Part shown: positions 1-64,000 of the stretch, piece after piece
Layout of the letters: each line of letters opens with the position of its first letter
How positions within the stretch are numbered: the stretch's first letter is position 1
Program-made: the position numbers and the translations under genes
The notes under the pieces: generated by a model
The model's input: the letters and a program-made list of their open reading frames with translations, nothing else
Told to the model about the DNA's origin: nothing
Database searches by the model: none
Assembly (NCBI RefSeq): GCF_028471945.1
Contig: NZ_CP110128.1
Coordinates: 1,538,501 to 1,602,500 of the forward strand
DNA from: Pseudomonas sp. WJP1
GTDB taxonomy: Bacteria > Pseudomonadota > Gammaproteobacteria > Pseudomonadales > Pseudomonadaceae
Length of the DNA stretch: 64,000 nt
Reading direction: 5' to 3'

Positions 1-318
1 GGGATAGGTGTGCAGGCTGAAGTCCAGGCGATATTCCGAGTTGAAGAAGTGCGCGGCCAGCGTCGGCACTTCACCCGGGTGGGCACGACAGGCCTCGACC
101 AGGCTGCGCACCTCACCGCCGGCGCAGAAAGCCTTGATGCCCTTGCCGCGCAGCAGGACGCAAACAATTTGCGGTTCCTTGGCCCAGGCGTCCAACCGGT
201 CGCGCAGGGCGTTGATCATCGGCAGGGACAGGGCGTTCAACGATTTTTCCGCATCCAGGGTGGCAATGCCGATGCGGGCGCCGTCCGTGCCGGTGAGTTC
301 TTCGAAGTGCAGATTCAT
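1..318 (-). CDS. Enoyl-CoA hydratase/isomerase family protein, 3-hydroxyisobutyryl-CoA hydrolase-like (partial, C-terminus outside window)
   Basis: Only the N-terminal 106 codons lie in the window; the gene runs off the left edge. The start is the ATG whose first base is 318. Residues about 56-70 carry the crotonase oxyanion-hole segment KAFCAGGEVRSL, and FFNSEYRLDF follows, a pattern I associate with 3-hydroxyisobutyryl-CoA hydrolases of valine catabolism rather than plain hydratases. The gene is divergent from ung. Family assignment is firm; the substrate is inferred from the N-terminal motif only. Confidence 0.8.
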   Translation of the reverse strand, partial: MNLHFEELTGTDGARIGIATLDAEKSLNALSLPMINALRDRLDAWAKEPQIVCVLLRGKGIKAFCAGGEVRSLVEACRAHPGEVPTLAAHFFNSEYRLDFSLHTYP

Positions 319-392
319 CGTGACCTCGCTCGGGAATTTGAGGGTTAAGTATGATCGCTGTGGGGGAAAGTGCCGGATCGGCGTCAGATCAA

Positions 393-421
393 TTGACAAG
401 CGTGATGGGCTTTCCTAGGGT
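393..421 (+). promoter_or_regulatory. Candidate sigma-70 promoter for ung
   Basis: A perfect -35 hexamer TTGACA (393-398) is followed after 17 bases by TAGGGT (416-421), a weak -10. The ung ATG lies 30 bases further on. Inferred from hexamer match and position only. Confidence 0.4.
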
Positions 422-450
422 TCGCCCCATTGTTTTTGCCGGATGTAACC

Positions 451-1143
451 ATGACTGCTGACGACCGTATCAAACTCGAACCGAGCTGGAAGGAGGCACT
501 GCGTGCCGAATTCGACCAGCCCTACATGGCAGAGTTGCGAAAGTTTCTCCAGGACGAGCGGGCGGCGGGCAAGGAAATCTATCCGCCGGGCCCGATGATC
601 TTCAACGCGCTCAATTCCACGCCGCTGGACAAGGTCAAGGTGGTCATTCTCGGCCAGGACCCCTATCACGGCCCGGGTCAGGCCCACGGCCTGTGCTTTT
701 CGGTGCAACCGGGTGTGCCGGCGCCGCCGTCGTTGGTCAATATCTACAAGGAGTTGAAGCGCGACCTGAACATCGACATCCCCAGCCACGGCTACCTGCA
801 AAGCTGGGCCGAGCAGGGCGTGCTGATGCTCAATACCACCATGACCGTGGAGCGTGCCAACGCCAACGCGCACAAGGACAAGGGTTGGCAGTTTTTCACC
901 GACCGGGTCATCGAAGTGGTCAGCCAGCGACAGCCGCATCTGGTGTTCATGCTGTGGGGCGCCCATGCCCAGAGCAAACAGAAGCTGATCGATGCTACCA
1001 AGCATCTGGTGCTGACCTCGGTGCACCCGTCACCGCTGTCGGCCTATCGTGGCTTCCTCGGGTGCGGGCACTTCAGCCGGACCAACAAGTTCCTGGAGCA
1101 GAATGGCGAGACGCCGATCGAGTGGCGGTTGCCACCGGTTTGA
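451..1143 (+). CDS. ung: Uracil-DNA glycosylase (family 1)
   Basis: Excises uracil from DNA as the first step of base-excision repair. The 230-residue product carries the family-1 signature GQDPYHG with the water-activating Asp near residue 70, the uracil-pocket segment [15 protein letters not shown], and the C-terminal [11 protein letters not shown] leucine-loop motif with the catalytic His. I chose ATG 451 because it gives the usual N-terminus [13 protein letters not shown]; the upstream in-frame TTG at 430 lacks support. Full length, nothing missing. A REP pair follows the stop codon. Confidence 0.97.
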
Positions 1144-1163
1144 TGGGGTAGCCGGACTGGCCC

Positions 1164-1230
1164 CATCGCGAGCAGGCTCACTCCTACAGGAAAATGCATT
1201 CCACTTGTAGGAGTGAGCCTGCTCGCGATG
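1164..1230. repeat. REP-type inverted pair
   Basis: Arms of 25 bases at 1164-1188 and 1206-1230 are exact reverse complements (core GCGAGCAGGCTC) around a 17-base spacer. It lies between the convergent ends of ung and the AbrB-family gene, the usual place for Pseudomonas REP doublets. Confidence 0.85.
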
Positions 1231-1244
1231 AAGTCGACTCGGTC

Positions 1245-2279
1245 TTACTCCGGATTGCGGTTCCAGTACTTGAACAACGGCTCCGCCAGAAACAATACGA
1301 ACAACAATCGCATCACCTGCATCGCCGTCACCAACGGCACCGACAGCTGCAAGGTTTCGGCCGTCAGGCTCATTTCGGCGATCCCGCCGGGCATCATGCC
1401 CAGGGTCAGCGAGCGCAAGTCCAGGTGGGTCAGCGCACTCAGCCCCAGCGCAGCCGCCGTGGCGATCAGCATGGTCAGCACCGTGCCGATCAAGGTCCGC
1501 CCCATGAACGACGGCGCGCGACGGAAAAACTGCCGATTGAAGTGACAGCCCAGGCCGCTGCCGATCAGCCATTGGCCGATCTGGCTGCCGCCGTTGGGCA
1601 AGCCGATATGCAAGTCCCAACCGATGCTCACTGCGGCACTGACCAGCAAAGGCCCGAACAGCCAGGGATTGGGTTGACGCAGGCGTTCCCAGATCCAGGC
1701 CGCCGCCGCCCCTGCCGGAAACAACACCGCCAGCCAGCGCCAATCGATGCTGCCGGCGTGGGAAATCGGTGTGCCGTCACCCAGCAGGTATTTGAACGCT
1801 GCCGGAACGCAAAGGACCACCACCAGTACCCGCAAACTCTGTCCCGCGGCCACCCGGCTGAGCACCGCGCCATTACGTGCACCGAGGTTGACCATTTCGC
1901 CGGAACCGCCGGGCATGCTGGAAAAAAATGCAGTGGCGCGATCTTCACCGGTGCGGCGCATCAGCCAGACCCCGACCACCGCCGAGAGGCTGGTGACCAA
2001 CGCACCGAAGAAGATCAAGCCGAAATGACTCAGCACCTGCTCCATCACCACCGGGGTGAAGTGCAGGCCGATGCCGATACCGACGATCCACTGGCCGCAC
2101 TTGCGTCCGCCAGGGATTTCCGCCAGTTGCCAGGGTGTCAGGCAGCGCACCAGGATGATCGCCAGCAACGAGCCGACCATCCACGGCAGCGGCCAGCCGA
2201 CCTGGCTGGCGAGGAAACCGCCCAGCAGGCCGACCAGCGGGGTACCCCACCAGGCTTTGAAAGGTGTTCGATCACACAT
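1245..2279 (-). CDS. AbrB/AmpA-family integral membrane protein, fourth gene of the tct operon
   Basis: The 344-residue product has about ten hydrophobic segments in two repeats, each with a glycine-rich motif typical of this family (SMPGGSGEMV in the first half, MMPGGIAEMS in the second). Members are often labelled ammonia monooxygenase or AbrB transporter; function is not established. The chosen ATG (first base 2279) overlaps the tctA stop codon by eight bases, so translation is probably coupled and the protein belongs with the tricarboxylate transporter. A longer start eight bases past this would duplicate tctA coding sequence. Confidence 0.8.
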   Translation of the reverse strand: MCDRTPFKAWWGTPLVGLLGGFLASQVGWPLPWMVGSLLAIILVRCLTPWQLAEIPGGRKCGQWIVGIGIGLHFTPVVMEQVLSHFGLIFFGALVTSLSAVVGVWLMRRTGEDRATAFFSSMPGGSGEMVNLGARNGAVLSRVAAGQSLRVLVVVLCVPAAFKYLLGDGTPISHAGSIDWRWLAVLFPAGAAAAWIWERLRQPNPWLFGPLLVSAAVSIGWDLHIGLPNGGSQIGQWLIGSGLGCHFNRQFFRRAPSFMGRTLIGTVLTMLIATAAALGLSALTHLDLRSLTLGMMPGGIAEMSLTAETLQLSVPLVTAMQVMRLLFVLFLAEPLFKYWNRNPE

Positions 2280-3786
2280 CGGCGATAACGCGCCGTGCAA
2301 CCGAACGTTTTCGCCAGATCCGCACGATCGGCACCAGCAGCATGACCACGATCAACCCCCAGACACCGACGGTGATCCCGCTCGACCAGAGGATGTCCAA
2401 CGAACCGTTGGAGATCGAAAGGGCCCGACGCAGGTTCTGTTCCATCAAGCCACCGAGGATGAAGCCCAGCAGCACCGGCGACAAGGGGAAGTCCAGCTTG
2501 CGCAGGATATAGCCGAAGATGCCGATACCGATCATCAGGAACAGGTCGAACGTGGTGGCGTGCACAGCGTAGACGCCGATGGCGGTGATGATCGCGATCA
2601 TCGGCACCAGTGCCCAGTTCGGCACGGCGAGGATCTTGGTGAAGATGCGGATCATCGGGATGTTGAGGATCACCAGCATGATGTTGGCGATGAACAACGA
2701 CGCGATCAGGCCCCAGACAATGTCCGGTTGCTGTTGGAACAGCAGCGGGCCCGGGGTGATGTTGTACAGCGAGAGGGCGCCGATCATCACCGCCGTGGTG
2801 CCTGAGCCTGGAACGCCGAGGGTCAGCATCGGCACCAGCGCGCCACAGGCTTCGGCGCCGATAGCGGTTTCCGGGGCCGCCAGGCCGCGCTTGTCGCCCT
2901 GGCCAAATTTACCGTTCGGGCCGGCAATGCGTTTTTCGGTCATGTAGGCCACGGCACTGGCCAGCGTCGCGCCGGCCCCCGGCAACACGCCCATGATGAA
3001 GCCGAGCACGCCACAACGCATGTTCACCCAGAACACCGAGGCGGCTTCCTTGAAGTTGAACAGCATGCGCCCGGTGGCCTGGAAGGCTTCCTGGCCGCGG
3101 TGGGTTTTTTCCAGCAGCAACAGGATTTCGCTGATGGAGAACAGGCCCAGCACCAGCACCACGAATTGAATGCCGTCGGTGAGGTGGATGTTGTCGCCGG
3201 TGAAGCGGTACACGCCGCTGTTGGCATCGATGCCGACGGTGGACAGGAACAACCCGATCAGTGCCGCGATGAATGTCTTCAGCGGTCGATCCCCGGCCAT
3301 GCCGCCGAGGCAGACGATCGCAAACACCATCAGCACGAAGTATTCCGCCGGGCCGAAGGCAATCGCCCATTTCGCCAGCATCGGGGCGAACACCACCATC
3401 CCGCAGGTGGCAATGAAGGCGCCGATGAACGAACTCCACGCCGACAGCGACAACGCCACACCGGCCAAGCCTTGACGGGCCATCGGGTAGCCATCGAGGG
3501 TGGTCATCACGGTGGAGGCTTCGCCCGGAATGTTCAGCAGGATCGAGCTGATCCGGCCGCCGTATTCGCAGCCCAGGTACACCGCCGCCAGCAGGATCAG
3601 CGCCGATTCCGGCGGCAAGCCCAGGGCGAAGGCAATCGGGATCAGCAACGCAACGCCGTTGATCGGACCCAGTCCCGGCAGCAAGCCGACGACGGTACCG
3701 ATCAATGTACCGCTGAGTGCGGTCACCAGGTTGTAAGGGGTCAGTGCGACGCCGAAGCCGTGACTCAAGTAACCAAGCGTATCCAT
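2272..3786 (-). CDS. tctA: Tripartite tricarboxylate transporter, large membrane subunit TctA
   Basis: The 504-residue polytopic permease carries signature segments GLLPGLGPINGVALLIP near the N-terminus, PGEASTVMTTLDGYPMA around residue 90, and GVLPGAGATLASAVAYMTEK plus LGVPGSGTTAVMIGAL in the second half, all hallmarks of TctA. It forms the translocation pore with TctB and receives substrate from periplasmic TctC, probably citrate or related tricarboxylates, powered by an ion gradient. It sits one base after tctB and overlaps the downstream AbrB-family gene. Confidence 0.95.
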   Translation of the reverse strand: MDTLGYLSHGFGVALTPYNLVTALSGTLIGTVVGLLPGLGPINGVALLIPIAFALGLPPESALILLAAVYLGCEYGGRISSILLNIPGEASTVMTTLDGYPMARQGLAGVALSLSAWSSFIGAFIATCGMVVFAPMLAKWAIAFGPAEYFVLMVFAIVCLGGMAGDRPLKTFIAALIGLFLSTVGIDANSGVYRFTGDNIHLTDGIQFVVLVLGLFSISEILLLLEKTHRGQEAFQATGRMLFNFKEAASVFWVNMRCGVLGFIMGVLPGAGATLASAVAYMTEKRIAGPNGKFGQGDKRGLAAPETAIGAEACGALVPMLTLGVPGSGTTAVMIGALSLYNITPGPLLFQQQPDIVWGLIASLFIANIMLVILNIPMIRIFTKILAVPNWALVPMIAIITAIGVYAVHATTFDLFLMIGIGIFGYILRKLDFPLSPVLLGFILGGLMEQNLRRALSISNGSLDILWSSGITVGVWGLIVVMLLVPIVRIWRKRSVARRVIADV

Positions 3787-3787
3787 A

Positions 3788-4246
3788 TCAGTTCTCCAGA
3801 ACGTCGAGCAGGCCCAGCGGCAGTGGCACGTCCATGACTTTGTCGAACAGCAGGTACAGGCCGACGCTCATCAGGCTGATGATCACCGCGCCCGGCAACC
3901 AGCGCCCGCCGTACAGGCGCGCCATGGGAATGCCCACCAGCATGCTGCTGAGGATGAAGCCCAAGGGTTCGAACAGCCCGGCGAAGACCAGCAGCAACAG
4001 CACGCAAACACCGATCTTGGTCAGGGTTTCGCGGTCCATCGGTGGGTCTTCATCGGTGTGCTTGATGGCCGAGGGGCGATACACCATGTACACCAGCGCC
4101 AGGCCCATCAGCCCCAGCATCAGCAGGGGGAAGGCGCGCGGGCCGATCGGTTCGTAGGAAAAAGGTGCCTGGTAGGGCCAGGCCATCGCCACGAGGCTCA
4201 GGCAGGCCAGCAACAGCACCGAAGCAAAAATGCGTTGTAAGAGCAT
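3788..4246 (-). CDS. tctB: Tripartite tricarboxylate transporter, small membrane subunit TctB
   Basis: A 152-residue protein with four hydrophobic segments and the N-terminal pattern RAFPLLMLGLMGLALV expected of TctB. I took ATG 4246 because AGGAG stands eight bases upstream; a start at 4264 lacks a good ribosome-binding site. It is the small partner of TctA and lies between tctC and tctA on the same strand with one base separating it from tctA. Sequence conservation in this family is low, so topology and position carry much of the assignment. Confidence 0.9.
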   Translation of the reverse strand: MLLQRIFASVLLLACLSLVAMAWPYQAPFSYEPIGPRAFPLLMLGLMGLALVYMVYRPSAIKHTDEDPPMDRETLTKIGVCVLLLLVFAGLFEPLGFILSSMLVGIPMARLYGGRWLPGAVIISLMSVGLYLLFDKVMDVPLPLGLLDVLEN

Positions 4247-4304
4247 GGGGAACTCCTGGGCCACGGCTGAGCAATCGCCAGCCGTGGCCGCTAGACAGAG
4301 ACGA

Positions 4305-5282
4305 TCACTGGATCAGGCCGAACTCTTTGGCCAGCACTTTGTAGTCCGCCACCTGCTTCTTCACGTAGGTGTCCAGCTCCGGGCCGGTCATGGCGAACGG
4401 GAACAGTTCACGCTGATCGCGCAGCTTGGCGAACTCAGGCGAGGCCAGCAGTTTGTCGAAGGAGTCTTTCCACCAGGCGTAGTCTTCATCGCTGACTTTC
4501 GGCCCGAGGTAGAAGCCGCGCACCACCGGCCAGACGATGTCATAGCCTTGTTCCCTGGCGGTCGGAATGTCTTTCATTTCCGGCTCGTCCAGGCGCTTGT
4601 CGGAGAACACCGCCAGCAGTCGCATGTCACCGCTCTGGATGTGCGGCATGGAGTCGGAGATGTCGGTGCTGCCGACCTGGATGTGACCGCCGAGCAGGGC
4701 GGTGGCGATTTCACCGCCGCCTTCGAGGGCCACGTAGCGGAGGTCGCGCGGGTTGATCCCGGCGGCCTTGGCGATCAGGGCAGTCTGCATCCAGTCCTGG
4801 CTGCCGACGGTGCCGCCGGAGCCGATCACCACTTTGCTCGGATCTTTCTTCAGTGCCTGTACCAGATCGTCCAGGGTCTTGTAGGGTGAATCGCTTTTCA
4901 CCGCGATGGCGCCGTAGCTGGTGCCAACGGCGGCGAGCCAGCGCACGTTGTTTTCATCGAAACGGCCGAACTTGCCCTGGGCCAGGTTCAGCAGGGAACC
5001 GCTGGACCAGGCCACCAGCGTGCCGGCATCCGCCGGGCGCTGGGCGACTACGGCGTTGTACGCCACCGCACCGACACCGCCGGGCATGTAGGTCACACGC
5101 ATCGGTTTGGTCAGCAGCTTTTCATTGATCAGCGCGCTCTGCGCCAGTTTGCAGGTCAGGTCGAAACCGCCGCCGGGCGAGGCCGGTGCGATGCATTCCG
5201 GGCGTTTGGGCTCGGCCATCAGGTGGCCGGCAAACAGCACGCAGCTGGCGGCGAGGGCGAAACGGCGCAGTGAACGATTCAT
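4305..5282 (-). CDS. tctC: Tripartite tricarboxylate transporter, periplasmic binding protein TctC
   Basis: The 325-residue protein begins with a signal peptide (MNRSLRRFALAASCVLFAG, cleavage probably after HLMA). The mature part has the Bug-type features PASPGGGFDLTCKLAQ and IGSGGTVGSQDW, the loops that bind carboxylates. ATG 5282 has GGAGAC upstream; a longer in-frame start would place charged residues before the signal peptide. First gene of the tctCBA-AbrB operon and divergent from tctDE, which should control it. The mRNA leader carries an A-rich tract next to the ribosome-binding site. Confidence 0.94.
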   Translation of the reverse strand: MNRSLRRFALAASCVLFAGHLMAEPKRPECIAPASPGGGFDLTCKLAQSALINEKLLTKPMRVTYMPGGVGAVAYNAVVAQRPADAGTLVAWSSGSLLNLAQGKFGRFDENNVRWLAAVGTSYGAIAVKSDSPYKTLDDLVQALKKDPSKVVIGSGGTVGSQDWMQTALIAKAAGINPRDLRYVALEGGGEIATALLGGHIQVGSTDISDSMPHIQSGDMRLLAVFSDKRLDEPEMKDIPTAREQGYDIVWPVVRGFYLGPKVSDEDYAWWKDSFDKLLASPEFAKLRDQRELFPFAMTGPELDTYVKKQVADYKVLAKEFGLIQ

Positions 5283-5298
5283 TTTTGTCTCCACAGGA

Positions 5299-5310
5299 GT
5301 TTTTGTTTTT
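5299..5310 (-). promoter_or_regulatory. A-rich AAnAAnAA tract in the tctC leader, candidate Hfq/Crc site
   Basis: Read on the tctC mRNA strand it is AAAAACAAAAAC, an exact match to AAnAAnAA, 17-28 bases before the ATG and directly upstream of the GGAGAC ribosome-binding site. Pseudomonas Hfq/Crc repress translation through such tracts during catabolite repression. Inferred from motif and position. Confidence 0.45.
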
Positions 5311-5581
5311 CGGGATGATTCAGGTGCGACGATTTCGCGCGGTGCTGGCGCATTCAAATCCGCAGGGACTGAACGACGGGCAGCCGGCTTCGGCGCTGGC
5401 AAGTATGAACGACGGGAATTGCAGGGAAGGGCGATGTGGGCAAACCTGGAGCTGTATGGACAGCATGGTGCAGTACCTCGGTTATTGTTCTTATTGGCGA
5501 AAACGCTTCATGGCGTTTTTCGGGAGCTACATTTCACAGCAGGTGCAGACAAGGGTTGGAATGTCAGGTCGAAACATCCCG

Positions 5582-5616
5582 TAACCTGACTCTAACCACT
5601 CAACCTTTCGCTAACC
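5582..5616 (+). promoter_or_regulatory. TAACC direct repeats upstream of tctD, candidate TctD operator
   Basis: TAACC occurs at 5582-5586, 5593-5597 and 5612-5616, with a related CAACC at 5601-5605. The first two are 11 bases apart, the helical spacing seen for tandem OmpR/PhoB-type response regulator boxes. Binding by TctD is inferred. Confidence 0.4.
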
Positions 5617-5721
5617 TTTCATCGGGCTTTCACGGTTTTTCGGACTTCACAGCGGCGGATGCCGCTGTAAACTCCGCGCCAAACAATGGCGTCGGCCATC
5701 CCTGAACGAGGTAATCATCCA

Positions 5722-6393
5722 ATGCGTGTCCTGCTCGTCGAAGACCATCTGCAGCTCGCCGAAAGTGTCGCCCAGGCGCTCAAGAGCACCGGCCTGACCG
5801 TGGATGTGCTGCACGACGGCGTCGCGGCCGACCTGGCGCTGGGTAGCGAGGAATACGCCATGGCGATTCTCGACGTCGGCCTGCCGCGCATGGATGGTTT
5901 CGAAGTGCTGGCGCGCCTGCGTGCCCGGGGCAAGAACCTGCCGGTGTTGATGCTGACCGCCCGCAGCGACGTCAAGGACCGGGTCCATGGCCTGAACCTG
6001 GGTGCCGACGACTACCTGGCCAAGCCTTTTGAACTCACCGAGCTCGAAGCCCGGGTCAAGGCCTTGTTGCGCCGCAGTGTGTTGGGTGGCGAACGCCTGC
6101 AGCGCTGTGGTGTGCTGGCCTACGACCTGGAGACCCGGCGCTTCACCCTCGGCGAGGAACTGCTGACCCTTACCTCCCGCGAGCAGGCGGTACTCGAAGC
6201 CTTGATCGCCCGTCCCGGCCGGGTGATGAGCAAGGAACAACTGGCTTCACAGGTCTTCGGCCTGGACGAAGAGGCCAGTCCCGATGCCATCGAAATCTAC
6301 GTACACCGCTTGCGCAAGAAACTCGACGGCCATCCGGTGGCCATCGTGACGTTCCGCGGTCTCGGTTATTTGCTGGAAAGCCGTGATGCATAA
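5722..6393 (+). CDS. tctD: Two-component response regulator, OmpR/TctD type
   Basis: The 223-residue protein has a receiver domain (about 1-115; acidic pocket ED at 7-8, phospho-acceptor Asp51, conserved Thr79 region MLTA and Lys101) followed by an OmpR-type winged helix (about 125-220; SREQAVLEALIARPGRVMS). ATG 5722 is preceded by GAGGTAATC. It overlaps tctE by eight bases and is divergent from tctCBA, so it should activate tricarboxylate uptake in response to TctE. Target assignment rests on gene order, which matches P. aeruginosa and P. putida. Confidence 0.93.
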   Translation: MRVLLVEDHLQLAESVAQALKSTGLTVDVLHDGVAADLALGSEEYAMAILDVGLPRMDGFEVLARLRARGKNLPVLMLTARSDVKDRVHGLNLGADDYLAKPFELTELEARVKALLRRSVLGGERLQRCGVLAYDLETRRFTLGEELLTLTSREQAVLEALIARPGRVMSKEQLASQVFGLDEEASPDAIEIYVHRLRKKLDGHPVAIVTFRGLGYLLESRDA

Positions 6394-7774
6394 GGCCAGC
6401 AGCCTGCGTTGGCGGTTGCTGTGGAACCTGGCGTTGTTGCTGGTGGTGTTGATGCTGGCCAGCGGCTTGAGCGCTTACTGGAACGGTCGCGAAGCGGCCG
6501 ACACGGCCTATGACCGCACGTTGCTGGCCTCGGCGCGGACCATTGCCGCCGGCCTGTCCGAGCGTGATGGCAGCCTCAGCCTGGACGTGCCTTACGTGGC
6601 CCTCGATACGTTCGCCTACGACAGCGCGGGGCGTATTTTCTACCTGGTCAACGACATCAACCAGAAGCTGATCTCCGGCTATGAAAACCTGCCGGCGCCG
6701 CCGCCCGGTACACCGCGCACCGACAACTACCCGGCGCTGGCGCGTTTCTACAACGCGACTTACCAGGGGCAGAACGTGCGCGTGGTCAGCCTGCTCAAGG
6801 CGGTCAGCGAGCCGAACATGAATGGCATGGCGGAAATCCGTGTGGCGGAGACCGATGAGGCCCGCGTCAGCATGGCCCGCAGCCTGGCCGGTGATACCTT
6901 GTTGCGCCTGGGCATGCTGGCGGTCGGGGCACTGATGATCGTCTGGTTTGCGGTCAGTGCCGCGCTGCGCCCGCTGGAGCGTTTGCGTACGGCAGTGGAG
7001 GAACGCCAGCCGGATGACCTGCGGCCGTTGCCCCTGGTGGAAGTGCAGCGCGAGTTGTGGCCACTTGTGCGTGCGCTCAATCATTTCACCGAGCGCCTGC
7101 GCGGGCAGTTCGAGAAGCAGGCGCAATTCATCGCCGATGCCGCCCATGAATTGCGCACGCCGTTGGCGGCTCTCAAGGCGCGGCTGGAGCTGGGCTTGCG
7201 CTCGAGCGAGCCGCAAACCTGGCGCAGTACGCTGGAAACCGCTGCCCAGGGCACTGATCGCCTGACCCACCTGGCCAATCAATTGCTCTCGCTGGCCCGG
7301 GTGGAAAACGGCGCCAGGGCGATCGCCGAGGGGGGCGCGCAATTGCTCGACCTCAGTCAATTGGCGCGTGAACTGGGCATGGCCATGGCGCCGCTGGCCC
7401 ATAAACGCGGCGTGGCCCTGGCGCTGGAGGCTGATGAGCCGGTCTGGTTGCGCGGCGAACCGACGCTGCTCAATGAACTGTTGAGCAATCTGGTGGATAA
7501 CGCGCTGGCCCATACGCCGGCCGGTGGCAACGTGATCTTGCGGGTTTCGGCCCCGGCGGTGCTGGAGGTCGAGGACGACGGTCCGGGCATTCCCCTTGAT
7601 GAGCGTGATCGCGTGTTCGAGCGCTTTTACCGGCGCAATCAGCAGGTGGCCGGGTCGGGGCTGGGGTTGGCGATCGTCGGCGAGATCTGCCGCGCGCACC
7701 TGGCGCAGATCAGCCTGCATGATGGCGAGCGGGCGGGGTTGAAGGTGCGGGTGAGTTTTATAGCCGGGGATTGA
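6386..7774 (+). CDS. tctE: Sensor histidine kinase TctE
   Basis: A 462-residue membrane kinase. An N-terminal membrane helix (about 11-30), a periplasmic sensor region, and a second helix (about 172-193) lead to a HAMP-like linker, then the H-box AAHELRTPLAAL with phospho-acceptor His254, the N-box NLVDNALAHTP, G1 motif DDGPGIP and G2 motif GSGLGLAIV. ATG 6386 overlaps the last eight bases of tctD; a GTG at 6383 is possible. It should sense external tricarboxylate and phosphorylate TctD. A REP pair follows. Confidence 0.93.
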   Translation: MHKASSLRWRLLWNLALLLVVLMLASGLSAYWNGREAADTAYDRTLLASARTIAAGLSERDGSLSLDVPYVALDTFAYDSAGRIFYLVNDINQKLISGYENLPAPPPGTPRTDNYPALARFYNATYQGQNVRVVSLLKAVSEPNMNGMAEIRVAETDEARVSMARSLAGDTLLRLGMLAVGALMIVWFAVSAALRPLERLRTAVEERQPDDLRPLPLVEVQRELWPLVRALNHFTERLRGQFEKQAQFIADAAHELRTPLAALKARLELGLRSSEPQTWRSTLETAAQGTDRLTHLANQLLSLARVENGARAIAEGGAQLLDLSQLARELGMAMAPLAHKRGVALALEADEPVWLRGEPTLLNELLSNLVDNALAHTPAGGNVILRVSAPAVLEVEDDGPGIPLDERDRVFERFYRRNQQVAGSGLGLAIVGEICRAHLAQISLHDGERAGLKVRVSFIAGD

Positions 7775-7793
7775 TGGTGCCTGTTCTGGCCCT

Positions 7794-7868
7794 ATCGCCA
7801 GCAGGCTGGCTCCCACAGGGATCTATGGTGCTACAGAGATCCCATGTGGGAGCCAGCCTGCTGGCGAT
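7794..7868. repeat. REP-type inverted pair (GCCAGCAGGCTGGC variant)
   Basis: Exact 24-base arms at 7794-7817 and 7845-7868. The core reads GCCAGCAGGCTGGCTCCCA, a different subtype from the GCGAGCAGGCTC pairs elsewhere in the window. It sits between the convergent ends of tctE and the HDOD gene. Confidence 0.85.
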
Positions 7869-7888
7869 TGGGGCGACGCGGTATGGGA

Positions 7889-8710
7889 TCAGTAAAACAT
7901 CAACCGCGTTTCTTCCAGATCCGCACACATCGCCTTGTTGTCCGGATCAATCCCCAGCTTGACGAAGGCCGGGACGCTGAAAGGATCGATTCGCGAGATC
8001 GGATGATCGGTGTCCTTGTAGCAATACAGGCTGGCCACCTGCACCAGGTCGACGTAATCGATCTGCGCGGACTGTCGCTTGAAATTCAGGTACAACCTGG
8101 GCACCTGTACCAGCATGTCCGGAAACTCCCAAACCCTGAGCAGCTTGTCGCCGAGCAACGGGTGAATGCGCTCGATCACATGGTTGAGGCTGACCGGATC
8201 GGACAACAGTTCATAGTGATCTTCAGCGTACGTCAGGATCGGCAATACCCCGATCTGGTGCACCAGTCCGCCAAGGGCCGCCTTATCCGGCTTGAGCTGG
8301 GTATAGTTGCGGCACAGCGCATAGCTGACACCGGCGATTTCCAGGCTTTTGCGCCAGACCTCTCGCATCTTCTGTTCCACCACCGTGGAACGGGCATGGA
8401 AAATCTGTTCCATGACCAGGCCGATGGCCAGGTTGCTGCTGTAGTTGATGCCCAGGCGCGTGATCGCCGTGTGCAAATCGGTGACTTCCTGCGCCGCGCG
8501 CAGCAGTGGGCTATTGACCACCTTGATCAGCCGCGCCGACAGCGCGGCATCGCGGCCAATCACTTTGCTCAAGCTACCGATGCTTATTTCCGGATTTTCG
8601 GCGGCCTTGCGAATCTGCAAGGCCACTTCCGGTAACGTTGGCAGAACTAGGTCATCGTTATCGATGGCCTCAACCAAATCCTGTTGGACCCTTTCCGCCA
8701 GCTCACTCAT
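7889..8710 (-). CDS. HDOD domain protein
   Basis: A 273-residue soluble protein. Residues about 15-215 form an HDOD domain: LPTLPEVALQIRKAAENPE at the N-terminus, then VIGRDAALSARLIKVVNSPLL, and HQIGVLPILTYAE in place of the metal-binding HD of true HD phosphohydrolases. HDOD proteins are non-enzymatic signalling modules linked to motility, biofilm or stress signalling; the role here is unknown. It stands alone on the minus strand, ending near a REP pair, with ygfZ 27 bases upstream on the same strand. Confidence 0.9.
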   Translation of the reverse strand: MSELAERVQQDLVEAIDNDDLVLPTLPEVALQIRKAAENPEISIGSLSKVIGRDAALSARLIKVVNSPLLRAAQEVTDLHTAITRLGINYSSNLAIGLVMEQIFHARSTVVEQKMREVWRKSLEIAGVSYALCRNYTQLKPDKAALGGLVHQIGVLPILTYAEDHYELLSDPVSLNHVIERIHPLLGDKLLRVWEFPDMLVQVPRLYLNFKRQSAQIDYVDLVQVASLYCYKDTDHPISRIDPFSVPAFVKLGIDPDNKAMCADLEETRLMFY

Positions 8711-8737
8711 TACGCTTCTCTAGGTGTTGCCATGCGG

Positions 8738-9679
8738 TTAACGCTGGATTTCGCGATCGCGGTCCAGTTGGTACGGCAGGTCGAGCAGGTGCAGGGCCGG
8801 GCCGTCGAGTGCGCCCAGATGGATGTCGCCGGCTTCTGCTGCTTCGGCTTGCAACACCGCCAACAGTTCGATGTGGCTGGCGGCATTGGCGGCCAGCACC
8901 ACTTCACCGATCGAGCTGCCGTGACTGGGGGCAAACAGCTGGGTGCCGGGTTCCGGCAGTTCGCCGCCATCCAGTTGCAGGCGATACAGGCGGCGTTTGA
9001 GTTTGCCCAGGTACTGCATGCGCGCGACGATTTCCTGGCCGGTATAGCAGCCTTTCTTGAAACTCACGCCACCGACGGCCTGCAGATTGAGCATCTGCGG
9101 GATGAACAGCTCACGGGTGCTGGGCATCACCTGGCCGATCCCGGCACGCACCTGACCCAGTAGCCATTGATTGAGCTCACCTTCACGCAGCAGGGCGGAC
9201 AGCTTGCTTTTGATGTCATCGGCTTGGTCGGCGGCCACCCACAGCTCGGCGCGGCCGGGCGAGACGCGAATGGCGATCAAACCGTCATTACGCACGACGC
9301 TGTCGGTGTCTGCCTGCAGCTCAAGGCCGAGGCTTTTCAAGGCCCCATCGCCCTGCTCGATGCCGAAACGAACCCAGGCAGCGCTTTCATCGGTCAACTT
9401 TGACTTGGAAAACACCGCGTATTTTTTCAGGTCCGCCAATTGTGGTTCGAGCAACTCGCTGGCCATGGCCAGGAGTACGCCGTCGCCTTCGAGCAGGATG
9501 CGGAAGCTCGACTGCATCCGGCCTTTCTGCGTGCAGCGCGCACCAAGGCTGGCCCGGGTGTCGCTCAGGTAATTGAGGTTGCAGGTCAGTTGGCCTTGCA
9601 GGAATTTGCCGGCGTCCGCACCGCGGACCGCCAAAACACCTTCATGAGACAGCGTGCAGAAAAAAGCAGAATCGGCCAT
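8738..9679 (-). CDS. ygfZ: Folate-binding protein YgfZ (iron-sulfur cluster/tRNA thiolation maintenance)
   Basis: The 313-residue protein belongs to the GcvT-like YgfZ family. The defining motif KGCYTGQE, with the conserved cysteine, is present about two-thirds along, and the N-terminal SHEGVLAVRGADAGKFLQGQ is the folate-binding fold entry. YgfZ uses tetrahydrofolate and supports repair or assembly of certain Fe-S enzymes such as MiaB. It is divergent from sdhE, which is the usual order (ygfZ next to sdhE/ygfX). Confidence 0.94.
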   Translation of the reverse strand: MADSAFFCTLSHEGVLAVRGADAGKFLQGQLTCNLNYLSDTRASLGARCTQKGRMQSSFRILLEGDGVLLAMASELLEPQLADLKKYAVFSKSKLTDESAAWVRFGIEQGDGALKSLGLELQADTDSVVRNDGLIAIRVSPGRAELWVAADQADDIKSKLSALLREGELNQWLLGQVRAGIGQVMPSTRELFIPQMLNLQAVGGVSFKKGCYTGQEIVARMQYLGKLKRRLYRLQLDGGELPEPGTQLFAPSHGSSIGEVVLAANAASHIELLAVLQAEAAEAGDIHLGALDGPALHLLDLPYQLDRDREIQR

Positions 9680-9828
9680 GGGTCATCGCAGGGTAAAGAG
9701 TCTGGCGGACATGATAAGGGGCTGCCCTTGAAATGGGTAGTTCACAAAGGATCGTCGGTGCCCGACCAAAGCCGACTGTTCGATGAGGCGCGGGGCTGTA
9801 TACTTGCGGCCTATTTGAGGAGCGCTCC

Positions 9829-10083
9829 ATGGTCGAAGATGTTGAACTGAATCGCCTCTACTGGCACAGCCGCCGCGGCATGCTTGAGCTTGACGTGTTG
9901 CTGGTGCCGTTTGTGAAAGAGGTTTATCCGCACCTCAACGAAGTTGATCGCGCCTGCTACGTCAGGCTGCTCGAATGCGAAGATCAGGACATGTTCGGCT
10001 GGTTCATGGAACGCGCCGAATCGGAAGATCCGGAGCTTCAGCGCATGGTTCGCATGATCCTGGATCGTGTCCAGCCCAAGTAA
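9829..10083 (+). CDS. sdhE: FAD assembly factor SdhE (YgfY/CptB family)
   Basis: An 84-residue all-helical protein with the family signature [13 protein letters not shown] near the N-terminus (the RGxxE segment needed for flavinylation) and FGWFMER near the middle. It helps attach FAD covalently to succinate dehydrogenase subunit A. GAGGAGC stands just before ATG 9829. It overlaps ygfX by 17 bases and is divergent from ygfZ. Confidence 0.94.
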
Positions 10084-10519
10084 CGGGTTCGAATGCCGCT
10101 GGCATGCCTCACGGCAGTTGCTGGCGGCGTATCTTGTGGCCCAGCTGGTCGCGCTGGGTTCGCTGTTTCTTCTCTCCATGCCACTCTGGGCCAGCCTGCC
10201 TGGCGCTTTATGCTGCCTGCTGCATGGCGTATGGGTATTGCCTCGGCAGATCCTGTTGACGCACCCGCAAGCATTTTGCGGCTTGCGTCGCGATGCCGAT
10301 GGCTGGCAGCTGTGGAGTCAGGCGCGGGGATGGCAGCCGGTGCAACTGCGTCCAGACAGCCTCGCACTGCCGCTGGCGGTGGTGCTACGTTTTCGCCTGC
10401 GGGGCGAGCGGTACGTCAGGACCCTTTGCGTGCCCCGGGATTCGCAGGCGTCGGATGTGCACCGACGCCTGCGGGTACGGCTCAAGTTCACTCGGCGTAG
10501 GTGGACGGCACCAGGATAG
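10067..10519 (+). CDS. ygfX: YgfX/CptA-family membrane protein
   Basis: A 150-residue protein with two close N-terminal membrane helices (about 17-55) and a basic soluble tail. Length and topology fit YgfX (CptA), encoded with SdhE in proteobacteria and described as a membrane partner affecting cytoskeletal proteins. The GTG start at 10067 lies inside sdhE and gives an N-terminus [12 protein letters not shown] that I recognise from related species. The 3' end runs 32 bases into the convergent nadB gene. Confidence 0.8.
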
Positions 10520-12104
10520 TGTCCAGGGCAACCGGCAGCATCTGCGGATAATCGAGGGTGTAATGCAGGCCGCGACTTTCCTTGCGCTCCATCGCTGAGC
10601 GAATCATCAGTTCGGCCACCTGGGCCAGGTTGCGCAGTTCGATCAAGTCCCGGCTGACCTTGTAGTTGCTGTAGAACTCGTCGATCTCGTCGAGCAGCAA
10701 ACGCACGCGGTGCTGGGCCCGTTGCAGGCGCTTGCTGGTGCGCACGATGCCGACGTAGTCCCACATGAATCGCCGCAGCTCATCCCAGTTGTGCGCAATG
10801 ATCACGTCTTCATCGGAATCGGTCACCTGGCTTGCGTCCCAGGCGGGAAGGGCAGCAGGTGCCGGCACCTGTGGCAACTGTTCGAGGATGTCAGTCGCGG
10901 CAGATCGGGCGTAGACGAAGCATTCGAGCAATGAGTTGCTGGCCATGCGGTTGGCACCGTGCAGGCCGGTGAAGCTGGTTTCGCCGATCGCGTACAGCCC
11001 CGGCACATCGGTGCGGCCCCGTTGATCGACCATGACGCCGCCACAGGTGTAATGCGCCGCCGGAACCACCGGGATCGCCTGCTTGGTGATGTCGATGGAA
11101 AACTCGAGGCAACGTTCGTACATCGTCGGGAAGTGCGACTTGATGAACGCTTCGGACTTGTGGCTGATGTCCAGGTACACGCAGTCAACGCCCAGTCGCT
11201 TCATCTCATGGTCGATGGCCCGGGCGACGATGTCCCGTGGCGCCAGTTCGGCCCGTGGGTCGAAGCGCTGCATGAAGCGCTCGCCATTGGGCAGCTTCAG
11301 GTGCGCACCTTCTCCCCGCAGGGCCTCGGTGATCAGGAAGCTCTTGGCTTGCGGGTGATACAGGCAGGTGGGGTGGAACTGGTTGAATTCCAGGTTCGCC
11401 ACCCGGCAGCCCGAGCGCCAGGCCATGGCAATGCCATCACCGCAGGCGCCATCGGGGTTGCTGGTATAGAGGTAGACCTTGGCTGCGCCGCCGGTGGCAA
11501 GGATCACAAAGCGGGCGCCGTAGGTGTCGACTTCGCCGGTGCCGCGATTGAGCACGTAGGCGCCCAGGCAACGATCGCCTTCAAGGCCCAGGCGCTTTTC
11601 GGTAATCAGGTCGACCGCGACCCGCTGCTCCAGCAACTCGATGTTGGGCCGTTGTTGGGCCTGGGTGAGCAAGGTTCGGAAAATCGCCGCCCCGGTGGCG
11701 TCGGCTGCATGGATGATACGGCGATGGCTGTGACCGCCTTCACGGGTCAGGTGGAACTCGAATCCGCCGTCTTCGGTGCCGGACTGCTCGTCGCGGGTGA
11801 AGGGTACACCTTGGTCAATAAGCCATTGAATGGCCTCTTTGCTGTGCTCGACGGTGAAGCGCACGGCGTCTTCATGGCACAACCCGCCGCCGGCGTTGAG
11901 GGTGTCATCGACGTGGGACTCGACGGTGTCGGTATCATCCAGAACGGCGGCGACCCCGCCCTGGGCCCAGAACGTCGAGCCATTGGCGAGGTCGCCTTTG
12001 CTCAATACGGCGATGCGCAAATGACCGGGCAAGGTCAGCGCAAGGCTCAAGCCGGCAGCACCGCTGCCAATTACCAGGACATCGTGTTGAAACTGTTGGC
12101 TCAT
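10488..12104 (-). CDS. nadB: L-aspartate oxidase
   Basis: Oxidises L-aspartate to iminoaspartate for de novo NAD synthesis. The 538-residue flavoprotein begins with the dinucleotide-binding motif [13 protein letters not shown] (about residues 10-22), contains the succinate-dehydrogenase-like segments [10 protein letters not shown] and HTCGG-like [20 protein letters not shown] near the FAD site, and a C-terminal helical domain with [23 protein letters not shown] 12104 gives the standard N-terminus [13 protein letters not shown]. It is divergent from algU, the conserved gammaproteobacterial order, and its 3' end overlaps ygfX. Confidence 0.96.
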
Positions 12105-12380
12105 TTCAGGATTCCGCTCAAAGCGACCCGGGTCGGGGTAGGCGCCAGACATCTGGACAGGCATGCCCGGCAGCCGCACAGCCCACTAGTATATAGAGGG
12201 GGGGAGCGGCACAATAGCCGAGCCGATATGGCATTGTGAAACTACTGTGACGGAAAACCGCTGTCGCTTCGTCGGATGTTTTTACCACCGGTTCGGCGAC
12301 AAGCGAACTGTATCGTGGATTTAACACTCTTTTTCGCTTCAGGGTTGCACAATGTCGGTTCTGCGCAACTATAAATATTT

Positions 12381-12407
12381 GAACTTTTGCCAAAGGCCCA
12401 AGATCAA
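12381..12407 (+). promoter_or_regulatory. Distal AlgU-type promoter candidate (P3-like)
   Basis: GAACTT at 12381-12386, a 17-base spacer, then TCAA at 12404-12407, close to the ECF sigma-22 consensus GAACTT-N16/17-TCtga. It lies about 255 bases upstream of algU, and in P. aeruginosa algU also has more than one AlgU-dependent promoter. Activity is inferred. Confidence 0.5.
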
Positions 12408-12574
12408 TAGACGGTTGCCTGATTCAAGGGACAGTGTCGGTTTCGTCGCAGGATCGCGGTTGGATCCATGCCGATCAAACCGATGACAAGATTATTCGCG
12501 CAGCCGGGGAATCTCGCGCTGCGTTTTTCGTGCGTGCCGAATCAGAGCCCGCAGGAAACTTGCCTGGAGGGGGA

Positions 12575-12600
12575 GAACTTTTGCGAAAAGCCCGAGTCTA
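12575..12600 (+). promoter_or_regulatory. Proximal AlgU autoregulatory promoter (P1-like)
   Basis: GAACTT at 12575-12580 is followed after 16 bases by TCTA at 12597-12600, an excellent ECF sigma-22 promoter match, about 60 bases before the algU ATG. Autoregulation of algU from such a site is known in P. aeruginosa. Confidence 0.75.
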
Positions 12601-12660
12601 TGTTTACAAGCCCGGTCGTTCAGTAATGCAAGCCTCCTCCGAGCTTATCGAGGAGTGTTC

Positions 12661-13242
12661 ATGCTAACCCAGGAAGAGGATCAGCAGCTGGTCGAACGCG
12701 TTCAGCGCGGCGACAAGCGCGCATTCGATCTGCTAGTGCTGAAATATCAGCACAAAATTCTCGGGTTGATCGTGCGATTCGTGCACGACACCCATGAAGC
12801 CCAGGATGTAGCGCAGGAAGCCTTTATCAAGGCCTATCGCGCACTTGGTAATTTTCGCGGAGACAGCGCGTTTTATACGTGGCTTTACCGCATCGCCATC
12901 AACACGGCGAAGAACTATCTGGTTTCACGCGGCCGTCGGCCGCCGGATAGCGATGTCAGTTCCGAGGATGCAGAGTTCTACGATGGCGATCATGGCCTCA
13001 AGGATCTCGAGTCGCCAGAACGGGCTTTGCTGCGGGATGAGATCGAAGGCACCGTCCATCGAACCATTCAGCAACTGCCAGAAGATTTACGTACGGCTTT
13101 AACTTTACGTGAATTTGATGGTCTGAGTTACGAGGACATCGCGAGCGTCATGCAATGTCCGGTGGGTACCGTGCGCTCCCGGATTTTCCGCGCCCGGGAG
13201 GCCATCGATAAAGCCCTGCAGCCGTTGTTGCAGGAAAACTAA
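12661..13242 (+). CDS. algU: RNA polymerase sigma factor AlgU (RpoE, sigma-22)
   Basis: The 193-residue ECF sigma factor has region 2 (about 25-95; FDLLVLKYQHKILGLIVRFV, then DVAQEAFIKAYRAL and AFYTWLYRIAINTAKNYL) and region 4 (about 130-185; LPEDLRTALTLREFDGLSYE and CPVGTVRSRIFRAREAI). Length and sequence are nearly the textbook Pseudomonas AlgU. It drives envelope-stress, osmotic and exopolysaccharide genes and is held inactive by MucA, encoded next. ATG 12661 has GAGGAGTG just upstream. Confidence 0.98.
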   Translation: MLTQEEDQQLVERVQRGDKRAFDLLVLKYQHKILGLIVRFVHDTHEAQDVAQEAFIKAYRALGNFRGDSAFYTWLYRIAINTAKNYLVSRGRRPPDSDVSSEDAEFYDGDHGLKDLESPERALLRDEIEGTVHRTIQQLPEDLRTALTLREFDGLSYEDIASVMQCPVGTVRSRIFRAREAIDKALQPLLQEN

Positions 13243-13273
13243 AGACAGCGGCGACAGCCAAGAGAGGAACGCC

Positions 13274-13861
13274 ATGAGTCGTGAAGCCCTGCAGGAATCG
13301 CTGTCCGCAGTGATGGATAACGAAGCGGACGAATTGGAATTGCGTCGGGTATTGAATGCCTGCGACGATGTTGAAACCCGTGAAACCTGGGCTCGTTATC
13401 AGATCGCTCGGGCGGTGATGCACAAGGATCTCCTGCTGCCACGCCTTGATATTGCCGCGGCTGTTTCTGCTGCGTTGGCTGACGAAGCCGTACCGGCAAA
13501 AGCCACCCGTGGTCCATGGCGCAGCCTGGGTCGTCTGGCGGTTGCCGCTTCGGTGACCCTGGCGGTACTGGCAGGTGTTCGGCTGTACAACCAGGACGAG
13601 ATCGCTGGCGTCGAACTGGCGCAGCAATCCACTCAACCAGGCTTGGCTGTTCCACAAGTCAAGGGCCCGGCTGTTCTGGCAGGCTACAATGAGAGTTCGG
13701 AAGCCACGGGCCCAATGGCCAATGGCGTATTGCAAGGTCAGCCAGGCTGGAACGATCAGCGTTTGCCAGGCTACTTGCGCCAACATGCTCAACAGGCTGC
13801 ATTGAAAGGTACTGAGAGCGCTCTGCCTTACGCTCGTGCAGCAAGCCTGGAAAACCGTTAA
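13274..13861 (+). CDS. mucA: Anti-sigma factor MucA (RseA family)
   Basis: The 195-residue protein has an N-terminal cytoplasmic AlgU-binding domain (about 1-75; REALQESLSAVMDNEADELE), one membrane helix at about 85-103 (LGRLAVAASVTLAVLAGVRL), and a periplasmic tail that MucB protects. Regulated proteolysis of MucA releases AlgU. The gene is intact, with no sign of the truncating mutations seen in mucoid P. aeruginosa. It lies 31 bases after algU and eight bases before mucB, behind the ribosome-binding site AGAGGAAC. Confidence 0.97.
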   Translation: MSREALQESLSAVMDNEADELELRRVLNACDDVETRETWARYQIARAVMHKDLLLPRLDIAAAVSAALADEAVPAKATRGPWRSLGRLAVAASVTLAVLAGVRLYNQDEIAGVELAQQSTQPGLAVPQVKGPAVLAGYNESSEATGPMANGVLQGQPGWNDQRLPGYLRQHAQQAALKGTESALPYARAASLENR

Positions 13862-13869
13862 GGAGGATC

Positions 13870-14829
13870 ATGCGCGCCATACCTCTACTTACGCTATTGC
13901 TCAGTGGCTGGTTCATTGTTCCAGCCCACGCCGATCAGGCTCAAGACTGGTTGACCCGTCTGGGCCAGGCCGAGCAGCAGCAAAGCTTTCAAGGTACTTT
14001 CGTCTACGAGCGTAATGGTAGTTTTTCTACCCACAACATCTGGCACCGCGTCCAGGATGGCCAGGTCCGCGAGCGCTTGATCCAGCTCGACGGCTCCGCT
14101 CAGGAAGTCGTACGCATTGATGGTCAGACTCAGTGCGTCAGCGGCAACCTGATGGCAGGGCTGGGGGATTCCTCCAACTCCGCAGCTCGCGCACTCGATC
14201 CCCAGAAGCTCAAGAATTGGTATGACCTTGCTGTCATCGGCAAGTCGCGCGTGGCCGGTCGCCCCGCCGTGATCGTCTCGCTGACGCCGCGTGACCAGCA
14301 CCGCTACGGTTTTGAACTGCATCTTGATCAACAGACCGGCCTGCCTCTCAAGTCATTGCTGCTGGATGACAAAGGGCGGCTGCTGGAGCGCTTCCAGTTC
14401 ACTCGCCTCGACCCCGTTGCACTCCCGAGCGACAGTGACCTGCAGCCGGGCGCCGACTGCAAGCCGGTGAAGCTCGACAGCGACAAGGCTTCCACGGTCA
14501 AGGAAGCACGTGTCTGGCATTCGGACTGGTTGCCACCGGGTTTCGAACTGACCAGCAGTACGGCCCGCAAGGATCCAGAGACCAAGGCCCTGGTCAACAG
14601 CTTGATGTATGACGATGGCCTGGCGCGGTTTTCAGTGTTCCTCGAGCCTTTGAGTGGAGGCGGGGCCGCCGACACCCGTACTCAACTGGGTCCAACCGCT
14701 GCCGTCTCCCGGCGCCTGAGCACCCCGCAAGGCGAGATGGTGGTAACTGTGGTGGGCGAGATCCCGATCGGCACCGCTGAACGGATTGCCTTATCCATGC
14801 GCACCGACGCCGCTGCAACCCAGCAGTGA
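13870..14829 (+). CDS. mucB: Periplasmic sigma-factor regulator MucB (RseB family)
   Basis: The 319-residue protein starts with a signal peptide (MRAIPLLTLLLSGWFIVPAHA, cleavage after AHA). The mature part has the two RseB domains: a large lipoprotein-like domain (FQGTFVYERNGSFSTHNIWH at its start) and a smaller C-terminal domain from about residue 215 (WLPPGFELTSS). It binds the periplasmic tail of MucA and blocks its cleavage until mislocalised lipid or LPS signals arrive. In P. aeruginosa mucC follows; here it does not. Confidence 0.96.
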   Translation: MRAIPLLTLLLSGWFIVPAHADQAQDWLTRLGQAEQQQSFQGTFVYERNGSFSTHNIWHRVQDGQVRERLIQLDGSAQEVVRIDGQTQCVSGNLMAGLGDSSNSAARALDPQKLKNWYDLAVIGKSRVAGRPAVIVSLTPRDQHRYGFELHLDQQTGLPLKSLLLDDKGRLLERFQFTRLDPVALPSDSDLQPGADCKPVKLDSDKASTVKEARVWHSDWLPPGFELTSSTARKDPETKALVNSLMYDDGLARFSVFLEPLSGGGAADTRTQLGPTAAVSRRLSTPQGEMVVTVVGEIPIGTAERIALSMRTDAAATQQ

Positions 14830-14892
14830 CGTGAAATCGAAATGTTTCGTGAGCATTTCAATTTGCAAATCCCCCCAATATTTTTTATAGGT

Positions 14893-14910
14893 CAGAGCCC
14901 CTCGGCTCTG
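14893..14910 (+). terminator. Hairpin between mucB and mucD, weak terminator or attenuator
   Basis: CAGAGCC (14893-14899) pairs with GGCTCTG (14904-14910) across a four-base loop, and the T-rich stretch CCTTGTTTGTTGTT follows. The stem is only seven base pairs, so it may reduce rather than end transcription into mucD. Confidence 0.4.
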
Positions 14911-15007
14911 GCCTTGTTTGTTGTTCCCGGAACAAAAATACCGGCGTATCGTTCCCGGTGTTCCTTGCTCCATATCGCTTAACCATGCTCGTCGTAACGG
15001 GAGCCGT

Positions 15008-16435
15008 ATGTCGATACCACGCTTGAAGTCTTATCTCTCCATTTTTGCCACCGTGCTGGTGCTCGGTCAGGCGGTCGCTGTTCAAGCGGTCGAATTGCCT
15101 GACTTCACGCAACTGGTCGAACAGGCGTCGCCTGCGGTGGTGAACATCAGTACCACGCAAAAGCTGCCTGACCGCAAAGTGAGCCAGCAGATGCCAGACC
15201 TCGAAGGCTTGCCGCCGATGCTGCGCGAGTTTTTCGAGCGCGGCATGCCGCCGCAGCCTCGATCGCCCCGTGGCGACCGTCAGCGCGAAGCGCAATCGTT
15301 GGGTTCGGGGTTCATCATTTCGCCTGACGGCTACATCCTGACCAATAATCACGTGATCGCCGATGCCGACGAAATCCTCGTGCGTCTGTCCGACCGCAGT
15401 GAAATGAAGGCCAAGCTGATCGGCACCGATCCACGATCCGATGTGGCGCTGCTGAAAGTCGACGCCAAGGATCTTCCGGTCCTGAAGCTGGGCAAGTCCC
15501 AGGATCTGAAGGCCGGGCAATGGGTCGTGGCAATCGGCTCGCCATTCGGTTTTGACCATACCGTGACCCAGGGCATCGTCAGTGCCGTCGGTCGCAGCCT
15601 GCCGAATGAAAACTATGTGCCGTTCATCCAGACCGACGTGCCGATCAACCCGGGTAACTCGGGTGGGCCGCTGTTCAACCTCAATGGTGAGGTGGTCGGG
15701 ATCAACTCGCAGATCTACACCCGTTCCGGCGGCTTCATGGGCGTATCGTTCGCGATCCCTATCGACGTGGCGATGGACGTTTCCAATCAGCTGAAAAGCG
15801 GTGGCAAGGTCAGCCGTGGCTGGTTGGGCGTGGTGATCCAGGAAGTGAACAAGGACCTGGCCGAATCGTTCGGGCTGGACAAGCCGGCCGGCGCGCTGGT
15901 CGCCCAGATCCAGGATGACGGCCCGGCTGCCAAGGGCGGGCTGCAGGTAGGCGATGTGATCCTGACCATGAATGGTCAGCCGATCGTCATGTCCGCCGAT
16001 CTGCCACACCTGGTGGGCGCGTTGAAGGCGGGCTCCAAGGCTAATCTGGAAGTGATCCGCGAAGGCAAGCGCAAGAATGTCGAGCTGACGGTTGGCGCTA
16101 TCCCGGAAGAAGGCAAGGAGCTGGACGACCTGCCGCTGTCGAGCATCGAGCGCAGCAGCAACCGCCTGGGCGTCTCCGTGGCGGAACTGACGGACGAGCA
16201 GAAGAAAACCTACGACCTCAAGGGCGGCGTGGTGATCAAGGAAGTCCAGGACGGTCCGGCGTCGATGATCGGCCTGCAGCCAGGCGATATCATCACTCAC
16301 CTGAACAATCAGGCGATCGGTTCGGCCAAGGAGTTCACGGACATCGCCAAGGCGTTGCCGAAGAATCGCTCGGTGTCGATGCGCGTCCTGCGCCAGAACC
16401 GTGCGAGCTTCATTACCTTCAAGTTGGCCGAATAA
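15008..16435 (+). CDS. mucD: Periplasmic serine protease MucD (DegP/HtrA family)
   Basis: The 475-residue protein has a signal peptide (cleavage near AVQA, residue 27), a trypsin-like protease domain with the full triad His115 (ILTNNHVIADADE), Asp145 (DPRSDVALLKV) and Ser218 (GNSGGPLF), and two PDZ domains (about 275-365 and 380-470). It degrades misfolded periplasmic proteins and dampens AlgU activation. ATG 15008 is the start that puts the signal peptide at the N-terminus. It is separated from mucB by 178 bases and ends at a strong bidirectional terminator. Confidence 0.97.
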   Translation: MSIPRLKSYLSIFATVLVLGQAVAVQAVELPDFTQLVEQASPAVVNISTTQKLPDRKVSQQMPDLEGLPPMLREFFERGMPPQPRSPRGDRQREAQSLGSGFIISPDGYILTNNHVIADADEILVRLSDRSEMKAKLIGTDPRSDVALLKVDAKDLPVLKLGKSQDLKAGQWVVAIGSPFGFDHTVTQGIVSAVGRSLPNENYVPFIQTDVPINPGNSGGPLFNLNGEVVGINSQIYTRSGGFMGVSFAIPIDVAMDVSNQLKSGGKVSRGWLGVVIQEVNKDLAESFGLDKPAGALVAQIQDDGPAAKGGLQVGDVILTMNGQPIVMSADLPHLVGALKAGSKANLEVIREGKRKNVELTVGAIPEEGKELDDLPLSSIERSSNRLGVSVAELTDEQKKTYDLKGGVVIKEVQDGPASMIGLQPGDIITHLNNQAIGSAKEFTDIAKALPKNRSVSMRVLRQNRASFITFKLAE

Positions 16436-16454
16436 ACCGCTGGGCCGCTAAATG

Positions 16455-16482
16455 AAAAACCGCCTCGAAAGAGGCGGTTTTT
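16455..16482. terminator. Bidirectional rho-independent terminator (mucD / bepA)
   Basis: AAAAACCGCCTC (16455-16466), loop GAAA, GAGGCGGTTTTT (16471-16482), with further T residues. The A-tract and T-tract flank a GC stem, so it can serve mucD and the convergent bepA gene. Confidence 0.92.
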
Positions 16483-16500
16483 TTTTGCGGCTAAAACTTG

Positions 16501-17934
16501 TCAGCCCATCATGTCCTTGATCATGCGTTCCTGCTCCATCAGCTCGCGCTGGCGGGCATCGATTCGCGAGGACAGCGGGAAATTGGTACCGGCCTTGCGC
16601 TTGGCAAAGTCCAGTTGCTGGATGGCCTGGCGGTAGTCGCCCACCAGCGCGAAATACTCGGCACGCGCCTGGTGCAGGCCGATGATGTTGCCTGACAGCC
16701 CGCGGGTTTCCGCAACCTGATACCACACGTCCGGATCGTCCGGGCGCGATTTGAGCAGGCCTTCGAGCGCTTTCTCGGCATCGGCGGCGCGGTTCTGTTT
16801 CAGCAGCAGGTCGACGCGCACCTGGTTCAGCGGGTAATTGCCGGGGTATTGCGTCAGCATCCGGTCAACCCGGGACTGTGCATCCGGCAGGCGATTGTTG
16901 GTGATGTCCAGATCGACCTGGGCGAGGTTGTAGATGATCTCGTTCGGCGCCTTGGCCAGCAGCAACTTGAGGTTTTCCCGTGCTTCGTTCAGTTGGCCAC
17001 CCTTGATCTGTGCAATCGCAAGGCCGTAGCGCGCCACATCGTTTTTCGGGTTTTCTTCCAGCTGGGCGCGAAAGCGCTTGGCGCCCAGCCCTGGGGTTTC
17101 TTCATAGATCAGCTGAACCCGTGCCCGAATCAACTGATAGCGCAGGGAGTCTTCGATGCCACCCTGAGGGGCCTGCTCGGCTCGGTTGCGGGTGTCGGCG
17201 ATCCGCGATTCGGTCACCGGGTGAGTCAGCAGGAATTCCGGTGGCTTGGCGTCGAAACGGTACTGACGCCCGAGGCGTTCGAACATGGTTGGCATGGAGC
17301 GCGGGTCGTAGCCGGCCTTTTCCAGATTGAGGAGGCCGATACGGTCGGCTTCCTGTTCGTTCTGGCGAGAGAACCGCCGCTGTTCCTGGATGGCCGCCGC
17401 CTGCGTGCCTGCAATCGCCGCAATACCGGCATCGCCGCCACCGGCCGCCGCAATCACGATGCCAGCCAGCAGCGCGGCCATCATCGGTACTTGCATGCGC
17501 TGTTGGGCCTCGACACCACGGGCAAAGTGGCGCTGCGACAAGTGAGCCAATTCGTGGGCCAGTACCGAGGCATATTCGCCTTCGGTCTGCGCATTGAGGA
17601 ACAGGCCGCCGTTGACCCCGACAATCCCGCCGGGCGCCGCAAACGCGTTGAGTTGTGGGCTGTTGATCAGGATGAATTCCAGGCGCCGGTCATTGACCTG
17701 GCTGGTCTCCACCAGTCGGTAGACGCTGGATTCGACGTAATCCTTGAGTTGCGGGTCGTTGAGCTGTGCTACCTGGCTGCGCAGCAGGGCAAGCCAGGCG
17801 CGACCCAACTGGTACTCCTGTTGCGGCGAGACGATGGCAGAACTGGCGTCACCGAGTGACGGCAAGTCGTCGGCGAAGCCCGGTGAGGCAAGCAGGCAAG
17901 CGAGCGTCAGCAGGGTGGGGCGCAAAAAAGTCAT
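16501..17934 (-). CDS. bepA: M48-family periplasmic metalloprotease, BepA-like, with TPR repeats
   Basis: The 477-residue protein has a signal peptide (MTFLRPTLLTLACLLASPGFA), an M48 zinc protease domain with HELAH in ASVLAHELAHLSQRH and the downstream glutamate ligand in NEQEADRIGL, and a C-terminal half of tetratricopeptide repeats (from about residue 290). BepA acts in the periplasm on outer-membrane assembly, including LptD maturation. ATG 17934 puts the signal peptide first. It is divergent from tusA, as around the perM-bepA locus of other gammaproteobacteria. Confidence 0.92.
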   Translation of the reverse strand: MTFLRPTLLTLACLLASPGFADDLPSLGDASSAIVSPQQEYQLGRAWLALLRSQVAQLNDPQLKDYVESSVYRLVETSQVNDRRLEFILINSPQLNAFAAPGGIVGVNGGLFLNAQTEGEYASVLAHELAHLSQRHFARGVEAQQRMQVPMMAALLAGIVIAAAGGGDAGIAAIAGTQAAAIQEQRRFSRQNEQEADRIGLLNLEKAGYDPRSMPTMFERLGRQYRFDAKPPEFLLTHPVTESRIADTRNRAEQAPQGGIEDSLRYQLIRARVQLIYEETPGLGAKRFRAQLEENPKNDVARYGLAIAQIKGGQLNEARENLKLLLAKAPNEIIYNLAQVDLDITNNRLPDAQSRVDRMLTQYPGNYPLNQVRVDLLLKQNRAADAEKALEGLLKSRPDDPDVWYQVAETRGLSGNIIGLHQARAEYFALVGDYRQAIQQLDFAKRKAGTNFPLSSRIDARQRELMEQERMIKDMMG

Positions 17935-17970
17935 GCACAAAGCCTTAGTCGACAAAGAGCTTACTGTAGC

Positions 17971-17999
17971 CGGACACCAGCCTTGCGACCAGATATTCT
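17971..17999 (+). promoter_or_regulatory. Candidate tusA promoter
   Basis: CGGACA (17971-17976), 17-base spacer, TATTCT (17994-17999). The -35 matches four of six bases, and the spacing is ideal. The tusA ATG is 34 bases downstream. Confidence 0.35.
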
Positions 18000-18032
18000 A
18001 GGCACCTCAACCCCCTGAACCGGAGTGATGCA

Positions 18033-18272
18033 ATGATCGACGCTGTAGCCCATGACGTAGAGCTCGACGCCAGTGGCCTCAATTGCCCGCTGCCGTTGCT
18101 CAAGGCCAAGATGGAACTCAACCGGATGGCCAGTGGCGCGGTGCTCAAGGTCATAGCCACCGATGCGGGTTCGCAGCGTGATTTCCGCACCTTTGCCCGT
18201 TTGGCCGGTCATACGCTGCTTCATGAAGAAGATGAGGCGGGCATTTACCGTTACTGGTTGAAAAAAGCCTGA
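18033..18272 (+). CDS. tusA: TusA-family sulfurtransferase (SirA-like)
   Basis: A 79-residue small cytoplasmic protein with the defining motif LDASGLNCPLPLLKAK; Cys18 in CPLP carries the persulfide. TusA relays sulfur for tRNA 2-thiouridine and other sulfur carriers. GGAGTGATGCA stands before ATG 18033. It is followed after 31 bases by perM on the same strand. Pseudomonas may have more than one TusA paralogue, so the tRNA-thiolation role is likely but not proven. Confidence 0.88.
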   Translation: MIDAVAHDVELDASGLNCPLPLLKAKMELNRMASGAVLKVIATDAGSQRDFRTFARLAGHTLLHEEDEAGIYRYWLKKA

Positions 18273-18303
18273 AACCTGCTGCGTTCGTTCCTAAGGAATA
18301 TTG

Positions 18304-19374
18304 ATGTTCAAAGTGTTGCGCGACTGGATTCAGCGCTACTTCTCCGATGAAGAAGCCGTGGTTCTGGCGGTCCTGTTGTTCCTGGCATTCACCGCCGTGC
18401 TGACCCTGGGCGGCATGCTTGCGCCGGTGCTGGCCGGGATGGTACTGGCCTATCTGATGCAAGGCCTGGTGGTGAGCCTGGAGCGAGTGCGCGTGCCGGG
18501 CGGGGTCGCGGTGGGGCTGGTCTTCGCCCTGTTCATGGGATTGCTGCTGGTGTTCATCGTGGTCGTGGTGCCGTTGCTCTGGCATCAACTGATCACTTTG
18601 TTCAACGAATTGCCCGGCATGCTCGCCAAGTGGCAGACGCTGTTGCTGCTGCTGCCGGAGCGCTATCCGCATCTGGTGTCCGACGAGCAGGTGCTGCGGG
18701 CCATTGAAGTGGCGCGGGGCGAGATCGGCAAGTTCGGCCAATGGGCGCTGACGTTTTCGCTGTCGAGCCTGCCGCTGCTGGTCAACATCATGATCTACCT
18801 GGTGCTGGTGCCGATCCTGGTGTTCTTCTTTCTCAAGGACCGGCAAATGATCGGCGAGTGGGTGCGCGGCTACCTGCCTCGTGAGCGGGCGCTGATCACC
18901 CGCGTCGCTCATGAGATGAACCGGCAGATAGCCAACTACATCCGTGGCAAGGTCATCGAGATTTTCATTTGCGGAGGGGTGACCTACATCGCCTTTGTCG
19001 TCCTGGAGCTCAACTATGCGGCACTGCTGGCGTTGCTGGTGGGTATCTCGGTGGTCGTGCCCTACGTCGGGGCGGTGGTGGTGACCGTGCCGGTATTCCT
19101 GATTGCGCTGTTCCAGTGGGGCTGGAGCGATCAGTTCATCTATCTGATGGCGGTCTACGGGATTATCCAGACGCTGGACGGCAACGTGCTGGTGCCACTG
19201 CTGTTCTCGGAAGCCGTGAACCTGCATCCGGTGGCGATCATCTGCGCGGTGTTGCTGTTTGGCGGGCTGTGGGGCTTCTGGGGGGTGTTCTTTGCGATTC
19301 CCCTGGCGACGCTGTTCAAGGCCGTGCTGGATGCGTGGCCGCGCAAGGAGCCGATCGTGGCGCCGTTGCTTTAA
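18304..19374 (+). CDS. perM: AI-2E transporter family permease, PerM-like
   Basis: The 356-residue protein has about eight membrane helices and family landmarks FFFLKDRQMIGEWVRGYLP near the middle and YGIIQTLDGNVLVPLLFSEAVNLHP near the C-terminus. The family is named for AI-2 export, but most members have no established substrate. ATG 18304 is preferred over TTG 18301. Position next to bepA, bcp and gcvR matches PerM of E. coli and PA1007 of P. aeruginosa. Confidence 0.85.
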   Translation: MFKVLRDWIQRYFSDEEAVVLAVLLFLAFTAVLTLGGMLAPVLAGMVLAYLMQGLVVSLERVRVPGGVAVGLVFALFMGLLLVFIVVVVPLLWHQLITLFNELPGMLAKWQTLLLLLPERYPHLVSDEQVLRAIEVARGEIGKFGQWALTFSLSSLPLLVNIMIYLVLVPILVFFFLKDRQMIGEWVRGYLPRERALITRVAHEMNRQIANYIRGKVIEIFICGGVTYIAFVVLELNYAALLALLVGISVVVPYVGAVVVTVPVFLIALFQWGWSDQFIYLMAVYGIIQTLDGNVLVPLLFSEAVNLHPVAIICAVLLFGGLWGFWGVFFAIPLATLFKAVLDAWPRKEPIVAPLL

Positions 19375-19411
19375 TCGCCATTGCTGGGTTGTGCGGTGAG
19401 TTACAAGGCCT

Positions 19412-19494
19412 CATCGCGAGCAGGCTCACTCCTACAGTTGACCGAGTTGTCCGAACGGACGCGGTCTATTGTAGGAGTGAGCCTGCTCGCGATG
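19412..19494. repeat. REP-type inverted pair
   Basis: Exact 25-base arms at 19412-19436 and 19470-19494 with the same core as the pair at 1164-1230 (GCGAGCAGGCTC, then ACTCCTACA). It lies between the convergent ends of perM and bcp. Confidence 0.85.
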
Positions 19495-19519
19495 GCGTCC
19501 GAATAGACACCCAATAAAG

Positions 19520-19993
19520 TCAGGCCTTGTTCAAAGCCTGAGCCGCCGCCAAAACCGCATCCACATGCCCCGGCACCTTCACACCACGCCATTCCTGGCG
19601 CAACACCCCGTCCTTGTCGATGAGAAAGGTGCTGCGATCCACGCCCATGTATTCCTTGCCATAGAGCTTTTTCAGCTTGATCACATCAAACAGCTGGCAG
19701 AGCGCTTCTTCCTTGTCGCTGATCAGCTCGAAGGTGAAGGCCTGCTTGGCCTTGAAGTTCTCGTGGGACTTCAGGCTGTCGCGGGACACGCCAAACACTT
19801 CGGTGTTGGCGGCCTTGAAGGCGTCCAGTTGGTCGCGAAAGCCCTGGCCTTGGGTGGTGCAGCCCGGCGTGCTGTCCTTGGGGTAGAAGTAGATCACTAC
19901 CTGCTTGCCCTTGAGGTCCGCCAGGCGCACGGTTTGCCCACTGGTGGCGGGTGCTTCGAAGTCGGCAACCGGTTGGTCGAGTGCAACGGCCAT
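19520..19993 (-). CDS. bcp: Thiol peroxidase Bcp (peroxiredoxin Q family)
   Basis: The 157-residue thioredoxin-fold protein reduces hydrogen and organic peroxides. The peroxidatic cysteine is Cys45 in STPGCTTQ, and the conserved YFYPKD precedes it. The resolving cysteine that E. coli Bcp has five residues later is absent here (glycine-glutamine instead); the only other cysteine is Cys99, so resolution may use that or an external thiol. It lies 11 bases after gcvR on the same strand. Confidence 0.92.
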   Translation of the reverse strand: MAVALDQPVADFEAPATSGQTVRLADLKGKQVVIYFYPKDSTPGCTTQGQGFRDQLDAFKAANTEVFGVSRDSLKSHENFKAKQAFTFELISDKEEALCQLFDVIKLKKLYGKEYMGVDRSTFLIDKDGVLRQEWRGVKVPGHVDAVLAAAQALNKA

Positions 19994-20004
19994 GAAATGC
20001 TTCC

Positions 20005-20565
20005 TTACATTGGGTTCTGTGGGCGCCACGGTTCGATCAGGGCATCGAGGTTCAGCGCGTCGGCGAAGTCCAGGAACTGATCGCGCAACCAGCTGATCTG
20101 CACACCGGCCGGCAAGGTCACGGTAAACGTGGCATTGAGCATGGTGCCGCCGGTCTGCGGGGCCTGATAGGTGTCGCAAGTCAGGTTTTCCAGTTCGACA
20201 TTGTGGTCCATGAAGAACTGGCACAGCTCGTTGATGATGTCCGAGCGGTAGGCAGAGCTGACATACGCCACGTAGGGCAGGGCCTGGGGACGGTTCTCCA
20301 GGGCGGCGCTGCGCACCACGTTGACGGTGAAGGCATGCCGTTTCGCCAGGGTGGGCAGGCTGCCCTCCAGGCGAGCCAGGGCGTCCCAGCTGCCGGAGAT
20401 TTCGAGGACCAGCGCACTGCACTCGCCATGACGCGTCAGGCGGGAGGTGACCACGGCGCAGCGATTTTCATGGCTGGCGCGGCACAGCACGTTAGTCAGC
20501 TCCATGGGGTTGGCGCCGAGGGCACTGATGACAAGGAATTGTTCGCGAACTGTGGGGGTGGACAT
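20005..20565 (-). CDS. gcvR: Glycine cleavage system regulator GcvR family, two ACT domains
   Basis: A 186-residue protein with two ACT folds, about 8-85 (FLVISALGANPMELTNVLCRA) and about 95-175 (YVAYVSSAYRSDIINELCQFF). GcvR proteins sense glycine and antagonise GcvA at gcv promoters in enteric bacteria; Pseudomonas members are annotated the same way by synteny. The gene is upstream of bcp and divergent from dapA, the order seen in E. coli (dapA-gcvR-bcp). Confidence 0.87.
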   Translation of the reverse strand: MSTPTVREQFLVISALGANPMELTNVLCRASHENRCAVVTSRLTRHGECSALVLEISGSWDALARLEGSLPTLAKRHAFTVNVVRSAALENRPQALPYVAYVSSAYRSDIINELCQFFMDHNVELENLTCDTYQAPQTGGTMLNATFTVTLPAGVQISWLRDQFLDFADALNLDALIEPWRPQNPM

Positions 20566-20895
20566 GCAGCATTCCTAAAGCGATGAGCGGTCGGTACTTC
20601 TATCGGCTGGTTTTGCCGGGAACGAACCTGCGCATGCGAATCAACAAAACCCCGGGCGCAAGGTCGCAACGTGGCTCCAGAGCGGCAGGAGCGGGGGTGG
20701 CAACCCTGGATCGGGGGCTTGAGATGTCGAAAATGGAGGCGCGAACCCGAAATACGAGCTTAGCAGTATCGATCAAAGTCTGAAGGGTAGCGAAAAGCGG
20801 CGCCAAGGGGAATGGCGGCAGCGCAGTACTTCGCTTGTGCAAGCATCTTGGCGCCAGTACCATTACGGCTCTCTTTTTCCGGCAGGAGCGGTTGC
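20566..20895. promoter_or_regulatory. gcvR-dapA divergent intergenic region (330 bp)
   Basis: No gene is supported; a 66-codon frame at 20583-20783 has no ribosome-binding site and poor composition. A possible dapA promoter is TTGTGC (20835-20840), 17 bases, TACCAT (20858-20863), 32 bases before the dapA ATG. Nothing else stands out. Confidence 0.45.
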
Positions 20896-21774
20896 ATGAT
20901 TGCGGGCAGTATGGTGGCACTGGTCACACCCATGGATGCACAAGGTCGTCTCGACTGGGACAGCCTGAGCAAACTGGTGGACTTTCACCTGCAAAACGGC
21001 ACCCACGCCATCGTGGCGGTCGGCACCACAGGTGAATCGGCCACCCTTGATGTGAGCGAACACATCGAAGTGATACGTCGCGTAGTCAAGCAGGTGAACG
21101 GTCGCATTCCGGTCATCGCCGGCACCGGCGCCAACTCGACCCGCGAGGCGATCGAGCTGACCACCAATGCGAAGACCGCGGGCGCCGATGCTTGCCTGCT
21201 GGTCACGCCGTACTACAACAAGCCGACCCAGGAAGGCCTGTACCAGCACTTCAAGGCGATCGCCGAAGCCGTCGACATCCCGCAGATCCTCTACAACGTG
21301 CCAGGCCGCACCGCCTGCGACATGCTGGCCGAGACCGTGATCCGCCTGTCGACCGTCAAGAACATCATCGGTATCAAGGAAGCCACCGGCGACCTGCAGC
21401 GCGCCAAAGCAATCATCGACGGTGTCGACAGCAACTTCCTGGTGATCTCCGGTGACGACGCCACCGCTGTCGAACTGATCCTGCTGGGTGGCAAGGGCAA
21501 CATTTCGGTGACCGCCAACGTTGCCCCGCGTGACATGGCCGACCTGTGCATTGCCGCGCTGAACGGCGAAGCCGAGAAGGCGCGCGCCATTCACCAGAAG
21601 CTGATGCCACTCAATAAAACCCTGTTTATCGAGTCCAATCCAATTCCCGTGAAATGGGCGCTGCATGAGATGGGCCTGATGCCGGACGGTATCCGTCTGC
21701 CGCTCACCTGGCTCAGCGCTGAATGTCACGAACCGCTGCGGCAGGCCATGCGCCAGTCCGGCGTCCTGGTTTAA
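20896..21774 (+). CDS. dapA: 4-hydroxy-tetrahydrodipicolinate synthase
   Basis: Condenses pyruvate with aspartate semialdehyde, the first committed step to lysine and meso-diaminopimelate. The 292-residue barrel enzyme has GTTGESATL at the substrate site, catalytic Tyr133 in ILYNVPGRT, and Schiff-base Lys161 in IIGIKEATGD. ATG 20896 has GGAG eight bases upstream and gives the standard N-terminus MIAGSMVALVTP. First gene of dapA-bamC-MBL-purC, with 17 bases to bamC. Confidence 0.98.
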   Translation: MIAGSMVALVTPMDAQGRLDWDSLSKLVDFHLQNGTHAIVAVGTTGESATLDVSEHIEVIRRVVKQVNGRIPVIAGTGANSTREAIELTTNAKTAGADACLLVTPYYNKPTQEGLYQHFKAIAEAVDIPQILYNVPGRTACDMLAETVIRLSTVKNIIGIKEATGDLQRAKAIIDGVDSNFLVISGDDATAVELILLGGKGNISVTANVAPRDMADLCIAALNGEAEKARAIHQKLMPLNKTLFIESNPIPVKWALHEMGLMPDGIRLPLTWLSAECHEPLRQAMRQSGVLV

Positions 21775-21791
21775 TTGAGGAAGTACAACGC

Positions 21792-22907
21792 ATGAAGCGA
21801 ATGGCCGGACTTTCCGCACTTGCCTTGATCATCTCCAGCACCAGTGGCTGTGGATGGGTCTGGGGCCCGGAAGGTTATTTCCGTGACCGTGGTAGCGATT
21901 ACCTGGAAGCGCAACAGACTGCACCCATGCAATTGCCGCCGGATGTCACCACCGCCAAGCGCCTGGATCCGCTCTTGCCGATTCCGCGCAACGTCGCCGA
22001 TGACACCGCCAAGGGCGAATACATCGTGCCTCGTCCGCAGCCGTTGTCGGCCGCAGCCGATGCCAGTGCCTACTCCCTGCAGAAGAGCGGCGATTCGCGC
22101 TCGATCCTGGCGCAGAACCCGGCGGCTGAAGTCTGGCCCGTGGCCGTGCAGTTCTTCCAGGACAACGGTTTCCGCCTGGACGAGCAGCGCCCGCAAACCG
22201 GTGAATTCACCACCACCTGGCAGCGTTCCGACGAATTGTCCGCTGCCATGGCCAAGCGCCTGAGCGCAGCCGGCGTCAGCACCGACAGCGAAACCCGCGT
22301 GCGGGTGCGCATCGAGCCGGGCGTACAGCGCAACACCAGTGAAGTCTACGTGGTCAGCGCCGAGCGTCCTGCCGGCAGCACGGCCGACGTCGCCTTCACC
22401 AATCGCTCGGTCAACACCGGCCTGGACGCGGCACTGGTCGACGACATGCTGGCGAGCATGAGCCGCATTTCCGAGAAGGGCGGTTCGGTGTCCATGCTGG
22501 CTTCTCGCGATTTCGACGCGCCAAGCCGCGTCAGCCTCAGCGAAGACGGCAGCGGCAACCCGGTGCTGAACGTCGGTACCGACCTGGATCGTGCCTGGTC
22601 GAGCGTCGGTCGCGCGCTGGAGCAGGGCGAATGGCGCGTTGAAGACATCAACCGCAGCCTGGGCCTGTACTACATCAACCTCGCTGAAAAAGCCGAGAAG
22701 AAGGACGACAAGCCAGGGTTCTTCAGCAGCCTGTTCGGCAGTGCGCCGAGCAAGGAAGAAGTCGAGTCCCGCGCCGAGCGCTATCAGGTTCGCCTGAGCA
22801 AGGTGGGCGACAACGTCCAGGTCACCGTGGAGAAGAACATCAACACCGTGGCGCCGGCTGACGTGGCGCGCAAAGTGTTGAGCGTGATTCAGGACAACCT
22901 GGGCTGA
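21792..22907 (+). CDS. bamC: Outer-membrane assembly lipoprotein BamC
   Basis: The 371-residue lipoprotein has a type II signal peptide with lipobox SSTSGC, a disordered segment that contacts BamD, and two helix-grip domains (about 100-215 and 235-370; VWPVAVQFFQDNGF marks the first). BamC is part of the BAM complex that folds outer-membrane beta-barrels. GAGGAAGTACAACGC stands before ATG 21792. It is encoded after dapA, the conserved order formerly called dapA-nlpB. Confidence 0.94.
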   Translation: MKRMAGLSALALIISSTSGCGWVWGPEGYFRDRGSDYLEAQQTAPMQLPPDVTTAKRLDPLLPIPRNVADDTAKGEYIVPRPQPLSAAADASAYSLQKSGDSRSILAQNPAAEVWPVAVQFFQDNGFRLDEQRPQTGEFTTTWQRSDELSAAMAKRLSAAGVSTDSETRVRVRIEPGVQRNTSEVYVVSAERPAGSTADVAFTNRSVNTGLDAALVDDMLASMSRISEKGGSVSMLASRDFDAPSRVSLSEDGSGNPVLNVGTDLDRAWSSVGRALEQGEWRVEDINRSLGLYYINLAEKAEKKDDKPGFFSSLFGSAPSKEEVESRAERYQVRLSKVGDNVQVTVEKNINTVAPADVARKVLSVIQDNLG

Positions 22908-22911
22908 TCAA

Positions 22912-23670
22912 ATGCGTTTTGCCGTTCTCGGCAGCGGTAGCCAAGGGAATGGCACGCTGATAGCCAGCGCTGATACGTATGTGCTGGTGGATTGTGGTTT
23001 CTCCCTGCGGGAAACCGAAAAACGCTTGCTGCGCCTGGGTGTAGACCCTGCGCAGCTGAGCGCGATACTCGTGACCCACGAACATGCCGACCACGTGCAT
23101 GGCGTGGGTTTGCTGTCTCGGCGTTACAATCTGCCCGTCTACCTCAGTCGCGGGACCCTGCGCGGGATGCGCAAACCGGTCGAGCCCGCGGGCTTCCTGG
23201 CCGGTGGCGAACAACTGCAGATCGGTGACTTGAGCATTGGTGTCATTGCCGTGGCCCACGATGCGCAGGAGCCGACGCAATACGTTTTCAGTGACGGTGA
23301 GCGGCGCTTCGGCCTGCTGACCGACCTGGGTTCGTATTGCGACAAGGTGCTGGACGGCTATCGCGACCTCGATGCATTGATGATCGAGGCCAACCATTGC
23401 CGGGACATGCTGGCTCGCGGTCATTACCCGTACTTTCTCAAGCAGCGGGTGGGCGGTGAGCTGGGACATTTGAACAACCATCAGGCGGCATTCCTGGTGT
23501 CCGAGTTGGGCTGGAAAGACCTGCAACACCTGGTCCTGGCCCATCTGAGCAGCAAGAACAACCTGCCGCGGCTGGCCCGGCAATGTTTTGTCGACACCCT
23601 CGGGTGCGACCCGGACTGGCTGCAACTGGCCGATCAAGATTCAGGGCTCGACTGGCGACACATCGCCTAG
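22912..23670 (+). CDS. MBL-fold metallo-hydrolase (YycJ-like)
   Basis: A 252-residue metallo-beta-lactamase-fold protein with the metal motif HEHADHVHG (about residues 50-58), an aspartate ligand in LLTDLGSYCD, the EANHC segment and late LAHLSSKNN. It starts with FAVLGSGSQGNGTLI, typical of YycJ/WalJ-type hydrolases, some of which act on nucleic acids. Substrate unknown. It starts four bases after bamC and precedes purC, so it is part of the operon; the same gene is present at this place in P. aeruginosa. Confidence 0.88.
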   Translation: MRFAVLGSGSQGNGTLIASADTYVLVDCGFSLRETEKRLLRLGVDPAQLSAILVTHEHADHVHGVGLLSRRYNLPVYLSRGTLRGMRKPVEPAGFLAGGEQLQIGDLSIGVIAVAHDAQEPTQYVFSDGERRFGLLTDLGSYCDKVLDGYRDLDALMIEANHCRDMLARGHYPYFLKQRVGGELGHLNNHQAAFLVSELGWKDLQHLVLAHLSSKNNLPRLARQCFVDTLGCDPDWLQLADQDSGLDWRHIA

Positions 23671-23698
23671 CCCACCTACTTAGCAAGCGGAGCCCATC

Positions 23699-24412
23699 AT
23701 GGAAAAACGTGAAGAACTGTACCGCGGCAAAGCCAAATCGGTTTACAAGACCGACGACGCCAACCGCTTGATCCTGCTGTTTCGCAACGACACTTCGGCG
23801 TTCGACGGCAAGCGCATCGAACAGCTCGACCGCAAAGGCATGGTGAACAACAAGTTCAATGCCTTCATCATGCAGAAACTCGAAGCCGCCGGCGTGCCGA
23901 CCCAGTTCGACAAACTGCTGGGCGACAACGAATGCCTGGTGAAGAAGCTCGACATGATCCCGGTCGAGTGCGTCGTGCGTAACTACGCCGCCGGCAGCCT
24001 GGTCAAGCGCCTGGGTGTTGAAGAAGGCTTGAAGCTCAACCCTTACACCTTCGAACTGTTCCTGAAGGACGACGCCAAGGGCGACCCGTTCATCAATGAA
24101 TCCCACGTCGTGGCGTTCGGTTGGGGCACTGCCGAGCAACTGGCGCGCATGAAAGAGCTGTCGCTCAAGGTCAACGAAGTCCTGAGCAAACTGTTCGACG
24201 ACGCCGGCCTGCTGCTGGTCGACTTCAAACTGGAATTCGGCGTGTTCCACGACGGCTCCATCGTCCTGGGCGACGAATTCAGCCCGGACGGCTGCCGCCT
24301 GTGGGACAAGGCCACCAAGAAGAAAATGGACAAGGACCGCTTCCGCCAGGGCCTCGGTGACGTCATCGAAGCCTACGAAGAAGTCGCCAATCGTCTGGGT
24401 GTACCGCTTTAA
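23699..24412 (+). CDS. purC: Phosphoribosylaminoimidazole-succinocarboxamide synthase
   Basis: Joins CAIR and aspartate with ATP in purine biosynthesis. The 237-residue SAICAR synthetase shows [13 protein letters not shown] at the nucleotide loop, [28 protein letters not shown] and [10 protein letters not shown], all canonical. AAGCGGAGCC precedes ATG 23699. Last gene of the dapA operon before the tRNA-Ser gene. Confidence 0.98.
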
Positions 24413-24458
24413 TCGACGCAAGCATCTGATAGCACAGAAAAAATTTGCGAAAGAGGGT

Positions 24459-24486
24459 TTGCTTTCGGCAAAAGTGTTGTTATGAT
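24459..24486 (+). promoter_or_regulatory. Promoter of tRNA-Ser
   Basis: TTGCTT (24459-24464), 16-base spacer, TATGAT (24481-24486), with GC-rich GCGCGCC immediately after, as in stringently controlled stable-RNA promoters. The tRNA begins 11 bases downstream. Confidence 0.6.
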
Positions 24487-24496
24487 GCGCGCCGTT

Positions 24497-24586
24497 GGAG
24501 AGATGCCAGAGTGGCCGAATGGGACGGATTCGAAATCCGTTGTACCTTCACCGGTACCTAGGGTTCGAATCCCTATCTCTCCGCCA
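24497..24586 (+). tRNA. tRNA-Ser (anticodon CGA), CCA encoded
   Basis: A 90-base class II tRNA. The acceptor stem GGAGAGA (24497-24503) pairs with TCTCTCC (24576-24582), discriminator G, then CCA (24584-24586). The anticodon stem ACGGA/TCCGT encloses TT-CGA-AA, placing anticodon CGA at 24531-24533, which reads UCG serine codons. A long variable arm and the T-loop GGTTCGAATCC are present. P. aeruginosa also carries a tRNA-Ser after purC. Confidence 0.97.
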
Positions 24587-24594
24587 TTACATAG

Positions 24595-24630
24595 AAAAAG
24601 CCCCGTAGCTGAAAAGTTACGGGGCTTTTT
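24595..24630 (+). terminator. Rho-independent terminator after tRNA-Ser
   Basis: AAAAAGCCCCGTAGCT (24595-24610), loop GAAA, AGTTACGGGGCTTTTT (24615-24630) and more T residues. Strong stem-loop; usable in both directions. Confidence 0.92.
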
Positions 24631-24683
24631 TGTTTGTGCAAAAAACTTTCAGGGTTTTAATCGCGCGGGATACGTCGGGCCAA

Positions 24684-24896
24684 TCAATTACCCATGGTGG
24701 CGTGGGTAATGATTTCGTTTTCGACCAGCAGGTTGATTCGAGCAGGGTTGTAATCCTTGGTCATGATGAATCCGTTGCCCCTCGGGCGTACTGCCAGGCC
24801 GGTCTTGTTGGCGAGTTCTGCGCGTAGCTCCTCGTTGTATTGGCGGCCGATGTACTGATTGGCGGTTTCCAGGTGTTGTTTCAGATCGGTAGTCAT
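24684..24896 (-). CDS. Peptidase inhibitor I78 family protein
   Basis: A 70-residue protein without a signal peptide. The second half has the I78-type segment RPRGNGFIMTKDYNPARINL with the D-Y-x-P-x-R-I/L-N core, then LLVENEIITHATMGN. I78 proteins are related to elastase inhibitors, but most small bacterial members are unstudied. ATG 24896 has AAGGAAG upstream; longer in-frame starts pass through the leader hairpins. It stands alone, divergent from the LysR gene. Confidence 0.75.
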   Translation of the reverse strand: MTTDLKQHLETANQYIGRQYNEELRAELANKTGLAVRPRGNGFIMTKDYNPARINLLVENEIITHATMGN

Positions 24897-24938
24897 GTAT
24901 TGCTTCCTTGCGATATTTGAATTGAGCGGAAGTGCTCC

Positions 24939-24959
24939 CGTCATCCGGCTTGGATGACG
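24939..24959. promoter_or_regulatory. Perfect inverted repeat upstream of the I78 gene
   Basis: CGTCATCC and GGATGACG flank a five-base centre, 43 bases before the I78 start codon. A second inverted repeat GCCTCC/GGAGGC spans 25019-25042. They could be leader hairpins or operator sites in the I78-LysR divergent region; nothing ties them to a regulator. Confidence 0.5.
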
Positions 24960-25171
24960 CAGGAAATACTGGATTAATTGCGCTGCTTTATCATCCGTTG
25001 GACTGTGTCGCGATGTTTGCCTCCTCCTTCGACAGGGGAGGCTAAGTAGGGCCCAACGCTTGCGCCTGTTGGCATTAACCACAAATCCCTCGAGGCATTC
25101 GTTCAGTCGCGTAGACGCCGATTGTTACAACTCCCTAAACTGTCGCTTGTTTTTGAGTGCGGGGTCAGTGG

Positions 25172-26098
25172 ATGAATCGCAACGAGCTACGCAAGGCCGA
25201 CATCAACCTGATGGTGGTGTTTGAAGCGCTGATGCTGGAGCGCAACGTCACCAAGGTGGCGAAGAAGCTGTTTCTCGGTCAGCCGACCATCAGTTCGGCG
25301 CTCAACCGCTTGCGTACCATGTTCAACGATCCGTTGTTCATACGTGTCGGCCATCGCATGGAGCCGACGGCGCGGGCTGAAGAGATCTTTCGGCACTTGT
25401 CGCCGGCGCTGGATTCGTTGTCGGTGGCGTTGAGCCTGACCCATGAGTTCGACCCGGCCAGCAGCACCATGACCTTTCGCATCGGGATGTCCGACGATGT
25501 CGAGTTCGGCCTGCTTCCGCCGTTGCTACGGGCGTTGCGCCAGGAAGCGCCGAAGGTGGTGTTCGTGGTGCAGAATGTCGATTACTGGCGCATTCCCGAC
25601 TTGCTGGCCTCTGGCGACATAACGGTCGGCGTCAGCCAGACCCGTGGCCTGCCAGCCAACGCCAAGCGCAAGTTGTTGCGGCACATTCGTCCTTGCGTGT
25701 TGCGTGCCGATGCCAGCGATACACCGCTGACGGTCGATGAGTACTGTTCGCGCCCCCATGTGTTGGTGTCCCATATTGCCAACGTCAGTGGTTTTGCTGA
25801 CGACTGGCTGGCAGCGATCGGCCGCACGCGCCAGGTGGTGCTCTCGGTGCCGCAATACAGTTCGTTGCCGGCCTTGATCGCCGGGACCGACCTGATTGCC
25901 AGCCTGCCGGATTACGCCGCAGAGGCCATGGCGGCGTCCGGTCAGTTGTTCAAGGAGCCGTTTCCGTTTCGGACACCGACCCTCGAGTTGTCCATGGTCT
26001 GGCTCAGCCATGTCGACAGTGACCCTGCGGAGCGCTGGTTGCGCTCACGCCTTGAAGCCTTCATGGGGGAGCGCAATCTGTTGTCGCTGCCCCAGTGA
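25172..26098 (+). CDS. LysR-family transcriptional regulator (linked to hpaF)
   Basis: The 308-residue protein has a winged helix-turn-helix (about 10-68; NVTKVAKKLFLGQPTISSAL and LRTMFNDPLFIRVGHRMEPT) and a periplasmic-binding-like effector domain (about 95-300). ATG 25172 gives MNRNELRKADINLM, a common start in this LysR subgroup. The hpaF-like isomerase follows 57 bases later on the same strand, which hints at control of aromatic acid metabolism, though no other aromatic genes are near. Confidence 0.88.
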   Translation: MNRNELRKADINLMVVFEALMLERNVTKVAKKLFLGQPTISSALNRLRTMFNDPLFIRVGHRMEPTARAEEIFRHLSPALDSLSVALSLTHEFDPASSTMTFRIGMSDDVEFGLLPPLLRALRQEAPKVVFVVQNVDYWRIPDLLASGDITVGVSQTRGLPANAKRKLLRHIRPCVLRADASDTPLTVDEYCSRPHVLVSHIANVSGFADDWLAAIGRTRQVVLSVPQYSSLPALIAGTDLIASLPDYAAEAMAASGQLFKEPFPFRTPTLELSMVWLSHVDSDPAERWLRSRLEAFMGERNLLSLPQ

Positions 26099-26155
26099 AC
26101 AAGGCAGCGCTGTGCTATATGTAAGAGCTTTACGTCGACCTACAGGAGTTATGCC

Positions 26156-26521
26156 ATGCCTCACCTGCACCTGGAATACACCGCCAACCTGCCTGCCCTG
26201 AATGCCGATGTGGCGTTGATGCGCCTGAACAATACGCTGGTGGGGTCCGGTCAGTTCGGTGCCGAATTGGACATCAAGAGTCGCGCGGTGAAGATCGAGA
26301 CGTTCAAGGTCGGCACGGCATTGGCCGAGCGGGCGTTCGTGCATGTGAAACTGGCGGTGCTGAGCGGTCGCTCCGCGGAAATAAAGAAGCAGCTGTCGGA
26401 AAGCCTGCTGGCTGTGGTCAAGGATCTATGCCAGTGGCCGGCGGGGCTGGAAGTGCAGTTGTGCGTGGAAATTCTCGACATCGATCGGGAATCCTATGCC
26501 AAGGTCACCGTCGGCACCTGA
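26156..26521 (+). CDS. hpaF: 5-carboxymethyl-2-hydroxymuconate delta-isomerase
   Basis: The 121-residue tautomerase-superfamily protein begins MPHLHLEYTANL, so the catalytic Pro1 is exposed after Met removal. Length and the FKVGTALAERAFVHVKLAVLSGRS segment fit CHMI, which isomerises the ring-cleavage product of homoprotocatechuate. No other hpa genes are in the window, so it may serve another tautomerisation. GGAGTT precedes ATG 26156. Confidence 0.85.
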   Translation: MPHLHLEYTANLPALNADVALMRLNNTLVGSGQFGAELDIKSRAVKIETFKVGTALAERAFVHVKLAVLSGRSAEIKKQLSESLLAVVKDLCQWPAGLEVQLCVEILDIDRESYAKVTVGT

Positions 26522-26556
26522 CTTTCAGGCCGTATTCGCTTCGATGCAGGCCTCGA

Positions 26557-26576
26557 TCACTTGCTCGCACAAGTGA
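26557..26576. terminator. Hairpin after hpaF, weak terminator candidate
   Basis: TCACTTG and CAAGTGA pair across CTCGCA. No T-tract follows, so rho-independent termination is uncertain. Confidence 0.3.
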
Positions 26577-26694
26577 CAAGGTTGCCCCTATAAGACGCTC
26601 TTGTGTCCTTCAGCCTTCAATCGTGCTGAACAAGAGCTGAACCATTCTCAAATAGGTAGAAAGTTTCATCGAGTGTAAGACTGGCAACTAATCG

Positions 26695-26710
26695 TTGGCT
26701 TCTTTTTCAC
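26695..26710 (+). promoter_or_regulatory. ColR-like site upstream of eptA
   Basis: TTGGCTTCTTTTTCAC matches, with one mismatch, the ColR consensus YYNASNNYTTTTTCAC that I recall from P. putida. ColRS controls lipid A modification genes including eptA-type transferases. It lies 100 bases before the eptA start. Consensus is from memory. Confidence 0.45.
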
Positions 26711-26749
26711 GAAAAATTGATGGTCGGCTGCCTAGAGTTAGTGTTGTCG

Positions 26750-26776
26750 CGATAAATGAAATTTTCACATTTATCG
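26750..26776. promoter_or_regulatory. Perfect 9-bp inverted repeat in the eptA leader
   Basis: CGATAAATG (26750-26758), nine-base spacer, CATTTATCG (26768-26776), ending 33 bases before the eptA ATG. Could be a regulator site or an mRNA hairpin. It contains an ATG at 26756 that would otherwise be an alternative eptA start, which argues for the start at 26810. Confidence 0.6.
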
Positions 26777-26809
26777 AAGGCACTTCTTTTCAGGGATAAG
26801 CCTTTCACC

Positions 26810-28459
26810 ATGTTCAAGATTAAAGCCGTGCGCCCGGAATGGGTGACACTGATTGCCAGCGCCTTTTTATTGACTGCCTTCAATCTTGTATTGTGGCAGC
26901 ACCTCTTCGAGATCACCGCCGCGGATGGTAAGGGTATCGTCATGCGCGTGGCGTTCGGGGCGATGATCCTCGCGGCCTTCAACATCATCCTGACCTTGCT
27001 GGCGTTCCGGCCGGTGCTCAAGCCCGTGCTGACCCTGCTTTTCATGATCAGTGCGGGCGTGGCTTATTTCATGGGGCAATATGGCGTCCTGATCGACATC
27101 GGCATGTTGCGCAACTTTGCCCAAACCAATGCAACGGAAGTGCGTGACTTACTGTCATTAAAGTTGCTTGCTTATATTGTTTTCCTCGGTGTGCTGCCGT
27201 CCTGGTTGTTGTGGCAAATCCCGGTTAGTTATCGCCGCTGGCATCGTGAGTTATTAAGCAAGGCGCTCGTGACTTTTGCCTCGGCGGCGGTCATTGGTGG
27301 TGTTGCACTGATTAACTATCAAGGCCTGTCTTCGCTGTTTCGCAATCACCATGAGCTGCGTCTGATGGTGGTTCCAAGCAACTACATTGGTGCCTTTTCC
27401 GGTTACTTGCGCGAACAGGTCGCGTCGGCACGCCAGCCTTTCGTCAAAATCGGTGAAGACGCGCAACGCAATCTGGCCTGGCAAACCCATGGTCGCAAGT
27501 CCCTGACGGTTCTGGTGGTCGGTGAGAGTGCCCGGGCCGAAAACTTCGGCGTGCTCGGCTACAACCGCGACACCACGCCGAAACTGGAAAAGGAAGCCGG
27601 GCTGATCGCATTTACCGATGTGAAATCTTGCGGCACTGAAACGGCGGTGTCCGTGCCCTGCATGTTCTCCAACATGGGGCGCAAGGATTACAACGCCAGC
27701 AAGGCCAAGAACGAAGAAGGGCTGCTCGATGTGCTCAAGCGTGCGGGCCTGGATGTGATCTGGCGTGACAATCAATCTGGCTGCAAGGGTACCTGCGATC
27801 GCGTCACCCTCGATGACGTCAGCAATCTGAAAGACCCGGTGCTGTGCGCCAACAGTGAATGCCGCGATGAAATCCTGCTGCAAGGTTTGCAACATTTCAT
27901 CGATAACCTGGACAAAGACACGGTACTTGTACTGCACCAGATGGGCAGTCACGGTCCGGAGTACTACAAACGTTATCCGAAGGAATTCGAGCGCTTTACT
28001 CCGGTCTGCCAAAGCAATGCGCTGAACAACTGCAGCCGCGAAAGCATCATCAATGGCTATGACAATACGCTGGTGTACACCGACCATGTGCTGTCGACCC
28101 TGATCGATCTGTTGCGCAGCAACCAGGACAAAGTCGATACCGCGATGCTGTATCTGTCGGACCACGGCGAGTCCCTGGGCGAATACAACCTGTTCCTCCA
28201 TGGCACCCCTTACATGCTGGCACCGGAGCAACAGAAACATGTGGCGATGCTGGCCTGGTTCTCCGACAGCTATCAGAAGTCGTTCTCGGTGGACACCCAT
28301 TGCCTGCAGATGAGTCGTGAAAAGCCCTTGAGCCAGGACAACCTGTTCCATTCGATGCTGGGGCTGCTGGAGGTCAACAGCAAGGTCTATAACCAGGACC
28401 TGGATATGTTTTCCGGCTGCCGCAGGGCGGCGATCGATGGCGTACTGGCCAAAGATTGA
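26810..28459 (+). CDS. eptA: Lipid A phosphoethanolamine transferase EptA
   Basis: The 549-residue inner-membrane enzyme has five N-terminal membrane helices (to about residue 195) and a periplasmic sulfatase-fold catalytic domain. VVGESARAENFGVLGYNRDTTP holds a zinc-binding glutamate, SCGTETAVSVPCMFS the nucleophilic threonine, and YLSDHGESLGE plus FLHGTPYMLAP further zinc ligands; paired cysteines fit periplasmic disulfides. It adds phosphoethanolamine to lipid A, lowering polymyxin binding. ATG 26810 has AGGGATAAG upstream. The methyltransferase gene follows closely. Confidence 0.95.
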   Translation: MFKIKAVRPEWVTLIASAFLLTAFNLVLWQHLFEITAADGKGIVMRVAFGAMILAAFNIILTLLAFRPVLKPVLTLLFMISAGVAYFMGQYGVLIDIGMLRNFAQTNATEVRDLLSLKLLAYIVFLGVLPSWLLWQIPVSYRRWHRELLSKALVTFASAAVIGGVALINYQGLSSLFRNHHELRLMVVPSNYIGAFSGYLREQVASARQPFVKIGEDAQRNLAWQTHGRKSLTVLVVGESARAENFGVLGYNRDTTPKLEKEAGLIAFTDVKSCGTETAVSVPCMFSNMGRKDYNASKAKNEEGLLDVLKRAGLDVIWRDNQSGCKGTCDRVTLDDVSNLKDPVLCANSECRDEILLQGLQHFIDNLDKDTVLVLHQMGSHGPEYYKRYPKEFERFTPVCQSNALNNCSRESIINGYDNTLVYTDHVLSTLIDLLRSNQDKVDTAMLYLSDHGESLGEYNLFLHGTPYMLAPEQQKHVAMLAWFSDSYQKSFSVDTHCLQMSREKPLSQDNLFHSMLGLLEVNSKVYNQDLDMFSGCRRAAIDGVLAKD

Positions 28460-28524
28460 GTGCTGCGACCTCTGTACCTACGACGGCCCGCGGCCGGCAC
28501 ATCTACGTTCGAGAGCCCTTGCAC

Positions 28525-29187
28525 ATGACTGCCCAGTCCCCCTGCGCCATCGAACTCGAGTTCGCCCGGCATTATGACCAGGAGCACGCCCGCGTCTGCC
28601 AGCAGCCGCGAGCGCAAGGCATGGGCGAGCGCCTGGCGTTCTGGCGAGACGAGCAAATGGTGCGCCGGGCACTCAAGGTCGCTGGCGAACCGGGCTTGAT
28701 TCTCGATGTGGCTTGCGGGGTCGGGCGCTTCTGGTCGGTGCTGGGCGAGCGGGCGAACCGGGTGATCCTCGCGATGGACCCGTCCCAAGCAATTCTCGAA
28801 CATGCCTGGACCCACCATCCGCAGAGCCTGATGCAGCGAGTCAGGACCTTTCAAAGCTCAGCCTTCAACATTGGCTTGCCTGTGAATGCGGTTGACTGCA
28901 TTTTTTGCATGCAGTTGTTTCAGCACATAACCTGTCCGGAGCTTCGTTTAGCGATGTTGGGCGAGTTTTACCGCGTCAGTCGCGATACGGTAATTGTGGC
29001 GGTGCGGGTCGCTGGCCGTTGCAGCGCAGGGCGCACCGACGGGCAGGGGGCTCCGGCAGGGCCGCTGGTCAGCAAGACCCAGGTCGAGGCTGAGTTCAAG
29101 AGGGCAGGATTGCGCGTGCTCAGCCATCAGGATTTTCTGCCCGGTCGCGCCCCGAGGCGGGTTTACGTGCTGGGTAAGGTCGATTAG
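28525..29187 (+). CDS. Class I SAM-dependent methyltransferase, possibly coupled to eptA
   Basis: A 220-residue protein with the SAM-binding motif I ILDVACGVGRFWSVLG (about residues 60-75), acidic motif II AMDPSQAIL and later CIFCMQLFQHI. I chose ATG 28525; an in-frame TTG at 28456 overlapping the eptA stop codon would add 23 residues and imply translational coupling. Substrate unknown; adjacency to eptA suggests an envelope or lipid role but is weak evidence. Confidence 0.75.
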   Translation: MTAQSPCAIELEFARHYDQEHARVCQQPRAQGMGERLAFWRDEQMVRRALKVAGEPGLILDVACGVGRFWSVLGERANRVILAMDPSQAILEHAWTHHPQSLMQRVRTFQSSAFNIGLPVNAVDCIFCMQLFQHITCPELRLAMLGEFYRVSRDTVIVAVRVAGRCSAGRTDGQGAPAGPLVSKTQVEAEFKRAGLRVLSHQDFLPGRAPRRVYVLGKVD

Positions 29188-29310
29188 GCCGTGTTTGTCC
29201 GACTATTCTTACAGTCAGGCAGGCATTTTCGCTAAAGCTCTTGTTCAGTGGATGCGCGGAAATCGTCGGGGGCGATATATACTGCGCGCCATTCTTCAAG
29301 GGAGAGCCGT

Positions 29311-30444
29311 GTGGCCATCGATATTCACTGGATTCGCGACAACGATAGCCTCGGTAGGTTTTGCACCGAGTGGCAGCAGCTGCCGTTCGTTGCCCTCGAC
29401 ACCGAATTCATGCGGGTCGACACCTTCTACCCGATTGCAGGCCTGCTGCAGGTCGGCGATGGCGAGCGTGCGTACCTGATCGATCCGCTGACCATCGACA
29501 ACTGGCAGCCCCTGGCCGCCTTGCTGGAAAATCCGGCGGTGGTCAAGGTTGTCCATGCGTGCAGCGAAGACCTCGAAGTCCTGCTGCGCCTGACCGGTAG
29601 CCTGCCGGCACCGCTGTTCGATACGCAACTGGCCGCCGCTTACCTGAACCTGGGTTTCTCCATGGGCTATTCGCGGCTGGTGCAGGAAGTGCTGGGGATC
29701 GACCTGCCCAAGGGCGAAACCCGTTCCGACTGGCTGCAACGCCCGCTTTCCGAGACCCAGATCAGCTACGCCGCCGAAGACGCCGTGCACCTGGCGGAAG
29801 TGTTCGTGAAATTGCGCCCGCAACTGTCCGATGACAAATACGCCTGGGTCCTGGAAGACGGTGCGGAGCTCGTGGCCAACCTGCGTCGCGAAATCGACCC
29901 GTTCGAGGTCTACCGCGACGCCAAGCTGGCCTGGAAACTGTCCCGCGCACAGCTCGCCGTGTTGCGTGAACTCTGCGCCTGGCGCGAGCAAGAGGCGCGT
30001 GCCCGTGACCTGCCACGTAACCGCATCATCCGCGAGCATTCGCTGTGGCCGTTGGCGCGCACGCAACCGGACAACCTCGGCGCATTGGCGAAAATCGAAG
30101 ACATGCACCCGCGTACCGTGCGTCAGGACGGCGAATTCCTGCTTGAGCTGATCAAGCGCTCTGGCAGTGTGTCGCCGGAGCAATGGCCGCCCGCTGTGCC
30201 TGAGCCGTTGCCGGTGGACGCCGCTGCGCTGCTCAAGCGGCTCAAGGCCATCGGCCAGTCCGAGGCCGAGCGCCTGAACATCGCGCCTGAGCTGATGCTG
30301 CGCAAGAAAACCCTGGAAGCGCTGCTCAAGAGCGGCTTCCCCAATGGTCCCTACCAATTGCCTGATTCGCTGCGTGGCTGGCGCCGCGAATTGATGGGCC
30401 AGGCGCTGCTCGACAGCCTGGCCACCGCCGGAGAACAGCCTTGA
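29311..30444 (+). CDS. rnd: Ribonuclease D
   Basis: The 377-residue 3'-5' exoribonuclease trims tRNA 3' ends. The DEDDy catalytic residues are visible: Asp/Glu in [11 protein letters not shown], Asp in [11 protein letters not shown], and Tyr/Asp in [13 protein letters not shown]. An HRDC domain follows at about 210-290 ([20 protein letters not shown]). I chose GTG 29311, which has GGGAGAG upstream and gives [10 protein letters not shown]; the longer frame from 29248 crosses the promoter region. It overlaps ycgL by four bases. Confidence 0.95.
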
Positions 30445-30734
30445 AACGTATTTGCTCCATCTACCGCAGTTCGAAAAGAAACGAGATGTACCTCTATGTG
30501 CTCAAGAGCGATGCTCTGGAGCGTGTACCGGAGCCCTTGATGGCCGCCTTCGGCAAAGCCATCCACGCGTTCGACCTGGTGTTGAGCCCCGAGCGCAAAC
30601 TGTCGCGCGAAGACATCACCGTCGTGCTGGATAACCTCGAAAAGCAGGGCTATCACCTGCAAATGCCGCCAGCGGAAGAGGAATACATCGAGCACTTGCC
30701 GGAAGAATTGCTGCGACGCAACGACCCCATGTGA
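30441..30734 (+). CDS. ycgL: YcgL domain protein
   Basis: A 97-residue protein starting with TTG inside the rnd stop codon. [20 protein letters not shown] and the acidic tail [19 protein letters not shown] are the conserved YcgL signature. Function is unknown; in Pseudomonas it is stably paired with rnd, which points to RNA metabolism. The overlap suggests coupled translation. Confidence 0.9.
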
Positions 30735-30854
30735 TCGACAGGCAGGCTCTGTTCAGGGCCTTGCAGGACACTGGAATGATTTTGGCGAGGGCCGCAAGGA
30801 CGGAGCAGGACTCTGTCGGCGGTCGTCTGCACGGTTTTTCGAAAGGTTTGAAGC

Positions 30855-31787
30855 ATGCGCGTTCTGATTGCTGATCACGACCACCCGGTGTACGCCCGAC
30901 TGTTGCAAGAGGCGGCGCCTGACGTGGAAGTACTGACCAGCGGCGATTCCGCCGAGCTGGCGCGCCTGGCTAGCGATTGCCCGGTCTGGCTCGGTCAACC
31001 CGACTTGCTGGCGACCCTGTTGCGTCAGGGGCATCAGCCACAATGGCTGCAATCGACCTGGGCAGGGATCACGCCGCTGTTGGCCGATGGCTTGCCTCGG
31101 CACTATCGCCTGACCCGCGCAGTGGGGATTTTCGGCCAGGTCATGGCCGAGTATGTACTCACCTACATGCTCGGCCACGAACGCGAGGTGCTGGCACGGC
31201 TGGTCAGCCAGGTCGAGCGCAAATGGGACAGCCGTCACGGCCAGAGCCTGGCGGGGCGCAAGGTATTGATCGTCGGTACCGGTGATATCGGGCAGACGGT
31301 GGCGCAATTCCTCGTACCCTTTGGTGTGCAGCTGTACGGCATCGCCAGTGAGGCCCGTGAGCAGGCACCCTTTATCGAAGTCGGCTCGCTGGCGGACCTG
31401 CCACGATTGGTTGGTGAAGTGGATTACGTGGTCAATCTGCTGCCAAATACACCGAACACCCACGATATCTACGATGCGGCGCTGTTCAAGCAGTTCAAGC
31501 CGAGCGGATTGTTCATCAACGTCGGGCGCGGTGTGGCGGTGGTGGATGCGGATCTGGTGGAGGCCTTGAAGGAAGGGCATCTGGTGGGCGCGGTGATTGA
31601 TGTCTGTCGCCAGGAGCCGCTGCCGCAACGTCATCCGTTCTGGACGGCTTTTGGCCTGCTGCTGACGGGTCATAGCTCGGCACCGACCTCGCCATCGTTG
31701 ATGGTGAATCTGTTTGTCGAGAACCTGCGGGCGTATCAGGCCGGTGAAGCGTTGCGTGGGGAAGTGGATTTTAGTCGCGGGTACTGA
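30855..31787 (+). CDS. D-2-hydroxyacid dehydrogenase family protein
   Basis: A 310-residue NAD(P)-dependent dehydrogenase. The nucleotide-binding motif is VLIVGTGDIGQTVAQFL (about residues 137-153). The substrate-side catalytic set appears as an arginine in NVGRGVAVVDADL, glutamate in CRQEPLPQRHPFW and His in TGHSSAPT. The C-terminal hydrophobic FWTAFGLLLTGH pattern fits GhrA-like glyoxylate/hydroxypyruvate reductases more than D-lactate dehydrogenase. Substrate not certain. Its own promoter seems to lie in the 120-base gap after ycgL. Confidence 0.87.
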   Translation: MRVLIADHDHPVYARLLQEAAPDVEVLTSGDSAELARLASDCPVWLGQPDLLATLLRQGHQPQWLQSTWAGITPLLADGLPRHYRLTRAVGIFGQVMAEYVLTYMLGHEREVLARLVSQVERKWDSRHGQSLAGRKVLIVGTGDIGQTVAQFLVPFGVQLYGIASEAREQAPFIEVGSLADLPRLVGEVDYVVNLLPNTPNTHDIYDAALFKQFKPSGLFINVGRGVAVVDADLVEALKEGHLVGAVIDVCRQEPLPQRHPFWTAFGLLLTGHSSAPTSPSLMVNLFVENLRAYQAGEALRGEVDFSRGY

Positions 31788-31797
31788 GCTGCTAGCT

Positions 31798-31832
31798 CTG
31801 ATCGTTCCCACGCAGAGCGTGGGAACGATCAG
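31798..31832. repeat. Short perfect palindrome of the GATCGTTCCCACGC family
   Basis: Sixteen-base arms at 31798-31813 and 31817-31832 around a three-base loop. The core GATCGTTCCCACGC recurs at 41931-42048 and is unlike the GCGAGCAGG-type REPs. It sits between convergent genes and may also act as a terminator stem. Confidence 0.85.
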
Positions 31833-31844
31833 GTTCAGCACGCC

Positions 31845-32438
31845 TTAGAGGGTGAAGTCGCCTTCAGCGGCGAGTTCGTTCAACGGCCGCCGCGGGCTTG
31901 GTTCTTCACGCGCTTGCAGATATTCCGCCAGCGTCGCTTTATCCCCCAACTTCCCGACTGCCACGGCTGCGTGCAGGGCGTAGCCTTCAGGAATGTTCAG
32001 CTCCTTGCGGGTCAGTTCCTGATCGAAACCTGCCATGCCGTGGGTGTGCCAGCCACTGATGCTGGCTTGCAGCGCCAGGTGACCCCAGGCGGAGCCGGTG
32101 TCGAAGGTGTGCCACAGCGCCGGGGTTTCTTCGGCGGCGCCAGGCGCGGTGAAGGTGGTTTTCGAGATCACGATCACCAAGGCCGAGGCGTGTTGCGCCC
32201 AGCTGCGGTTGAATTCGTTCAGCAGGCCCAGGTAACGCTCCCAGTTCGGCGTATCGCGACGCGCATAGAGAAACCGCCAAGGCTGCGAGTTGTACGCCGA
32301 CGGTGCCCAGCGCGCGGCTTCGAAGAAGCTCAGCAGGGTTTCTTCAGGAATGGTTTCGCCGGTGAAGGCGCGGGGCGACCAGCGATCGGTAAACTGCGGA
32401 TGGATGGCGTAATCGGCAATGCGTGGATTTGCACTCAT
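31845..32438 (-). CDS. Nitroreductase family protein
   Basis: A 197-residue FMN-dependent oxidoreductase. The N-terminal RWSPRAFTGETIPEETL and AARWAPSAYNSQPWRFLYA segments contact FMN, and GSAWGHLALQASISGWHTHGM lines the dimer interface. Substrates of this family range from quinones to nitroaromatics to malonic semialdehyde; none can be picked here. ATG 32438 has AAGGAATC upstream. Divergent from ycgN with a 279-base spacer that shows no other gene. Confidence 0.88.
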   Translation of the reverse strand: MSANPRIADYAIHPQFTDRWSPRAFTGETIPEETLLSFFEAARWAPSAYNSQPWRFLYARRDTPNWERYLGLLNEFNRSWAQHASALVIVISKTTFTAPGAAEETPALWHTFDTGSAWGHLALQASISGWHTHGMAGFDQELTRKELNIPEGYALHAAVAVGKLGDKATLAEYLQAREEPSPRRPLNELAAEGDFTL

Positions 32439-32717
32439 CAAGAGATTCCTTGCTACGTTTGAAAGTGAGGGTCGTCTGAAACCTGCGGGCGCAGTTGAGC
32501 TGGGCGGTGAGGTTATTCGAGAGCCTGGGCGGTCACCGCAATGCAACGCGGTCGAGCGTTAATGGCATGCAGGTAGGGCTCCTTGCGATTGGCAAAGCTA
32601 CTTGGCGCCGCCCTCGCTGACAAGTCCCGTGCTACCGACAGTCGCCAATGCTTGGCCCGCAGGGCTGCGGGCACTAGACTGGCGGCCTTTTCACCACCTG
32701 ATGTCGATGCTCGAACC

Positions 32718-33167
32718 ATGGCCGCCAAAGTAGAACCGTTCTGGATACGCAAAACCCTCGATCAACTTGATCAGGAGGAATGGGAATCGCTGTGCGACGG
32801 CTGTGGCCTGTGCTGCCTGCAAAAGCTCGAAGACGAAGACGACAACAGCGTCTATTACACGCGTATCGCCTGCAAACTGCTGGACTTGAAAACCTGCCAG
32901 TGCAGCGATTACCCCAACCGTCGCGCCTCGGTGCCGGACTGCATCCAGCTCACACCGGGCAAGGCCGACGAGTTCAAATGGCTGCCACCGACCTGCGGCT
33001 ATCGCCTGGTCAGCGAGGGCAAGGACCTGCCGTTGTGGCATCACCTGGTGTGCGGTGATCGTGACGCGGTGCACCACGAACGTATTTCCCAGTCCGGACG
33101 CATGCTTGCCGAAGGCAGCGTGGCTGAAGAGGATTGGGAAGACCATCTGATCTTCCGCGCGGGTTAA
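32718..33167 (+). CDS. ycgN: YcgN-family cysteine cluster protein
   Basis: A 149-residue protein with a zinc- or iron-cluster-like cysteine set: [12 protein letters not shown] (about residues 30-41), [21 protein letters not shown] and PTCGYRL. This is the UPF0260/YcgN signature; function is unknown. ATG 32718 gives [14 protein letters not shown], the usual start. It lies 20 bases before the metalloprotease-like gene, so the two may be co-transcribed. Confidence 0.9.
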
Positions 33168-33187
33168 GGTTTTACAAAGGAGTGTAT

Positions 33188-34420
33188 ATGGCTGTGGGAT
33201 GGCGGCGGGCGCTGGCCGTTGGGTTATTGACCCTGAGTGCTCCCGTGTGGGCGGCGACGAAGAAGGTTGACCTGGATTACCACGTGCGCCTGTTGCCACA
33301 AAGCGATCAGGCTGAGGTACGCCTGACCTTGGCCCAGGGCTCGGCGGTGCGCAGCCTGGATTTCGACCTCGGCGACGGCAGCCACTACAGCGATTTCAAG
33401 GCCGACGGTCAATGGCAGCTGACCGAAGGCAAGCAGGCCCGTGGTGTCTGGCGCCCGGCCCCCGACAAGTCCAGCCTGACCTACCGAGTGCGCATCAGCC
33501 ATGGCCGCAAGAGCGGCAGCTTCGACACGCGCATGACCCCGGCCTGGGCGCTGATGCGCGGCGACGATCTGGTGCCGGCCGCCAAACTCGATCAGCAGGA
33601 CGGCATCGAGCTGGTGTCACGCCTGGAATTCGAGTTGCCCAATGGCTGGCAAAGCGTGGAAACCGCCTGGCCGCGCATCGGCAAGAACAAGTTTCGCATC
33701 GATAACGTTTCCCGATTGTTCGACCGGCCCACGGGCTGGATGCTGGCGGGTCACCTCGGTAGCCGGCGCACCCGATTGGGCGAAACCGAAGTCACTGTCA
33801 CCTCGCCGCGAGGCCAGGGCATGCGGCGCATGGACGTGCTGACGCTGCTGACGTTTGTCTGGCCGCAGGTGCAAGCCGTGTTTCCTCGTCACCCGACCAA
33901 GTTGTTGATTGTCGGCGCCAGCGATCCGATGTGGCGCGGCAGTCTGTCGGCGCATGAATCGATTTACCTGAATACCCGCCTGCCGCTGGTCAGTGAAAGC
34001 GGTACGAGCGCGTTGGTGCGCGAGTTGACCCAGGTATTCGGCCGCATCAACGACCAGCAGCGCAGCGACTGGATCAGCGAAGGGTTTGCCGAGTACTACG
34101 CCATCGAACTGGTGCGCCGGGCCGGGGGGATGAGTGACGAGCGGTATGAGGACCTGCACAGGAAGCTGGTCAAGGACAGCCAGAAAGTCACCAGTTTGCG
34201 CGGCGAGCAGATCAATGCCGCGCAGGTGGCCAAGGCAGTGCTGTTGCTGCAGGAGCTGGATCGCGAGATTCGCCTGAAGACCCGTAACAAGCGTTCGCTG
34301 GATGATGTGATGCGTGGGGCGATGCGTCTGGGGAGCATTGATACCAAGGAATTCGTGCAGCTCAGTGAGAGCGTGATCGGCGAGTCTTCTAAAGTCCTCG
34401 ATACCGAGTTGCTTCAATAA
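33188..34420 (+). CDS. Secreted M1/M61-like protein with degenerate zinc motif (pseudo-peptidase)
   Basis: The 410-residue protein has a signal peptide (MAVGWRRALAVGLLTLSAPVWA), a beta-rich N-terminal half, and a C-terminal helical part resembling gluzincin aminopeptidases. Where HExxH is expected there is RELTQ (residues 278-282), followed by WISEGFAEYYAIEL with Glu298, the usual third-ligand context. Both zinc histidines are thus replaced, so proteolysis is unlikely and a binding role is more plausible. Fold assignment is by motif context. GGAGTGT precedes ATG 33188. It follows ycgN by 20 bases. Confidence 0.62.
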   Translation: MAVGWRRALAVGLLTLSAPVWAATKKVDLDYHVRLLPQSDQAEVRLTLAQGSAVRSLDFDLGDGSHYSDFKADGQWQLTEGKQARGVWRPAPDKSSLTYRVRISHGRKSGSFDTRMTPAWALMRGDDLVPAAKLDQQDGIELVSRLEFELPNGWQSVETAWPRIGKNKFRIDNVSRLFDRPTGWMLAGHLGSRRTRLGETEVTVTSPRGQGMRRMDVLTLLTFVWPQVQAVFPRHPTKLLIVGASDPMWRGSLSAHESIYLNTRLPLVSESGTSALVRELTQVFGRINDQQRSDWISEGFAEYYAIELVRRAGGMSDERYEDLHRKLVKDSQKVTSLRGEQINAAQVAKAVLLLQELDREIRLKTRNKRSLDDVMRGAMRLGSIDTKEFVQLSESVIGESSKVLDTELLQ

Positions 34421-34424
34421 TACC

Positions 34425-34460
34425 GCCTTCGCTGTAGGAGCGAGGCTTGACCGCGAAGGG
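34425..34460. repeat. Solitary degenerate REP
   Basis: One REP-like arm (TGTAGGAGCGAGGCTTGACC, then GCGAAGGGG) ends at 34460; CCTTCGC at 34425-34431 pairs with GCGAAGG at 34453-34459. It lacks the second full arm seen in other pairs. Confidence 0.55.
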
Positions 34461-34490
34461 GCCATAAGCCTCACTCCATATCTGGAAGGA

Positions 34491-34868
34491 TCAAACCCCG
34501 GTCTTAGGCGATTTCAACGAATCATTCCCCGTCACCGTCGCAGTTTTGGTCGCCGCCTCAGCGTTAGCCTTCAATTGTCTCAACTCTTCCCCCGCACGCT
34601 CGATCTTCGCCCGCACGTTGTTCATGTCCTGACGGCTTTTTTCCAGCAGGCTTTTCGCCGAGCTGTGCCCGGTGATGCCGCGGGCCAGGGCCACACCGCC
34701 GATGGCCACCTGAATCAGGCCGAACAGGCCGCCGCGACGTAAACCCTTGCCGACCATGACTACGCCGCCCGCCAGTGAGCCGATGCGCTCCCAGCCATGT
34801 ACGTTCTGCTCGGAAGCGGTCTGGAACGGGGTGGATTCGATGCGCTCTACGCGTTTGAGTTCGCTCAT
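34491..34868 (-). CDS. DUF2892/YgaP-like membrane-domain protein
   Basis: A 125-residue protein. Residues about 24-65 hold a short hydrophobic hairpin rich in glycine (IGSLAGGVVMVGKGLRRGGL, then LIQVAIGGVALARGITG), as in the YgaP transmembrane domain family, followed by a charged coiled-coil tail (SLLEKSRQDMNNVRAKIERA). No catalytic domain. ATG 34868 begins MSELKRVERIE. Function unknown. It follows the RNA methyltransferase gene on the same strand. Confidence 0.72.
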   Translation of the reverse strand: MSELKRVERIESTPFQTASEQNVHGWERIGSLAGGVVMVGKGLRRGGLFGLIQVAIGGVALARGITGHSSAKSLLEKSRQDMNNVRAKIERAGEELRQLKANAEAATKTATVTGNDSLKSPKTGV

Positions 34869-34948
34869 GATCTGACTCCAGGCTTGGGTATTGGATAGAT
34901 AAGCTGACTGCCGCAGCAGGCCACTTGTTCCATCGGATATGCGGCGAT

Positions 34949-35419
34949 TCAGCGGAATTTCGGCCCTGAACGGGTGTTGAGGCCCTTGGCCATGCGGTCG
35001 TAGAGCACAACGTTGACCGTGGCGGCGAGGTTCATGCAGCCGGTGGTCGGGATGTAGACCACGTCTTCGCACCAGTCACGGATCTCTTTGTCCAGCGAGC
35101 CGTCTTCCGGGCCGAAGATGTAGAGCGCGCGGTCCGGGTGGGTGTATTCCGGCAACGGGCGGGCGCCTTCGACCAGTTCCACGGCAACGGGTACGCAATT
35201 GAGGGGCAGGATTTTCTTCAGGTCGTCGATGCCGATCAGCGGGATGTCGTAATGGACACGCTTGGTATCGGTGACGAAGTCGGCGGCGCGTTCATAGCGT
35301 TTGCCGGTGTAGAACACCGACGCCACGCCATAACAGCCTGCGGCGCGCATCACCGAACCGACGTTCTCCGGTGATTTGGGGTTATACAAACCAATGCAGC
35401 TGTACCGTTTGTCTGCCAC
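34949..35419 (-). CDS. SpoU/TrmH-family RNA methyltransferase (TrmL-like)
   Basis: A 156-residue SPOUT methyltransferase. The knot motifs are NPKSPENVGSVMRAAGCYG (motif 1, with catalytic Arg), LYIFGPEDGSLDKEI (motif 2) and PTTGCMNLAATVNVVLYDRM (motif 3). The short length, without an added RNA-binding domain, fits TrmL-type 2'-O-methyltransferases acting on tRNA position 34, but other small SPOUT enzymes look alike, so I leave the symbol blank. Confidence 0.87.
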   Translation of the reverse strand: MADKRYSCIGLYNPKSPENVGSVMRAAGCYGVASVFYTGKRYERAADFVTDTKRVHYDIPLIGIDDLKKILPLNCVPVAVELVEGARPLPEYTHPDRALYIFGPEDGSLDKEIRDWCEDVVYIPTTGCMNLAATVNVVLYDRMAKGLNTRSGPKFR

Positions 35420-35509
35420 GAGCGGGGTGCCTTTGGGAAAAAAGCGCGATTATACGGGGATTCGCTGGCAGCGGTCAGTTCACGGATTGATGGTGCCCAG
35501 GCAATTGCA

Positions 35510-35599
35510 ATCGCGGGCAAGCCCGCTCCCACAGGGTCTGTGGTGTACACAAAATGCGTGATCACCCCCAATCACTGTGGGAGCTGGCTTGCCAGCGAT
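35510..35599. repeat. Imperfect REP pair with two different arm types
   Basis: Left arm 35510-35533 carries GGGCAAGCCCGCTCCCACA; right arm 35576-35599 carries TGTGGGAGCTGGCTTGCCAG. The arms pair only partly, so this looks like two REP subtypes joined or diverged. Confidence 0.7.
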
Positions 35600-35622
35600 G
35601 AGGCCGGGACAGTCGCGGAAAA

Positions 35623-35994
35623 TTATTCGTCTTTCTTCATCAGGCCTGCCAACGCCGCAAACGGATTATGCGTCGCCTTGGCGATTTTCGGCGTGCTCAG
35701 CGAGCCCTCGCCGAAATATTGCTGGTCGGTATAACGCGAGTGTTCGTTATCGTGGCAGTACAGGCACAACAACTCCCAGTTCGACCCGTCCTGTGGGTTG
35801 TTGTCGTGGTTATGGTCGCGGTGGTGCACGGTCAGTTCGCTCAGGCGTTTGCCGGAGAATTCACGGGCGCAGCGGCCGCACACGTGCGGGTACATCTTCA
35901 GGGCCTTGTCACGGTAGCCCATTTCCTTATCGCGCTGGTTGTCGGCGAGGATGCGGTCCAGCTTGGAGGTGTTGGTCGGGGTGGACGAACTCAT
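35623..35994 (-). CDS. yajD: HNH nuclease YajD family
   Basis: A 123-residue protein with a zinc-knuckle HNH fold: CGRCAREF gives the first cysteine pair, LTVHHRDHNHDNNPQDGSN contains the HH catalytic core, and LLCLYCHDNEH the second cysteine pair and final His. This is the YajD signature; biological substrate is unknown. It stands alone between a REP pair and the spermidine-synthase-like gene. Confidence 0.88.
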   Translation of the reverse strand: MSSSTPTNTSKLDRILADNQRDKEMGYRDKALKMYPHVCGRCAREFSGKRLSELTVHHRDHNHDNNPQDGSNWELLCLYCHDNEHSRYTDQQYFGEGSLSTPKIAKATHNPFAALAGLMKKDE

Positions 35995-36042
35995 GGGTTC
36001 ACCTTTGTTGAATGACTAATGACGGTATACACGCAGTTTAGC

Positions 36043-36729
36043 TCAGCCCTTGAGCTTCTCGGCAATCCAGATGGTGTGGCGGGTGCCCTTGTTGCCGTGG
36101 GCGAAGACCTGCACTTCCTCGGCCTTGAAACCGGCTTTCTTCAGTTTGTCGGAAAACTGTCGGTCGGCGCTGGCCGACCAGACCGCCAGCACGCCCTTGG
36201 GCCGCAGGGCCTTGGCGCAGGCGCTCAGGCCTCCGGCGGAGTAGAGCCAGCTGTTGGCCCGCTGGGTCAGGCCTTCGGGGCCGTTGTCGACGTCGAGCAT
36301 GATCGCATCGAAACCTTGCGGTTCTGCCTGCAGGACCTTGGCCACGTCTTCCAGGCGGATCACCGTGCGCGGGTCTTGCAGCGGGTTGCCGGCTTTTTCG
36401 CCCAGCGGTCCGCGGTTCCACTCGACCACACCCGGCACCAGTTCGGCGACTACCACTTGCGCGGACTTGCCCAGGTGCTTGAGCGCCGAGGCGAGGGTGA
36501 AGCCCATGCCAAGGCCCCCGATCAACACCCGCGAGTTCGCACGGCCCGCGACCTTGCGGCAGGGGATCTCGGCCAGGGCATCCTCGGAGCCGTGCATGCG
36601 CGTATTCATCAATTGCCCGCCGTCACCGCCCTGGATCTTGATGACGAAATCCTCGCCATACTCGAACAGGCACAGGGCACCGCCGTTCTCGGGAATAGGG
36701 GCGGTATCGAGCAGGACAAAACGTTTCAT
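36043..36729 (-). CDS. Spermidine synthase-like methyltransferase-fold protein
   Basis: A 228-residue protein with a Rossmann motif SRVLIGGLGMGFTLASALK (about residues 67-85), acidic strand VVAELVPGVVEW, and AIMLDVDNGPEGL, as in spermidine synthase-like proteins. It lacks the N-terminal domain of true SpeE, so polyamine synthesis is doubtful. ATG 36729 starts MKRFVLLDT. Divergent from the small proline-rich gene. Substrate unknown. Confidence 0.75.
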   Translation of the reverse strand: MKRFVLLDTAPIPENGGALCLFEYGEDFVIKIQGGDGGQLMNTRMHGSEDALAEIPCRKVAGRANSRVLIGGLGMGFTLASALKHLGKSAQVVVAELVPGVVEWNRGPLGEKAGNPLQDPRTVIRLEDVAKVLQAEPQGFDAIMLDVDNGPEGLTQRANSWLYSAGGLSACAKALRPKGVLAVWSASADRQFSDKLKKAGFKAEEVQVFAHGNKGTRHTIWIAEKLKG

Positions 36730-36824
36730 GGGGCTCACTTGAGGAAAAATGGCAGCACAGGGGAAGGCAAACGGGCGCAGTTGGGAGTAGCCTGCAAATG
36801 ACTACCAGGCCAACGGAGCCATTG

Positions 36825-37115
36825 ATGAAGCGCACCATTCTAACGGCCATTGCCCTGGCCGCGCTCTCGATAACTGCAGTGTCGGCCCAGCCGCTACAGA
36901 CCACGCCGACCAGTCCCGCGCCAATGCCCGGTTCGCCGGGCACCGCAACGCCCACGCCGTATCCGCAAATCAGTCCGGTACCGTTGCCGAAAGTGGGCCC
37001 GGGCAGTGGCGGCCCGCCGTTGGTACCGATCGAGATGCCGAGTCCGCCGATCAAGGACCAGCCGGTGCCAGGGATCGAGCAGAACCCGCCGAAGGTCAAG
37101 TCGCCTGGTGGTTAA
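36825..37115 (+). CDS. Small secreted proline-rich protein
   Basis: A 96-residue protein with a signal peptide (MKRTILTAIALAALSITAVSA, cleavage after VSA) and a mature part of about one-third proline with PxP and PSPPIKDQPVPG-type stretches, no cysteines and no recognisable domain. Likely unfolded in the periplasm. ACGGAGCC precedes ATG 36825. Its stop codon overlaps the stop codon of the convergent cyclic-nucleotide-domain gene. Function unknown; the signal peptide supports a real gene. Confidence 0.68.
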   Translation: MKRTILTAIALAALSITAVSAQPLQTTPTSPAPMPGSPGTATPTPYPQISPVPLPKVGPGSGGPPLVPIEMPSPPIKDQPVPGIEQNPPKVKSPGG

Positions 37116-37585
37116 ACCTGCTGCGACAGCAATTGCCCATCAACCATGCGCAAGCGTTTGGAGAGCGAGACGGCGAGGGCGCGGATGATCTTGGCGGCGA
37201 TTTTCGGGGCGTCGTTGAGCATCTTTTCCAGCGAATCCTTGCCCAGGTTGAGCAATTGGCAGTTGCTCGCCGCCACACAACTGGCCGAACGCCGCTCGCC
37301 GTCGAGTACGGCCATTTCGCCGAACGAGCGACCGCTGCGCAGTGTCGCGATGGTCACCTGCTGGCCGTCGCTGGCGGTCTTCTGCACCGCCACCTGGCCG
37401 GTGTGGATGATGCACATGAAGCTGCCGGCATCGCCCTCGTGGAAAATTTCTTCGCCCTGGGCAATGGTGCTGAGGTTGAAATAGCCCGAGGCCGCGGCGA
37501 ATTCCGCCGGTAGCAGTTGGTTGAACAGGCCGCAGTCCATCAGCCAGTTGCGAATTTCGTTGTTCAATAGAGTGGGTTCTGACAT
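37112..37585 (-). CDS. Cyclic nucleotide-binding domain protein without HTH
   Basis: The 157-residue protein is a single cNMP-binding beta-roll (about 25-135): FHEGDAGSFMCIIHTGQVAV and GRSFGEMAVLDGERRSASCV, the latter with the FGE(M/L)A...R phosphate cassette. A final helix follows but no DNA-binding domain, unlike Crp. It may bind cAMP or c-di-GMP and act through partners. The stop codon lies within the stop of the convergent proline-rich gene (37112-37115). Confidence 0.83.
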   Translation of the reverse strand: MSEPTLLNNEIRNWLMDCGLFNQLLPAEFAAASGYFNLSTIAQGEEIFHEGDAGSFMCIIHTGQVAVQKTASDGQQVTIATLRSGRSFGEMAVLDGERRSASCVAASNCQLLNLGKDSLEKMLNDAPKIAAKIIRALAVSLSKRLRMVDGQLLSQQV

Positions 37586-37643
37586 GTCGGGCAATCTTTA
37601 TTGTTGTGTCTGTTTCGGGCTCGATTTTGAAATCACCACAATC

Positions 37644-37741
37644 CCCCTGTAGGAGCGAGCCTGCTCGCGATGGCGGTGGCATATCCAGCATAATTGTTGA
37701 ATGTGCCGCCTTCATCGCGAGCAGGCTCGCTCCTACAGGGG
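37644..37741. repeat. REP-type inverted pair (longest arms)
   Basis: Exact 29-base arms at 37644-37672 and 37713-37741 around a 40-base spacer; core GGAGCGAGCCTGCTCGCGA. It lies upstream of the cyclic-nucleotide gene and after ptrB. Confidence 0.88.
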
Positions 37742-37801
37742 ATCAGTGTTGTATCGGCTTCCTGTATCCGGAATTAAGACCCGCACACCCAGCCAAGTTC
37801 C

Positions 37802-39856
37802 TCAGGCAACACCCAATACCTTGAACAAAAATGCATATTCGAGTGCCACGTCACGCAATCCCTGGTATCGACCGCTCATCCCGCCATGCCCGGCGCCCAG
37901 TTCGGTCTTGAGCAGCAGCGGATTGCCGTCGGTCTTGATGGTGCGCAATTTCGCCACCCATTTGGCCGCTTCCCAGTACTGCACGCGGCTGTCGTTGTAG
38001 CCGGCGATCACCAGCATCGGCGGATAGGCTTGCGCGGTGACGTTTTCGTAAGGCGCGTAGGCCTTGATCCGCTCATGAACGTCCGGCTCTTGAGGATTGC
38101 CCCACTCGTCGTATTCCGTGACGGTCAATGGCAGCTCCGGGTCGAGCATGGTGTTAAGCACATCGACGAACGGCACTTCGGCAATCGCCGCGCCAAACAG
38201 TTGCGGGCGCTGGTTGAGCACCGCCCCGATCAGCAGGCCACCGGCACTGCCGCCGCTGATTGCCAGCTGTGGCGCGGTGGTAAAGCCATTGGCGATCAGG
38301 TGTTCGGCGCAGGCGATGAAGTCGCTGAAGGTGTTCTGCTTATGCTCCTGCTTGCCGGCGCGATACCAGGCTTCGCCCAGTTCACCGCCGCCGCGCACGT
38401 GAGCGATGGCGAACGCCATGCCGCGATCGAGCAGGCTCAGGCGGGCGTGGGAGAACCACGGGTCGAGGCTTTCGCCATAGGCGCCATAGCCGTACAGGTA
38501 GAGCGGAACCGGCTTGCCAAGTGCTTCGCGCTTGACCACCAGGCTGATCGGCACTTGCGTGCCATCGGGCGCCGTGGCCCACAGGCGCTGGCTGACGTAG
38601 GCGTCGGCGTCGAACGGGCCAAGTACCGGGGTTTGCTTGAGCACTTTCTGCTCGCCGCTGACCAGTTCCAGCTGGCGGATTTGCGCCGGACGGTTCAATG
38701 CTTCGTAGCGCAGGCGAATCCGCTCGCTGACGAATTCCAGGCTGTTCTGCACGTGCAGGCTGTAGGCCGCGTCCGGCAGTTGTACCCGATAGCTCGGCAG
38801 GTCCTGGGGGTGAACCTCGATCACCGGCAAACCGCCGACCCGCAGGCTCAGGGTCATGGCGCCGGCATTCAGGCTCATGCCATCGATCATCACCGTGTCG
38901 CTGTGGGGGATCAGGCTATGCCAGTCGGCCTCGGCTGGCGCCACGCCGCGATCGATGGCGGTGTACAGGGCAAAATTGATGCCGTCGCGATTGGTGCGGA
39001 TGAACCAGGTCCATTGGCCATCAAGCGCGCCGTGGTCAACGTCGTACTCATGGTTTTCCGCCCGTGGCGCTACGCAGGTAAAGGGCAGTTGTGGAAGGTT
39101 GGCGTCGAGCACCCAGACTTCGCTGGTGGTCTTGCTGCCCACGGACAGCAGCAATTGCTGTTCGGAGCTCGAACGGTAGCAGTGCATGAAGAAGCGGCCG
39201 TCCGTTTCATGGAACACTTCTTCGGCCGCCGTGCCGTCCAGGCGATAGCGCAACAGCTTGTGCGGGCGATGGGTGTCGTCCAGCTCGCCGAAAAACAGGG
39301 TCAGGCTGTCGTTGGCCCAGGTCATGCTGCCGTCGCAATCCTGGAACTCCAGTTCACTGACGCGACCGTCGGACAACTCCTTGACGAACAGCGTGTAGAT
39401 TTCGTCGCCCGTGGAATCGATGCTGTAGGCCAGGCGCTGGTGATCGGGGCTGATGCTGAACGCGCCGAGGGAAAAGAAACCGCCTTTGGCCAGTTCGTTG
39501 GGGTCCAGCAGCAATTGTTCCTGGCTTTCGTCGAGCACCAGGCTGTCGTCGGCCGGACGCGGGCAGCGGTAGTGACGGGCGTACTCGTCACCCGCCGTGG
39601 TGCGCGTGTAGTACAGGTAGGGTCCCCAGGGCGAGGGCAGGGACAGGTCGGTTTCGAGAATCCGGCCCTTGATTTCCTCGAACAGGGTTTCACGCAACCC
39701 GGCCTGATCGGCGGTTTGCGCCTCCTGGTAACGGTTTTCAGCGTTCAGGTAGTCGAGCACCGCAGCGCTGTCGCGCTCCTGCAGCCAGGCGTACGGGTCT
39801 GATCCTTCGGCCTTGCGGGCAATCGGTGGCGTGATGGCGTTCGCGGATAAGGACAT
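37802..39856 (-). CDS. ptrB: Oligopeptidase B (S9A prolyl oligopeptidase family)
   Basis: The 684-residue serine peptidase cleaves short peptides after Arg/Lys. An N-terminal seven-blade propeller (about 70-400) caps the active site; the C-terminal hydrolase domain has YGYGAYGESLDPWFS, HVRGGGELGEAWY, nucleophile Ser in ISGGSAGGLLIGAV, Asp in AGYNDSRVQYWE and His in GAGHGGMSGR. ATG 39856 begins MSLSANAITPPIARK; a longer frame runs through the upstream REP pair. Cytoplasmic. It is flanked by REP pairs on both sides. Confidence 0.95.
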   Translation of the reverse strand: MSLSANAITPPIARKAEGSDPYAWLQERDSAAVLDYLNAENRYQEAQTADQAGLRETLFEEIKGRILETDLSLPSPWGPYLYYTRTTAGDEYARHYRCPRPADDSLVLDESQEQLLLDPNELAKGGFFSLGAFSISPDHQRLAYSIDSTGDEIYTLFVKELSDGRVSELEFQDCDGSMTWANDSLTLFFGELDDTHRPHKLLRYRLDGTAAEEVFHETDGRFFMHCYRSSSEQQLLLSVGSKTTSEVWVLDANLPQLPFTCVAPRAENHEYDVDHGALDGQWTWFIRTNRDGINFALYTAIDRGVAPAEADWHSLIPHSDTVMIDGMSLNAGAMTLSLRVGGLPVIEVHPQDLPSYRVQLPDAAYSLHVQNSLEFVSERIRLRYEALNRPAQIRQLELVSGEQKVLKQTPVLGPFDADAYVSQRLWATAPDGTQVPISLVVKREALGKPVPLYLYGYGAYGESLDPWFSHARLSLLDRGMAFAIAHVRGGGELGEAWYRAGKQEHKQNTFSDFIACAEHLIANGFTTAPQLAISGGSAGGLLIGAVLNQRPQLFGAAIAEVPFVDVLNTMLDPELPLTVTEYDEWGNPQEPDVHERIKAYAPYENVTAQAYPPMLVIAGYNDSRVQYWEAAKWVAKLRTIKTDGNPLLLKTELGAGHGGMSGRYQGLRDVALEYAFLFKVLGVA

Positions 39857-39894
39857 GAATGGCTCTCGAACAATGTACGAAACGGGGTTGATAA

Positions 39895-39988
39895 CCTGTG
39901 GGAGTGAGCCTGCTCGCGATGGCGGACTGAACGTCAACACGGATGTTGAATGTACCGGCCTCATCGCGAGCAGGCTCGCTCCCACAGG
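39895..39988. repeat. REP-type inverted pair upstream of ptrB
   Basis: Twenty-seven-base arms at 39895-39921 and 39962-39988, pairing with one G-T mismatch (GAGTGAGCC against GGCTCGCTC). It is unusual in lying at the divergent 5' ends of ptrB and the next gene, not at 3' ends. Confidence 0.85.
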
Positions 39989-40070
39989 TTCTGTGTCAGG
40001 TCCGACTGGCATTGAAGCAGCCTGATGGACGAAAAGCCGTTATCATAAGCGCCTCTTTGCCTGCCTTGCC

Positions 40071-40568
40071 ATGGACACCATGACCGAGAACGACTATCTG
40101 ATCGCTTGGGGCCTCTACGCCTTTGCCGCTTTGGGCTGCCTGCTGGTGTGGATGCGCATCACCCGCTGGATGTGGCGCTGGTTGCGCGAACCCCTGCGCC
40201 TGCTGATGGCGGTGCTGCTGTTCAGCCCGACCATCATCGACCCGGTGAAGGAAAAAGTGGCCCCGGCCATTGCCATCACCGCCCTTGACCTGTTGTTCAA
40301 GGTCGGCAACAACGCGTGGCGGGCGATTTCCGACCTGTTCATGTACGGCATGATCGCTTTCGGCATCTACCTGGTGTTCGTGGCGATTCGGTTCGTCCTC
40401 GAACGTGGCGCCAGGGCCCGCAAAGAGCAGGCGGCTGCCGCCCAGGCCGCGATCCGTGCCGACGAGCCGGAAGAGGACCACCCCTTCGGCGGTGCCGGCG
40501 ATGATCGTTACGGCCGTCCGCCGGTGCCGGGCAATCCCCAGCGGATGCGCGTCGAACCCCGTCTGTAA
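40071..40568 (+). CDS. Small integral membrane protein of unknown function
   Basis: A 165-residue protein with two or three membrane helices (about 8-28, 40-56 and 90-110) and an alanine-rich, proline-rich cytoplasmic tail ending in GNPQRMRVEPRL. It is not a complete transporter despite frequent labels as such. It precedes the class II glutamine amidotransferase gene by 33 bases on the same strand. I do not recognise a characterised family. Confidence 0.75.
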   Translation: MDTMTENDYLIAWGLYAFAALGCLLVWMRITRWMWRWLREPLRLLMAVLLFSPTIIDPVKEKVAPAIAITALDLLFKVGNNAWRAISDLFMYGMIAFGIYLVFVAIRFVLERGARARKEQAAAAQAAIRADEPEEDHPFGGAGDDRYGRPPVPGNPQRMRVEPRL

Positions 40569-40601
40569 GCGTGCCCCTGCCATAGAAGCGAGAGTTTGAG
40601 C

Positions 40602-41378
40602 ATGTGTGAGTTATTGGGCATGAGCGCCAATGTCCCGACCGATATCGTGTTCAGCTTCACCGGGCTGATGCAGCGCGGTGGGCGTACCGGGCCGCACCGG
40701 GACGGTTGGGGCATCGCTTTCTACGAAGGCCGGGGTTTGCGCCTGTTCCAGGACCCGGCGGCGAGCTGCGAGTCGGAAGTCGCGAACCTGGTGCAACGCT
40801 ACCCGATCAAGAGCGAAGTGGTGATCGGGCATATCCGCCAGGCCAACGTCGGCAAGGTCTGCCTTTCCAACACCCATCCCTTCGTGCGCGAGTTGTGGGG
40901 GCGTAACTGGTGCTTCGCCCATAATGGCCAGTTGGCGGATATGCAGCCCACGGCCAGCTTCTACCGCCCTGTTGGCGATACCGACAGCGAAGCGGCGTTC
41001 TGTGACTTGCTCAACCGTGTGCGTGCCGCGTTTCCTGAACCCGTGGAGGTCGAAGAACTGCTGCCGGACCTGGTCGCTGCCTGCGCCGAATACCGCAGCA
41101 AGGGCGTGTTCAACTGCCTGCTCAGCGATGGCGACTGGCTGTTCTGCTATTGCTCGACCAAACTGGCGCAGATCACCCGTCGCGCCCCCTTCGGCCCGGC
41201 GCGCCTGAAGGACGTCGATGTGATCGTCGACTTCCAGGCCGAAACCACGCCCAACGATGTGGTGACGGTGATCGCCACCGAGCCCCTGACCGAAAATGAA
41301 ACCTGGACCCGCTACGAGCCAGGCCAATGGAGCCTGTGGCGACGCGGTGAATGCGTCAGCCAGGGCCGGACCGAATAA
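40602..41378 (+). CDS. Class II glutamine amidotransferase (YafJ-like)
   Basis: The 258-residue protein begins [19 protein letters not shown], so Cys2 becomes the N-terminal nucleophile. [31 protein letters not shown] and [10 protein letters not shown] provide the glutamine-binding set of Ntn-type amidotransferases. No synthetase domain is attached, so the acceptor is unknown; YafJ family enzymes may act as stand-alone amidases. I chose ATG 40602 over 40596 because the nucleophile must be residue 2. The DUF2937 gene follows 12 bases later. Confidence 0.9.
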
Positions 41379-41390
41379 GGATCTTCCCCC

Positions 41391-41933
41391 ATGTTGCTCA
41401 GTTATCTACGGCTGGTGTTGTTTGCGGCGGGCCTGTTGATCGGTGTCCAGGTGCCGGGGTTCATCAATGATTATGCCAAGCGGGTCGAAGCTCACCTGAT
41501 TGAAGCGCAGGCCGGGCTGAGCGGGTTCCAGAACACCGCCAATCAATTCTTCAAGGGCGACATGCAGGCCCTGGTCGCCCACTATCGCGCCAGTGAAGAC
41601 CCGATCTTTCGCAGCGACGCCGACAGCCTGGGCAACTTGCTGACTCGCCAGGTGGCGTTGGACAAGCAGTTCCAGGCGATGCAAGGGCCGTGGTACATCC
41701 GCTTCCTGCAAGTGGTGCTGGCCGCGGACCCGGACATTCGCAAGGAAACCTGGAACGGCTACAGCTACCAGATCCTGTTGAATCCGGAGGCGATGATCTG
41801 GGGCATGAGCGGTGCGTTGCTGCTGTCGTTCGGGATCGAGTGCCTGTTCCGCCTGATCGATTGGGTGGTGCTGGGCGGCAAGCGCCTGCGCCAGAGCCGG
41901 CCGATCGAAGAACGGGATTTGCGCGGGCTGTGA
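41391..41933 (+). CDS. DUF2937 family membrane protein
   Basis: A 180-residue protein with an N-terminal membrane helix (about 5-24, LRLVLFAAGLLIGVQVPGF), a soluble helical middle, and a C-terminal helix (about 135-160). Length and topology match DUF2937, function unknown. It follows the amidotransferase gene by 12 bases. A GATCGTTCCCACGC palindrome begins right after its stop codon. Confidence 0.75.
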   Translation: MLLSYLRLVLFAAGLLIGVQVPGFINDYAKRVEAHLIEAQAGLSGFQNTANQFFKGDMQALVAHYRASEDPIFRSDADSLGNLLTRQVALDKQFQAMQGPWYIRFLQVVLAADPDIRKETWNGYSYQILLNPEAMIWGMSGALLLSFGIECLFRLIDWVVLGGKRLRQSRPIEERDLRGL

Positions 41934-42048
41934 TGATCGTTCCCACGCTCTGCGTGGGAATGCAGCCCGGGACGCTCTGCGTCCCTCCAGAGCCGAACGC
42001 AGAGCGTCCGTTGAGGCATTCCTTTGCGGCGCGTGGGAACGATCATCA
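41931..42048. repeat. Long GATCGTTCCCACGC-family palindrome with internal repeats
   Basis: Outer arms at 41931-41948 and 42031-42048 are exact 18-base reverse complements. Inside are GGGACGCTCTGCGTCCC and copies of ACGCAGAGCGT, so the whole can fold as a branched hairpin. It abuts the DUF2937 stop codon and includes the stop codon of the convergent LysR gene (42046-42048). Confidence 0.85.
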
Positions 42049-42960
42049 GTGGGCAAGGATGATGTAATTCTCACCCACCCGACGCGCATACCCCTCCAGC
42101 ACCTGCTGGCACAACGTCACGATCTCCTCGACCCATTCCACGCCCACCCGCCACGACACCACCACTTGCAGGTCCGGTGGTCGCTGGTCGATATCCAGCA
42201 AGGTCAATTCACCCCGAGCCAGTTCCTCCGCCACCAGCACCGGCGGCAATGCACCGATGCCAAAGCCGTCGCGCAGTAACCGGGTGATCGCCGAGACCGA
42301 GTTCACGCAGTTCAGCCGTGGCGCCATGACGCCGTTGGCCTGCATCAGGGCGAGCACTTCCTGATGGGGGTGGGAGTTTTTCGAGTAGGTGATGATCCGC
42401 TCATTCGCCAGGTCGGCGATGCCTGAGTAGTCGCGGTTGTAGAGCGAATTGCTGGCGACGATCCAGCCCATGGGGTGGCTGGCCAGTTCCAGGCTGCGCA
42501 CGCTTTCCTGGCGCAGCAGATCGGTTTGCAGGATCACATCGAGAAAGCCTTTTTGCAGCTGATCGCAGAGGTTGAGCGAGGTATCGGCCACCAGTTCGAT
42601 TTCCACCAGCGGGTAGTGATCGGTCATCTGCGCCACCAACGGGCTCAGCCAGGTGTGGATTACTGTGTCCATCACACCGATGCGCACGCGACCGGCCTTG
42701 CTCGAGCGGGTCTCGATCGACTGCTTGAGCGCCTGCATGGTGTCCATCATTTGCTCGGCGTATTCGAGCACTTTCAAGCCTTCGGGCGTCAGGCTCACAC
42801 CGCGCGAGTCGCGCAGGAACAGCTTCACCCCAAGCTCGCCTTCGAGCACGGCAATGCGGCTGGAAATCGACGCCTGGGTGGTGAAAAGCTTGTCGGCGGT
42901 GAGGCGGAAACTCTTGAGCCGGGCGACCCAGACAAATGTCTCGAGAAACTTCAGGTTCAT
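42046..42960 (-). CDS. LysR-family regulator divergent from the MFS-pxpABC genes
   Basis: The 304-residue protein has an N-terminal winged helix (about 1-62; FRLTADKLFTTQASISSRIA) and an effector-binding domain. It is divergent from the MFS permease gene with 147 bases between starts, the classic LysR arrangement, so it probably controls uptake and hydrolysis of 5-oxoproline with that metabolite or a relative as inducer. Its stop codon lies inside a long palindrome. Confidence 0.88.
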   Translation of the reverse strand: MNLKFLETFVWVARLKSFRLTADKLFTTQASISSRIAVLEGELGVKLFLRDSRGVSLTPEGLKVLEYAEQMMDTMQALKQSIETRSSKAGRVRIGVMDTVIHTWLSPLVAQMTDHYPLVEIELVADTSLNLCDQLQKGFLDVILQTDLLRQESVRSLELASHPMGWIVASNSLYNRDYSGIADLANERIITYSKNSHPHQEVLALMQANGVMAPRLNCVNSVSAITRLLRDGFGIGALPPVLVAEELARGELTLLDIDQRPPDLQVVVSWRVGVEWVEEIVTLCQQVLEGYARRVGENYIILAH

Positions 42961-43073
42961 GTGATCAAGTTTTTCTTATGGCTAGGGCGGGTTTTTATTA
43001 GTTGGACGCAGAGGGCTGGCGCGTCCAAGAATCGACACATCCGGTTCCCACGATAGGCGTCGTCGGGGCTCAG

Positions 43074-43090
43074 AACAATACCAATAAAAC
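43074..43090 (+). promoter_or_regulatory. A-rich tract in the MFS leader, possible Hfq/Crc site
   Basis: AACAATACCAATAAAAC lies four bases before the GCGGAG ribosome-binding site of the MFS gene and contains a 7-of-8 match to AAnAAnAA. Weaker than the tract upstream of pxpA. Confidence 0.35.
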
Positions 43091-43107
43091 CAGCGCGGAG
43101 ATTTGCC

Positions 43108-44394
43108 ATGAGTGCGCCCGACACCACCGCCATTCCGAAAGCCACGGCTCGCCCGGGACCTTTCGACTGGTATCGCAACATCAATCAGCAGGAACGCCGC
43201 ACCTTCTGGAGCTGCAAGATCGGCTATGGCCTGGATGGCATGGACACCCAGATGCTCAGCTTCGTGGTGCCGACCCTGATTGCCATGTGGGGCATCACTA
43301 CCGGCCAGGCCGGGCTGATTCACACCAGCACGCTGATCGCGTCGGCCATTGGTGGCTGGGTGGCGGGGATTCTCTCCGACCGCATCGGCCGTGTGCGCAC
43401 CTTGCAACTGACCGTGCTGTGGTTTGCCTTCTTCACCTTCCTTTGCGGTTTCGCCCAGAGCTACGAACAACTGCTGATTGCGCGGACCCTGATGGGCTTC
43501 GGTTTTGGCGGCGAATGGACCGCCGGCGCGGTGCTGATCGGCGAAGTGATCCGCGCCCAGGACCGCGGCAAGGCCGTGGGCATGGTGCAATCGGGCTGGG
43601 CGCTGGGCTGGGGCCTGACCGCGATCCTGTACGCGCTGCTGTTCTCGATCATGCCGCCGGAAGACGCCTGGCGCGCATTGTTCATCCTCGGCATCGTGCC
43701 GGCTGTTTTCGTGATCTTCGTTCGTCGCCTGGTCAAGGACCCGGAAATCTACCGCGAAGCCAAAGCCAAGGAGGCCCCGAGCAATCCGTCGAAGTTCTAC
43801 GAGATCTTCGCCCCCGGCATGCTCTTCACCACGATTCGCGCTTCGCTGCTGACCACCGGTGCGCTGGGCGGTTACTACGCGATTACGTCCTGGCTGCCGA
43901 CCTTCCTGAAGAACGAACGCGGTTTGAGCGTACTCGGCACGGGCGGTTATCTGGCGATGGTGATCGTCGGTTCCTACGTCGGTTATGTCATCAGCGCCTA
44001 TTTGACCGACATCCTCGGTCGCAAAAAGAACTTCATCCTGTTCGCCGTCGGCTCGTTCACCATAGTGCTGCTGTACACCCAATTGCCGGTCAGTAACGGC
44101 GTGATGCTGTGGCTGGGCTTCCCACTGGGCTTCTTCGCCTCGGGGATTTTCAGCGGCATGGGTTCGTTCCTGACCGAGCTGTTTCCAACGCGGATTCGCG
44201 GTTCGGGCCAAGGCTTTTGCTACAACATCGGTCGGGCGCTGGCGGCGTTGTTCCCGCTGCTGATCGGCCTGCTCAGCCAGACCGTGCCGCTGAGCGTGGG
44301 TATCGGTGCCTTTGCGGCGGTGTCCTACGGCGTGGTGATCCTCGCGGCCCTGAGTTTGCCGGAAACCCGTGGCAAGCAACTCGACGCCCAGTAA
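43108..44394 (+). CDS. MFS permease, probable 5-oxoproline or related acid importer
   Basis: The 428-residue 12-helix major facilitator has the loop 2-3 motif GILSDRIGRVRTLQL and loop 8-9 counterpart YLTDILGRKKNFIL, and FGFGGEWTAGAVLIGE typical of the sugar-acid/aromatic-acid SHS-type branch. The pxpABC genes follow on the same strand 73 bases later, so its likely cargo is 5-oxoproline; this is inferred from context only. Confidence 0.87.
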   Translation: MSAPDTTAIPKATARPGPFDWYRNINQQERRTFWSCKIGYGLDGMDTQMLSFVVPTLIAMWGITTGQAGLIHTSTLIASAIGGWVAGILSDRIGRVRTLQLTVLWFAFFTFLCGFAQSYEQLLIARTLMGFGFGGEWTAGAVLIGEVIRAQDRGKAVGMVQSGWALGWGLTAILYALLFSIMPPEDAWRALFILGIVPAVFVIFVRRLVKDPEIYREAKAKEAPSNPSKFYEIFAPGMLFTTIRASLLTTGALGGYYAITSWLPTFLKNERGLSVLGTGGYLAMVIVGSYVGYVISAYLTDILGRKKNFILFAVGSFTIVLLYTQLPVSNGVMLWLGFPLGFFASGIFSGMGSFLTELFPTRIRGSGQGFCYNIGRALAALFPLLIGLLSQTVPLSVGIGAFAAVSYGVVILAALSLPETRGKQLDAQ

Positions 44395-44436
44395 CTGATA
44401 ACCTGCGGGCATGTCCTACGGATATGTCCGGCAGCT

Positions 44437-44448
44437 AAAAAGAATAAA
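44437..44448 (+). promoter_or_regulatory. AAnAAnAAnAA tract in the pxpA leader, candidate Hfq/Crc site
   Basis: AAAAAGAATAAA gives a perfect extended match to AAnAAnAAnAA, five bases before the CAGGAG ribosome-binding site of pxpA. This is where Hfq/Crc would block translation. Confidence 0.5.
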
Positions 44449-44467
44449 GCCTACAGGAGTGTTCATC

Positions 44468-45220
44468 GTGAGCCGCCTGCTATTGAACTGCGACATCGGC
44501 GAGAGTTTCGGTAACTGGACCATGGGTCTGGACGCAGAGGTCATGCCCTTCATCGATTGCGCCAACATCGCCTGCGGTTTCCATGCCGGCGACCCGAGCA
44601 TCATGCGCAAGACCGTCAGCCTGGCCCTCAGCCACGGTGTGCAGATCGGCGCGCATCCGGCCTATCAGGACCTGGTTGGTTTTGGCCGCCGCTCCATGGC
44701 CTATACCGCCCAGGAACTGCAGGACATCCTGCATTACCAGATCGGCGCCCTCGACGGCATCTGCCGGGCCCAGGGCGGGCGGGTCAGCTACGTCAAACCC
44801 CACGGCGCGATGTACAACGACATGATGGCCAACCCCGCGCAATTGCGCGCCGTGCTGCAAGCGGTGGCGTCCTATGACCGCAGCCTGCCGCTGATGCTGA
44901 TGGCCAGCCGCGACAACAGCGCCGCACAGCAGTTGGGCGAGGAGTACGGCGTGACCCTGTGGTTCGAAGCTTTCGCCGACCGCGCATACGACTACGCCGG
45001 CATGTTGGTCTCGCGGCAACTGCCGGGGGCGGTGCATCACGAGCCGGAGAAAATCATCGAGCAGGCGTTGATCATTGCCCGTGGCGATCACCTCACCGCC
45101 AATGACGGCAGCGCCTTGCACTTGCAGGCCAACACCCTGTGCGTGCACGGCGACAATGCCAGTTCGGTAGCCGCCGTGCGGCGCATTCGTGACGCTCTGA
45201 ATCAGCAGGGCGCGTCATGA
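44468..45220 (+). CDS. pxpA: 5-oxoprolinase subunit PxpA (LamB/YcsF family)
   Basis: The 250-residue TIM-barrel-like protein has [16 protein letters not shown] at the start, [11 protein letters not shown], the histidine segment [16 protein letters not shown] and [12 protein letters not shown]. With PxpB and PxpC it hydrolyses 5-oxoproline to glutamate using ATP. I chose GTG 44468, behind CAGGAG, which gives VSRLLLNCD. The stop codon overlaps the pxpB ATG. Confidence 0.94.
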
Positions 45221-45921
45221 AACTGCGGGTAGAAGTGGTCGCGCTCGATTGCCTGATGGTGCGTCTGTTCGATGAAATCGCCGAAGCCAACATGCCATGG
45301 ATGCTGGCGGCCAGCGAAAGTCTGCGGGCGGCGTTTGGTGGGCACCTGATCGACCTAGTGCCGTCCTACACGACCTTGATGGTGCATTACGATTTGACCG
45401 CGTTGAGCCCGACCCAGGCTCGGGAATTGATTGCCGAAGCACTGATCGACCTGTCGCCCAATGCACGTACTCGTGGCAAATGCCATGTGCTGCCGGTGTG
45501 GTACGACTTGAGTGTCGGTCCTGAACTGAGCCTGTTGTCACAGCGCAGCGGATTGTCGGTTGAGGACGTCATCCGCCGTCATAGCGAACGTGAGTATCAG
45601 GTGTTCGCCCTGGGCTTCGCACCGGGGTTCGCGTTCATGGGCCTGGTGGAAGAAGTGCTCGCCGCACCGCGCCTGAGCACACCGCGCAAGAAAGTCGCCG
45701 CCGGCAGTGTCGGTATCGCCGAGCGGCAGACGGCCGCCTATCCGGTGGTCTCCCCCGGCGGCTGGAACCTGATCGGCCGCACACCGGCCAAATTGTTCGA
45801 CCGCAACCGTGACGGCTACAGCCTGATGCAACCGGGCGACACCGTGCGCTTCGAAGCGGTCGGCCATGCCGAATTCATCAACCTGGGCGGTGATGACACG
45901 CCATTGGAGGCCCAGGTATGA
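45217..45921 (+). CDS. pxpB: 5-oxoprolinase subunit PxpB (KipI family)
   Basis: The 234-residue protein has [13 protein letters not shown], the segment with [20 protein letters not shown] and the late GWNLIGRTP, all diagnostic of the allophanate-hydrolase-subunit-1 fold. Together with PxpC it forms the ATP-dependent part of 5-oxoprolinase. ATGA overlaps join it to pxpA upstream and pxpC downstream, so the three subunits are translationally coupled. Confidence 0.94.
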
Positions 45922-46844
45922 GCCGTCTGACGATTGAAGCGAGTACACCGCTGTGCCTGTTGCAGGACGCCGGCCGTTTCGGTGTGCGGCATCTGGGCGT
46001 GACCCAGGGCGGGGCGGCTGATTGGCGTTCGATGTCCTGGGCCAACTGGTTGCTGGGTAACGGGCTGGATGCACCGGTGATCGAAATCACCCTCGGCGGG
46101 TTCAATGTCGTGGCGCAAGACGATTGCGTACTGGCGTTGGCCGGGGCCGATCTGGGGGCAAAGGTGGACGGCGAGCCGCTGGCACCGTGGCGTAGCTTCA
46201 GGCTGCAAAAGGGCCAGCAATTGCAATTCACCCAGCCATTGCTCGGCGCCCGGGCCTACCTGGCCGCACCGGGTGGCTTCGATGCGCCGAAAGTCTTGGG
46301 CAGCAGCGCGACGGTGGTCCGTGAGGAACTCGGCGGCCTGGATGGCATGGGGCGTGCGCTGGATAAAGGCGCGAGTTTGAGCTATTCGGGCAATTCGGTG
46401 ATGTTGCTGCGCGAATTGAGCGCAGATCAGCGGCCGGACCTGAGGCTTGATACGCCGTTGGACCTGGTGCTCGGTGCGCAGATCGGTGAGTTCAGCGGGC
46501 AGAGTCTGTTCGATGCGTTCAACAGCGTGTGGAACCTCGACAGCCGTGCCGACCGCATGGGCATTCGCCTGTTGGGTACGGCGTTGCACTACCAGGGCAA
46601 GCCGATGATTTCCGAAGGCATTCCATTGGGCGCTGTGCAGGTACCGCCGGACGGGCAGCCGATCGTGCTGCTCAATGACCGGCAGACCATTGGCGGTTAT
46701 CCACGGTTGGGGGCGTTGACGCCGTTGGCGCTGGCGCGGCTGGCGCAGTATTTGCCGGGCGCGCAGGTGCGGTTGCGGCCGGTGGTGCAGGAGGTTGCTC
46801 ATCGGGAGCAGGTCGAGTACTTGCGCAGGTTTTCACACCGCTAA
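45918..46844 (+). CDS. pxpC: 5-oxoprolinase subunit PxpC (KipA family)
   Basis: The 308-residue cyclophilin-like protein begins with LQDAGRFGVRHLGVTQGGAA, then has GARAYLAAPGGFD and the late LLNDRQTIGGYPRLG, typical of allophanate hydrolase subunit 2/KipA. It pairs with PxpB. Last gene of the unit, followed by a degenerate REP pair. Confidence 0.94.
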   Translation: MSRLTIEASTPLCLLQDAGRFGVRHLGVTQGGAADWRSMSWANWLLGNGLDAPVIEITLGGFNVVAQDDCVLALAGADLGAKVDGEPLAPWRSFRLQKGQQLQFTQPLLGARAYLAAPGGFDAPKVLGSSATVVREELGGLDGMGRALDKGASLSYSGNSVMLLRELSADQRPDLRLDTPLDLVLGAQIGEFSGQSLFDAFNSVWNLDSRADRMGIRLLGTALHYQGKPMISEGIPLGAVQVPPDGQPIVLLNDRQTIGGYPRLGALTPLALARLAQYLPGAQVRLRPVVQEVAHREQVEYLRRFSHR

Positions 46845-46869
46845 CAGCTTCGTCGGAACGCCGCCCGGA

Positions 46870-46937
46870 GCCGGCTCGCTCCCACAAGGTCTTATGTACG
46901 ACAAAGATCCAATGTGGGAGCGAGCCTGCTCGCGAAG
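46870..46937. repeat. REP pair with a decayed left arm
   Basis: The right arm (46913-46937) is a full GGAGCGAGCCTGCTCGCGAAG copy split over its length; the left arm retains only GCCGGCTCGCTCCCACA (46870-46886). Located between the convergent ends of pxpC and the VWA gene. Confidence 0.7.
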
Positions 46938-46960
46938 AGGCCATCACAGGCGATGCATTT

Positions 46961-48139
46961 CTACTTGGAAAGAAACCGCATCCCTTCCTCCAACCCCCGC
47001 AATGTCAACGGATACATCTGGTCCTCAATCAAATCCCGAACGATATTGGTCGAGGAGGTATAGCCCCAGGTATCTTTCGGGTACGGGTTGATCCAGATGA
47101 GCTTCTTGTACTTCTCCTTGAACCGCTGCATCCACACATAGCCGGCTTCTTCGTTCCAGTGCTCGACGCTGCCACCCGGCTGGGTGATTTCGTAGGGCGC
47201 CATGGCGGCGTCGCCGATGAAGATCACCTTGTAATCGGCGCCGTACTTGTGCAGCAGATCCATGGTCGAAGTGCGCTCGGAGGTGCGGCGCATGTTGTTC
47301 TTCCACACCGATTCATAAATGAAGTTGTGGAAGTAGAAGTACTCCAGATGCTTGAACTCGGTCTTGCACGCCGAGAACAGCTCTTCGCAGATCTTTACGT
47401 GGGCGTCCATCGAGCCGCCGATGTCGAACAGCAGCAACAGCTTGACCGTGTTGCGCCGTTCCGGACGCATCTGGATGTTCAGCAGCCCGGCATCCTTGGC
47501 GGTGTGGTCGATGGTGCCATCGATATCGAGTTCTTCGGCGGCACCCTGGCGGGCGAATTTGCGTAAGCGGCGCAGGGCGACCTTGATGTTGCGCGTGCCC
47601 AGCTCGACCGAGTCGTCGAGGTTCTTGTACTCGCGCTGATCCCAGACCTTTACGGCCTTGCCCTGGCGCTTGCCGGCATCGCCAACCCGAATGCCTTCCG
47701 GGTTGAAACCGCCGGAACCGAACGGGCTGGTACCACCGGTGCCGATCCACTTGTTGCCGCCGGCATGGCGTTCCTTCTGTTCTTCCAGGCGTTTCTTGAA
47801 TTCTTCGATCAGCTTGTCCAGGCCACCGAGGGACTGGATCGCCGCCCGCTCTTCGTCAGTCAGGGAACGTTCGAATTCCTTGCGCAGCCAGTCTTCCGGG
47901 ATCAACGCCTGGAGGTGATCGTCGAGCTTTTCCAGGCCATTGAAGTAGGCCCCGAAGGCCCGGTCGAACTTGTCGAAATGCTTTTCGTCCTTCACCAGGA
48001 TCGCCCGGGACAAGTAATAGAACTCGTCCATGTCGGCGAAGGTCACGCGCTGTTTAAGCGCGTTGATCAGGTCCAGCAGCTCGCGCACCGAGACCGGTAC
48101 CTTGGCTGCACGCATTTCATTGAACAGATTGAGCAGCAT
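46961..48139 (-). CDS. VWA (CoxE-like) domain protein, partner of MoxR ATPase
   Basis: A 392-residue protein with a helical N-terminal half, a glycine-rich linker (about 125-155) and a C-terminal von Willebrand A domain. Its metal site reads LLFDIGGSMDAH, a DxGGS form rather than the common DxSxS, with FIGDAAM later. MoxR-VWA pairs act as chaperones that assemble or insert cofactors into other complexes; the client is unknown. It lies 18 bases after the MoxR gene on the same strand. Confidence 0.88.
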   Translation of the reverse strand: MLLNLFNEMRAAKVPVSVRELLDLINALKQRVTFADMDEFYYLSRAILVKDEKHFDKFDRAFGAYFNGLEKLDDHLQALIPEDWLRKEFERSLTDEERAAIQSLGGLDKLIEEFKKRLEEQKERHAGGNKWIGTGGTSPFGSGGFNPEGIRVGDAGKRQGKAVKVWDQREYKNLDDSVELGTRNIKVALRRLRKFARQGAAEELDIDGTIDHTAKDAGLLNIQMRPERRNTVKLLLLFDIGGSMDAHVKICEELFSACKTEFKHLEYFYFHNFIYESVWKNNMRRTSERTSTMDLLHKYGADYKVIFIGDAAMAPYEITQPGGSVEHWNEEAGYVWMQRFKEKYKKLIWINPYPKDTWGYTSSTNIVRDLIEDQMYPLTLRGLEEGMRFLSK

Positions 48140-48157
48140 GGCATTTGCCCCAGATGA

Positions 48158-49003
48158 TCAACGACTGCCGCGACGGCTCATGAACGCCAGGCGCTCAAGC
48201 AGTTGCACGTCCTGTTCGTTCTTCACCAGCGCGCCTGCCAGCGGCGGGATGGCCTTGGTCGGATCGCGTTCACGCAGCACCGCTTCGCCGATGTTGTCGG
48301 CCATCAGCAGCTTCAGCCAGTCCACCAGCTCGGAGGTCGAAGGCTTCTTCTTCAGGCCCGGCACCTTGCGCACGTCGAAGAACACGTCCAGCGCCTCGCT
48401 AACCAGGTCTTTCTTGATGTCCGGGTAGTGCACGTCGACGATCCGCTGCATCGTGGTGCGATCCGGGAACGCGATGTAGTGGAAGAAGCAGCGGCGCAGG
48501 AAGGCGTCCGGCAGCTCTTTCTCGTTGTTGGAGGTGATGATGATGATCGGGCGCTTCTTGGCCTTGATGGTCTCGTCGATCTCGTAGACGTAGAACTCCA
48601 TCTTGTCGAGTTCTTGCAGCAGGTCGTTGGGGAACTCGATGTCGGCCTTGTCGATTTCGTCGATCAGCAGAATCACGCGCTCTTCGGACTCGAACGCTTC
48701 CCAGAGCTTGCCCTTCTTCAGGTAGTTGCGAACGTCGTGGACCTTTTCCGTGCCCAGCTGCGAGTCGCGCAGGCGGCTGACCGCGTCGTACTCGTACAGG
48801 CCCTGGTGAGCCTTGGTGGTGGATTTGATGTGCCAGGTGATCAGCTTGGCGCCAAAGGAGTCGGCCAGTTGCTCGGCGAGCATGGTCTTGCCGGTGCCTG
48901 GTTCGCCCTTGACCAGCAGTGGCCGCTCCAGGGTGATGGCGGCGTTGACCGCCAGCTTAAGGTCATCGGTGGCGACGTAGGCCTGGGTGCCTTCGAACTT
49001 CAT
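48158..49003 (-). CDS. MoxR-family AAA+ ATPase
   Basis: The 281-residue ATPase has Walker A KGEPGTGKTMLAEQ (about residues 33-46), Walker B VILLIDEIDKAD, sensor 1 IIITSNNEKELPDAFLRRC with arginine fingers, and the MoxR-type lid. It works with the downstream VWA protein. The promoter region contains a tandem 12-base repeat about 50 bases upstream of the start codon. Confidence 0.93.
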   Translation of the reverse strand: MKFEGTQAYVATDDLKLAVNAAITLERPLLVKGEPGTGKTMLAEQLADSFGAKLITWHIKSTTKAHQGLYEYDAVSRLRDSQLGTEKVHDVRNYLKKGKLWEAFESEERVILLIDEIDKADIEFPNDLLQELDKMEFYVYEIDETIKAKKRPIIIITSNNEKELPDAFLRRCFFHYIAFPDRTTMQRIVDVHYPDIKKDLVSEALDVFFDVRKVPGLKKKPSTSELVDWLKLLMADNIGEAVLRERDPTKAIPPLAGALVKNEQDVQLLERLAFMSRRGSR

Positions 49004-49051
49004 CTGCTAATCCTCGAACGGTAACGCCGGCCTGAGCGAGGCAGGGCGCAG

Positions 49052-49075
49052 GGTGCAATAAAAGGTGCAATAAAA
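49052..49075. repeat. Tandem exact 12-bp direct repeat upstream of moxR
   Basis: GGTGCAATAAAA occurs twice back to back (49052-49063 and 49064-49075). It lies 49-72 bases upstream of the MoxR start codon, where a promoter would be expected. Confidence 0.85.
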
Positions 49076-49157
49076 TGGTCAGCCCAGACTATAACGCGGT
49101 GTCCGGTCGACTGTGAACGCAGACGGCTTATTCAGTCTCTGAATGGAGCGTCACATC

Positions 49158-49210
49158 TTGACTCAGTCTCGGCGGCTGGCCAGTATTGAGATATCGCCAT
49201 AATGGCGATA
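49158..49210 (+). promoter_or_regulatory. Promoter and palindromic operator of the DUF4160/DUF2442 pair
   Basis: TTGACT (49158-49163), 17 bases, CAGTAT (49181-49186) form a likely promoter. Immediately after, at 49192-49210, is the perfect palindrome TATCGCCATAATGGCGATA (nine-base arms, one central base), ending 11 bases before the first start codon. Since the second gene encodes a helix-turn-helix protein, autorepression through this site is the natural reading. Confidence 0.65.
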
Positions 49211-49221
49211 GCTTGCCAGGC

Positions 49222-49452
49222 ATGTCTACCAAATATCGATTTCGAGATACCTATCGCATTCAGCTGCGAGAGAAGGATCATCCGCCGCCCCACGTTCATC
49301 TGACCGGTGGCGGGCTGGACGTCATGCTGAGCCTGGAAACCGTCGTCGTGATGGTGGGCAAGGCACCGCCGCTGATTATCAAGGAAGCGCTGGATTGGGT
49401 CAGGGCCCATCAGGTGCAATTGCTGGAGGATTGGAAACGATGTTACCCATGA
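49222..49452 (+). CDS. DUF4160 protein, first gene of a toxin-antitoxin-like pair
   Basis: A 76-residue protein with the family signature LREKDHPPPHVHLTGGGLDVML. DUF4160 proteins are commonly encoded next to DUF2442 proteins in what look like toxin-antitoxin or small regulatory modules; no activity is established that I know of. I chose ATG 49222 with CCAGG upstream. It overlaps the next gene by 13 bases, implying coupled translation. Confidence 0.8.
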   Translation: MSTKYRFRDTYRIQLREKDHPPPHVHLTGGGLDVMLSLETVVVMVGKAPPLIIKEALDWVRAHQVQLLEDWKRCYP

Positions 49453-49940
49453 AGCGACCACGACTATCGGCAGTGGGTGTATTGCCGGACTATCGGTTGG
49501 CGCTGACGTTCATCGATGGTCAACAACTGACCTTGGACCTGAGTCGCGACCTGCAGGCTTTTGCGGGCTTGAAACCCTTGCAGGGAGAGGCTTTCGAGGG
49601 GGCCACGCTGGGGGATGATGGCTGGTGTGTGGAGTGGCCCGGGCAGGACATCCAGATCGGTGCCGACACTTTGTACCTGGATGCGCTTGCGCAAAACGCT
49701 TCGGACGAAAATACCCGGATCTTCATCGACTGGCGCGCTCGAACCGGATTGCCGCTCAATCAGGCCGCCGCGGCGTTGGGAGTCAGCGCCCGCAGCATCA
49801 GCCGCTACAGCAGTGGTAGAGAGGCGGTACCGCGCTCACTGGCCCTGGCCTGCCTGGGATGGGACTTCCTGCAACAGCAAGCCAATCTGCCACGGGCAGC
49901 CGAAGTAACCGGGCGCTACACCGTCACGCGCAAGCGTTAA
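49440..49940 (+). CDS. DUF2442 protein with C-terminal helix-turn-helix
   Basis: The 166-residue protein has an N-terminal DUF2442 domain (about 10-85; LPDYRLALTFIDGQQLTLDL and GATLGDDGWCVEW) and an XRE-like helix-turn-helix near residues 100-150 (GLPLNQAAAALGVSARSISR). GGAGGA nine bases before ATG 49440 supports that start; ATG 49449 is an alternative. The HTH makes it the likely repressor or antitoxin of the pair. Confidence 0.78.
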   Translation: MLPMKRPRLSAVGVLPDYRLALTFIDGQQLTLDLSRDLQAFAGLKPLQGEAFEGATLGDDGWCVEWPGQDIQIGADTLYLDALAQNASDENTRIFIDWRARTGLPLNQAAAALGVSARSISRYSSGREAVPRSLALACLGWDFLQQQANLPRAAEVTGRYTVTRKR

Positions 49941-51013
49941 CCGGCATCCGGCTTGGGTCGTTCATATTGGGCATTGAATGCCTGAATGAAACCATTGCGT
50001 AAAATCTGCAAAAACGCCTCGAACGCGCTGATATCTTTTTGATGGACGTTGCCGCGTAGCTCAACCCGCGTTGCAAACTGGTTCTTGCCCTGGTTTTTCA
50101 GAACGGTCTCGGTGCCGCCGACCAGAGCCTCCCAGATGGAACGAAAAAGGCCTTTGTCCTTGTTTTCCACATCCTGTTGCCAGTTGAACACGTCGACATC
50201 CCTGAGCAGCGGTTTGATGTAACCCGTCAATTTGGCTTTTTTCGCCTCGGCTTCGATGACCACATCGCCGTGGCCGGCATTGAAATCAAACTTGCCGTAG
50301 GCCGATGCGAAGTCGTTCATGCGTTTGAGCTGAATGTCCCGGGCCCGCATGCGGAACTCGAAATCCTCGAAGTTGCTCAGTGGATCGAACGTGGCCGTGG
50401 TTTCCAGGGGGGCGTGTCCCAGCAGCAGTGCCTTGCCTTCGAAGCGGGCGTCGCGCTTGCCTTTGGAATCGACCACGTTGGTCAGGTTGTAAATGTTCAG
50501 GTCGACTTTGGTGGCATTCATGTTCACCGGTGGCTTGGAGTTGAAGTTGCGAAAACTGACCTTGCCATCGTCGATTTGCACTTCGTTGAGGGTAATCGGC
50601 AGCAATTTACCCAGTTGGGCGCGCCAGTCGGTGCCTTCGCCGGTTTGCGAGTTTTTCTTGTTGGCCCCACCGTCGACGAAGTTGACCTCAGGCTTGACGA
50701 ACTTCACTTCGGCTACCACCGCGTGGTCGTACCACAGGGAATGCCAGCTGACCGAGAGGTCGATCAGCGGCGCATTGACGAAGGGAACAGGTACCTTGCC
50801 CTCGACCTTGACGATTTTCAGGCCGTTGATCTTGTACGCTCCGCGCCACAGGGCCAGGTCCACGTCGGCAATCTGGCCACGGTAATCGCCCATGTTCGCC
50901 AGCCGGTCATTGAGGTAGTCGCGCACAAGGTAGGGCAGGGCGAAGTGCAGGGTAACCAGCAGCACAACGAGGCCGGCGAAGCTCCATAACGGCCAGCGGT
51001 ATCGACGTTTCAT
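49937..51013 (-). CDS. DUF748/AsmA-like envelope protein
   Basis: The 358-residue protein has an N-terminal membrane anchor (about 6-26, WPLWSFAGLVVLLVTLHFAL) and a long beta-rich periplasmic part with the DUF748 features RGAYKINGLKIVKVEGKVPV and PITLNEVQIDDGKVSFRNF. AsmA-related proteins bridge the envelope and may move phospholipids; the role of this short member is unknown. ATG 51013 begins MKRRYRWPLW. Its 3' end overlaps the convergent DUF2442 gene by four bases. Confidence 0.82.
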   Translation of the reverse strand: MKRRYRWPLWSFAGLVVLLVTLHFALPYLVRDYLNDRLANMGDYRGQIADVDLALWRGAYKINGLKIVKVEGKVPVPFVNAPLIDLSVSWHSLWYDHAVVAEVKFVKPEVNFVDGGANKKNSQTGEGTDWRAQLGKLLPITLNEVQIDDGKVSFRNFNSKPPVNMNATKVDLNIYNLTNVVDSKGKRDARFEGKALLLGHAPLETTATFDPLSNFEDFEFRMRARDIQLKRMNDFASAYGKFDFNAGHGDVVIEAEAKKAKLTGYIKPLLRDVDVFNWQQDVENKDKGLFRSIWEALVGGTETVLKNQGKNQFATRVELRGNVHQKDISAFEAFLQILRNGFIQAFNAQYERPKPDAG

Positions 51014-51142
51014 GATGGTAATTCTCTGGCGTTCTATAGCCATTGACTGCGCTCACATCCGGACGTTCGACCTGACTGGACGCCTACGGGCAAGAGGCTT
51101 ACCTTGATGCCCTATTTCAATGCTGTCGTTAAGGACCCAGCC

Positions 51143-52117
51143 ATGAGCCGTATCTACGCTGACAATGCCCATTCCATCGGCAACACGCCGTTGGTGCAGA
51201 TCAACCGTATCGCGCCGCGCGGCGTCACCATCCTGGCCAAGATAGAGGGGCGCAACCCCGGTTACTCGGTCAAGTGCCGGATTGGCGCCAACATGATCTG
51301 GGACGCCGAAAGCACGGGCAGGCTCAAGCCGGGCATGACCATCGTCGAGCCGACCTCCGGCAACACCGGCATCGGCCTGGCCTTCGTTGCCGCCGCGCGT
51401 GGCTACAAATTGATGCTGACCATGCCGGCATCCATGAGCATCGAGCGCCGCAAGGTACTCAAGGCACTGGGGGCGGAACTGGTGCTGACCGAGCCGGCCA
51501 AGGGCATGAAAGGTGCGATCGAGAAGGCTGGGGAGATCGTCGCCAGTGATCCGGCGCGCTATTTCATGCCAGCGCAGTTCGACAACCCGGCCAACCCCGC
51601 CATCCACGAAAAAACCACCGGGCCCGAGATCTGGAACGATACCGACGGTGCCGTGGACGTATTGGTGGCAGGGGTCGGAACAGGCGGAACCATTACCGGC
51701 GTTTCGCGGTATATCAAGAATACCCAGGGCAAACCTATCGTCTCGGTGGCAGTGGAACCTGCGGTATCACCGGTGATTTCCCAAAAGTTGGCCGGTGAGG
51801 AAATCAAGCCGAGTCCGCACAAGATCCAGGGCATCGGTGCCGGTTTTGTGCCGAATAACCTCGACCTGTCGATCGTTGACCGGGTAGAGCTGGTCACCGA
51901 CGAGGAGTCCAAGGCCATGGCCCTGCGCTTGATGCAGGAAGAAGGCATCCTGTGCGGCATCTCCTGCGGCGCCGCGATGGCCGTGGCAGTTCGCCTTGCG
52001 GAGACCCCGGAAATGCAGGGCAAGACCATTGTGGTGATCCTTCCGGATTCCGGTGAACGTTACTTGTCGAGCATGCTGTTCAGCGATCTGTTTACCGAAC
52101 AGGAGAATCAGCAGTAA
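51143..52117 (+). CDS. cysK: Cysteine synthase A (O-acetylserine sulfhydrylase)
   Basis: Makes L-cysteine from O-acetylserine and sulfide. The 324-residue PLP enzyme has Schiff-base Lys44 in [16 protein letters not shown], the substrate loop [13 protein letters not shown], and the phosphate-cup loop [29 protein letters not shown] is near the C-terminus. The residues fit CysK better than CysM. ATG 51143 gives the conserved [16 protein letters not shown]; the upstream in-frame ATG pair at 51104 has no ribosome-binding site. Confidence 0.95.
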
Positions 52118-52137
52118 CCGCTGGCAAAGGCTCAAAT

Positions 52138-52165
52138 GATGGAGAGGGGGCTTCCCTTCTTCATC
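52138..52165 (+). terminator. Stem-loop after cysK
   Basis: GATGGAGAGGG (52138-52148) pairs with CCTTCTTCATC (52155-52165), with two G-T pairs, around a six-base loop. There is no T-tract, so it may stabilise the transcript end rather than terminate on its own. Confidence 0.4.
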
Positions 52166-52349
52166 AGGTGTGAGTGACCCGGATCAGCAAGTGTTCAGGC
52201 ACCTTGTGATAAGAAATACTTTGTTACGCATTGCTTGACACAGTATCTCGGGTTACACGGGTTTTTCCCGTGATTGGTAGTGGTTATCATGCCAACGGCC
52301 GCGTCGGGGAATGGCGTTGCGCAGATGTCTATCGATCAAGGAGCTGTTG

Positions 52350-53288
52350 ATGAGCATTTCGGTTGCCGCGAAAGCGTCGTTTTTGCTGCTGTTCCTGGGC
52401 AGTACCCTCTATGTGCATTTGCGTGGCAAGGCGCGCTTGCCGGTCTTGCGCCAATTCGTCAACCATTCGGCCCTGTTCGCCCCCTATAACGCCTTGATGT
52501 ATCTGTTCTCCGGCGTACCTTCAAAACCCTACCTGGACCGCAGCAAGTTTCCCGAACTGGATGTGCTCAAGGACCACTGGGAAGTTATCCGCGACGAAGC
52601 GATGCACCTGTTTGACGAGGGTTACATCCGCGCCGCGGAAAAAAACAACGACGCCGGGTTCGGTTCGTTTTTCAGGAAGGGCTGGAAACGGTTTTACCTC
52701 AAATGGTACGACAAACCCTTGCCCTCGGCCGAGCTGTTGTGCCCGAAGACCGTGGCGCTGGTCAGCGCGATTCCCAATGTCAGGGGGGCCATGTTCGCCT
52801 TGCTGCCGGGGGGCAGTCATCTCAATCCGCACCGCGATCCCTTCGCCGGCTCCCTGCGCTACCACCTGGGACTGGCGACGCCCAATAGCGACGCTTGCCG
52901 CATCTACGTCGACGGTCAGGCCTACGCCTGGCGTGATGGTGAAGACGTGATGTTCGACGAAACCTATGTGCATTGGGTCAAGAACGAAACCGACCAGACC
53001 CGGGTCATCCTGTTCTGCGACATCGAGCGACCGCTCAGTAACCGCTTGATCACCGGCATCAACCGCCGGATCAGCAGCCTGCTGGGACGCGCCACCGCGC
53101 CGCAGAACCTTGCGCATGAACGCGTGGGCGGGATCAACCAGGCCTATGCCTGGAGCAAGCGATTCAGCGACAGGTCCAGTGGTGCGATCAAGCAGTGGAA
53201 GCGTCGTTATCCCAAGGCCTACCGGGTAATGCGACCAGTATTGGCGATCGGTGTGCTGGCTTTGCTGGTCCATTGGCTGCTGGGCTGA
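52350..53288 (+). CDS. lpxO: Lipid A 2-hydroxylase LpxO-like Fe(II)/2-oxoglutarate dioxygenase
   Basis: The 312-residue protein belongs to the aspartyl/asparaginyl beta-hydroxylase family. Iron ligands fit HRDPFAGSLRYHLGL (first His, Asp) and VHWVKNETDQTRVILFCDIERP (second His and the arginine that binds 2-oxoglutarate). N- and C-terminal membrane segments (about 4-20 and 292-310) point to an inner-membrane LpxO, which hydroxylates a lipid A acyl chain. GGAGCTG precedes ATG 52350. A perfect CACGGG-N5-CCCGTG repeat lies in the leader (52256-52272). Confidence 0.88.
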   Translation: MSISVAAKASFLLLFLGSTLYVHLRGKARLPVLRQFVNHSALFAPYNALMYLFSGVPSKPYLDRSKFPELDVLKDHWEVIRDEAMHLFDEGYIRAAEKNNDAGFGSFFRKGWKRFYLKWYDKPLPSAELLCPKTVALVSAIPNVRGAMFALLPGGSHLNPHRDPFAGSLRYHLGLATPNSDACRIYVDGQAYAWRDGEDVMFDETYVHWVKNETDQTRVILFCDIERPLSNRLITGINRRISSLLGRATAPQNLAHERVGGINQAYAWSKRFSDRSSGAIKQWKRRYPKAYRVMRPVLAIGVLALLVHWLLG

Positions 53289-53383
53289 ACATCTGTTGGG
53301 CGTCCCTTGGCAAAAAATGGTTACGGCCAGCACCTCACCCGTCTATTGCAAGCGGGTTGATGCCAGTCACGTCTTCCAACCCA

Positions 53384-53413
53384 TTGCCAAGGCTGTCGAG
53401 CTCTGGTTATAGT
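53384..53413 (+). promoter_or_regulatory. Sigma-70 promoter candidate of the orphan unit
   Basis: TTGCCA (53384-53389), 18 bases, TATAGT (53408-53413). Transcription would start near 53420, directly at the stem-loop AGCAGGT-N7-ACCTGCT (53421-53441). Confidence 0.5.
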
Positions 53414-53470
53414 CGGCACAAGCAGGTCCCCATGACCTGCTTTCTCAACTTCTCGAAAAAGATCAGCCCA

Positions 53471-53635
53471 ATGCCTGCATCCCTCATCAACGCGGTAGTC
53501 GATTCAGCGGTCAACGCTGGCGTCGTGCCGTGCGGGAACCAGCAGCCTGTGCAGATCAGTCATTACCCCCCACCTGTCAGTAGCACACCGGTGTGCGCAG
53601 TCGCAGCACCGCCGGGTGTTGGCATTTCGGGCTGA
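53471..53635 (+). CDS. Candidate small protein, 54 residues (67 if started at 53432)
   Basis: The frame encodes a small protein rich in Pro, Val and Ala with two cysteines (VVPCGNQQP, then STPVCAVAAPPGVG) and no membrane segment. Third positions are mostly G or C, as in real genes here. Against it: no clear ribosome-binding site before ATG 53471, and the ATG at 53432 lies in the loop and stem of the hairpin. It could also be a structured RNA. I do not recognise the sequence. Confidence 0.35.
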   Translation: MPASLINAVVDSAVNAGVVPCGNQQPVQISHYPPPVSSTPVCAVAAPPGVGISG

Positions 53636-53636
53636 T

Positions 53637-53654
53637 CAGCGTTTCCGCTGTTTC
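53637..53654 (+). terminator. Short stem-loop after the orphan small frame
   Basis: CAGCG (53637-53641), loop TTTC, CGCTG (53646-53650), followed by TTTC. The stem is only five pairs but starts two bases after the stop codon of the small frame. Confidence 0.35.
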
Positions 53655-53741
53655 AATCCTGCCTGCAAATACGCCCGCAAAAAAACTACTGAATTTCAGC
53701 TTCGGCTGAGTTGGCTTCTTGCCTGACTACAGGTGGTATTC

Positions 53742-54605
53742 ATGTTTGTCCTTTCGAAAAAATCCGCGCTCGCGGCGGCGTCCACGAGCCTGTTCGTCCT
53801 GCTGTGGAGCAGCGGGGCGATCTTCTCCAAGTGGGGGCTGGCCCACGCGTCACCCTTTGCCTTTCTGTTGATTCGCTTCGTCATCGCGTTGTGCGGCCTG
53901 GTGTTGTTGATGCCGTCGCTCAAGTTGAAGTTGCCCAGGGGCGGCAAGGCGATGCGGTATGCGATGGCCACCGGTTTGATGTTGCTGGGGGCGTATCAGA
54001 TTTTTTATCTGCTGGCGCTCGACCTCAAGGTCACGCCCGGTGTGATGGCGACCATCATGGGCGTGCAACCGATTCTCACGGTGGTGCTCATGGAGCGTCA
54101 GCGCTCAGCCAGCCGAATGTTCGGCCTGTCGCTGGGCTTGACCGGTTTGATCATGGTGGTCTACCAGGGCATCGGCCTGGCGGGCATGTCGCTGGCCGGG
54201 ATGCTCTTCGGCCTGCTGGCGCTGGCAAGCATGACCTTGGGTTCGATCATGCAGAAACGCATCACCGACAATCCCCTCGGCACGCTGCCGGTGCAGTACC
54301 TGGCGGGGCTGTTGCTCTGCGGGATCTTCGTGCCGTTCCAGCCCTTTCATTTCGAACACGGCAGCGGTTTCATCGTGCCCGTGTTGTGGATGGGGCTGGT
54401 GGTGTCGGTGCTGGCGACGTTGTTGCTGTACCGCTTGATCGCCCGGGGCAATCTGGTGAATGTCACCAGCCTGTTCTATCTGGTACCGGCCGTGACGGCC
54501 GTGATGGATTACCTGATTTTCGGCAACCGGCTGGCGATGCTGAGCATCCTCGGCATGTTGCTGATTATCGTCGGCCTGGTGTTCGTGTTCCGTAAAACCG
54601 CGTAA
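53742..54605 (+). CDS. EamA/DMT-family permease
   Basis: The 287-residue protein has ten predicted membrane helices in two EamA repeats, beginning SLFVLLWSSGAIFSKWGLAH and, in the second half, LLYRLIARGNLVNVTSLFYLVPAVTA, the typical positions. Substrates of DMT permeases include amino acids and other metabolites; this one cannot be predicted. ATG 53742 is preferred, with CAGGTGG upstream. A REP pair follows the stop. Confidence 0.88.
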   Translation: MFVLSKKSALAAASTSLFVLLWSSGAIFSKWGLAHASPFAFLLIRFVIALCGLVLLMPSLKLKLPRGGKAMRYAMATGLMLLGAYQIFYLLALDLKVTPGVMATIMGVQPILTVVLMERQRSASRMFGLSLGLTGLIMVVYQGIGLAGMSLAGMLFGLLALASMTLGSIMQKRITDNPLGTLPVQYLAGLLLCGIFVPFQPFHFEHGSGFIVPVLWMGLVVSVLATLLLYRLIARGNLVNVTSLFYLVPAVTAVMDYLIFGNRLAMLSILGMLLIIVGLVFVFRKTA

Positions 54606-54612
54606 ACCCCAT

Positions 54613-54708
54613 AGGAGCGAGCTTGCTCGCGATGGACGTCCAGACAGCGCGATCATTCAGGCAGCACGCGTTATCGTTCACGTCCATCGCGAGCGGGCTC
54701 GCTCCCAC
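54613..54708. repeat. REP-type inverted pair, slightly diverged
   Basis: Left arm 54613-54638 (AGGAGCGAGCTTGCTCGCGA, then TGGACG) and right arm 54681-54708 pair with mismatches at two or three positions. Located between the convergent ends of the EamA and LysR genes. Confidence 0.8.
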
Positions 54709-54726
54709 AGGGAATCGGGCTTCATT

Positions 54727-55665
54727 TCAGGCCTTCGCATGTTCGGCACGTACCGAGTTCATGAACGCCTGCATCGCCGACGACTGGATGCGATGGCGGC
54801 GGGTGATCAGCCCGTAGGGTGGCAAGCGTGCTTCGAACTTGATCGGCAGCACCGCCAGCAGGTCACGACCGGGATAATCCTCGACCACCGACACCGGCGT
54901 GACACCGAGCATATCGGTCTGCTGAATCAACGAGAGCAAGGTCATGATCGAGGTGGTTTCGACGATGCTGCTCGGAATATCGACCCGCGCATTGTGGAAC
55001 ACCTGGTTGATGATCGCGCGCATCGGGCTTGGCTGTTGTTGCAGCACCCAGGTCATGTTCTGCAGTTCTGCCCAACCCAGTTGCTTCTCTTGCGCCAGCG
55101 GATTTTGTGCACCGGCAATCACACACAGTTCTTCTTCACCCAGGCTGTCGAACAGCAGTTCTTCGGCCCGTGCTCCGGGTGGAATACGCCCCAGCACGAT
55201 GTCCAGTTGATCCTGCAACAGCGCCTGCACCAGCACGTCGCTGGTGTCGACCTGGATGCTCATGGACAGGCGTGGATGGCTTTGCTTCAAGGTCGCGATG
55301 GTGCGGGTCAACAACCCCGAGGCCAGCGCCGGAATCGCGCCAACGGCGACCCGCCCCAGGTTGCCCGATTGCAGGGCCACCAGTTCTTCGCGCATGCCGC
55401 TGAGTTCGGCGAAGACCATGCGGGCGTAGTAGATGACGGTTTCCCCGAACGGGGTCGAGCGCATGCCCCGCGGCAGGCGTTCAAAAAGCTCGACGCCGAG
55501 CAAATCCTCAGCCTCGTGCAGCATCTTGGTCGCTGCCGGTTGAGTCATGCCGATGTGGTCGGCGGCACGGCGCAACGAGCCGAACTCCTCCAGCGCCAGC
55601 ATCAGCCGTAGCTGGCGTAGTCGCAAACGACTGTGGATCACATTGGCATCAGGAATTCGGGACAT
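54727..55665 (-). CDS. LysR-family regulator of the sugar-acid cluster
   Basis: The 312-residue protein has a winged helix (about 12-72; LMLALEEFGSLRRAADHIGM, then TQPAATKMLHEAEDLLG) and an effector domain (about 95-300). The form of the HTH fits the GbpR/CbbR-like branch whose members sense sugars and organic acids. It is the last gene of the minus-strand run TctC-TctB-TctA-LysR. A 15-bp motif repeated in this cluster is its likely binding site. ATG 55665 begins MSRIPDANVIHS. Confidence 0.88.
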   Translation of the reverse strand: MSRIPDANVIHSRLRLRQLRLMLALEEFGSLRRAADHIGMTQPAATKMLHEAEDLLGVELFERLPRGMRSTPFGETVIYYARMVFAELSGMREELVALQSGNLGRVAVGAIPALASGLLTRTIATLKQSHPRLSMSIQVDTSDVLVQALLQDQLDIVLGRIPPGARAEELLFDSLGEEELCVIAGAQNPLAQEKQLGWAELQNMTWVLQQQPSPMRAIINQVFHNARVDIPSSIVETTSIMTLLSLIQQTDMLGVTPVSVVEDYPGRDLLAVLPIKFEARLPPYGLITRRHRIQSSAMQAFMNSVRAEHAKA

Positions 55666-55734
55666 GGGCCGTACTCGCAATCAAGACTGCGGCAAGCCTG
55701 ACAACAAATGCCAGGCGTTGCCAGCATTGCTGTG

Positions 55735-57264
55735 TCACAGCACCGATTTAGGCTTGGCGACCGGGGCTTTGCGCAGGCCGATCAGGGTTTGCAGCGCCTT
55801 GGAAATCAACGGCCAGAACAGCATCAGCAGCGCCGCCGTGGTCAGGCCGCCCACCAATGGGTTGGACCAGAAGATTCCCAGGTGCCCGTCAGAGAACAGC
55901 ATTGACTGGCGAAACGCATCTTCGGCCTTGTCGCCCAGTACCGCCGCCAGTACCAGCGGTGCAATTGGGTAGCCCAGCTTCTTGAACAAATAACCCAACG
56001 CGCCGAAACCGAGCATCAGCACCACGTCGAAGAACGAGTTGTGCACCGAGTAGGCACCGATGGCGCAGACCATGATGATAATCGGCGCGATGATCGAGAA
56101 CGGAATGCGCAGGATCGAGGCGAACAGCGGCACGGTGGCCAACACCACGATCAGGCTCACCACGTTGCCCAGGTACATGCTGGCGATCAGGCCCCAGACG
56201 AAGTCATGCTGCTCGACGAACAGCGTTGGCCCCGGGTGCAGGCCCCAGATCATCAAGCCGCCGAGCATCACCGCTGCAGTGGCCGAACCGGGAATGCCGA
56301 GGGTCAACATCGGTAGCAAGGCGCTGGTGCCGGCCGCGTGGTCGGCGGTTTCCGGGGCGATGACGCCTTCGAGTTCACCCTTGCCAAAGTTGTCGCGGTT
56401 CTTCGAAAAACGCCGCGCCAGGCTGTAGCTCATGAACGATGCAGCGGTCGGGCCGCCCGGCGTAATGCCCATCCAACAACCGACCAGGGTGCTGCGCATG
56501 ATGGTCCACCAGTAGCGCGGCAGTTTGGCCCAGGTGCGCAGGATCACCATCGGTGTGATGCGCGCATGTTCGCCACGGAACACCAGGCCTTCTTCCACGG
56601 TGCAGAGGATTTCGCCGATGCCGAACAGGCCGATCACCGCGACTTCGAAGCTGATGCCGGTCATCAGGATCGGCTGGTCAAAGGTCAGGCGCAGGTTGCC
56701 GGACACGGTGTCCATGCCGACCGCCGCCATGGCGAAACCGATCATCATCGCCACCACGGTTTTCAGCGGCGGGTTCTTGCTCATGCCGATGAAGGTGCAG
56801 AACGCCAACAGGTACACCGCAAAGAACTCCGGTGAACTGAATGACATGGCGAATGCAGCGATTTTCGTCGACAGGAAGGTCAGCAACAACACCCCGGCCA
56901 GTGCCCCCAGCAACGCCGAACTGAACGCTGCAGTCAGGGCTTCGGCGGCGCGACCTTCGCGGGCCATCGGGTAGCCATCGAACGTCGTCGCCACTGATGA
57001 GGGCTCACCGGGGATGTTGAACAGGATCGAGGTGATCGAGCCGCCAAACAGCGCGCCCCAATACATGCACGACAGCAGGATGATCGCCGACACGGGCGAC
57101 ATGGTGAACGTCAGCGGCAACAACAGTGCCACGCCATTGGGGGCGCCGAGGCCGGGCAACACGCCGACCAGGATGCCCAGCAGCACGCCGATCACCATCA
57201 GGCCGATGTGGCCCGGGGTCAGGATCAGGTTCATGCCTTGCAACAGGGAATCGAATTCGCTCAT
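55735..57264 (-). CDS. Second TctA-type large membrane subunit
   Basis: The 509-residue permease has GVLPGLGAPNGVALLLP, NIPGEPSSVATTFDGYPMAR, GITPGGPTAASFMSYSLARR and LGIPGSATAAVMLGGLMIWG, all the TctA signatures. It resembles TctA at 2272-3786 throughout but is clearly diverged, so the substrate is probably different. Translation is coupled to TctB through an ATGA overlap. It is followed by the LysR gene 69 bases later. Confidence 0.93.
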   Translation of the reverse strand: MSEFDSLLQGMNLILTPGHIGLMVIGVLLGILVGVLPGLGAPNGVALLLPLTFTMSPVSAIILLSCMYWGALFGGSITSILFNIPGEPSSVATTFDGYPMAREGRAAEALTAAFSSALLGALAGVLLLTFLSTKIAAFAMSFSSPEFFAVYLLAFCTFIGMSKNPPLKTVVAMMIGFAMAAVGMDTVSGNLRLTFDQPILMTGISFEVAVIGLFGIGEILCTVEEGLVFRGEHARITPMVILRTWAKLPRYWWTIMRSTLVGCWMGITPGGPTAASFMSYSLARRFSKNRDNFGKGELEGVIAPETADHAAGTSALLPMLTLGIPGSATAAVMLGGLMIWGLHPGPTLFVEQHDFVWGLIASMYLGNVVSLIVVLATVPLFASILRIPFSIIAPIIIMVCAIGAYSVHNSFFDVVLMLGFGALGYLFKKLGYPIAPLVLAAVLGDKAEDAFRQSMLFSDGHLGIFWSNPLVGGLTTAALLMLFWPLISKALQTLIGLRKAPVAKPKSVL

Positions 57265-57794
57265 TTGAAATTTCTCCCGACCAGGGTAATCCAGTCGCCC
57301 AACGGGCCGGCATCCAGCGGGACCTTGAACCACAGCGCGAAAATCAGGTAGCTGGCCAGGACCGCGCCGAGGGATACCGTGGCGATCATCCATTTGCCGT
57401 AAGGCCTGGCGCGGACCTTGTCACGCCACATGAACCAGGCGATGAAGCACGCCGAGGCGACGTAGATGCCGGTCAACGGCATGGCCGCGACGAACAGCGC
57501 AATCGGGATGAACACCGACAGCACTTGCCTGAACGCACCGCGACTGACAAAGGCAATGCTCAGCGCTTGCCAGCGCACCACGGTCAACACGCCGTTGGCC
57601 AGGCTCGCGGCGCAGAGCATCAGGCCGATGTAGAAGGGGAAGTAACCCGGCTCGGGGCCGGCGTCACCCCAGCCGATACCTTGTTCGACGCTGCCGAACA
57701 TCACCACCACGCCAATCAGCGCGGTGAAGAGTGTCAGGCCGAGTTCGACCCAACGGGTGCCGACCAGCGCGGGTGAATCCGAAGAATGGGACAT
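57261..57794 (-). CDS. Second TctB-type small membrane subunit
   Basis: The 177-residue protein has four hydrophobic segments and the N-terminal feature GWGDAGPEPGYFPFYIGLML, the conserved GPGxFP loop of TctB. It ends inside the start codon of the TctA gene (57261-57264). Same orientation and order (C-B-A) as the first transporter in this window. Confidence 0.9.
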   Translation of the reverse strand: MSHSSDSPALVGTRWVELGLTLFTALIGVVVMFGSVEQGIGWGDAGPEPGYFPFYIGLMLCAASLANGVLTVVRWQALSIAFVSRGAFRQVLSVFIPIALFVAAMPLTGIYVASACFIAWFMWRDKVRARPYGKWMIATVSLGAVLASYLIFALWFKVPLDAGPLGDWITLVGRNFK

Positions 57795-57848
57795 GCAGAC
57801 ACCTCCAGCAGATGACGGCCGCCCGCAGGCGGGGCGGCCGCGACAACG

Positions 57849-58862
57849 TCAGTTCTTCAACCAGCCGGCTTCCTTGAAGACCGGGGTGACGCGGGCGGTG
57901 TCTTTTTCGATGTAGGCGGTCAGCGGCTCACCTTCAAGGAAGGTTGGCACCAGGGCGTTCTGCTTGACGTAGGCCTTGAACTCAGGGGTTTCAGTGACTT
58001 TGCGCATCAGCTCGACATAGAACGCGCGTTGCTCGGCGGAAATGTCGCCGGGCATGAACACGGTGCGTGGGAAGCGGTATTGATCGATGCCCAGGCCTTG
58101 TTCATGGCAGGTCGGCACGTCGGCCCAGGATTTGTCACCGGCGACTTTGTCGGTGTAGCTCATGCGCTCCTTGCTGAAAACGCAGAGCGGTTCGACCTGA
58201 TCGCCACGCCATTGGCTGATGCTTTCGCTGGGGTTGTTGACGTTGGCGGCGATGTGTTTGCCGGCCAGCTGGGTGGCCGCTTCGCTGCCGCTCTTGAACG
58301 GGATGTACACCAGTTTGCTGTTGGTGGTCTGGTTCAGCAGCAGGGTCAGGGTCTGGTCGACATCCTTGGACTGGCTGCCCCCCATGCGCAGGTTCGACGG
58401 GTCGGCCTTGACCGCTTCGTAGAAGCTTTTCGCATCCTTCCACGGTGCGCCTTTGTAGCTCCAGAGAATGAAGTCATCCTCGGCCACGGCGGCAATCGGC
58501 GTCAGCTCCTGCCATTGATAGCCGAGCTTGGACACCAGCGGCAACAGGTAGATGTTGTTGGTGCCGATCACCAGTTTCTCGGCATCGCCCTTGTTCATCT
58601 TCATGTCGAGAAAGGCTTCGGCACCATTGCCGCCGCCCTTGTTGAGGACGATGGTATTGACGTCGAGCAACTTGTGCGTGGTGATGATCGACTGGATCAG
58701 GCGACCAAGCTGGTCGGTACCGCCACCGGGGCCACCGGCGACAACGATTTCGACGTTCTTGTCCGGTTGCCAGGCGTGGGCCAGGGCGGGAAGGGCGCCA
58801 GCGGCGACCAGGGTGCAGCCAAGAAACAGACGGGATGTGCGACGGACGAATGCATTTCGCAT
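57849..58862 (-). CDS. Second TctC/Bug-type periplasmic binding protein
   Basis: The 337-residue protein has a signal peptide (RRTSRLFLGCTLVAAGALPALAHA) and the Bug-fold loops VVAGGPGGGTDQLGRLIQ and MGGSQSKDVDQTLTLL. The first loop has the aspartate-poor GGPGGGTD form common in binders of sugar acids and other carboxylates. It is divergent from the MFS permease gene. Its leader has an A-rich tract next to the ribosome-binding site. Confidence 0.9.
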   Translation of the reverse strand: MRNAFVRRTSRLFLGCTLVAAGALPALAHAWQPDKNVEIVVAGGPGGGTDQLGRLIQSIITTHKLLDVNTIVLNKGGGNGAEAFLDMKMNKGDAEKLVIGTNNIYLLPLVSKLGYQWQELTPIAAVAEDDFILWSYKGAPWKDAKSFYEAVKADPSNLRMGGSQSKDVDQTLTLLLNQTTNSKLVYIPFKSGSEAATQLAGKHIAANVNNPSESISQWRGDQVEPLCVFSKERMSYTDKVAGDKSWADVPTCHEQGLGIDQYRFPRTVFMPGDISAEQRAFYVELMRKVTETPEFKAYVKQNALVPTFLEGEPLTAYIEKDTARVTPVFKEAGWLKN

Positions 58863-58876
58863 GATGGAAGAGCCTC

Positions 58877-58892
58877 GTTTTTGTAGTTGTTA
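58877..58892 (-). promoter_or_regulatory. A-rich tract in the second TctC leader, possible Hfq/Crc site
   Basis: On the mRNA strand: TAACAACTACAAAAACG, beginning about 30 bases before the start codon and just before GAGG-type ribosome-binding sequence. It contains 7-of-8 matches to AAnAAnAA. Confidence 0.35.
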
Positions 58893-58983
58893 TGAGTGAC
58901 TTGTTGGCGTTCGAAAGCTGCAAGCCTGGCCAGAGTGTGGGAAGGCGCCGCCGCCGCGTCTAGTCAAAACAATACATACACCG

Positions 58984-58998
58984 ATAGCCTGGGGTTAT
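58984..58998 (-). promoter_or_regulatory. 15-bp cluster motif, copy 1
   Basis: Reads ATAACCCCAGGCTAT on the minus strand. The ends ATA and TAT form the partial dyad and spacing expected of a LysR box. About 120 bases upstream of the TctC-type gene. Confidence 0.6.
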
Positions 58999-59075
58999 AG
59001 CGCGGCAAACGAAGCAGGATTTCCTACAAAAAAATGTATGCCTGCGTTGAAAGCTCATTGAAAGCACGGCATGCC

Positions 59076-59090
59076 ATAACCCGAAGCTAT
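59076..59090 (+). promoter_or_regulatory. 15-bp cluster motif, copy 2
   Basis: Reads ATAACCCGAAGCTAT on the plus strand, 13 of 15 identical to copy 1, in the opposite orientation. It lies about 117 bases upstream of the MFS start codon, so copies 1 and 2 are placed symmetrically between the divergent genes. Confidence 0.6.
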
Positions 59091-59180
59091 CACCTGATTT
59101 CAAGTTTTGATTAGACGGTTATCACCGGGCCTTCGATAGTGCCCACACAGGTCGCCACGACGCGACGCGCTTGCAACCAC

Positions 59181-59188
59181 AACAATAA
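59181..59188 (+). promoter_or_regulatory. AAnAAnAA tract at the MFS ribosome-binding site, candidate Hfq/Crc site
   Basis: AACAATAA is an exact match, followed by AAAA and then CGAGG before ATG 59207. The whole A-rich run spans 59181-59192. Confidence 0.5.
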
Positions 59189-59206
59189 AAAATCGAGGTA
59201 CGCACC

Positions 59207-60547
59207 ATGGCTCGTCCCAGTGCTTCCCTGCATCTGCCTGGCGCAGGTGCTGCGACCGCCGAAGCGGCAATGCCACAAGCGGGTACTGCCAAGGCCAGCA
59301 ATGTGCGTTGGCGGATCTTCGCGATCATCTTTGCGCTGACCATGGTCAACCTGATCGATCGGGTCTCGCTGTCCATCGCCATGCCGACCATCGCCCATGA
59401 GTTTTCCCTCACTCCGAGCATGCAGGGCTTGATCCTCAGCAGCTTCTTCTGGGCCTACGCGCTGTTGCAGATTCCCGGCGGCTGGTTGATCGACCGCTTC
59501 GGACCGCATCGGGTCATCAGCTGGTCCACCGGGTTGTGGGGCACGTTCCAGGTGCTGGCGGCGTTCGCCACCGGCGGCCTGTCGTTGTTGTTTGCCCGCG
59601 TGGCCTTGGGGGCCTCGGAAGCGCCGCTGTTTCCGTCCGGCGGCAAGCTGATCTCTTCGTGGCTGGCGCCCAGCGAACGCAGTCGCGGAGCGGTGTTGAT
59701 GGACAGCGGGAGCCCGTTGGGCGTGGCGCTCGGTGGGTTGATTATTGCCTACCTGATTGCTTCGCTGGACTCCTGGCGCCTGGCCTTCGTGATCGCCGGT
59801 GTGGCGACCCTGTTGCTGGCCTGGCTGGCGCGGCGTTATCTGCGTGATGACCCGACCAGTCACCCGCAGGTCAATGCCCTGGAGCTGGCAAAGATCAACG
59901 CCGGGCGCGCCACGCCGGCCGCCGAAGCCGCCCGGGCACCGGTCAAGGGCCTGGGCATCGCCGCCCGTTCCCTGAGCGGGTTGCTGATCGGTCGTGCCAG
60001 TTGGGCGATGGTGTATTTCGGCCTGCTCACCTGGGGGCCGAGCTATCTGGCGCAAGCCCGGGGGTTTGATATCAAGGGCATTGGTGCGGCGACCTTCGTG
60101 ATTTTCGTCTGCGGCGCACTGGGTTCGTTGACCGGTGGTTTCCTTTGCGACGGCTTGATCCGCAAGGGCGTGCGTCGCGGGGTGGCGGTCAAGAGCCTGC
60201 TGGCGTTTTCCGGCCTGGTGGCCCTCGGCGCGTTCCTGCTGCTGCCGACCCTGAGCGATCCTTTTGCGGCCGTGGCGCTGTTGGCCATGACCGCGTTTTT
60301 CCTGATGTGGGGCAGCCTCTACTGGAGCTTCCCGGCGTTGCTGGCGGCGCCGGCGCGGGTCGGTTTGATCGGCGGTGTGATGAACATGGCCGGCAGCACC
60401 GGCGGTATCGCGGTGCCGATCCTGGTGGGGGTGATCCTGCAAATGAGCGGTGGCTTCGCCCCTGTGCTCGGGTTCTTTGCCGCGTGCTCGGCAGTGTTTG
60501 TACTGGCGACTTTGTTTATCAGTCTCGACGAGGTGCGTTATGGCTGA
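59207..60547 (+). CDS. ACS-family MFS permease of the sugar-acid cluster
   Basis: The 446-residue major facilitator has twelve helices after a hydrophilic N-terminal tail of about 35 residues. NLIDRVSLSIAMPTIAHEF in helix 1 and IPGGWLIDRFGPHRVI in loop 2-3 are typical of the anion:cation symporter (ACS) family, which carries glucarate, galactonate, hexuronates and phthalate. It starts the plus-strand catabolic operon and overlaps the amidohydrolase gene by eight bases. ATG 59207 has CGAGG upstream. Confidence 0.9.
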   Translation: MARPSASLHLPGAGAATAEAAMPQAGTAKASNVRWRIFAIIFALTMVNLIDRVSLSIAMPTIAHEFSLTPSMQGLILSSFFWAYALLQIPGGWLIDRFGPHRVISWSTGLWGTFQVLAAFATGGLSLLFARVALGASEAPLFPSGGKLISSWLAPSERSRGAVLMDSGSPLGVALGGLIIAYLIASLDSWRLAFVIAGVATLLLAWLARRYLRDDPTSHPQVNALELAKINAGRATPAAEAARAPVKGLGIAARSLSGLLIGRASWAMVYFGLLTWGPSYLAQARGFDIKGIGAATFVIFVCGALGSLTGGFLCDGLIRKGVRRGVAVKSLLAFSGLVALGAFLLLPTLSDPFAAVALLAMTAFFLMWGSLYWSFPALLAAPARVGLIGGVMNMAGSTGGIAVPILVGVILQMSGGFAPVLGFFAACSAVFVLATLFISLDEVRYG

Positions 60548-61496
60548 GCGTTGGAATGGACCGATCATCGATGCCCATCATCACTTCTGGGACCCCTCGA
60601 TCAATGACCATCCGTGGCTGGCACCCGACGCCAATATTGCGTTTCGCTACGGCGATTACACCGCGATCAAGCGCCGCTATTTTCCCGAGGATTACTTCGC
60701 CGATGCCGGTGAGCATCGGGTGGTGCAAACGGTATACGTCGAGACCGAATGGAACCCCCAGGACCCGATTGGCGAAACCCGGTTCATCGAGCAACTGGCT
60801 GCCCGTTACGGGGTGCCCAATGCGATCGTCGCCCAAGCCTGGCTCGACCACCCGGACGCTATTGCTGTGCTCGCCGAGCAGGCCACCTACAAGTGCGTGC
60901 GCAGCGTGCGGCACAAGCCCGGCGGGCCGACGTCACCCGAACAGTTCGGACGGGTGCGCAGCCTGATGAGCGACGAGCACTGGCGGCGCAGTTACGCCGC
61001 GCTGGAGGGACTGGGCCTGCACTTTGATCTGCAGACCCCCTGGTGGAACCTGCCCGAGGCCGAACGGCTGGCCCGGGATTTCCCCGGCATCACCCTGATT
61101 CTCAATCACGCCGGGTTGCCCAACGACCGCAGTGCCGAAGGTTTGGCGGGGTGGCGAGCGGCGATGGCGCGGTTGGCGCAGTGGCCGAACGTGCAAGTCA
61201 AGATCTCCGGCCTGGGCCAGGCGGGCCGGGCGTGGCGCGCTATCGACAACGCCTGGATCGTGCGCGAAATCATCGCGATGTTCGGCACCAAGCGAGCGAT
61301 GTTCGCCAGCAACTTTCCGGTGGACAGCCTGTGTGGCTCGTTCGACGACATCTACAGCGGTTTCAAATTCATCGTCGCCGATCTGCCCATGGCCGATCAG
61401 GAGCGACTGTTCTACAGCAACGCGCAGCGAATCTATCGCTGCGAACCTTGCGCCATTGACCGGGCGCTGCCTGAATCCTTAAGGAGTGAAGCATGA
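60540..61496 (+). CDS. Amidohydrolase-family lactonase-like enzyme (COG3618 type)
   Basis: The 318-residue TIM-barrel hydrolase begins with metal motif IIDAHHHFWDPSINDHPWL (HxH), has ILNHAGLP with a late histidine, and MFASNFPVDSLCGSFDDIY with the catalytic aspartate region. This branch includes L-rhamnono- and L-fuconolactone hydrolases and 2-pyrone-4,6-dicarboxylate lactonase, so opening of a sugar-acid lactone is the likely job. ATG 60540 lies inside the MFS gene end, and its own stop overlaps the PdxA-family ATG. Confidence 0.87.
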   Translation: MAERWNGPIIDAHHHFWDPSINDHPWLAPDANIAFRYGDYTAIKRRYFPEDYFADAGEHRVVQTVYVETEWNPQDPIGETRFIEQLAARYGVPNAIVAQAWLDHPDAIAVLAEQATYKCVRSVRHKPGGPTSPEQFGRVRSLMSDEHWRRSYAALEGLGLHFDLQTPWWNLPEAERLARDFPGITLILNHAGLPNDRSAEGLAGWRAAMARLAQWPNVQVKISGLGQAGRAWRAIDNAWIVREIIAMFGTKRAMFASNFPVDSLCGSFDDIYSGFKFIVADLPMADQERLFYSNAQRIYRCEPCAIDRALPESLRSEA

Positions 61497-62497
61497 ACAA
61501 GACAACCATCGCGATGGTCCTGGGTGACCCGGCGGGCATCGGCCCGGAACTGATCGCGCGCTTGCTCGGCGAGCCCGATGTGCGCGGCCAGGCCAACGTG
61601 ATCCTGATTGCCGACGAAGCGGAAATGCGTCGTGGCATGCGCATCGCCGGGGTGGAGTTTCCATATCGCCGGGTGGAGTCGCTGGAGCAGCTGTCGTTCG
61701 TCGATGACACACCGTTGTTCTACGATTTTCGCGGCGACACCGTCGGTGAATTTCCCCGCAGCGAGGCCAGCGTCATTGGCGGTCGCTACAGCCTCGACAC
61801 CCTGGAAATCGCCCTGCGCCTGACCGAGTCCGGGACCACCGACGCGATATTGTTCGGGCCGTTGAACAAGACCTCGCTGCACATGGCCGGCATGGCCCAC
61901 AACGATGAGTTGCACTGGTTCGCCGAGCTGCTGGATTTCCACGGACCGTTCTGCGAGTTCAACGTGCTCGACAACCTCTGGACTTCACGGGTGACGTCTC
62001 ACGTGGCGTTGGCCGAGGTCTCGGGGCTGCTCAGCCAGGAACGGGTGGTGGAAGCGATTCAACTGATCGACACCGCGTTGAAGCGCAATGGCCTGGAGAA
62101 ACCAAGGATTGGCGTCTGCGGATTGAACCCGCACAACGGCGACAACGGCTCGTTTGGCCGCGAAGAGCTCGACATCATCGGCCCGGCGGTGCGCAAGGCC
62201 CAGGCACTGGGCATCGCGGCGGAAGGACCGTACCCGGGCGACACGATTTTCCTCAAGGTCCAGGGCGACGCCAGCGCCTTTGACGCGGTCGTCACGATGT
62301 ATCACGACCAGGGGCAGATCGCGATCAAGCTGATGGGCTTCTCCCGTGGCGTCACGGTGCAGGGCGGCTTGCCGATCCCGATCACCACCCCGGCCCATGG
62401 CACCGCATTCGACATCGCAGGGCAGGGCAAGGCCAACGTCGGTGCGACGCGCCAGGCGTTCGAGATTGCTTGCCGGATGGGTGGCAACAGCTACTGA
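61493..62497 (+). CDS. PdxA-family 4-phospho-hydroxyacid dehydrogenase
   Basis: The 334-residue protein has GDPAGIGPELIARLL, the metal and substrate segments GPLNKTSLHMAGMAHNDELH, VCGLNPHNGDNGSFG, TMYHDQGQIAIKLMGF and TTPAHGTAFDIAGQGKANVG, which match PdxA. Catabolic PdxA2 enzymes oxidise and decarboxylate 4-phospho-threonate or -erythronate; TphB of terephthalate breakdown is a relative. Context favours a catabolic role over vitamin B6 synthesis. A partner kinase is not in the window. ATGA overlap with the amidohydrolase. Confidence 0.88.
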   Translation: MNKTTIAMVLGDPAGIGPELIARLLGEPDVRGQANVILIADEAEMRRGMRIAGVEFPYRRVESLEQLSFVDDTPLFYDFRGDTVGEFPRSEASVIGGRYSLDTLEIALRLTESGTTDAILFGPLNKTSLHMAGMAHNDELHWFAELLDFHGPFCEFNVLDNLWTSRVTSHVALAEVSGLLSQERVVEAIQLIDTALKRNGLEKPRIGVCGLNPHNGDNGSFGREELDIIGPAVRKAQALGIAAEGPYPGDTIFLKVQGDASAFDAVVTMYHDQGQIAIKLMGFSRGVTVQGGLPIPITTPAHGTAFDIAGQGKANVGATRQAFEIACRMGGNSY

Positions 62498-62514
62498 TAA
62501 AACGCACAACCTCC

Positions 62515-62603
62515 TGTGGGAGCGGGCTTGCTCGCGAAAGCGGTGGGTCAGTCACTGAAGAAGTGCCTGGCCTGACGCCTTCGCGAGCAAGCCCGCTCCC
62601 ACA
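62515..62603. repeat. REP pair with a T-tract, possible terminator of the MFS-amidohydrolase-PdxA operon
   Basis: Exact 24-base arms at 62515-62538 and 62580-62603 (core GGGAGCGGGCTTGCTCGCGA). Eight T residues follow the second arm, so it may end transcription as well. Confidence 0.85.
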
Positions 62604-62656
62604 TTTTTTTTGCGTGAAGCCTGATAACTCGATCTACCGGATAACTGCTTTTTCCT

Positions 62657-62671
62657 ATCACCCCAGGTTAT
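62657..62671 (+). promoter_or_regulatory. 15-bp cluster motif, copy 3
   Basis: Reads ATCACCCCAGGTTAT, 13 of 15 identical to copy 1, on the plus strand, 145 bases upstream of the enolase-superfamily start codon. Confidence 0.55.
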
Positions 62672-62815
62672 CGCCGGATACGCATAAGTGATTATCCGCA
62701 GCTCCCGAGGGCTGGCTAAAGTCGCTCCATCGAATGCCTGGTACCGGTCACCCGAGCGGCTCCACGCAGCGACACAACAATGACAAGAAGCCGGCAGCGC
62801 AAGGAAACTGTATTC

Positions 62816-63991
62816 ATGAAAATCAAAGCGATCCGTACCCGCGTTTTCGAGTGGAAAGGCAAAGTCGTCCCACCTCAGGCGCACTTTTGCACCAACGCCA
62901 GCGACATCCTGTTCGAGCGCGGCGACGCCATGGGCTCGTTCCGTTTCCACGGCTGGCTGGTGGTGGAAGTCGAGACCGACAACGGCCTCATCGGCATCGG
63001 CAACTGCGCCCTGGCGCCGCGGGTGGCCAAGGAAATCATCGACACTTACCTCGCACCCATCGCGATTGGCGAAGACCCGTTCGACAACGAATACATCTGG
63101 CAGAAAATGTACCGTCAGAGCCACGCCTGGGGGCGCAAAGGCATCGGCATGGCGGCCATCTCGGCAATCGACATCGCCATCTGGGACATCATGGGAAAGG
63201 CGGTCAACAAGCCGGTGTTCAAGCTGCTCGGTGGCCGTACCAAGGAAAAGATCTGGACCTACGCCTCCAAGCTCTACGCCAACGACAACCTCGACCTGTT
63301 CCTCGAAGAAGCCCAGGGCTATCTGAACCAGGGTTTCACCGCGCTGAAAATGCGCTTCGGCTACGGTCCCAAAGACGGCCCGGCAGGCATGCGCAAGAAC
63401 ATCGAACAAGTGCGCGCCTTGCGTAACCTGGCCGGCCCCGACGTCGACATCATGCTCGAATGCTACATGGGCTGGACCCTCGAATATGCCCGGCGCATGT
63501 TGCCCAAGCTGGCCGAGTTCGAGCCGCGCTGGCTGGAGGAGCCGGTGATCGCCGACGACATCGAGGGTTACATCGAGCTGAAAAAAATGGGGATCATGCC
63601 GATCTCCGGCGGCGAGCACGAGTTCACCTCCTACGGCTTCAAGGACCTGCTCGAACGTCGTGCCGTCGACGTGATCCAGTACGACACCAACCGCGTCGGC
63701 GGCATCACCGCCGCGCGCAAGATCAACGCCATGGCCGAGGCCTGGTCAGTGCCGGTCATCCCGCACGCCGGGCAGATGCACAACTACCACCTGACCATGT
63801 CCACCACCGCCTCGCCGATGGCCGAGTTCTTCCCGGTGTTCGACGTCGAAGTCGGCAACGAACTCTTCTACTACGTGTTCAAGGGCGAGCCGCAACCGGT
63901 CAACGGCTACATCCAGCTCGACGACAACAAACCGGGCCTGGGCCTGGAAATCTCCGATGAGTACCTGAGCGACTTCAACATCATCGAGTGA
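62816..63991 (+). CDS. Enolase-superfamily sugar-acid dehydratase, L-rhamnonate-dehydratase-like
   Basis: The 391-residue protein has the capping domain (about 1-130) and barrel. Likely metal ligands are in [17 protein letters not shown] and ISGGEHEF; the His-Asp dyad of the rhamnonate dehydratase branch is in [12 protein letters not shown] and [11 protein letters not shown]. Where E. coli RhmD has Asp as first ligand (MLDCWM) this has Glu. It removes water from a sugar acid to give a 2-keto-3-deoxy acid; substrate open. ATG 62816 starts [13 protein letters not shown]. Only nine bases follow before the window ends. Confidence 0.85.
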
Positions 63992-64000
63992 CCCTGTGGT

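Follow-up and report, generated by a model that had tools for sequence, protein, structure and literature searches.

Three sites in a probable sugar-acid cluster of Pseudomonas as predicted two-box operators of a PA2206-type LysR regulator

Introduction

The closest described counterpart of the system analyzed here is PA2206 of Pseudomonas aeruginosa. According to excerpts of the paper on this regulator, PA2206 binds (EMSA) and activates at the box ATTGCCTGGGGTTAT of PA2214-15, the box was placed adjacent to or overlapping a program-predicted -35 and not at -65, and PA2206 has wider targets (pvdS and PA4881) and a role in oxidative stress (PMC3557286). The same excerpts report that PA2206 was without effect on PA2207-09 (data not shown) and did not bind to the tested PA2206 upstream fragment, and state that the scarcity of PA2206 homologues hindered a consensus (PMC3557286).

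The likeness of the PA2206 motif to that of PcaQ has also been remarked on in a passage of PMC10926688. The PcaQ box of Sinorhizobium meliloti is quoted as ATAACC-N4-GGTTAT in excerpts of PMC3557286 and as ATAaccgggggatTAT in excerpts of PMC5002191, and a passage on HT-SELEX gives a PcaQ core of GGTTATG, described as monomeric (PMC7532196). Neither PA2206 nor PcaQ was found in the main text of the HT-SELEX atlas PMC8041468. For LTTR operators in general, a passage of PMC8407307 describes a T-N11-A box near -65 and a second site towards -35, with 50 to 60 bp overall.

Results

Gene content of the cluster

The window, a stretch of 64,000 nucleotides from Pseudomonas sp. WJP1, contains a probable sugar-acid degradation cluster:

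54727..55665, minus strand, LysR-type regulator (HTH_1 and LysR_substrate domains), proposed binder of the three sites and counterpart of PA2206
55735..57264, minus strand, tctA, large membrane subunit of a tripartite tricarboxylate transporter (TTT; PF01970)
57261..57794, minus strand, tctB (PF07331)
57849..58862, minus strand, tctC, substrate-binding protein, first gene behind site 1 (PF03401)
59207..60547, plus strand, MFS transporter, first gene behind site 2 (PF07690)
60540..61496, plus strand, amidohydrolase, lactonase-like (PF04909)
61493..62497, plus strand, PdxA-family dehydrogenase, PdxA2-like (PF04166)
62816..63991, plus strand, enolase-superfamily sugar-acid dehydratase, first gene behind site 3 (MR_MLE domains)

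Beyond the end of the window, behind site 3, the enolase gene is followed by AraD1-family and aldehyde dehydrogenase genes. The amidohydrolase weakly matches L-fucono-1,5-lactonase (82.7 bits versus a cut-off of 400), D-threonate 4-phosphate dehydrogenase is among the nearest solved relatives of the PdxA-family protein, and the nearest solved structures of the enolase-superfamily dehydratase are 3stp, 3ssz and 3sqs. L-Lyxonate was considered as a candidate substrate of the cluster and not adopted; because passages from two papers citing its source do not settle the point, no substrate is claimed.

The regulator belongs to the LysR type (PF00126, 59.7 bits; PF03466, 141.3 bits). Its best NCBIfam match was PcaQ (TIGR02424), and PcaQ was ruled out as a family name because the score of 154.8 bits was well below the curated cut-off of 303.8. 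The lysR gene is the last gene of tctCBA-lysR in the window and in all 67 named Pseudomonas loci; the usual divergent lysR arrangement is therefore absent in the window. A lysR gene divergent from the target gene was found in L106, L108, L121, L132, L134, L135, L136 and L137, and one in the same direction in L131.

Architecture of the three sites

A preliminary description of this DNA had pointed out three 15-mers, proposed to share at least 11 of 15 positions pairwise, and had ascribed them to a LysR regulon. Their sequences and coordinates proved exact, and the counted matches are 13, 13 and 11 of 15. As described, sites 1 and 2 share the 344-bp gap between the divergent tctC and MFS genes, and site 3 lies in the 318-bp gap ahead of the enolase gene. 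The 15-mer makes up just the start of a conserved block of approximately 42 bp, with conservation extending about 27 bp promoter-side of each box. In this block the palindromic T-N11-A box is followed, 21 bp further downstream, by another T-N11-A and then by a -35-like hexamer; the hexamers listed here were picked by eye:

58984..58998, minus strand, site 1 recognition box ATAACCCCAGGCTAT (T-N11-A), towards tctC; found in 67 of 67 named loci
58963..58977, minus strand, site 1 second, activation-type T-N11-A box, 21 bp downstream; T and A kept in 67 of 67 distinct sequences
58957..58962, minus strand, predicted -35 TAGACG of the tctC promoter; columns 37-42 all 1.00 (set 1)
58934-58939, minus strand, predicted -10-like CACACT of the tctC promoter; columns 60-65 all 1.00 (set 1)
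59076..59090, plus strand, site 2 recognition box ATAACCCGAAGCTAT, towards the MFS gene; 63 of 64 checkable named loci
59097..59111, plus strand, site 2 second T-N11-A box; kept in 63 of 63 distinct sequences
59112..59117, plus strand, predicted -35 TAGACG of the MFS promoter; columns 37-42 at 0.87-1.00 (set 2)
59135-59140, plus strand, predicted -10-like GATAGT of the MFS promoter; columns 60-65 at 1.00 (set 2)
62657..62671, plus strand, site 3 recognition box ATCACCCCAGGTTAT, towards the enolase gene; corresponds in position to the PA2206 box; found in 56 of 58 checkable named loci
62678..62692, plus strand, site 3 second T-N11-A box; kept in 56 of 56 distinct sequences
62693..62698, plus strand, predicted -35 TATCCG of the enolase promoter; columns 37-42 at 0.80-1.00 (set 3)
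62716-62721, plus strand, predicted -10-like CTAAAG of the enolase promoter, the weakest of the three -10 guesses; columns 60-65 only 0.59-0.95 (set 3)

LysR-box character had been read from the ATA...TAT ends; the palindromic box has T-N11-A in all distinct sequences of all three sets. The second, activation-type site between the recognition box and the predicted -35 is likewise present in all distinct sequences. The predicted operator is thus a two-box element rather than a 15-mer, which refines the preliminary description.

The predicted -35 and -10 hexamers are poor matches to the sigma-70 consensus. The predicted spacer of the tctC promoter is 17 bp long and variable in sequence between loci (0.96 bits, set 1); that of the MFS promoter is fairly conserved (1.50 bits, set 2), and the lower set 3 values in columns 60-65 arise partly from a one-base length change in the spacer. 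Computed from these hexamers, the recognition box would be centered at about -64/-65, a placement that would resemble that of LysR-type activators.

Specificity of the sites in the genome

The shared pattern ATMACCCNANGNTAT, itself built from the three sites, has three exact matches in the 7.0-Mb genome, exactly these sites, and none for the reversed control. The exact motif is therefore not frequent elsewhere in the genome; equal frequency elsewhere would have told against the proposed regulon. The 38-bp two-box pattern gave three exact matches genome-wide, none at 1 mismatch and five at 2, so that nothing outside the three sites points to a wider regulon in this genome at ≤1 mismatch; at ≤3 mismatches the pattern is not selective (25 matches versus 11 for the reversed control).

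The repeats might resemble one another by chance, or be copies of one promoter, without having any role in regulation. The 15-mer pattern is indeed common and unspecific when 2 mismatches are allowed, both in the window (5 found versus 2.9 expected) and in the genome (366 versus 175 for the reversed control). Among the 21 one-mismatch matches listed elsewhere in the genome, 16 were fetched: 7 are just ahead of 23S rRNA, 8 are inside stop-free frames of at least 597 nt (some truncated where the fetched sequence stops), and 1 (L151) is in no frame longer than 135 nt. When the two gaps were dinucleotide shuffled (n = 300), 11 shuffles had any triple with at least 11 of 15 matches in every pair, and in none did the matches add up to the 37 of 45 of the actual sites (maximum, 35). 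This control already disfavored chance. Furthermore, conservation is focused on both boxes and the hexamers, whereas the upstream flanks, and the spacers of sites 1 and 3, vary, and site 3 is lost from L080 and L081, in which the pdxA-enolase gap is only 59 bp and the promoter of this site may have become dispensable. An origin without regulatory role is hardly credible.

Conservation across Pseudomonas and link to the LysR regulator

The motif is conserved at orthologous loci, where the preliminary description had suggested that it be sought. Conservation is highest at site 1, with 0 mismatches in 67 of 67 named loci to the 38-bp pattern, which was derived from the same 67 loci. At L035, the locus of the laboratory strain P. 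umsongensis DSM 16611, protein identity is 95-99%. Site 2 has ≤1 mismatch in 63 of 64 checkable loci and was not found in L096. Conservation set 2 omits L096 and set 3 omits L080 and L081, which are without the site; the window sequence is included. Across the 67 named loci, information at sites 1, 2 and 3 was 1.89, 1.53 and 1.77 bits per column in the box and 1.85, 1.65 and 1.81 in the 27 columns after it, versus 0.42, 0.77 and 0.67 in the 25 columns upstream. The spacing from box to -35 is constant among loci that differ in gap length and in how far site 1 lies from site 2.

The exact block is present in 42 of 297 genus genomes, every one with a LysR of the 54727-55665 type and the enolase, and in 0 of the 252 without this LysR; the cluster's enolase is present in 43 of the 297 sampled. 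In L106 and L108, a second-type MFS gene and the enolase gene are transcribed divergently from lysR, with the block between them (0 and 1 mismatch, respectively); the 16 to 18 kb fetched gave no match for the TTT, first MFS, amidohydrolase, pdxA, araD1 or ALDH queries. G026, with a LysR 75% identical, had no cluster match and no block at ≤3 mismatches in the 14 kb fetched. A LysR match from residue 29 and a short aldehyde dehydrogenase piece were seen on the same contig of G268.

Outside the genus, six of seven LysR-bearing loci have a box between LysR and the operon, the lysR-operon gaps holding 6 boxes in 1,294 positions versus 0.12 expected, and all six boxed loci have an operon-facing T-N11-A at +21. 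The published PA2206 15-mer was found in 2 of 25 sister-genus genomes, G1043 with and G1052 without the LysR. The G1052 copy sits inside a 1,035-nt stop-free frame, with no T-N11-A at +21 on either strand and no Rfam match; it was therefore taken as chance rather than as a real operator.

Another DNA-binding protein, such as a GntR- or IclR-type repressor encoded elsewhere, might use the palindrome, since a 15-bp palindrome alone would suit several families, and in the ORF list of the distant locus L122 a GntR-like regulator adjoins pdxA and enolase. However, L122 has neither a box of at least 11/12 nor a LysR match, and the exact block never occurs without this LysR in the 297 genus genomes. 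The two-box T-N11-A layout at 21-bp spacing is LTTR-like by the passage of PMC8407307, and excerpts of PMC3557286 present the counterpart box as proven for PA2206. We regard a different binding protein as very improbable.

Probable counterpart of the PA2206 locus

L142 has the exact ATTGCCTGGGGTTAT box at the site 3 position of the cluster, with a second T-N11-A box. This box is the reverse complement of ATAACCCCAGGCAAT, which is 14/15 identical to site 1; it faces MFS-enolase, and the downstream stretch AAGTGATTATCCG is the same as at site 3. Of the eleven cluster proteins, only the DMT transporter has no match in the L142 cluster. The L142 LysR is 83% identical to that of the window (95% in residues 14-75). 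Because of the exact published box and the gene order, L142 is probably a P. aeruginosa relative and its LysR probably the PA2206 protein; with that assignment, high identity and the same neighborhood make the window LysR a PA2206 orthologue.

PA2207-09 are probably the TTT genes behind site 1, judging from a figure legend and L142. If so, the lack of effect of PA2206 on them could mean that site 1 is silent, or that it needs inducer to be active. The LysR might then be productive only at site 3, perhaps also at site 2, with site 1 bound without effect or serving autoregulation only; the reported failure to bind the PA2206 upstream fragment is in line with this (PMC3557286). Yet site 1 is the best conserved of the sites, a fragment just upstream of lysR would miss it, as it lies ahead of tctC in L142, and the excerpts of PMC3557286 mention no sugar-acid inducer for the PA2207-09 test. 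A silent site 1 is thus unlikely, although less so than a different binding protein.

Discussion

The proposal of a LysR regulon is supported by conservation, LysR co-occurrence, L106 and L108, the loci outside the genus and the published PA2206 EMSA. The three repeats are, with a probability of roughly 0.9, operators of the LysR encoded at the end of the tctCBA operon. This LysR is linked to the sites because of its presence and absence with the block in 297 genus genomes, because L106 and L108 keep lysR, enolase and block together, because boxes occur in 6 of 7 LysR-bearing loci outside the genus, and because the box of the PA2206 EMSA, as excerpted from PMC3557286, is present in L142. As judged from sequence, the sites are most likely a PA2206-type LTTR operator at three promoters.

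Sequence, conservation, spacing and co-occurrence were observed, as was synteny with the published PA2206 box; from these we infer a model of binding in this organism, activation, inducer, operon limits and transcription starts. Each operator would comprise a high-affinity palindromic box, ATMACC-N3-RGYTAT (T-N11-A), centered at about -64/-65, plus a weaker one, also T-N11-A, which would lie 21 bp (two helical turns) promoter-side and abut the -35 hexamer. Following the general LTTR model, a LysR tetramer would occupy both boxes, and inducer-bound LysR would shift on the second box and recruit RNA polymerase. The inducer would most likely be a sugar acid or one of its breakdown intermediates. 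tctCBA-lysR, MFS-amidohydrolase-pdxA2 and enolase-araD1-aldehyde dehydrogenase would be switched jointly and, as the last gene behind site 1, lysR is probably also autoregulated by read-through.

A wider reading, to which we give even odds, is that PA2206-type regulators are dedicated switches of sugar-acid catabolism with a rigid two-box operator, identical at three promoters and with a layout reaching beyond the genus; the primary regulon in P. aeruginosa would be the local cluster and not oxidative stress, and the label "non-classical, not autoregulated" would be artefactual, the wrong promoter having been tested without inducer. A dedicated catabolic regulator would not predict the pvdS and PA4881 targets of PA2206 or its oxidative-stress role. 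The results suggest that this LTTR, known for its part in oxidative stress and pathogenesis, is at its core a regulator of metabolism. They define a compact three-promoter regulon for a Pseudomonas sugar-acid cluster, narrow the search for what induces the cluster and for what the enolase-superfamily dehydratase acts on, and supply a consensus and two-box layout where the PA2206 paper, in its excerpts, lacked one (PMC3557286).

Compared with the PA2206 locus counterpart, the window lacks the extra PA2214-like MFS gene between site 3 and enolase and has good boxes at both sites 1 and 2, whereas no box of at least 11/12 was found at the site 2 position of L142. Promoter predictions disagree, the PA2206 box lying next to or over a predicted -35 in the excerpts of PMC3557286 versus approximately -64/-65 here. 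The half-sites of the PcaQ box, as quoted in the excerpts, are the same as those of the window sites, but in the N4 form its spacer is one base longer, and the PcaQ pathway, that of protocatechuate, differs from the window cluster. With the recognition box at its predicted place, the layout would be the same as that of the general RBS/ABS operators of LTTRs in the passage of PMC8407307, with no difference in kind found; compared with these, the second site of the window operators is itself a well-kept T-N11-A at a fixed 21 bp.

Three related sites in a divergent gene cluster

The preliminary description proposed that three 15-bp copies of one motif mark a putative LysR regulon. The copies are T-N11-A palindromes (boxes), and their positions and strands were verified in the sequence:

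58984-58998, minus strand: site 1, facing tctC
59076-59090, plus strand: site 2, facing the first-type MFS gene
62657-62671, plus strand: site 3, facing the enolase gene

The genes run tctC-tctB-tctA-lysR on the minus strand (lysR, 54727-55665) and MFS, amidohydrolase, pdxA2-like, and then enolase-family dehydratase on the plus strand. Past the window end, the enolase gene is followed by one whose product belongs to the AraD1 family (GguC model, 554.5 bits versus a cut-off of 340); an aldehyde dehydrogenase gene also lies there, with alpha-ketoglutaric semialdehyde dehydrogenase as its top NCBIfam match, far below the cut-off (101.6 versus 770). The cluster looks like a sugar-acid route with alpha-ketoglutarate as the end product.

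REP-like inverted repeats, seen by eye, follow pdxA (62512-62606) and adjoin lysR (54614-54710), and they may be behind part of the gap-length variation between genomes. A second, PA2214-like MFS gene lies between site 3 and the enolase gene in loci L044, L045, L058, L069, L074, L079, L096, and L097, and also in L106, L108, L113, L114, L116, and L142; the copies in the 13 other loci tested were 79 to 94% identical to that of L106. Neither this gene nor a detectable remnant is present at 62657-62816 of the window.

The claim that the 15-mers share at least 11 of 15 positions pairwise holds (13, 13, and 11 matches). Of 300 dinucleotide-shuffled versions of the two gap sequences, 11 contained a triple in which every pair matched at no fewer than 11 positions, and the real total of 37/45 matches was equalled by none (maximum, 35). 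Nor is the motif equally frequent elsewhere in the genome: the common pattern, which was built from the three sites themselves, had three exact matches in 7,004,124 bases, all at sites 1 to 3, and its reversed control had none. The pattern was no longer specific once two mismatches were allowed.

A one-mismatch look-alike, ATAACCCCAAGCAAT, was rejected as a regulon member on context, each copy being directly upstream of a 23S rRNA gene:

Copies of ATAACCCCAAGCAAT ahead of 23S rRNA genes (contig G000:C1 of the same genome)
112818
722189
727692
5231727
5647163
6051560
6391732

A further sequence, ATAACCCGTCGTTAT at G000:C1:3310077-3310091 (locus L151), lies outside any long stop-free frame and was absent from the matches to a 38-bp pattern (the box plus a second T-N11-A box 21 bp downstream) at up to three mismatches.

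Conservation and operator layout in Pseudomonas

A single TctC scan yielded 67 named Pseudomonas loci, and in all of them same-strand matches were arranged in the order lysR, tctA, tctB, tctC (LysR only partial in L055 and L077). Matches to the other genes were less complete, in part due to contig and locus ends (first MFS, 53; amidohydrolase, 59; pdxA, 63; enolase, 58; AraD1, 56; aldehyde dehydrogenase, 38). The sites proved to be conserved at these orthologous loci, although the counts hold partly by construction, the 38-bp pattern having been derived from the same loci. Site 1 was present in 67/67. Site 2 was found with the 38-bp pattern in 63/64 (no mismatches in 60, one in 3; not found in L096), three loci without the partner gene being left out, and it was retained upstream of the amidohydrolase or pdxA gene where the first-MFS match was missing. 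Site 3 was present in 56 of the 58 loci with an enolase match (nine had none). It was absent from L080 and L081, where the pdxA-enolase gap is 59 bp and a promoter may be needless.

Per-column information was calculated from 67, 63, and 56 distinct 120-mers (sites 1, 2, and 3), the window among them, leaving out L096, L080, L081, and one duplicate per set. The 25 upstream columns carry 0.42/0.77/0.67 bits (sites 1/2/3), the box 1.89/1.53/1.77, and the 27 columns beyond it 1.85/1.65/1.81. For the 17 columns after those the values are 0.96/1.50/0.93, so that the site 2 spacer is also rather well conserved. The element comprises the T-N11-A box, an invariant C, AT at +7/+8, and TGA at +18 to +20, which yields the second T-N11-A precisely 21 bp on. 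Read by eye, a hexamer TAGACG or TATCCG begins at +22, and a spacer of 17 bp, or 16 bp in some site-3 loci, separates it from CACACT, GATAGT, or the just moderately conserved CTAAAG. Counted from these predicted hexamers, the box centre would lie near -64/-65 at all three promoters. A published account gives LysR-type operators a length of 50 to 60 bp, a T-N11-A around -65, and an activation site lying in the direction of -35 (PMC8407307).

Association with LysR within and beyond the genus

The genus-wide and out-of-genus tests are more independent than these site counts, although the 297 genus genomes overlap the named loci in species groups and are not a fully separate sample. Enolase (E ≤ 1e-120) was found in 43/297, LysR (E ≤ 1e-130) in 45/297, and the exact 38-bp block in 42/297; the reversed-pattern control gave none among the results listed. 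The block genomes are the enolase genomes less G092, whose block has one mismatch. LysR was additionally found in G026 (at 75% identity, with nothing matching the cluster) and, truncated, in G268, and the exact block was absent from all 252 genomes without LysR. Loci L106 and L108 retain lysR, the second-type MFS gene, and enolase; lysR and MFS diverge, and the block lies in the space separating them. Of the other cluster queries, only a DMT transporter, adjoining enolase, was matched in the stretch retrieved. In L107, which has no TTT (tctCBA transporter) match, a block lies ~400 bp ahead of lysR.

Class (369 genomes, 3 with enolase) and phylum (398 genomes, 10 with enolase) samples, both including our own genome and G403, provided ten loci outside the genus, all of which were examined (L121, L122, and L131 to L138). 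A LysR match adjoined the operon in seven, six of them with lysR divergent and the seventh, L131, with it codirectional. Six of the seven lysR-operon gaps hold a box matching at least 11/12, each with T-N11-A at +21 facing the operon; in L132 there is a degenerate box only (by eye). This is 6 boxes in 1,294 gap positions versus 0.12 expected (17 in 188,149 elsewhere), an enrichment with an inexact p-value, as the loci are related and their gap bounds were chosen with the boxes already in view. Where LysR was unmatched (three loci), no box adjoined the operon: L122 has a GntR-like neighbour and no box anywhere in the locus, L133 one box ~6 kb from enolase, and L138 two, one distant and one within the enolase gene, the T-N11-A at +21 of the latter being a chance occurrence. 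Because the L121 LysR is just 37% identical, the half-sites and layout have outlived much of the protein sequence.

A further box at 14269-14283 (minus strand) of L137 precedes an MFS gene close to the operon and is followed by ttcattagacgg, which closely resembles the Pseudomonas -35 region. A DapA-like gene occurs near enolase in L121, L131, L134, L135, L136 (~6 kb off), L137, and L138. The AraD1 query was unmatched in these seven loci, which suggests a different fate of the keto-deoxy acid.

Comparison with PA2206

That the three sites form a LysR-type regulon, ordinary in kind, is well supported. The literature search, with subscription papers mostly outside it, recognised a single work on this regulon, a study of P. 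aeruginosa PA2206 (PMC3557286). By EMSA and promoter fusions, that study showed that PA2206 binds and activates at ATTGCCTGGGGTTAT upstream of PA2214-15, and it remarked that this box resembles the PcaQ motif (PMC3557286). Among 25 sister-genus genomes searched, one, G1043, apparently a P. aeruginosa relative, has an 83%-identical LysR, with the exact published box 8.2 kb away. The cluster is present there (L142), and the box, with a second T-N11-A, faces MFS-enolase and has a downstream stretch identical to that of site 3. In sister-genus genome G1052 the PA2206 15-mer occurs without LysR, inside a long frame, and the second box is missing. Most likely, PA2206 corresponds to the window LysR and its proven box to site 3.

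The negative EMSA with the PA2206 promoter in the study (PMC3557286) is consistent, because no box lies directly ahead of lysR in L142. However, two points in that study do not fit: PA2207-09 were unaffected by PA2206, and the -35 was predicted adjacent to the box (PMC3557286), whereas here it is predicted 21 nt on. The present analysis contributes a consensus, the layout with two boxes, and a metabolic reading of PA2206.
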